From Geobacillus stearothermophilus ATCC 12980 (GTDB taxonomy: Bacteria > Bacillota > Bacilli > Bacillales > Anoxybacillaceae), in NCBI RefSeq assembly GCF_030369615.1, contig NZ_CP128495.1:1-29170 (forward strand): 29,170 nucleotides of DNA, in the 5' to 3' direction. A model generated the notes under the pieces. It was not told the origin of the DNA. It worked only from the letters and a program-made list of their open reading frames with translations, and ran no database searches. The position numbers and the translations under genes were made by a program. The first letter of the stretch is position 1, and each line of letters starts with the position of its first letter. Shown in pieces: positions 1-29,170 of the stretch.

Positions 1-30
1 GGTATACATTCCTTTTATCCCCCTTGTATC
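1..30 (-). promoter_or_regulatory. Probable start codon and RBS of the McbB-like gene across the circle junction
   Basis: Read on the minus strand, bases 30..1 contain AAGGGGG, a nine-base spacer and ATG (9..7), then TAT and ACC. If base 1 follows base 29170 these three codons run in frame into the McbB-like reading frame, which has no stop up to 29170. The join gives MYTLEDKTYYKLNQ as the N-terminus and a 297-residue protein, close to the roughly 295 residues known for McbB. This is the main evidence that the window is a closed circle. The phase and RBS are seen directly; circularity is inference. Confidence 0.75.
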
Positions 31-402
31 ATAATTTTTCAAAAGAAATTTCAATTTGTTTATGATTATCAACAGTTTTATTTATTACCCTAGGAGAAGA
101 CCCCCTCTCTATCTTCTATCTAGTATCAGCTACTGAATGTACTAAAGCCTTTACCAGTTTGCTATTAGGCATGTTTCATCATTCAACTCGAAGGTCTTCA
201 AATCCAAATCACAAATTTAGACAAGAATATGCCACCGACATCTAAAAAAATTAAACAAAATAAATCGATTATTTTTGCAATCAATTTACCTTCTCAAATT
301 ATGATGATCTCATTTGGTCAAAACCTTGGTCGATTTTTGATGAAATAAATCACAAAAACTCATTTAAATTTGCAAAAAAGTTTCATATTTGTTTTACAAA
401 AT
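10..402. other. Gene-free AT-rich spacer between precursor hairpin and mcbB-like gene
   Basis: I see no minus-strand reading frame with a ribosome binding site here, so no second precursor is supported. The plus strand has a 58-codon frame without a start codon (about 67-243). It contains a GEDPLSIFYLV stretch that faintly recalls the C-terminal part of IS4-type transposases, so it may be an old insertion scar. In the circular reading this is a roughly 390-nt leader or spacer inside the biosynthetic operon, after the precursor hairpin. Confidence 0.4.
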
Positions 403-430
403 ACTAGGTGTAGTTAAAACTACACCTAGT
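403..430 (-). terminator. Perfect 13-bp hairpin after the precursor gene (terminator or attenuator)
   Basis: The arms ACTAGGTGTAGTT and AACTACACCTAGT are perfectly complementary and separated by two bases. The hairpin starts 16 bases after the precursor stop codon. On the minus strand it is followed by ATTTTG, a short and imperfect U-tract, so partial read-through is plausible. In streptolysin S-type operons a leaky terminator between the precursor and modification genes sets a high precursor-to-enzyme ratio; this hairpin is in the equivalent place. Confidence 0.7.
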
Positions 431-446
431 TTATTTAATAAATTAA

Positions 447-638
447 TTAATTTTTAGTTTTGTTTACTGCACCGCCACAAGCGTAAACGATACAACAGCA
501 GTAACAGTCACCATCATTACGTGTTGAGTCCATCGTTTGAAGTGCGATTGTAGCTCCTGTTCCAAAAATCGTTGTAGAAGCCAATGAATTTTCATACTTC
601 ATAGTTGTTTTTTGATGTCTTACATCTAAAGTTTGCAT
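447..638 (-). CDS. Candidate TOMM/azole RiPP precursor peptide (63 aa)
   Basis: The peptide is 63 residues, counted from ATG 638, which lies nine bases after an excellent AAAGGAGGTGA. An in-frame GTG at 650 overlaps that RBS and is unlikely to be the start. The N-terminal part (MQTLDVRHQKTTMKYENSLA) would be the leader. The C-terminal part is rich in Thr, Ser and Gly and ends with the cluster DCYCCCIVYACGG, with Cys at 45, 47, 48, 49 and 54. Such clustered Cys with Thr/Ser is typical of substrates of YcaO cyclodehydratases, which turn them into thiazol(in)es and oxazol(in)es. No transmembrane segment or lipobox is seen. It lies divergent from the quorum-type regulator and, across the junction, upstream of the modification genes. 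I do not recognise it as a named bacteriocin. Leader/core border, number of azoles and activity are unknown. Confidence 0.75.
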   Translation of the reverse strand: MQTLDVRHQKTTMKYENSLASTTIFGTGATIALQTMDSTRNDGDCYCCCIVYACGGAVNKTKN

Positions 639-680
639 AATGATATTCACCTCCTTTAGTTAAGAAAATTCACTTAGGCT

Positions 681-826
681 CTTCACCACAAAGTGTACTT
701 GACAAAGAAAGACGATTATGATAGAGAAAATCAAAACAGCATTTTTCCTTTTTATACCACACGTCTCTTTGAGCAACATTGCTATCATGTTTGTCTTTAA
801 AAGTCAAGTACATCTTTTGGTGATGA
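681..826. promoter_or_regulatory. Divergent promoter region with two mirrored 30-bp regulator sites
   Basis: Bases 695-724 (plus strand) and 782-811 (minus strand) share GTACTTGAC-4-AAAGAC-4-ATGATAG, 23 of 30 bases identical, arranged as an inverted pair centred near 753. Weaker similarity (a TGGTGA block) extends outward to about 681 and 826. Each copy has TTGAC and, 17 bp later, a weak TAGnnA preceded by TGA, so each could be an activator-dependent promoter with an extended -10. Equally, each could be an operator of the adjacent HTH-TPR regulator. Mirror symmetry between the precursor and regulator genes predicts coordinated divergent control. Which strand each promoter uses is unresolved. 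Confidence 0.65.
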
Positions 827-893
827 ACCTTCACTTATATTTTTTTACAAAATTTGATATATTTCAATTGGGAAAATAGGAGGGAATAACTGA

Positions 894-2114
894 ATGAATA
901 TTGGGCAAATTATAAAAATCAAGAGAAAAGAACTAGGTCTTACGCAAAGTGAAGTATGTGAAGGAATTTGTTCAGTTACCCATCTGAGCAAAATAGAAAA
1001 TAATACAACTAATGTAGCAGACGATGTTATTCAACTGATTTGTAAACGCCTAAATATAAATATTGAAGAAGAAAAAAAACGCATAGAAAACATTGAATTG
1101 ATACTTAACAAATTTTATGAAGCAATGATCTTTGGGAAAGAAGAAATGGTAGATGAAATTAGAGATAAACTAGAAGAAGAATATTATTATATCGAGAACT
1201 CAGACCTATATATTTTATATAATTTATATTTAATGCGTTACTATCTGTTTAAAGAGGATTTAAATTATGCTTACAAGTTGGGAAAGGAACTAGAACATTA
1301 TCGACATAAATTTTCCCAAATAGAGAATAATTTGCTAAATCATTTTTGGGGTATATACTATATTATGACCAAAGATGGAAAAAAGTCATTAGAATTTCTA
1401 TCTAATATATCAAGAGATTACTATCATTTGTCTATAGAAATTGATTACCATTTATCGTTAGCCTATTCTTTAAATTCTTCTGCTCTACTTTCATACTATT
1501 ATGGTTCGAAAGCATTAGAACATTTTCACAAGCATAAACTCTTTAATCGCATTATCGATGCCGAAATAGTCCTTTGCATGCAACTTGCTAGAGGAGATAA
1601 AAATGAAATTTTACTGTCTATCTCCAAACTTAAAGAACTACTTGAATTTTCCAGCTCGGATTTTACAAAAGCAATTATTCTACATAATATTGGATTCAGT
1701 TTCATGAAATTAAAGAACTATGCAGAAGCTATAAAATACTATGATGAGGCACTAAAATACAAAAAAAGAGACACCTATCTGTATTTAACTTCATACTATG
1801 CAAAATTATTCTCCAAAATATTAAATAATGATATTGTTACCAAATTAGAAGCTGAAAGAGGGTTAAATATTTCTCGAAAGGTAAATAGCAAGAAATATGA
1901 GATACTGTTTCAAACGATGCTTTTGTATATTGATAATGATGGGAAGTTATATCATTTTTTAAAATCTAAAGCCTTTGATTACTTTATAAATATTAAGTTA
2001 GAGGATCATGTTGATTTTTATGGTAAAAAATTGATAGATTATTACAAATCAAAAAATAATTTAGATAAAGCACTATATATAGCAGAAAAATTAATAAATG
2101 CAAAAAAAATGTAA
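894..2114 (+). CDS. RRNPP-type (PlcR/NprR-like) HTH-TPR quorum-sensing regulator
   Basis: The 406-residue protein has an N-terminal XRE-type helix-turn-helix (about residues 4-58, including LTQSEVCEGICSVTHLSKIE) and a long all-helical C-terminal part with TPR-like repeats (for example KLKNYAEAIKYYDEALKYK near 280). This is the architecture of RRNPP sensors, which bind a re-imported peptide in the TPR domain and DNA through the HTH. Its length is nearer NprR or AimR (about 390-420) than PlcR (about 285). The start ATG follows TAGGAGGG at normal spacing. A secreted pro-peptide gene lies 16 bp downstream and the azole precursor gene is divergent, so this is probably the switch for the bacteriocin locus. 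The gene is strongly AT-rich, like the rest of the locus. Confidence 0.85.
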   Translation: MNIGQIIKIKRKELGLTQSEVCEGICSVTHLSKIENNTTNVADDVIQLICKRLNINIEEEKKRIENIELILNKFYEAMIFGKEEMVDEIRDKLEEEYYYIENSDLYILYNLYLMRYYLFKEDLNYAYKLGKELEHYRHKFSQIENNLLNHFWGIYYIMTKDGKKSLEFLSNISRDYYHLSIEIDYHLSLAYSLNSSALLSYYYGSKALEHFHKHKLFNRIIDAEIVLCMQLARGDKNEILLSISKLKELLEFSSSDFTKAIILHNIGFSFMKLKNYAEAIKYYDEALKYKKRDTYLYLTSYYAKLFSKILNNDIVTKLEAERGLNISRKVNSKKYEILFQTMLLYIDNDGKLYHFLKSKAFDYFINIKLEDHVDFYGKKLIDYYKSKNNLDKALYIAEKLINAKKM

Positions 2115-2130
2115 TAAAGGAGGAGAAAAA

Positions 2131-2271
2131 ATGAAAAAAAAGCTATTACTAATTACTCTATTAATTGGGATCTGGGGTATATTTACCACTAATATTAATA
2201 CTTCTACGCTGCATTCTGCTTCTGTTGAACCTATCACCAAACAAAGTGAACAAGACTATCCTAATCCTTGA
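2131..2271 (+). CDS. Candidate secreted pheromone pro-peptide (PapR/NprX/Phr-like), 46 aa
   Basis: This small gene begins at an ATG after a near-ideal AAAGGAGGAG and lies 16 bp after the regulator stop. The product starts MKKKLLLITLLIGIWGIF, a basic n-region plus hydrophobic segment typical of a Sec signal, and ends KQSEQDYPNP. Size, signal sequence, hydrophilic tail and position directly after an HTH-TPR regulator match the cognate peptides of PlcR, NprR and AimR. Mature signals in those systems are 5-8 residues from the C-terminus or near it; EQDYPNP is the simplest guess but is not shown by the sequence. The reading frame was translated by hand and is intact. Confidence 0.75.
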   Translation: MKKKLLLITLLIGIWGIFTTNINTSTLHSASVEPITKQSEQDYPNP

Positions 2272-2329
2272 TTCTAAATTTATAGTTAGGCGTTTTTCCT
2301 TTTTGATTGGGCTTTTCTTTCCTTCCCGC

Positions 2330-2486
2330 AGCGATGCGATGAGCGGCTGCCTGAAGTTGCTCCGCATGGCTACGGAATGAATCGGCTTGCACAACGGCTT
2401 CTTCGATCGACCGAGCGCCGGGCTTCCCTAGGCTCCGGCCGGATGGCCAAAGGGCCAGAAGGTGGCCAGCCGGGAAAACCGGCGCG
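2330..2486 (-). repeat. Backbone palindromic repeat, copy 1 (3' of the small RHH gene)
   Basis: The core (2412-2486) is an imperfect palindrome of about 75 bp built from GCGCCGG-TTTTCC-CGGC, TGGCC-TTTGGCC and CCGGAGCC-GGGAAGCCCGGCGCTCG blocks, read on the minus strand. It begins five bases after the TAA of the RHH gene at 2492. A less conserved tail of about 80 bases, with GAAGAAGCCG and GCGGAGCAA words, reaches about 2330. It belongs to the family also found at 6954, 8829 and 9132. No U-run follows, so it is not a classical terminator. Confidence 0.7.
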
Positions 2487-2491
2487 AGGTT

Positions 2492-2779
2492 TTATTTCTG
2501 CTTTAGCTCATTCAAATATTTTTCCACTGCTTCCTCAATCAACAGATAGATATTCTTCTCCTGCAAAATCGACTGCATCTTCAACTCTTTGTGCAGGTCC
2601 GTCCGAATATCGAAGGAAACGCGTTTTCTTTCCACTTTCTTTTCTTCCTTTCTTGGTTGATTGTTATATTCGTTTGAAGAGGTATTGTTTTCCTCACCGA
2701 CAGGATCGGTCAACACTTGCGTAGGCGTGATGACTTTTTGCTGGCGCTTCATGTTTTTGATGTCATCTACTTTGGACAC
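2492..2779 (-). CDS. Small RHH plasmid-partition partner of ParA (ParB/CopG-like)
   Basis: The 95-residue protein has a polar, probably disordered N-terminal half and a C-terminal ribbon-helix-helix-like segment (KRVSFDIRTDLHKELKMQSI then a helix LLIEEAVEKYLNELK). Small RHH proteins encoded directly after a ParA ATPase usually act as centromere-binding adaptors and autorepressors. The gene starts with GTG at 2779, with GGAG ten bases before, and overlaps the end of the ATPase gene by 17 bp, indicating translational coupling. It ends next to palindromic repeat copy 1. The exact centromere is not identified. Confidence 0.7.
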   Translation of the reverse strand: MSKVDDIKNMKRQQKVITPTQVLTDPVGEENNTSSNEYNNQPRKEEKKVERKRVSFDIRTDLHKELKMQSILQEKNIYLLIEEAVEKYLNELKQK

Positions 2780-3560
2780 GTTCCATCATCTCCTTGTAGA
2801 AGTTTTCATACTGCTCCAGCGCCTGGTTCAATTCATTGTTTTCCTCGAAGCCGTAGAGCGACAGGCGGCCGATCGGCGCCTTGCGGGTGATGATCGTTTT
2901 GAATACCTCGTTCGGATAATCTTCCTCGATCATTTCATTGAACGCCTTCGCGTCGCTGCGGCGGACGTCGTTCATGGTTCTGAGAATGCCCAGCAGCCTG
3001 GTATTGTGCCGCCCATGCACCCTCGCTCCCTCAACGGATTCCATAAAATTCGGAACCGCCGAGTAGCACCAATTGGAGCACTCGAACATCATGATGACAT
3101 ACTGGCTTGCGCACAAGGCGTTTGTCGTCTGCTCGCTCAACGAAGGCGGCGTGTCGATGACAATGAAATCGTAACGATGCCGGATCTTGTCCAACGTATC
3201 GTCCAGTATCAAGGTCGGCTTCCCCTTATACCTAATATATTTTCCAAGGTACGTCTCTCCTGTGTAAATCCAGCGGGGAAACGTGGCCAGAAAGTTGTTG
3301 GCCGGAAGCAGATCCAACCTGTCGTTGACCCTGACTATGTACGGCTCCGGATCTCTCTCCTGCATCGCCTCGAGAACGGATTTCTCCGTGAACTCGTTGG
3401 ATGGCTTCCGCGAAAGAAGCTCTGTCAAATTCCCCTGCGAGTCCATGTCGACGGCCAAAACCCTGTATCCGTCCCTGCTCAACAAATAGGCGAGGACTCC
3501 TGTTGTCGTGGACTTCCCGCATCCGCCTTTCTGGATGCCCATGGTGATGGTGATGGCCAC
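2763..3560 (-). CDS. parA: ParA-family partition ATPase
   Basis: The 265-residue protein carries the deviant Walker A motif KGGCGKST (residues 11-18), a Walker A' segment VDMDSQGNLTELL and a Walker B segment FIVIDTPPSLSEQ. These define the ParA/Soj/MinD ATPases that move plasmid copies along the nucleoid. The start is GTG at 3560, just after AAGGAAGGTGAT. No N-terminal HTH is present, so it is the short type that relies on a separate DNA-binding partner; the overlapping downstream RHH gene fits that role. A candidate minus-strand promoter (TTGCAA, 16 bp, TAAAAT) lies near 3625-3655. Confidence 0.92.
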   Translation of the reverse strand: MAITITMGIQKGGCGKSTTTGVLAYLLSRDGYRVLAVDMDSQGNLTELLSRKPSNEFTEKSVLEAMQERDPEPYIVRVNDRLDLLPANNFLATFPRWIYTGETYLGKYIRYKGKPTLILDDTLDKIRHRYDFIVIDTPPSLSEQTTNALCASQYVIMMFECSNWCYSAVPNFMESVEGARVHGRHNTRLLGILRTMNDVRRSDAKAFNEMIEEDYPNEVFKTIITRKAPIGRLSLYGFEENNELNQALEQYENFYKEMMERVQSR

Positions 3561-3664
3561 TTATATCACCTTCCTTTCTTCCAAGGTTTGTTTCTTCTTT
3601 TGTTTATATGATTTATTCTACGTTATTTTATAGATTCCTTCAATGATTGCAAAAAATAAGAGCG

Positions 3665-4078
3665 TTAGAAACGTTTCCACTTCAATTCCGATATGAGTTG
3701 CCGCACCGCCTCCGACTCCGATATATTTTTTGTCCGACAGTATTTTTGGAGGAGTTCATACAGCTCGTCGTCCAAGCGCACGGTAATGCGATATGACTTG
3801 GACTTTTCTTCTTTTGGGCGTCCACGTTGGAGCTTTTTGCGTTCGACGCGCAGATCATCATGGACGACAACATCGAGGTATCCGAACCGCTCATAAATGT
3901 TTTTATGTTTCTCTACGAATTCTTCCCACATTCGGGGAATTTCTTCAAGAAGCCGGAGGTACTCTTCCTGCAGCCTCTTTGTTTCCTCTGGGGACCGAGG
4001 GCGCCGCTTGCCGAATTCTTGAAGTACGAGGACCTGGAAATCGTGCCGCTCATAGCATCTTCCTTCCATCATCGCCAT
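3665..4078 (-). CDS. RHH DNA-binding protein with N-terminal helical domain
   Basis: The protein of about 137 residues has a charged helical N-terminal region (EETKRLQEEYLRLLEEIPRM) and a C-terminal ribbon-helix-helix (YRITVRLDDELYELLQKYC then SESEAVRQLISELK). Several overlapping starts lie near GAGGTGATGGCGATGATG; the ATGs at 4078, 4072 or 4069 are all possible, and a GTG at 4081 overlaps the RBS. It lies upstream of parA with a gap of about 100 bp. Its promoter is bracketed by two TGTCnGACA palindromes, so autoregulation through those sites is likely. It may be a copy-number, partition or global plasmid regulator. Confidence 0.7.
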   Translation of the reverse strand: MAMMEGRCYERHDFQVLVLQEFGKRRPRSPEETKRLQEEYLRLLEEIPRMWEEFVEKHKNIYERFGYLDVVVHDDLRVERKKLQRGRPKEEKSKSYRITVRLDDELYELLQKYCRTKNISESEAVRQLISELKWKRF

Positions 4079-4091
4079 CACCTCTATTTTT

Positions 4092-4157
4092 TGTCTGACA
4101 CTATTTATGTTTATTATATCTCTAGACTTTCACTAATTCAACATTTTTTGTCCGACA
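4092..4157 (-). promoter_or_regulatory. Promoter of the RHH gene bracketed by two TGTCnGACA operators
   Basis: On the minus strand TTGAAT (plus-strand 4137-4142) is 17 bp from TATAAT (plus-strand 4113-4118), a near-consensus sigma-A promoter for the RHH gene. TGTCCGACA at 4149-4157 lies just upstream of the -35 box and TGTCTGACA at 4092-4100 lies just after the expected +1. Both are preceded by a T-run. Placement on each side of the promoter is what an autorepressor would use. The same motif recurs at 3731, 6265, 9328 and 11854. Confidence 0.6.
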
Positions 4158-4368
4158 TAAAATTAAGATGCCAGTACCAATTTTGCCTTTCAAAGCACAA
4201 ATTAATCGAATCGGCGTTTTTCAGGACAAAAATCGCTGTTTTTGAGCTGAAAGATAATGTTTTGCCATTTTGATTTTTTTGCCAAATAGGGGTATATTGT
4301 ACTTAAAAATGTGATATTTTCGACAAATTTCACCCCGAGCGTTAAGGGGAAGAGGGGGATGAAAAAAG

Positions 4369-4899
4369 TTGGACTGGAAAGAGGTAAAGCGGTTCGCCTA
4401 TGCTGGCCAGGCGTTTATCCCTGTCAACGTGGAAAACAGAGGGGATTCGGTCAAACTTTTTTTCAGGAGCGGGGAAACCAAGTTGCTTGACGTACAATCG
4501 AGTCTGTTTTTGAAGCGGCTTCTGACCTTCTTTGGCACAAGCATTTCGATCAACCGCCATCGGTATGGGGAGTTGGTGGGGAAAAAGCAGCTCGTTCCCA
4601 TCGTGTTGTCGTATGGCTTTACCATCATTCCGTTTAACGTTCGCGAGCCGGTCGGCCGGCAAAGCCGCGTAGGGTGGGTTGTGTCAAGAGAGATTGAGCA
4701 GTTCCGGCAAAGATCGCCCCAGTGCACCACGATCCATCTTCTTTCCGGACATCATATTCCTGTGTTTCATTCCCGCAAGTTCTGCATCGACCAACTCAAA
4801 AATGCAAAATGGATTGAGATGTGCTACGGGGAGATTCATGAACCGCATCGCAGGCAATGGATAAACGGCAGCGCAGTTTGTGAAACGGTGGTTATGTAG
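4369..4899 (+). CDS. ComK-like competence transcription factor homologue
   Basis: The 176-residue protein has the ComK layout: SLFLKRLLTFFGTSISINRH corresponds to the conserved 'FFGSS..GR' block of ComK, followed by RQSRVGWVVSREIEQF (compare the 'CGWIS..HV' block) and FHSRKFCIDQLKNA (compare 'Y..F.NQ...A'). ComK activates DNA-uptake genes by binding AT-boxes. The start appears to be TTG at 4369, ten bases after AGAGGGGG; the nearer ATG at 4359 is out of frame. A rho-independent terminator follows at 4936. A plasmid ComK-like protein could alter host competence or regulate plasmid genes; the target is unknown. Confidence 0.7.
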   Translation: MDWKEVKRFAYAGQAFIPVNVENRGDSVKLFFRSGETKLLDVQSSLFLKRLLTFFGTSISINRHRYGELVGKKQLVPIVLSYGFTIIPFNVREPVGRQSRVGWVVSREIEQFRQRSPQCTTIHLLSGHHIPVFHSRKFCIDQLKNAKWIEMCYGEIHEPHRRQWINGSAVCETVVM

Positions 4900-4935
4900 T
4901 GAAATGAATGATTTATATCAATAAACCGGAAGGAT

Positions 4936-4970
4936 CGGCGGCATTGGAGGCCGCTTTTTTTCTTTTTTCG
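4936..4970 (+). terminator. Rho-independent terminator after the ComK-like gene
   Basis: GCGGC (4938-4942) and GCCGC (4950-4954) form a short stem, followed immediately by a run of eight T and then further T-rich sequence. It lies about 40 bp after the ComK-like stop codon. Confidence 0.7.
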
Positions 4971-4984
4971 CTTTGAAATCGTCT

Positions 4985-5014
4985 TTGTCTATGGGTGTTA
5001 TCGGTTGATATGAT
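4985..5014 (+). promoter_or_regulatory. Candidate promoter of the DUF1659-DUF2922-YvrJ-CwlK cassette
   Basis: TTGTCT (4985-4990) and TATGAT (5009-5014) are 18 bp apart, just upstream of AAAGGAGGT, the RBS of the DUF1659 gene. Confidence 0.5.
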
Positions 5015-5041
5015 GTTAGCAAATCGAAAGGAGGTAGGAAA

Positions 5042-5263
5042 ATGGCCGCTTCCGAAATGGTGTCGGGCCGCAATCTTGTTTTGGACTTCTACGCCGGAAA
5101 GGACAGCGACGGAAAGGACATCATCCGCTCGCAAACCTTCAGAGTGAAGAGCGACGCGAGCGTCCAATCGCTTTACGATGCCGCCGCCGCCATCGCCAGC
5201 TTGTCGAGCGGCAGCTTGCGGTACGTGCGCACGACGTTGACCAGCCATATTATCAATGCATGA
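5042..5263 (+). CDS. DUF1659-type small protein
   Basis: The 73-residue protein (SGRNLVLDFYAGKDSDGKD; FRVKSDASVQSLYDAAAAIA) resembles the DUF1659 family, small proteins of unknown function in Bacillaceae that usually stand next to a DUF2922 gene. The ATG follows AAAGGAGGT at good spacing. It is the first gene of a four-gene cassette and 18 bp separate it from the DUF2922 gene. No signal peptide or membrane segment is seen. Confidence 0.8.
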   Translation: MAASEMVSGRNLVLDFYAGKDSDGKDIIRSQTFRVKSDASVQSLYDAAAAIASLSSGSLRYVRTTLTSHIINA

Positions 5264-5281
5264 TGAGAGGGGGAATGAACA

Positions 5282-5494
5282 ATGAAGACGTTGGAACTGA
5301 CTTTTAACGCTCAAGCGGGGCCGGCGCGGATTTTGATCCGCTATCCCAAGGAGCCGGTTGATCCGGTGCAAGTGAAAACGGTGATGAACCAGCTCGTAGC
5401 GGCAAATGTTTTTATGACCGGCAACGGGGAGCTGGTGAGCCCGAAGAGCGCACGCATCATTGAACGCGAAACGCAAGACATCCAGTTGCCATAG
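5282..5494 (+). CDS. DUF2922-type small protein
   Basis: The 70-residue protein (MKTLELTFNAQAGPARILIR; VDPVQVKTVMNQLVAANVF) matches the DUF2922 pattern, a small beta-rich family of unknown function paired with DUF1659. Its RBS is GAGAGGGGG, just after the preceding gene. A hairpin terminator or attenuator lies 13 bp downstream, before the YvrJ gene. Confidence 0.8.
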   Translation: MKTLELTFNAQAGPARILIRYPKEPVDPVQVKTVMNQLVAANVFMTGNGELVSPKSARIIERETQDIQLP

Positions 5495-5507
5495 CACATC
5501 TGTCATG

Positions 5508-5535
5508 AACGGAAGGTTTCTCGCCTTCCGTTTTT
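5508..5535 (+). terminator. Terminator/attenuator between DUF2922 and YvrJ genes
   Basis: ACGGAAGG and CCTTCCGT form a perfect 8-bp stem with a seven-base loop, followed by TTTTT. The next gene starts 24 bp later in the same direction, so the structure may only reduce transcription of the downstream genes. Confidence 0.75.
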
Positions 5536-5558
5536 GAGCATTGAAAGGGGGAAAAGCA

Positions 5559-5705
5559 ATGGATTTGTTTTCGATGATCAGTGAAGTTTCCTTCCCGATC
5601 CTTGTTTCTATCTATCTTCTGTATCGGATGGAGACGAAGCTGGATCATTTGACCAAATCCATTCAAGATCTAACTATCGCATTGAGCCGAGGTCCGCAGA
5701 ATTGA
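5559..5705 (+). CDS. YvrJ-family small protein (48 aa)
   Basis: This 48-residue frame begins at ATG 5559 after GAAAGGGGG and ends with TGA at 5703-5705. It reads MDLFSMISEVSFPILVSIYL followed by LYRMETKLDHLTKSI: one hydrophobic segment and then a short charged helix. This is the typical YvrJ layout and size. The family is found next to DUF1659/DUF2922 genes and has no established function; a holin-like or membrane-tether role is only a guess based on the adjacent wall hydrolase. Confidence 0.8.
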   Translation: MDLFSMISEVSFPILVSIYLLYRMETKLDHLTKSIQDLTIALSRGPQN

Positions 5706-5724
5706 TGATGGGAGGGAATTCGAA

Positions 5725-6195
5725 GTGGAATTGGTGGAGCTGCTTTTCCGGGCGGAGAAAAGGCTGTCCGGGCTGCATCCGTTGGTGGCGGATAAAGCTA
5801 GAGCGTTGATTCGAAAGGCTTATGAGGAAGGGATTTATATCATCATTACGCAAGGGTTTCGAACCGTCGAGGAGCAGAATCGCCTGTATGCGCTGGGGCG
5901 GACAAAACCTGGACGGATTGTTACGAACGCCCGTGGAGGATACAGTTATCATAATTTTGGATTGGCGTTTGACGTTTGTGTCTGCAATGTTTTCAAAGGT
6001 ACGCTGATCCCCAGCTGGAGCCTCGACCGTCGGTGGTTTCGCGTCGGTCAGATCGGAAAGTCGCTTGGCCTTGAATGGGGCGGGGATTGGAAGAGCTTTA
6101 AAGATTATCCCCATTTTCAATATACATTTGGCCTTTCGCTTGCACAGCTGCGGGCGGGAAAAAGGCCGCCGGCCGCTGTCGTGGCTAAAAAATAG
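5725..6195 (+). CDS. M15-family L-Ala-D-Glu/D-Ala-D-Ala peptidase, CwlK/endolysin-like
   Basis: The 156-residue protein has the M15 (VanY/CwlK, phage Ply500-like) zinc peptidase pattern: QGFRTVEEQNRLYALGR, then YHNFGLAFDV with the zinc ligands His and Asp, and LGLEWGGDWKSFKDYPHFQY with the catalytic Asp and third ligand His. Such enzymes cut peptide stems of peptidoglycan. GTG 5725 follows GGGAGGG at good spacing. No signal peptide is visible, so release would need a holin-like partner or lysis; the adjacent YvrJ gene is a candidate helper. The last residues (KRPPAAVVAKK) are a short basic tail. A strong terminator follows. Confidence 0.88.
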   Translation: MELVELLFRAEKRLSGLHPLVADKARALIRKAYEEGIYIIITQGFRTVEEQNRLYALGRTKPGRIVTNARGGYSYHNFGLAFDVCVCNVFKGTLIPSWSLDRRWFRVGQIGKSLGLEWGGDWKSFKDYPHFQYTFGLSLAQLRAGKRPPAAVVAKK

Positions 6196-6204
6196 ACTGT
6201 CTCG

Positions 6205-6233
6205 CCCCTTCCGGAAGTGGAGGGGATTTTTTT
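6205..6233 (+). terminator. Rho-independent terminator after the peptidase gene
   Basis: CCCCTTCC and GGAGGGG pair with one bulge around a short loop, followed by ATTTTTTT. It closes the four-gene wall-hydrolase cassette. Confidence 0.8.
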
Positions 6234-6234
6234 A

Positions 6235-6273
6235 AATCTGACAAAAGCACGTTATGTCAGATTTTTGTCTGAC
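6235..6273. promoter_or_regulatory. Operator-like inverted repeats upstream of the tyrosine recombinase
   Basis: AAATCTGACA (6235-6244) and TGTCAGATTT (6255-6264) form a perfect 10-bp inverted repeat, directly followed by the backbone motif TTGTCTGACG (6265-6274 region). These are the same GTCnGAC half-sites found at the RHH promoter, so the recombinase gene is probably controlled by the same protein. They could alternatively be recombinase arm or core sites. Confidence 0.5.
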
Positions 6274-6376
6274 GTTAAATACGTTGAAGGAAGCAACACG
6301 AAGCCGCTTTGCCGCTCTCCCACTTTTTGTCCAAAAATCTTACTCATCTCCCTCATGGACAAGGGGGTGTCATATT

Positions 6377-6946
6377 TTGCATACCGTCCATCCCATCAAA
6401 GATAGGGAAAAAATCGAAGCGATGAAAAAGATTTTGCGTGCTTCGTCGTTGAGAGACGAGCTTCTTTTTACGATCGGGATCAATACGGGGCTGCGGATCA
6501 GCGATATTTTGGCTCTGAGAGTTGGGGATGTGAGGAATCAAAAAGGCGTTGTCGAACGCATTGAGATCGTGGAAAAGAAGACAAAAAAGACTCGGGTTGT
6601 CGCACTGAACAGAAAAACTCGCCGCCTGATCGAGCTGTATTTAGCGCAGGAGCGGCCGCACGCCCGCGGCGACGAGCCGCTGTTTCGGAGCCAAAAAGGA
6701 GGCCGGGCGATCAGCCGTCAGCATGCCCACTACATCCTGAACCGGGCCGCCAAAGCAGTTGGGATTGTGGATCGCATCGGCACCCACTCCCTGCGCAAAA
6801 CGTTCGGCTATTTCGCATACAAACAAGGAACAGACTTGGCCATGATCCAAAAAATCCTCAATCACTCCAGCCAGGCCGAAACGCTTCGCTACATCGGCAT
6901 TACGCAGGAGCAAATCGATGAAGTCACTGCAGGGCTTGATCTGTGA
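6377..6946 (+). CDS. Minimal tyrosine recombinase (plasmid multimer resolution type)
   Basis: About 189 residues from TTG 6377, which follows AAGGGGGTG; an upstream extension of the frame to 6254 has no RBS and reads through operator-like sequence. The catalytic set is visible: Arg in TGLRISDILALR, Lys in the KKTKKTR beta-hairpin, HSLRKTFG (His and Arg), LNHSSQAE (His) and the nucleophile Tyr in TLRYIGI. It lacks the N-terminal SAM-like core-binding domain of XerC/D. Such short integrases are common on Bacillaceae plasmids and probably resolve multimers. Palindromic repeat copy 2 begins right after its stop codon. Confidence 0.85.
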   Translation: MHTVHPIKDREKIEAMKKILRASSLRDELLFTIGINTGLRISDILALRVGDVRNQKGVVERIEIVEKKTKKTRVVALNRKTRRLIELYLAQERPHARGDEPLFRSQKGGRAISRQHAHYILNRAAKAVGIVDRIGTHSLRKTFGYFAYKQGTDLAMIQKILNHSSQAETLRYIGITQEQIDEVTAGLDL

Positions 6947-6953
6947 ACGAAGC

Positions 6954-7073
6954 CCGCGCCGGTCTTCCCGGCTGACCGCCTTCTGGCCCTTTGGCCATCC
7001 GGCCGGAGCCTAGGGAAGCCCGGCGCTCGACCGTGCGAAGCAAGATCAAGAGACCGAACAAAGCACCGCCGCA
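6954..7073 (+). repeat. Backbone palindromic repeat, copy 2 (3' of the recombinase)
   Basis: The core (6954-7029) begins nine bases after the recombinase stop codon and is an imperfect palindrome of about 75 bp centred on TTCTGGCCCTTTGGCC. The tail carries GTGCGAAGCAAGATCAAG and AAAGCACCGCCGC, words shared with copy 4. Confidence 0.75.
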
Positions 7074-7381
7074 GAAGAAAATCAAATATTGCCGTAAAAC
7101 GTCGTTAAACGGCTTATTTTGGCGTTTTGGAGCTTGGGGGGTATAAAACTATTAACCCATCAAAAAAAGCGTCTCAGACGGGCCGTACAAGGCCTAGGAG
7201 ACCTTGTTTGTTTTTCTTCTTCAGCAAAGCAAGATATATTAAACCCTTGTATATATTGAGCGGCAGCAACCACCTTTTTGCTGCTTTTATATACTTTGTA
7301 GTATTTATATCTTTTAAATCTTTATATATTTTAGGAGGGGCCAAGATCCTTGATTTATCAAGGGTTTCAGCGATTTGGACA
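7074..7381. other. AT-rich stretch upstream of the iterons, likely part of the replication origin
   Basis: No gene is supported here. The right two-thirds is very AT-rich (TATATATT, TTTATATAC, TTTAAATCTTTATATATTTT), as expected for the unwinding element of an iteron plasmid. A 7-bp palindrome, CCTTGAT-TT-ATCAAGG, lies at about 7348-7363, next to the first iteron. I did not find a clear DnaA box. Confidence 0.5.
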
Positions 7382-7544
7382 GTACATTTTTGGTGTTTAT
7401 CTCGTACATTTTTGGTTGTTTCGGCGTACATTTTTGGTGTCCAGCGTACATTTTTGGTGTTTATCTCGTACATTTTTGGTTGTTTCGGCGTACATTTTTG
7501 GTGTCCAGCGTACATTTTTGGTGTTTATCTCGTACACATGTTTT
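7382..7544 (+). repeat. Iteron array of the plasmid origin (seven GTACATTTTTGGT repeats)
   Basis: Identical 13-mers GTACATTTTTGGT start at 7382, 7404, 7426, 7446, 7468, 7490 and 7510, and a degenerate eighth (GTACACATG) starts at 7532. The spacing is 22, 22, 20, 22, 22, 20, 22 bp: close to two helical turns, with a 64-bp higher-order unit repeated. This places initiators on one DNA face, as in Rep_3/RepB-type iteron origins. The initiator gene follows at 7669. Confidence 0.93.
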
Positions 7545-7548
7545 CTTG

Positions 7549-7573
7549 TGTACGCTTTAATAAATAAAGCGTA
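7549..7573. promoter_or_regulatory. Inverted iteron-like operator upstream of the Rep gene
   Basis: GTACGCTTTA and TAAAGCGTAC form a perfect 10-bp inverted repeat with a five-base spacer, and further GTAC half-sites follow (GTACATGTAC, ATGTAC). Rep_3 initiators commonly repress their own promoter as dimers bound to inverted half-iterons, and this site lies between the iterons and the gene. Confidence 0.6.
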
Positions 7574-7668
7574 CATGTACGAAAAAATGTACTTTTTAAC
7601 GCGAGTGTTTTCTTGTAGAATAGGATCAAGGAGTTATTTTCCTAATTTAGTAGGTGGAGGATGAGAGG

Positions 7669-8820
7669 ATGCAGACTCCGGCTGTCCAGCCGCAGTACAA
7701 CAGCGCCGTGACGAAGTCCAATGCGCTGATTGAGGCAAACTATAAGCTGTCCACTATCGAACAGAAGATCATCTTGTATATCATCAGCCAGATTCGCAAA
7801 GATGACGCCGATTTTAAAATGTATAAGCTGCCGATACAGGAGTTCTCTGAATTGCTCGGATATCGAGGAAGCCCTAAATACACGGAGCTTCGGGAGATCA
7901 CGAAAAATTTGATGCGCAAGGTGCTTGAGATCAGAGAAGGCCAGAAGCTCAAACAGCTGAGCTGGGTTTCATACGTGGAATACGACGAGCATTCCGGCTA
8001 TGTCAGCTTGGCCTTTGATCCCCGCTTGAAGCCCTACCTCCTGCAACTGAAAAGGGAATTCACGACCTATCGCCTGAAGAATGTGATGGAACTGAAAAGC
8101 TCTTACTCCATCCGCATGTACGAGCTTTTAAAACGTTGGCAGTATATGGGTGAGATCGTGATTCGCCTGGATGATTTGCGGATGATGGTTGGAGCAGGAG
8201 ACAAGTATTCAGAATACCACAATTTCAAAAAACGGGTGCTCAATCCTGCCAGGAAGGAAATTTCGGAGAAGACAGACATCATGTTCACATATGAAGAGAT
8301 AAGGGAAAAACGAAAAGTTGCGGCAATCCGCTTTCAAATCAGAGAGAAAGTCGTTGAGCCGGTTGTCGTTGCCTTGGAAGAGAAAAAGGAAGCTCAAGCA
8401 GATGATCGGTATTTGCAGTTTTTGGCTGTAGTGCAGGCTTATGACCGGTACATAACAGAACAGCAATTCACGAAGATAGCGGTCTTGGCTCAAAAAGCTT
8501 TCGGCGGAAACTGGATGGATGAGCTCATTCAAACGGCAAGGCGCATTATGCAACGAAATGACATCCGCGAACCGATTGCTTTTCTGACCTATTTCTTGAA
8601 TGAAAAAGTGCAGCGGATTCAGGCTGGAATCGACCCAAATGAGGTGACCATTCACAGCCATGGAGGCGCTAGATTCGTCCGCCGCGAGATCGTGCCGGAC
8701 TGGCTCCGGGGCTACGAAGAGCAGCTTGTTGCCGAAAGCGCCAAAAGCAAAGAGGTTGATGAAGATATCGAACAGATGCGACGTGAGCTTGAGGAGCGGT
8801 TAAAGAAATACAAAGACTAA
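7669..8820 (+). CDS. Rep_3/RepB-family iteron-binding replication initiator
   Basis: The 383-residue protein is counted from ATG 7669, eight bases after GGAGG; the frame also has a GTG at 7654 that overlaps the RBS. The N-terminal half matches the two winged-helix domains of Rep_3 initiators (SNALIEANYKLSTIEQKIIL; YRLKNVMELKSSYSIRMYEL; FKKRVLNPARKEISEKTDI). The C-terminal third is charged and helical, with an extra segment ending in EQMRRELEERLKKYKD. It would bind the upstream iterons and open the origin for theta replication. Palindromic repeat copy 3 starts right after its stop. Confidence 0.93.
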   Translation: MQTPAVQPQYNSAVTKSNALIEANYKLSTIEQKIILYIISQIRKDDADFKMYKLPIQEFSELLGYRGSPKYTELREITKNLMRKVLEIREGQKLKQLSWVSYVEYDEHSGYVSLAFDPRLKPYLLQLKREFTTYRLKNVMELKSSYSIRMYELLKRWQYMGEIVIRLDDLRMMVGAGDKYSEYHNFKKRVLNPARKEISEKTDIMFTYEEIREKRKVAAIRFQIREKVVEPVVVALEEKKEAQADDRYLQFLAVVQAYDRYITEQQFTKIAVLAQKAFGGNWMDELIQTARRIMQRNDIREPIAFLTYFLNEKVQRIQAGIDPNEVTIHSHGGARFVRREIVPDWLRGYEEQLVAESAKSKEVDEDIEQMRRELEERLKKYKD

Positions 8821-8828
8821 GTCCAGCC

Positions 8829-8986
8829 CGCGCCGGTCTTCCCGGCTGGCCGCCTTCTGGCCTTTGGCCATCCGGCCGGAGCCTGGGGAAGCCCGGCGCT
8901 CGGTTCATTCGAAGAAGCTGCCTGCGGGCCCATTCATCCGCAGCCGTGCGAAGCGTGACCGAAGAAGCCAATGCATTGCACCGCTG
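8829..8986 (+). repeat. Backbone palindromic repeat, copy 3 (3' of the Rep gene)
   Basis: The core (8829-8902) begins eight bases after the Rep stop codon and reads CGCGCCGGTCTTCCCGGC, GGCCTTTGGCC, CCGGCCGGAGCCTGGGGAAG and CCCGGCGCTCG. The tail contains GAAGAAGCTGCCTGCG and CCGTGCGAAGC, as in copies 1, 2 and 4. Confidence 0.78.
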
Positions 8987-9131
8987 CTTGAAGGAACAAA
9001 TCATTAAACGAATAAGTGATGATAAAAATAATAGAGTATACATTAAAATAATTAAAACAATAAATAAACGTTTATTTCATCTTTTCTTCCAACAAACAAA
9101 AGTTTCGTGGTTCGAACAAAGATTCCATTTC

Positions 9132-9295
9132 CGCGCCGGTCTTCCCGGCTGGCCGCCTTCTGGCCTTTGGCCATCCGGCTGGAGCCTGGAGAAGCCCGGC
9201 GCTCAGCCGCTCGGAGAAGCTGCTTGCGATCCAGAACCTTCCGCTGTCCACGGCCGTGCGAAGCAGAATCAAGGAGTTGCTCAAAGCACCGCCGC
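9132..9295 (+). repeat. Backbone palindromic repeat, copy 4 (intergenic)
   Basis: The core (9132-9204) is nearly identical to copy 3. The tail has GAGAAGCTGCTTGCG, CGTGCGAAGCAGAATCAAG and AAAGCACCGCCGC. It is not next to a stop codon; it lies about 145 bp after the end of copy 3's tail, across an AT-rich spacer without a supported gene. Confidence 0.78.
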
Positions 9296-9327
9296 GATCA
9301 ATAATGATGTTTATTGTTTTATTTTTT

Positions 9328-9336
9328 TGTCTGACA
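9328..9336. promoter_or_regulatory. TGTCnGACA backbone motif upstream of the large dyad
   Basis: TGTCTGACA with the usual preceding T-run and following TTAAAT. It is one of six copies of the motif on the plasmid and suggests control of, or binding near, the replication region ahead of the primase gene. Confidence 0.45.
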
Positions 9337-9384
9337 TTAAATATTGGTTAATTTTCGACAAAAAGCGACAGATAGGTGTAGCTG

Positions 9385-9555
9385 CACCGGCGCTTCCGTT
9401 TCCTTTTGGTCCGGGTCCCCGGGGCGGTGTGATGGTCGGCTGGCAGCCGGAAAGGCTCAGCCACTGTAAGCCCAAGCGCCGAAGCCCTCGCCTTCCGGCT
9501 CGGTCCAGCCTATCACACCGCCCTTCCCGGCCCAAAAGACTACGGGTCGCCGGTG
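9385..9555. repeat. Large 171-nt imperfect dyad (cruciform) upstream of the primase gene
   Basis: The outer stem is perfect: CACCGGCG (9385-9392) with CGCCGGTG (9548-9555). Inner arms also pair: CTTTTGG-CCGGG at 9403 with CCCGG-CCAAAAG ending 9538, GGGCGGTGTGAT with ATCACACCGCCC, and AGCCGGAA with TTCCGGCT. The apex holds TCAGCCACTGTAAGCCC. It lies 276 bp before the AEP primase gene and near the iteron origin. A primase-recognised ssi-type site, a single-strand origin or a structured RNA are all possible. Confidence 0.7.
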
Positions 9556-9830
9556 TTCCAAGAAATGCAGCCAAAAGAGCATTTTTGTTAATCGATTTTA
9601 CGATTTTTGAAATAAATGGAGGATTTTGAAATAAAGTGTCGAAATTCAAGACCGCCAGAGTCCTCTCCTATTCAATAGGCCTCGATTGATCCTCATGGCA
9701 TTCTTATTTTCCCTTTTTCTATTTGAATGGTGTGTAAATTTTGAAGAAACGGCCGCTGTCTTTCTGCATAATGATCGTACCTCGCACCCGCGCGACTATG
9801 CGGTTGTTTCCCATGTAGGGAGGGTGTTTT
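9556..9830. other. Spacer between the dyad and the primase gene
   Basis: No gene is supported. Sequence is AT-rich near 9580-9635 (ATCGATTTTACGATTTTTGA) and again at 9700-9745. The primase RBS GGGAGGG lies at 9818-9825. Confidence 0.4.
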
Positions 9831-11150
9831 GTGGAGAATTTGAAGCTGGAGAATATGGAAATTTCCCCTTTGGATCGCGCAAAGCGGCATGTATGGATTC
9901 AACACCGCGGCGCCTCAGGATGGATCACGCTGGCGAAGAAGGAGCCGGATGGGGGATGGAGGCAGTATCACTACCAGCCCAACGAATTGGCTGTAGAACT
10001 GCCTAAATGGCTTGGAGAGGACGTCTATTTTAGCCAGAATACCTTTTATAAGCCTCAACGAAGAATCGAGAATATAAGGCAGCTGAGGGCTCTGTACGTG
10101 GATGTGGATTGCCATACGATTGGCTATGAGCCGGAGTGGGTGGTCGGGAAGCTGGACATCGAGGTATTCTATGACAATATCTTGCCTGAACCTAATCTCA
10201 TCATTTTCTCGGGTCGCGGAATCGTATGCGTTTGGTTGATCGAGCCGGTCCCGTACAAGGCCTTGCCGCTGTGGAAGGCGGTGGAGAACTATTTTTATGA
10301 GCAACTTAGCTATGTGGGGGCGGACAAGAAGTCGCTGGATCCGACCAGGGTGTTCCGGATCGACGGGTCGGTCAACTCCAAGAGCAAAAGGGAGGTCGTC
10401 GTCGAGTACCGGCACGGCGACAGGTATGTCCTCCGTGACTTGCAATATGAGTACTTGCCGGAATTGACAAGGGCGGAGACAGGGAAGAAAGGAAGAAAAG
10501 GGAAACTTGTCCGGCTACATAATATCCAGACGCTGCACTATGCCAGGCTACTGGATTTGATTCGTCTTGCGGAGCTTAGAAATTATGATCTGAAGGGATA
10601 CAGGGAGCTGTTTTGTTTTTTATATCGATACTGGAGTTGTTGCCTCACTGATGATCCCGATGAGGCGCTGAGACAGATGATAGAGCTGAACGCTGGATTT
10701 AAGGAGCCGCTGTCTGAAAAAGAGGTGATCCGGGCGACAAAAAGCGCCGAGAAAGCGTGGATGGCTAAGAATGATGCGAAGGCGAATGAGGAGGCGAGGA
10801 AAAAAGGCTATCCCGGCGCCGGCTATAATCTGAAGAACTCTACGATCATTCGATGGCTGGACATCACGCCGGAGGAACAGCGACACTTGCAGACCATTAT
10901 TGACGCCAATGAGAAGCGCCGGCGGAAACGGGAACGCGACAGGGCGAGGACAGGGGAGTTGCGCCGGGGACAAGGGGCGAAGACAAGGGAGGAGTACCTC
11001 GAGGAACAACGGGAGCGAACGGAGGACAAGGCATGGCAACTGCAGAAGGCAATGGAGCGACACCCTGACGCGACAAATAAGCATCTGGCCATGATGCTTC
11101 AGATATCGGTGCGGCGTGTCCAGCAGCTTAAGAGGTTGGTCAAGAACTGA
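9831..11150 (+). CDS. Archaeo-eukaryotic-type (AEP) replication primase
   Basis: The 439-residue protein starts with GTG after GGGAGGG. The AEP signature is visible: LRALYVDVDCH (metal-binding DxD), IIFSGRGIVCVWLIEPVP (the 'sGrG' block) and DPTRVFRIDGSVNSKSKRE (the basic 'R..GS.N.K' motif). The region from about 340 is basic and helical (EKRRRKRERDRARTG), and the C-terminal TNKHLAMMLQISVRRVQQLK looks like a helix-turn-helix. This matches plasmid replication primases that prime near the origin. It probably works with the Rep_3 initiator and may recognise the upstream dyad. Confidence 0.85.
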   Translation: MENLKLENMEISPLDRAKRHVWIQHRGASGWITLAKKEPDGGWRQYHYQPNELAVELPKWLGEDVYFSQNTFYKPQRRIENIRQLRALYVDVDCHTIGYEPEWVVGKLDIEVFYDNILPEPNLIIFSGRGIVCVWLIEPVPYKALPLWKAVENYFYEQLSYVGADKKSLDPTRVFRIDGSVNSKSKREVVVEYRHGDRYVLRDLQYEYLPELTRAETGKKGRKGKLVRLHNIQTLHYARLLDLIRLAELRNYDLKGYRELFCFLYRYWSCCLTDDPDEALRQMIELNAGFKEPLSEKEVIRATKSAEKAWMAKNDAKANEEARKKGYPGAGYNLKNSTIIRWLDITPEEQRHLQTIIDANEKRRRKRERDRARTGELRRGQGAKTREEYLEEQRERTEDKAWQLQKAMERHPDATNKHLAMMLQISVRRVQQLKRLVKN

Positions 11151-11867
11151 CGTTCCCGTGAAATGGTTCGTCGCCCTTATATTATGGGCGTCAGCCTGCT
11201 TGCTCCCGCGACCATAAAGAAAGAATAAACCAAATTGGTTTTGTTCCAATACCTCATTAGATTGGTGGGGGGAGTCCCGAGGGTTTTAAACTTCAGATTT
11301 TCACTTCGATGAAGGGTGAAATGCAAGCGGATCGTCGCAAAAAGGATGGTAAAAGGGATTTTAAAGATTGATTTTGGACGCATAGCTGCAAGGTGAAAAT
11401 GCCAGTTAGTAGTTATTATAAAGGGGATAGGTTTATTGATTAGATTTTGATTGGTGATGATATGATTATTTAGAACATAATTCTCAATGCAAATTCACCA
11501 ATAAGATAAAAATTCTGCTTAGAATCAGGGGAGCGAATGAAGGTGAGGACACCAGAGTGACGCAGAGGACGCTATGATGAAATATTGCAAATAAAAGACG
11601 AGGACAAGGGACGTGTCTCTGCTCCTCGATCGATTAGAAATCTATACAACTAAGACATGCAACCGCGTAAAGGTGTCGCGACAGATGTCCCGATGGATTA
11701 GCGGCCGCCGGAGACGATGGACAATGAATCGCGACAGACCGAAATAATAAACGTGTCTCCCATGACAATATGGACAGTGGGTGTCCCCGGTCGGGGGATT
11801 CTGAGGACACAGCATATCATCGTGTCTTGAAAAAACGAGCTTAATTTATTTTTTGTCAGACAAAAAA
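11151..11867. other. Gene-free region rich in GGAC/TGTC words
   Basis: No coding frame with an RBS is supported. From about 11540 to 11830 the sequence repeats GAGGAC (11545, 11565, 11600, 11803) and GTGTC (11613, 11673, 11753, 11781, 11822), often as inverted pairs such as GTGTCGCGACAGATGTCC. A short GC hairpin, TCCCCG-GT-CGGGGA, is near 11783. The pattern could be a centromere (parS), an oriT or a decayed iteron region. Confidence 0.45.
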
Positions 11868-11870
11868 TTA
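11846..11870. terminator. Palindrome TTTTTTGTC-A-GACAAAAAA at the end of the zinc-finger gene
   Basis: The near-perfect dyad contains the TGTCAGACA backbone motif (11854-11862). It overlaps the last codons of the minus-strand zinc-finger-like gene. On the minus strand it ends in a T-rich stretch, so it may serve as a terminator, an operator, or both. Confidence 0.45.
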
Positions 11871-12089
11871 AACACTTTCATTATCATGATCATCAAGTAA
11901 AAACGGATACTTCAGCAACATATGTTGAAATGTTCCTTTGTCTTTGAATGGGAGGAATTTACGGGACAAATTTTGATAGTAGCATCTCTGGTGGATGATT
12001 GTATTGATTATATCCAAGAACACTTTATCGCTAGGGCGGACAATTTTTGAGCATACCGGACACCTTAGTCTTCCGATAATATCGAACAT
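11868..12089 (-). CDS. Small zinc-finger-like protein (73 aa)
   Basis: The protein has CPVC (residues 10-13) and HQRCYY (residues 33-38), a CxxC...HxxC arrangement that could hold one zinc ion. The rest (SRKFLPFKDKGTFQHMLLKY) is basic and aromatic, with an acidic tail. The ATG follows CAGGAGGCG at good spacing, so the gene is probably real. I do not recognise the family; similar small proteins are often annotated as hypothetical on Bacillaceae plasmids. It is divergent from the MBL-fold gene. Confidence 0.65.
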   Translation of the reverse strand: MFDIIGRLRCPVCSKIVRPSDKVFLDIINTIIHQRCYYQNLSRKFLPFKDKGTFQHMLLKYPFLLDDHDNESV

Positions 12090-12134
12090 TTTTTCGCCTC
12101 CTGTTTGTTTTCTATACTCCCTCTTAGCTCAATT

Positions 12135-12169
12135 GATGGTATAATCTTCTTGAAAAGTAAAAGGGGGAG
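12135..12169 (+). promoter_or_regulatory. Extended -10 promoter and RBS of the MBL-fold gene
   Basis: TGGTATAAT (TATAAT at 12140-12145) is an extended -10 box. AAAGGGGGAG at about 12160-12169 is the RBS for ATG 12176. No good -35 box is seen, which is common with TGn-extended promoters. Confidence 0.65.
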
Positions 12170-12175
12170 TTTTCA

Positions 12176-13021
12176 ATGAGGAAAATCAAGATGCTGATGG
12201 TAGCTGTAATTGTATTTATGATAGCAATACTACCGGGAATTGTAACAGACGCAGCCCCAAAAAACATGTATGTACACTTCATCAATGTTGGGCAAGGTGA
12301 CAGTATTTACATTAAAGCGCCAAATGGAGAGGACATTCTCATTGATGGAGGAAATAAAGATGGCAGTGATGTCGTCGCCTATCTTAAAAAGCAGAAGGTA
12401 AAGGACATCGAAATCATGATCGCGACTCATCCAGACGCCGACCATATTGGCGGTCTTGATGAGGTTCTCAAGGCTTTCCCTGTGAAAAATGTGTATGCTC
12501 CAAAAGTCGGTAATACAACGCAAGCATATAAAGATTTCTTGGTCGCTGTGAAAAATAAGAAACTTACCATCAAAGTTGCTAAAGCAGATGTTGTTCTGCC
12601 AATCAAAGGTGTGACTGCTAAGTTTGTTGGCCCTGTAAAATCGTACAGCACTAGCGATACAAATGACTGGAGCGCTGTCCTAAAAGTGACCTATGGCAAA
12701 AAGTCATTCCTGTTTACAGGCGACGCCGAGACTCGAGCAGAAGCGGATATGGTTAAAGCGAAAAAGGATTTGCGCGCTGATGTGTTGAAAGTAGGTCATC
12801 ACGGTGCGAAAACATCGACCAGCGCGACACTTTTAAAAGCTGTAAAACCAACATATGCGGTAATTTCGGTTGGCAAGAATGCCTATGGCCATCCAACATC
12901 GGAAGTTTTAAATCGGTTGAAATCTTATAAAGTCAAGGTATTCCGTACCGACAAACAAGGAACGATTATCGCAACAACCAACGGGACAACACTTACCTTC
13001 AACGTAAAACCAATTTATTAG
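12176..13021 (+). CDS. Secreted ComEC/Rec2-like metallo-beta-lactamase-fold protein
   Basis: The 281-residue protein begins with a clear Sec signal peptide (MRKIKMLMVAVIVFMIAILP, cleavage probably near TDA-APK). The MBL fold follows: VHFINVGQGDSIYIKAPNG, ILIDGG, the metal motif THPDADHIGG, the FTGDAE block and VGHHGAKTS. This is the C-terminal domain type of ComEC, found as a separate secreted protein in many Firmicutes and often paired with DUF3006. It may be a nuclease or phosphodiesterase acting outside the cell; that is inference. It has no added SLH or repeat domain. Confidence 0.9.
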   Translation: MRKIKMLMVAVIVFMIAILPGIVTDAAPKNMYVHFINVGQGDSIYIKAPNGEDILIDGGNKDGSDVVAYLKKQKVKDIEIMIATHPDADHIGGLDEVLKAFPVKNVYAPKVGNTTQAYKDFLVAVKNKKLTIKVAKADVVLPIKGVTAKFVGPVKSYSTSDTNDWSAVLKVTYGKKSFLFTGDAETRAEADMVKAKKDLRADVLKVGHHGAKTSTSATLLKAVKPTYAVISVGKNAYGHPTSEVLNRLKSYKVKVFRTDKQGTIIATTNGTTLTFNVKPIY

Positions 13022-13031
13022 AGGTGGTTAA

Positions 13032-13247
13032 ATGAAATATATCATTGATCGCTTCGAGGGTAAATGGGCAGTTTGTGAGGCGGAGGATGGCAAAATGATC
13101 GATATTGAGAAAAGCAAGCTACCCAAAAACGCCCGCGCCGGCGATGTGATTGTACAAGAGAACGGAAAGTTCCGAGTGGATAAAAAAGAAACAGAGAAGC
13201 GGTGGAAAGAGATTGAAGAGTTGATGAATGAGGTGTTTGAGGAATAG
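13032..13247 (+). CDS. DUF3006-type small protein
   Basis: The 71-residue protein (MKYIIDRFEGKWAVCEAEDG; KLPKNARAGDVIVQENGKF) matches DUF3006, a small beta-rich family usually encoded next to a ComEC-like MBL protein. It lies ten bases after the MBL gene, with GAGGTGG as the RBS, so the two are one operon. Its function is unknown. A perfect 7-bp hairpin (CACCCTG-AGG-CAGGGTG, 13294-13310) lies about 45 bp after the stop, before the IS3 element. Confidence 0.85.
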   Translation: MKYIIDRFEGKWAVCEAEDGKMIDIEKSKLPKNARAGDVIVQENGKFRVDKKETEKRWKEIEELMNEVFEE

Positions 13248-13293
13248 TACATCATTCTTTAGCTAAAAATATAGAAGGCCGGTGAAAAAAGTA

Positions 13294-13310
13294 CACCCTG
13301 AGGCAGGGTG
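13294..13310 (+). terminator. Hairpin after the MBL-DUF3006 operon
   Basis: CACCCTG and CAGGGTG form a perfect 7-bp stem with an AGG loop. There is no U-tract after it, so termination is uncertain; it abuts the IS3 left end. Confidence 0.4.
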
Positions 13311-13349
13311 AACATATCCCTGTCAAGTAGACAGTGTGAAAAATACCCA

Positions 13350-13455
13350 CCTTCTTCAGCTGCTTGTTAGGATAGTGGAATGAGGAAACGTTGTCAAGGA
13401 AAGCACTTGACAACGTCTCCTTCATTCCACTTCATCGTTGGCAAGCTGAAGAAGG
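13350..13455. repeat. 106-nt near-perfect hairpin inside the IS3 element
   Basis: The outer arms CCTTCTTCAGCTGCTTG / CAAGC-TGAAGAAGG enclose inner arms GTGGAATGA..AACGTTGTCAAG / CTTGACAACGTCTCCTTCATTCCAC. It lies between the orfB stop (13479) and the left end of the element. It may block read-through transcription, or act in transposition or RNA control. Such a long structure is unusual for this part of an IS3 element. Confidence 0.75.
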
Positions 13456-13478
13456 AGACATTCTCAGCCGTTCGTCTG

Positions 13479-22085: not shown

Positions 22086-22139
22086 CCTCCTTGGCATGAT
22101 GGTAGGTATTGTTTGACACCCCTGCATCATACCAAGAGG
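22086..22139 (-). promoter_or_regulatory. Hairpin that sequesters the IS110 transposase RBS
   Basis: Read on the minus strand, CCTCTTGGTATGATG pairs with CATCATGCCAAGGAGG. The 3' arm contains AAGGAGG, the transposase ribosome binding site. Read-through transcripts from outside would have a masked RBS, a known way for IS elements to limit transposase. The loop contains the sub-terminal CAGGGGTGTC repeat. Confidence 0.65.
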
Positions 22140-22291
22140 GCTTTTTTTGATCAAGTCCCCGGAAAAGCTCCTAACGGGAATGCTCCTTGACACTTCCGTT
22201 TTTTGATAACATTATGTTTCGATCAGAGAGCTTAACGGACAAGGAGTCTTACCGTAATTACCAATCCTTTTTAAGTGTAATAAATACAAAT
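22140..22291. other. Junction between the IS110 element and the azole-peptide locus
   Basis: No gene is supported. The GC content falls sharply near 22200. CTCCTTGACACT at 22183-22194 matches, inverted, a word on the far side of the IS110 element (20403-20414). Confidence 0.4.
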
Positions 22292-23572
22292 TTATATAAT
22301 AATTGGAAATTGATCATCTCTTTCCTTGCAACAATTAATAAAGAATTCGGGATTTTTAGTACTTATAGTCAAAGAATGTAAACCACCAAATGTATTTTTA
22401 ATAACATTTTCTACTTCCCATATGGTTATATCATCAACACACTTAAGAATTTCATCTATATTAAAAGATTTATAAATACCTAGGAGTTCTTCCTGTCCAA
22501 AGAAAAACATGCGTTGCATGATATTCTCATTTGAAAATACCAATTCACTTTTAATTGCTGTTTTACAGCGATTTAATTCATCTAGAGTAAAACCATTTTC
22601 TTTGATATCCTTAATAATACTAATTATAGTATCGTATACTTTTTTTAAGTTGTCTTCACTTGTAGAAGCTATTACTCTAAGTACCCCTATTTCCTCAAAT
22701 ATGATAGTTTGTGAATATACACTATAGACTAATCCCTTTTCTTCACGTAGGGTTTGATTTAAACGAGAGTTTCTTCCCCCACCTAAAAGGTGATTCAGGA
22801 TAAAGTAAGCATAGTAATCCCGCATAGGGGTTTTAGATGAAACACCTGGGAATACAAAGCAAATATGTGACTGATAATCAGCAGTATGTATATAATTAAA
22901 TCCTCCTTTAAATGTTACTGGACTTAAGGTTTGTTTTTGTATAACTCCTTTAGGAATAGATTCTAACATTTCTATCAATTCAATTAATGCGTTTTCTTCT
23001 ATATTTCCCGAAATTGAGACCACGGTATTACTAGGTGTATAAAATTTTTTATAAAAATTATAGACTTCATCGATAGTAAATGATTTTATATTAGATACTG
23101 TTCCTAGAATATCAAAAGCATAAGAACATGGACCAAGCGCCTGCATTAATGACTCTATTTTCACTCTCTCTAATGTATTGTCCTGGTATCGATAAATTTC
23201 CTGAATTACAACCTGTTTTTCTTTGTCAAAATCTGCATCAGAAATTGAGAAAGAAAAAATCATATCTTTTAATATACGGATAGCTTCTTTTAAATGTTCA
23301 CTCAGAATCTGCACATGGAAACAAGTTAATTCTTTTCCTGTAAATGCATTCATTTTTCCACCTAATGCTTCGATATAAGTATTTCCATACATATTAGAAA
23401 AATTAAGTTGGTTTTTAAACAACAAATGTTCAATGAAATGAGCTATTCCATTCGTCTCTTTTGTTTCATGTTTCGTTCCTACATGAACCATTACTCCAAT
23501 AGAAACCGATTTAGCGTAGGGGATTTTGTCAATTAGTAGACGAAGACCATTAGACAAACATAGTTTCCTCAT
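22292..23572 (-). CDS. M16-family zinc metallopeptidase, probable leader peptidase of the azole peptide
   Basis: The 426-residue protein is a single M16 (insulinase/PqqF/AlbF-like) unit. The inverted zinc motif HFIEH lies in NGIAHFIEHLLFKN, with a downstream Glu region (EKQVVIQEIYRYQ). The C-terminal half has the usual inactive-domain pattern (LNHLLGGGRNSRLNQTLREE; YSVYSQT). It is the last gene of the biosynthetic operon. Its start overlaps the end of the ATPase gene by 23 bp, so the two are coupled. M16 proteases mature several bacteriocins; here removal of the precursor leader is the likely job, although immunity by degradation is possible. Confidence 0.88.
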   Translation of the reverse strand: MRKLCLSNGLRLLIDKIPYAKSVSIGVMVHVGTKHETKETNGIAHFIEHLLFKNQLNFSNMYGNTYIEALGGKMNAFTGKELTCFHVQILSEHLKEAIRILKDMIFSFSISDADFDKEKQVVIQEIYRYQDNTLERVKIESLMQALGPCSYAFDILGTVSNIKSFTIDEVYNFYKKFYTPSNTVVSISGNIEENALIELIEMLESIPKGVIQKQTLSPVTFKGGFNYIHTADYQSHICFVFPGVSSKTPMRDYYAYFILNHLLGGGRNSRLNQTLREEKGLVYSVYSQTIIFEEIGVLRVIASTSEDNLKKVYDTIISIIKDIKENGFTLDELNRCKTAIKSELVFSNENIMQRMFFFGQEELLGIYKSFNIDEILKCVDDITIWEVENVIKNTFGGLHSLTISTKNPEFFINCCKERDDQFPIII

Positions 23573-24284
23573 TTAATTCTCCCCCTTGCTCCTGTATAAA
23601 CATTTGAAAAGCAATATCTGGATTCTCGGTATTATGTTTTCTTAAAAAAGACACGTAGTCTCCTTCATATAGAATCCTACCTTTATGTAAAAAATGTATT
23701 TTACAATCAATAAACTCTAGTTCATGGAGAATATGAGTAGACATAATAACCAACTTACCTTTTTTGACCAAACGGTTAATACTACTAAGTACGTAATTTC
23801 TAGTGTCAGGATCAATACCAGCAGTAGGTTCATCAAAAATATACAGTTTTCGTTCAAGTTGACAAACTGATTTGATAATAAGCCATCTTCTTTCTCCAAC
23901 AGACATATCTCCTATTCTTACATCCCATAATCTATTCAATAGTTCTTTTTCTCTTGGCGTTAAGGATTCAATAAATGTCTTTAAACTTTTCGAAAAAGAA
24001 AAAGGTGTATCGCACTTAAGAATTAGGCGAACAATGTCCTTACCTTTCATAATCGACGGAAGAGGAACACCTTGCATTTGATATACAACATCCTCTTCTG
24101 CAAATGGACTATGAAACTGTGCAGAAGGTATAACACCACTTATAATATCTAATAATGTCGTCTTTCCGGCTCCGTTTAATCCTACAATTACATTTAATTT
24201 ATTTGGATCAAATTCAATACATAATTGGTTTAAAACAGGGGATGAACGACCTTTATAGTAATGAGTTAGAGAATTTATTTTCAT
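23550..24284 (-). CDS. ABC transporter ATP-binding protein of the azole-peptide locus
   Basis: The 244-residue ATPase has Walker A GLNGAGKTT, Walker B KLYIFDEPTAG and the H-loop IMSTHILHELEF. The signature motif is unusual: SVGERRW in place of LSGGQ. It overlaps the M16 gene by 23 bp and follows the permease gene by 23 bp, so the three are one unit. With the permease it would export the mature peptide or give immunity. The start ATG follows GGAGAGAAG. Confidence 0.92.
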   Translation of the reverse strand: MKINSLTHYYKGRSSPVLNQLCIEFDPNKLNVIVGLNGAGKTTLLDIISGVIPSAQFHSPFAEEDVVYQMQGVPLPSIMKGKDIVRLILKCDTPFSFSKSLKTFIESLTPREKELLNRLWDVRIGDMSVGERRWLIIKSVCQLERKLYIFDEPTAGIDPDTRNYVLSSINRLVKKGKLVIMSTHILHELEFIDCKIHFLHKGRILYEGDYVSFLRKHNTENPDIAFQMFIQEQGGELNEETMFV

Positions 24285-24307
24285 ATTTTCTTCTCTCTCC
24301 TTTTTAT

Positions 24308-25051
24308 TTATATTCGACCTGCTTTAGGTGTAATATCTATTATTTTATAAGAAAAGACTCCTATTAAAATATAAACACCCATGATCACTACTAATGTATA
24401 CGATAATGTTATATCCCAAACATGATTAGAAACTGCATCTGAAATAAGTTTAGATACATTTAGTATAAAACTAGCAGGATTTAATACTAATAAGCTTTTA
24501 TGATTCACCTCAACATTTGCAAAATATATAAGAGGAAACATCAAAATAGTAAATATCGGCGAAATAGTTTCCTGACGATACGGCAAAGAACTTATCCATA
24601 GAAAAAGAAAGAAAATAGGTAGTGGTACTATAATAGCTACTATGATTGCAATGCTTAATACAGAAAATACAGGTTGGTGAAACAGTAGAGCGCTTGCAGC
24701 AGTAAAAATAACAAGATTGATAGTGACAAAAAACCATTGTGACCCAATCTTTCCTAATATAATTGGTAGTTTATTACGAGCAATAAATTTAAACATCTTC
24801 AGAAAACCATTATCTCGAAGCATTAGAATAGAAATCCCTACACCGCTTATTGCGGTAATTAAAATCATAAAACTCCAATATAAAAAAATATTATTTTTAA
24901 ATGATTGGAAGTTTGGAGGATTAGTCAACCAAGAAAGATGGTTAAATACCATGAAAAACAAAGGAATAACAAGTGTCCAAAGTAATGCGATTTTGTTATA
25001 AAAAACTTCTTTGTTAAACAAAATAAAAAACTCCCAGCTTTTTCTTAACAT
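24308..25051 (-). CDS. ABC-2-type permease of the azole-peptide locus
   Basis: About 247 residues from ATG 25051 (GGGGTGG upstream; an in-frame ATG at 25066 overlaps that sequence). It has about six hydrophobic segments, for example IALLWTLVIPLFFMVF, FMILITAISGVGISILML, LVIFTAASALLF, VAIIVPLPIFFLFLWIS and YTLVVIMGVYILIGVF, as expected for ABC-2 exporters. It is the first gene after a 204-bp gap from the YcaO gene, which contains a hairpin and a TATAAT box. Confidence 0.85.
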   Translation of the reverse strand: MLRKSWEFFILFNKEVFYNKIALLWTLVIPLFFMVFNHLSWLTNPPNFQSFKNNIFLYWSFMILITAISGVGISILMLRDNGFLKMFKFIARNKLPIILGKIGSQWFFVTINLVIFTAASALLFHQPVFSVLSIAIIVAIIVPLPIFFLFLWISSLPYRQETISPIFTILMFPLIYFANVEVNHKSLLVLNPASFILNVSKLISDAVSNHVWDITLSYTLVVIMGVYILIGVFSYKIIDITPKAGRI

Positions 25052-25199
25052 AAAACCACCCCTCATCTATTCTTAAATATATTTAACAAACAACTCATTC
25101 TTTCATACTTTGAAATACCTATTTTTTCGAAGGTTGGGATGTGTACGTGGTTTATGATGATCCTAATTAATCTAAACATCTATTTTTCTAACTTTACTT

Positions 25200-25252
25200 C
25201 GTATTATAATTACCGTCTGACGAACGATTTTCATCGTTTGGCTGGTAATGTA
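25200..25252 (-). promoter_or_regulatory. Hairpin and TATAAT box between YcaO and transporter genes
   Basis: ATTACC..ACGAT pairs with ATCGT..GGTAAT around TTTC (about 25211-25250). It lies about 20 bp after the YcaO stop on the minus strand and is followed there by TTATAATACG. It may be an attenuator, or the TATAAT may be the -10 of a separate promoter for the transport and protease genes; a good -35 is not seen. Confidence 0.5.
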
Positions 25253-25270
25253 TTTTTATAGATGTCTATT

Positions 25271-26419
25271 CTATGGAAATGGTATAGGTTTATGTTCGTT
25301 AGGAAAGTTATATTGACCGAGTACTTTTGAAAATATCACCTCTCTAGGATTAATTATTTCCGTTAACATATGTGGATATCCTTTATTTGTTAGAATCTTT
25401 ACGATTTTTGTAGGCACACCTTGCAAAACACAAGGGATGAAGGCGCATAAAATATCTAATTGTAAATCTTGGGAAATATTCTTTATATAGGTCATAAAAT
25501 GGGATTTTAAATCAACGTATTTGTTCTCATAATCAACCAATTTTGAATGTTCAAATAAATAGCTATAGCTTTCTTTTAATTTACTAGGTGTAAAAGTGTT
25601 AAAAAAGTAACTTGAATAATAATGCGGATCAGACATCGGGGCATTCAACTTATCCTGTTCTTCCTCACATGCCCCCTTAAAAATAATATCATCATCATCC
25701 AAATAATATTTATTCGCTCTTTCTCCAAAAAATTGGAAAAACTCCTCTAATGACTTAATTATTGCTTCTTCTAGACTCCAGCCAGCGCTTACCCCCATAG
25801 CCATATATTTCTCTCCTAATCCCAGAGAAAGAATGACATACAAATAAGGATGAAGGGAAATATCGAAAAAAAAGATATCATCCACAAATTTTTTTGCCCT
25901 ATTTATAAGTTCTTGTATTGTCCTGCTTGTAATTGTCTCCAATCTAATTTGTCTTCCTGGTGATTGAGTAAGCCAATTATGTATAAGACACTGTCGTTCA
26001 AAAAATTCTAGAAAGGCCGTATTTATAGTTTTAAAAGAACTAATGTGTGATGCGACTCCACACGAATCGCTATAATAATTAATATCTTCCACCTCATCGT
26101 CTGTAAAAATTCTCGCATCACGACACAGCAATACCTTTTTCAGAGGGACATCAACAACCTCAAGCGTTACTAGATCCAGGGCCTTTACTGTTTTGTTCTT
26201 AAAATTACCCAAATTAAGGTATAAAGAGAGACGTTCAATATGTTCCCCTAAAGCAGCTTTAGTGACTCGATTAATTTGAAAATGAGTAGCTCCACCATGC
26301 GCACCATCTAATACACTAGGTATAGCACTTACTTTTTTGGGAGCATCTTGAAATAGAGAACGATATACACGCATTTCCTTTAATAAAAACGGGGCGCCGA
26401 TTTTATGTACTTTGTACAT
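25271..26419 (-). CDS. YcaO cyclodehydratase (McbD/SagD-like), PxPxP type
   Basis: The 382-residue protein has the YcaO ATP/Mg-binding pattern: AALGEHIERLSLYL, SDSCGVASH, a FLEFFERQCLIHNWL helix (E..ER) and GVSAGWSLEEAIIKSLEEFF. It ends in PIPFP, the proline-rich C-terminus needed by azoline-forming YcaO enzymes. YcaO activates the backbone amide with ATP and cyclises Cys/Ser/Thr to azolines. It needs an E1-like partner to bind the leader, here the McbB-like protein. The ATG follows TGAGGTGAT; 12 bp separate it from the second YcaO gene. Confidence 0.93.
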   Translation of the reverse strand: MYKVHKIGAPFLLKEMRVYRSLFQDAPKKVSAIPSVLDGAHGGATHFQINRVTKAALGEHIERLSLYLNLGNFKNKTVKALDLVTLEVVDVPLKKVLLCRDARIFTDDEVEDINYYSDSCGVASHISSFKTINTAFLEFFERQCLIHNWLTQSPGRQIRLETITSRTIQELINRAKKFVDDIFFFDISLHPYLYVILSLGLGEKYMAMGVSAGWSLEEAIIKSLEEFFQFFGERANKYYLDDDDIIFKGACEEEQDKLNAPMSDPHYYSSYFFNTFTPSKLKESYSYLFEHSKLVDYENKYVDLKSHFMTYIKNISQDLQLDILCAFIPCVLQGVPTKIVKILTNKGYPHMLTEIINPREVIFSKVLGQYNFPNEHKPIPFP

Positions 26420-26431
26420 TGTTTTATCACC

Positions 26432-27484
26432 TCATATAAAAACACAGTCAGGAATATCTAGTAATTCCTTTTCTGATATCTTAATAGTTTCTTGATTAAT
26501 TTTTCTTTCAATACGTAAGTATTGTTTAATGGGAACATGATTATACAAATCTAATGAAAATACTTTGACACATTTTAAAGCCGAGTAGAATTTGTTTTGT
26601 AGTATAATAACATGTAAATTTGTTAACCATAAAGGAAAGCAGTTTCTAATATCATTATTAGTATTAATATTAATTTCTTCTCTCGTGTATATATATCCAG
26701 GTAATGATTTTAACTCCAAAAGATAAGATAATTGTTCTTCATAATTTTTTTCTGGATACTTTTCATTTAGATAACTTTTTAAAATTTCATTAGATTCCTT
26801 TTGCCATCTTAGAACATATGCCTCCTCGAGCGACTTTTGGATTGCTTCTTGCAAATGAAAGGATGAACCAACTCCGCAACAAATGATTTTTCTCTCCGTA
26901 TATACTATTGCAAATACAACATAAAGTGGCGCAAAGCTATCATTTACAAACAATTCAATGGATCCAGGCATTTCTTTGAAGTGATGGTATATGGGTATAT
27001 TTTCCAACATATTATTTGATCTTAAAGTGTATCCCTTTTTCCCATACCAAAAAAGAAATAAGGCATTCTTTTCAAGTAATTCTTTTATAGCAATTTTTAC
27101 TGCTTGGTAACTATCTGGATGAGTTGCAGTTCCGGTTGTATCAGATGGATACGGTCCTTCAGTTTGATAAGTGGTATATTCGTAAGGGAGATAAGCAGGA
27201 GCATTTCTTATAATATCCCATGTAAGAACTTCATCATTTTGATTTTTATATCCTCCTAATAATAAATTTCTCCTCTCAATCATTTCAGAGAATGACTTTC
27301 TTATAGCAAGTTGTTTAGAGAATGCAATTGCATTTGCACCATTCGGACTCATATAGCCATCCTTAACAAGCAAACCAACCATAGTAAACGCAGGATATAC
27401 AGCATTTTCTATAAATAGCGAATCCGGTTTATTGAAATGGTTCCTTTGTATATATTCAAATAACATATTTCTTACCCCCATCAT
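26432..27484 (-). CDS. Second, divergent YcaO-family protein
   Basis: The 350- to 356-residue protein also shows YcaO motifs: AFSKQLAIRKSFSEMIERRN, GTATHPDSYQAVKIAIKELL then EKNALFLFWYGKKG, and CCGVGSSFHLQEAIQKSLEE. It does not end in a proline-rich tail (it ends DIPDCVFI). Possible starts are ATG 27484, overlapping the dehydrogenase stop as ATGATG, or ATG 27466 after GGGGGT; the GTG at 27502 is less likely. Most McbBCD-type loci have one YcaO, so this second copy may act on a different residue class, add a thioamide or amidine, or form a mixed complex with the first. Confidence 0.85.
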   Translation of the reverse strand: MMGVRNMLFEYIQRNHFNKPDSLFIENAVYPAFTMVGLLVKDGYMSPNGANAIAFSKQLAIRKSFSEMIERRNLLLGGYKNQNDEVLTWDIIRNAPAYLPYEYTTYQTEGPYPSDTTGTATHPDSYQAVKIAIKELLEKNALFLFWYGKKGYTLRSNNMLENIPIYHHFKEMPGSIELFVNDSFAPLYVVFAIVYTERKIICCGVGSSFHLQEAIQKSLEEAYVLRWQKESNEILKSYLNEKYPEKNYEEQLSYLLELKSLPGYIYTREEININTNNDIRNCFPLWLTNLHVIILQNKFYSALKCVKVFSLDLYNHVPIKQYLRIERKINQETIKISEKELLDIPDCVFI

Positions 27485-28302
27485 CTTTTCTTGCCAAACC
27501 ACTGAAGTAGTACGACAGGGGCCAAACGAACATTCAACCCAGCTAGATAAGTGATAGCATTATCATTGAAACCGGACCAGCATAGATCTCCCAATTCTTT
27601 ATTTACTTCTCTTAAACTTTCACGAAAACTTTGTGCCATTAGCCCAACTTCTATTAATGCATGTCTATAACCCCTTTTCCGGTATTTTGTTACAGTCCTT
27701 CTTAAATCAATTGCATAAGCCATAGCAAAAGGTGAAATAAAATCATCTAGGCAAATAGCCACTTTAAGTTGTTCTAAATCCCTTTTATTCCAAGTTTTAA
27801 TTCGATACATAGAAATAGAAAAGGGATTAAACATATAAACACCCGGATTAGGTAAAGAGGTAATAGATTCTTTCCGTAGTACAAATAATAATGGCATCAC
27901 TGGATATAGACCACCCGCTGACCCATACCTTTTTGACATAGTTCCTTCTCCTCTTCCGAAGGCTTTGTACATAATATTCCCTAAAGTTATTTCATCCATC
28001 TGGTATGATAAGTCATAATTACGGGTGCTACCTTCTATATATGTTGGCTCAGCTACTAATGGTATCTCTTCTTCAAACGTATCTGGCAGTATATCTGTAT
28101 ACTCGACTTCCCCTAACCATGCCATTACCTCTGAACTTATAAAGTTACTCGAAGTCTCCTTTGGCTTAAAAAATACTGTCGATTGATGAAAATGAATAAT
28201 ATCTGTTAGTACCTTTTGAGAAAGCGCACGCTCTTGAAGAATATCCCAAGTTACACGTTTTCTTGCTTTCGATTCATAAATATTTTTATTCATAGCAATC
28301 AC
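27481..28302 (-). CDS. SagB/McbC-type FMN-dependent azoline dehydrogenase
   Basis: The 270- to 273-residue nitroreductase-fold protein has KRYGSAGGLYPVMPLLFVL (compare RPS.GALYP in the family), the Lys-Tyr catalytic motif KYRKRGYRHALIEVGLMAQ and SGFNDNAITYLAGLNVR. McbC is about 272 residues. It oxidises azolines to azoles with FMN. Two starts are possible, GTG 28302 or ATG 28293; GGGAG lies four and 13 bases before them. It overlaps the McbB-like gene by 17 bp (or 8) and the second YcaO gene by a few bases, so the modification genes are tightly coupled. Confidence 0.92.
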   Translation of the reverse strand: MIAMNKNIYESKARKRVTWDILQERALSQKVLTDIIHFHQSTVFFKPKETSSNFISSEVMAWLGEVEYTDILPDTFEEEIPLVAEPTYIEGSTRNYDLSYQMDEITLGNIMYKAFGRGEGTMSKRYGSAGGLYPVMPLLFVLRKESITSLPNPGVYMFNPFSISMYRIKTWNKRDLEQLKVAICLDDFISPFAMAYAIDLRRTVTKYRKRGYRHALIEVGLMAQSFRESLREVNKELGDLCWSGFNDNAITYLAGLNVRLAPVVLLQWFGKKR

Positions 28303-29170
28303 ACAACTCCCAATGAATTGGATTGTCTGTATGCAATTCTTTCGTAATTAAATCAAACATACTGCTTTCTAAAAACGCTTCGGCATGAACAACAGGGGTT
28401 TCATCTAATAAAATTAATTTACTTATTCGATTTGTTATTTGTGTCACAATATTAAATATATTATTTTGGGTGAGTGGAGTTGTAATAGGAAAAGAAGGTC
28501 GTTCCGCGTATAAACTATCTATCATATGTTGATAAGTTATATTACCTTGATTAGAAATTCGAATCTGTGATTCAATATAGGATATATGACATATATGACA
28601 CGGGGATTTTAAAAAACCATTATATAAAGCATCCATATAAAATGTATAGTTATATACATACGTAAATAATAAAAAGGACTGTTCAAAACCTTTTACGCGA
28701 TCGCGAATTTCTCTTGCTTTTTTCCGATTATACGGGTTCAAAAATACTACAACTAAATCTCCGTTTTCTACTATAATTTGTTCAGATTCCAGATGTTTAT
28801 CACATAGACTAGAAATCTCAAGAGCATGTCGGTAATCTGTTTCTAAAATTTGTTTGATATATAAACCTACCTCAGGGTTATTAGTATATAGCCTAATTCT
28901 CTTTATTCCTAAATTTGGTTTAACTTTTTCCTCTATAATTTGATATGTCTTTAAAAATATTAACGCTTCTTTTGTATCTTCTCCAAATGTTTCTTCGAAT
29001 TCTTCATAAGGTAATAGTGAATTTCCGTATTCATCCCATTTCTTTACAAAATTTTTTAACCTAGGCTCATTAATCCGCACAATGCCTTTTGCATTCTGTA
29101 ATACTATTTCACCTGTTTCTAATTCATGTAGAACATATTGATTTAATTTATAATAAGTTTTATCTTCAAG
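28286..29170 (-). CDS. McbB-like E1-type partner protein (leader binding), runs to the window end
   Basis: The frame is open to base 29170; an internal GTG at 29080 is not the true start because the family-like reading continues upstream (TYYKLNQYVLHELETGEIVL). With three more codons from bases 9..1 the protein is 297 residues, the size of McbB (about 295). It has two cysteine pairs, SPCHICHISYIESQI near the middle and WELCDCYE at the very end, matching the zinc tetrad of McbB. In microcin B17 synthetase McbB binds the precursor leader and supports the YcaO McbD. It overlaps the dehydrogenase gene. In the circular reading it is the first modification gene after the precursor. Confidence 0.88.
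   Translation of the reverse strand, partial: LEDKTYYKLNQYVLHELETGEIVLQNAKGIVRINEPRLKNFVKKWDEYGNSLLPYEEFEETFGEDTKEALIFLKTYQIIEEKVKPNLGIKRIRLYTNNPEVGLYIKQILETDYRHALEISSLCDKHLESEQIIVENGDLVVVFLNPYNRKKAREIRDRVKGFEQSFLLFTYVYNYTFYMDALYNGFLKSPCHICHISYIESQIRISNQGNITYQHMIDSLYAERPSFPITTPLTQNNIFNIVTQITNRISKLILLDETPVVHAEAFLESSMFDLITKELHTDNPIHWELCDCYE

What the first reader, a model, noticed from the sequence alone, without database searches (positions are those of the whole stretch)
22292..29170. A plasmid-borne azole RiPP (TOMM) locus with a full microcin B17-type enzyme set under peptide quorum sensing
Across the junction the order is precursor, hairpin, McbB-like, McbC/SagB-like dehydrogenase, YcaO, YcaO, ABC permease, ABC ATPase, M16 protease, with a divergent HTH-TPR regulator and pheromone pro-peptide. 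Each enzyme has clear motifs, the genes overlap, and the AT-rich composition is uniform. RRNPP-type control of an McbB-type azole peptide in a probable thermophile would be an unusual combination.
Basis: partly seen in the sequence, partly recalled or inferred. Interest (0 to 1): 0.92.

Follow-up and report, generated by a model that had tools for sequence, protein, structure and literature searches.

The report
Plasmid azole-peptide locus with pheromone sensor
A small plasmid of a Geobacillus-type bacterium carries an intact gene set for an azole-bearing antibacterial-type peptide of the microcin B17 kind, with a second conserved cyclising enzyme of unknown role and, beside it, a peptide-pheromone sensor that probably controls it.

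Summary
The window is a whole 29,170-bp contig with a Geobacillus-type plasmid backbone; its ends join inside the mcbB-like gene. A low-GC island (9.27 kb, 31% against 46%) holds a 63-aa Cys-rich precursor, a hairpin, McbB, a McbC-like dehydrogenase, two YcaOs, an ABC permease and ATPase and an M16 protease, with a divergent NprR-type regulator and propeptide. McbB, the dehydrogenase, YcaO2, the permease (weakly) and the ATPase match E. coli McbB, C, D, E and F. The second YcaO (YcaO1) has no counterpart in microcin B17, yet 25 of 29 related Bacillota loci carry both. They form two clades, both keeping the expected ATP-site glutamates. The host lacks TldD/E and pentapeptide proteins, so the M16 protease and ABC pair probably do leader removal and export/immunity. 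Quorum control is plausible but unproven: 2 of 29 relatives have a similar regulator nearby. The kind is known: lactazolicins have two YcaOs, RRNPP-linked clusters are published, and LAPs were predicted in Geobacillus. I call it a new variant of moderate interest; the open question is what YcaO1 does.

The parts
447..638 (-). precursor peptide gene, 63 aa: leader with DVRHQK...KY and FGTGA, core DCYCCCIVYAC, tail GGAVNKTKN (leader/core borders inferred)
   Evidence: 69% identical over 58 aa to the ORF upstream of mcbB in L004; [FL]GxG and Cys/Ser core shared across related loci; 98% identical metagenome protein P0001
403..430 (-). hairpin between precursor and enzyme genes, probable attenuator or mRNA-processing barrier
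   Evidence: 12 perfect pairs, loop 4; a strong stem after the precursor gene, without sequence conservation, in 19 of 24 relatives tested (z -3.0 or lower)
1..9 (-). start of the McbB-like gene (ATG at bases 9-7), which continues across the junction at 29170
28286..29170 (-). McbB-like partner protein (297 aa with the part across the junction)
   Evidence: TIGR04424 1.3e-79; alignment profile to PDB 6gos McbB 1.5e-22; C191, C194, C290, C292 invariant in 20 aligned proteins
27481..28302 (-). McbC/SagB-like FMN dehydrogenase
   Evidence: PDB 6gos McbC 3.3e-13; KY pair at 206-207 (its catalytic role is recalled, not from a call)
26432..27502 (-). YcaO1, second YcaO without the PxP-type C-terminus, role unknown
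25271..26419 (-). YcaO2, McbD-like cyclodehydratase ending PIPFP
   Evidence: PDB 6gos McbD 1.1e-9; E. coli McbD ends VPFP; E59, E62, R63, E138, E141, E226 in 26 of 26
24308..25066 (-). ABC permease, McbE-like
   Evidence: 19% identity to E. coli McbE over 239 columns, E 8e-5 against seven proteins; no NCBIfam or Pfam match
23550..24284 (-). ABC ATPase, McbF-like
   Evidence: 30% to E. coli McbF, 9e-29 against seven proteins
22292..23572 (-). M16 zinc protease, probable leader peptidase
   Evidence: PF00675/PF05193; HxxEH at 45-49 and E125
894..2114 (+). NprR-type HTH-TPR regulator, 406 aa
   Evidence: PDB NprR 4gpk 1.4e-9; AF2 pLDDT 92.3, top Foldseek match apo-NprR 5dbk 9.3e-9
2131..2271 (+). 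propeptide, 46 aa, hydrophobic N-terminus, ends SEQDYPNP; probable pheromone source
   Evidence: RBS, 16 nt after the regulator stop; such an ORF follows 8 of the 9 other same-family loci that were fetched, the two best-scoring ending YPNY and FPDY
639..893 (.). divergent intergenic region, the expected site of regulator action (inferred)
   Evidence: gene positions; no promoter excess in 1-2400

Best explanation
A probably horizontally acquired, plasmid-borne linear azole peptide (bacteriocin-type) locus. Steps: (1) the NprR-like regulator probably senses a short peptide cut from the exported propeptide and switches on the divergent precursor-enzyme transcript [inferred]. (2) The hairpin lowers read-through so that precursor exceeds enzymes [inferred; its position is conserved]. 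(3) McbB binds the leader and presents the Cys-rich core to YcaO2, which cyclodehydrates Cys to thiazoline with ATP, and the McbC-like enzyme oxidises it to thiazole, at up to five Cys [inferred from kinship to McbBCD]. (4) YcaO1 is a co-inherited second YcaO with a conserved ATP site. I think it most likely sits beside YcaO2 in the synthetase, in place of one McbD copy, or acts on the conserved tail [inference, weak]. (5) The M16 protease removes the leader, in place of the absent TldD/E, and the ABC pair exports the product and protects the cell [inferred].
For: Gene-for-gene match to E. coli mcbBCD-EF in the same order and to the solved McbBCD complex. Open frames and conserved glutamates, cysteines, HxxEH and KY. 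Precursor conserved in leader, core and tail. Both YcaOs in 25 of 29 related loci, two clades at 100/100. Host has no PF01523 TldD/PmbA and no pentapeptide protein, with controls ringing. The island 22189-29170 plus 1-2287 is AT-rich; no match was found in the plasmid records to 22292-29170 (megablast) or 1-2287 (blastn), while the flanking backbone is shared with other Geobacillus plasmids. Regulator fold and propeptide. A second McbB locus, L010, also carries an NprR-type gene and a propeptide with DPIHPPH twice.
Against: No product, transcript or binding site was seen. Promoter-like sites in 1-2400 are no more than chance (14 against 14.1). The closest relative, L004 (McbB 56%), has no such regulator within the 10 kb held on either side. 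Of the 29 other fetched top regulator relatives, only one has even a weak propeptide candidate, so HTH-TPR proteins of this breadth need not all be pheromone sensors. In L010 the regulator and YcaO1 frames are broken.
Confidence: 0.75

Rival explanations
1. The TOMM locus is real, but the NprR-like regulator and propeptide are a passenger quorum system controlling something else (sporulation, plasmid transfer, proteases).
For: Only 2 of 29 other McbB loci carry a similar regulator, in different positions and orientations; the closest relative L004 has none; the host's other NprR-like gene lies on the chromosome beside what reads like a neutral protease gene (not scanned against a family library).
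Against: The regulator shares the AT-rich island with the TOMM genes, and shared plasmid backbone begins right after the propeptide; divergent placement next to the precursor; my rough background of 0.47 such genes per Mb, a lower bound, would give about 0.25 in the 0.53 Mb of the 29 loci, against 2 seen.
Confidence: 0.22
2. YcaO1 installs a second kind of backbone modification (amidine, thioamide or other), so that the product is not a simple azole peptide.
For: Both YcaO families keep the same glutamates and are separate clades; Foldseek ranks archaeal YcaOs (Methanopyrus, Methanocaldococcus; thioamide formation recalled) first for the YcaO1 model; Travin et al. argue additional modification for the second YcaO of lactazolicins.
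Against: VIA-align ranks McbD first; none of the ten scanned proteins of the locus matched a TfuA or sulfur-transfer family.
Confidence: 0.35
3. The locus is decayed or silent.
For: About 437 nt lie between precursor and mcbB, against roughly 40-230 nt in 22 of 24 relatives; broken relatives exist (L010, L012).
Against: Each gene of the window's locus is open and the residues conserved in its relatives are kept.
Confidence: 0.07

Closest known systems
Microcin B17 operon mcbABCDEFG (E. coli; L063, PDB 6gos)
   Same: McbB, McbC, McbD, McbE, McbF counterparts in the same order; plasmid-borne; precursor gene first
   Different: extra YcaO1, M16 protease, RRNPP regulator; no pentapeptide protein in the genome, no TldD/E; core DCYCCCIVYAC without the Gly-rich array; tail GGAVNKTKN
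Lactazolicins (Travin et al. 2020, PMC7136475; section 9 read whole, first part of section 8; figures not seen)
   Same: E1-like partner, dehydrogenase, export pump, two YcaOs of which D1 lacks PxP; the YcaOs of L024, a locus I read as lactazolicin from its [Cxxx] precursor, fall in the same two clades
   Different: 63-aa precursor with no [Cxxx] repeats, M16 protease, Geobacillus-type host, RRNPP regulator
LAP clusters on other plasmids: G. thermodenitrificans pLDW-2 (L022) and Cytobacillus kochii pBkBDGP4A (L021)
   Same: McbB, SagB, YcaO, YcaO in the same order; L022 also M16 and ABC
   Different: McbB 32% and 37% identical; no RRNPP regulator found in the fetched stretches
NprR-NprX quorum system (PDB 4gpk, 5dbk)
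   Same: HTH plus TPR fold and a small secreted-type propeptide directly downstream
   Different: 19% identity in the fold alignment; propeptide ends SEQDYPNP; lies on a plasmid beside a RiPP locus
RRNPP-linked BGCs (Bernard et al. 2023, PMC10075063; section 12 read whole, passages elsewhere)
   Same: RRNPP system inside a BGC region, six on plasmids
   Different: whether any is a McbB-type LAP could not be read (supplement not open to me); 'Geobacillus' and 'YcaO' do not occur in the main text

Membership tests
[quoted passage not shown]
[quoted passage not shown]
   needs mass spectrometry
McbB family (TIGR04424) | score over the curated cut-off | tested here: met
   267.9 bits, cut-off 65
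Microcin B17 | one YcaO (McbD) | tested here: not met
   two YcaOs; E. coli operon has one
Microcin B17 | McbG pentapeptide immunity protein | tested here: not met
   PF00805 absent from the held genome, control rings in 9 of 14
Microcin B17 | Gly-rich core with Gly-Ser/Cys repeats | tested here: not met
   precursor against McbA
Microcin B17 | host TldD/E leader protease (role recalled) | tested here: not met
   PF01523 absent from the held genome, control rings in 10 of 14
Lactazolicins | second YcaO lacking the PxP C-terminus | tested here: met
   YcaO1 ends IPDCVFI, YcaO2 PIPFP; definition from PMC7136475
Lactazolicins | 83-106 aa precursor with 8-12 [Cxxx] repeats | tested here: not met
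   63 aa, DCYCCCIVYAC
Lactazolicins | auxiliary genes X1 and X2 | tested here: inconclusive
   no unassigned gene in the window's operon, but X1 and X2 sequences were not at hand to compare
RRNPP, NprR type | HTH plus TPR receptor | tested here: met
RRNPP, NprR type | adjacent secreted-type propeptide gene | tested here: met
   (46 aa, RBS, hydrophobic N-terminus); secretion itself not tested
RRNPP, NprR type | peptide-dependent regulation of neighbouring genes | not testable with these tools
   needs a reporter assay

The most novel reading that the evidence does not exclude
Bacillota McbB-type synthetases are a two-YcaO class. YcaO1 is an active partner of the McbD-like YcaO2, either in a heteromeric synthetase or installing a second ATP-dependent backbone change guided by the conserved C-terminal G[GCS][AS]..K tail of the precursor. 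In this plasmid the class is switched on by a plasmid-borne NprR-type pheromone.
Probability: 0.35. Interest if true: 0.75.

Novelty: new variant of a known kind. Interest (0 to 1): 0.5.

Why it matters
It gives a compact, probably heat-tolerant enzyme set for testing why so many Bacillota azole-peptide clusters keep two different YcaOs, a question raised for lactazolicins; my paper searches showed no answer, but they cover open-licence papers only. If the pheromone control holds, the locus could be induced with a synthetic peptide, which would make the product easy to obtain.

Tried and rejected
Rejected: streptolysin-type or plantazolicin-type assignment (the partner protein matches McbB; SagD and SagB models score below cut-off). 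Rejected: a YcaO elsewhere in the genome (only the two plasmid copies). Led nowhere: megablast and blastn of the island in plasmids, McbB in phages and viral contigs (3 pattern matches, none confirmed), Rfam at gathering scores, promoter scan. The first propeptide scans were faulty: searches did not orient minus-strand loci, and one search missed the window's own propeptide; one search replaces both. The first YcaO table misassigned L004 and is replaced. One search stopped with an error at its tree step, which was rerun. In one search the rows L016 and L016b are the same protein, and the E. coli rows sit on long branches. L009, L020 and L061 are near-copies and so not independent. Foldseek and VIA-align disagree on the first match of the YcaO1 model; families not listed there are not excluded. 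Of 129 plasmid records with a McbB match only 5 cover most of the query; I used 4 of these 5 plus one E. coli record. Paper searches; absence from print rests on these alone (open-licence PMC papers).
Full report
What is there. The window is the complete second contig (C2, 29,170 bp) of a 2.86-Mb genome in two contigs. The backbone (RepM-like replication protein, Xer-like recombinases, a ComEC-like protein, IS elements) matches 33 plasmid records, 32 of them Geobacillus, Parageobacillus or [Bacillus] caldolyticus and one Anoxybacillus. The mcbB-like gene starts at base 9 on the minus strand and continues from base 29,170, 297 aa in all, so the contig is circular or at least joined there. The stretch 22,189-29,170 plus 1-2,287 (9,269 bp) has 30.9% GC against 45.7% for the rest. 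Among 72,556 plasmid records, megablast of 22,292-29,170 and blastn of 1-2,287 found no match. In the 20 records listed of the 33, aligned parts begin at 2,288 at the earliest and end at 22,188 at the latest, by the IS110 element. I read the stretch as one acquired island.

The enzymes. McbB scores 267.9 bits against TIGR04424 (cut-off 65). A profile of 20 McbB proteins finds McbB of the solved synthetase 6gos at 1.5e-22, and four cysteines plus the C-terminus HWELCDCYE are invariant or nearly so. The dehydrogenase matches McbC at 3.3e-13, and YcaO2 matches McbD at 1.1e-9. In a direct comparison with E. coli mcb proteins (L063) the window gives McbB, McbC, McbD, McbE (weak) and McbF counterparts in the E. 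coli order. The M16 protein keeps HxxEH and a glutamate 76 residues on.

Spread. With the McbB profile or protein, matches were found in 2 of 41 genomes of the host's family (the own one and a weak one with stops), 8 of 397 of the order (own included), 2 of 398 of the phylum (own included), 7 of 295 of the family of G525 and 2 of 36 of the family of G307.

The precursor. The 63-aa precursor is 69% identical over 58 aa to that of L004. A small upstream ORF with [FL]GxG followed by a Cys- or Ser-containing core is present in 25 of the 29 loci by my reading; some cores have only one or two Cys (L007, L052, L053). L018, L023 and L024 have looser versions and I found none in L054. The window, L004, L010 and L011 share DVxHxK in the leader, and all four have M16. 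By eye, in most loci the core ends in a G[GCS][AS]-like motif and a charged tail, which E. coli McbA and the YcaO2-only locus L057 lack; that link rests on two cases. A strong stem follows the precursor gene in 19 of 24 loci tested (first 110 nt of the gap at most; z -3.0 or lower against 60 mononucleotide shuffles), with no sequence conservation. L005, L012, L015, L016 and L021 did not reach it; L007, L011, L018, L024 and L054 were not tested.

Export, immunity, leader removal. The held genome has no TldD/PmbA domain (control rings in 10 of 14) and no pentapeptide protein (control 9 of 14). The M16 protease and the ABC pair are the remaining candidates. M16 occurs in the window and 7 of the 29 others (split in L012).

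Regulation. The HTH-TPR protein is NprR-like: phmmer against PDB NprR gives 1.4e-9, and the AF2 model has pLDDT 92.3 with apo-NprR as the first Foldseek match. It is 23% identical to the host's own chromosomal NprR-like protein, which by eye has its own propeptide. The 46-aa propeptide starts 16 nt after the regulator's stop. Among the nine other same-family loci that were fetched, eight have such a propeptide, the two best-scoring ending VYPNY and IFPDY against DYPNP here. Among the 29 other fetched top profile hits in the order, only one has even a weak candidate, so the wider family is not uniform. Among the 29 other McbB loci, L010 (broken frame, with a propeptide holding DPIHPPH twice) and L055 have a regulator of this profile nearby, and L012 has a weak one (16.5 bits). 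Background: 559 profile hits in 299 genomes by my tally of the table, a lower bound because mostly six candidates were scored per genome; with an assumed mean of 4 Mb that is 0.47 per Mb, or about 0.25 expected in the 0.53 Mb of the 29 loci. The association is suggestive, not proven.

What is known. Lactazolicins (PMC7136475, section 9 whole and part of section 8) already have two YcaOs, one without PxP. RRNPP systems inside 196 BGCs, six on plasmids, are described (PMC10075063, section 12). Six LAPs were predicted in six Geobacillus genomes (PMC6160750, passages) and 117 LAP clusters in Bacillales (PMC5100339, passages). Cox et al. 2015 list the MccB17 group from E. coli and Pseudomonas (PMC4603692, section 7). 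My searches found no paper holding both RRNPP and YcaO or McbB with YcaO and Geobacillus. Hence: new variant of a known kind, interest 0.5. The strongest point is the conserved pair of YcaOs; the weakest is the quorum link.

Noticed in passing
window 10-402: About 393 nt of apparently non-coding DNA between the hairpin and mcbB; whole precursor-mcbB gaps in 22 of 24 relatives are roughly 40-230 nt. Content unexplained.
   Followed up: partly
L019:3363-3578 and L055:9241-9552: Precursors with a run of Gly followed by 12 (L019) and 9 (L055) consecutive Cys; extreme thiazole candidates.
   Followed up: no
L016:9977-15679: Virgibacillus locus with two McbB-dehydrogenase pairs, one with YcaO2 and one with YcaO1: the two YcaOs are split over two sub-clusters.
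   Followed up: no
precursor C-termini in L004-L061: G[GCS][AS]..K-like tail after the core in most two-YcaO loci, absent from E. coli McbA and from the YcaO2-only locus L057.
   Followed up: partly
window 20840-22078: IS110-family (RNA-guided) transposase directly beside the TOMM island.
   Followed up: no
window 15601-17740: Adenine DNA methyltransferase-like gene with a convergent protein that matched no NCBIfam family, AT-rich; possibly a restriction-modification pair.
   Followed up: no
window 7382-7536: Direct GTACATTTTTGG repeats just before the replication gene, iteron-like.
   Followed up: no
L010:16701-18070 (end approximate): NprR-type gene with broken frame followed by a propeptide with two DPIHPPH copies, downstream of M16 in Rossellomorea.
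   Followed up: partly
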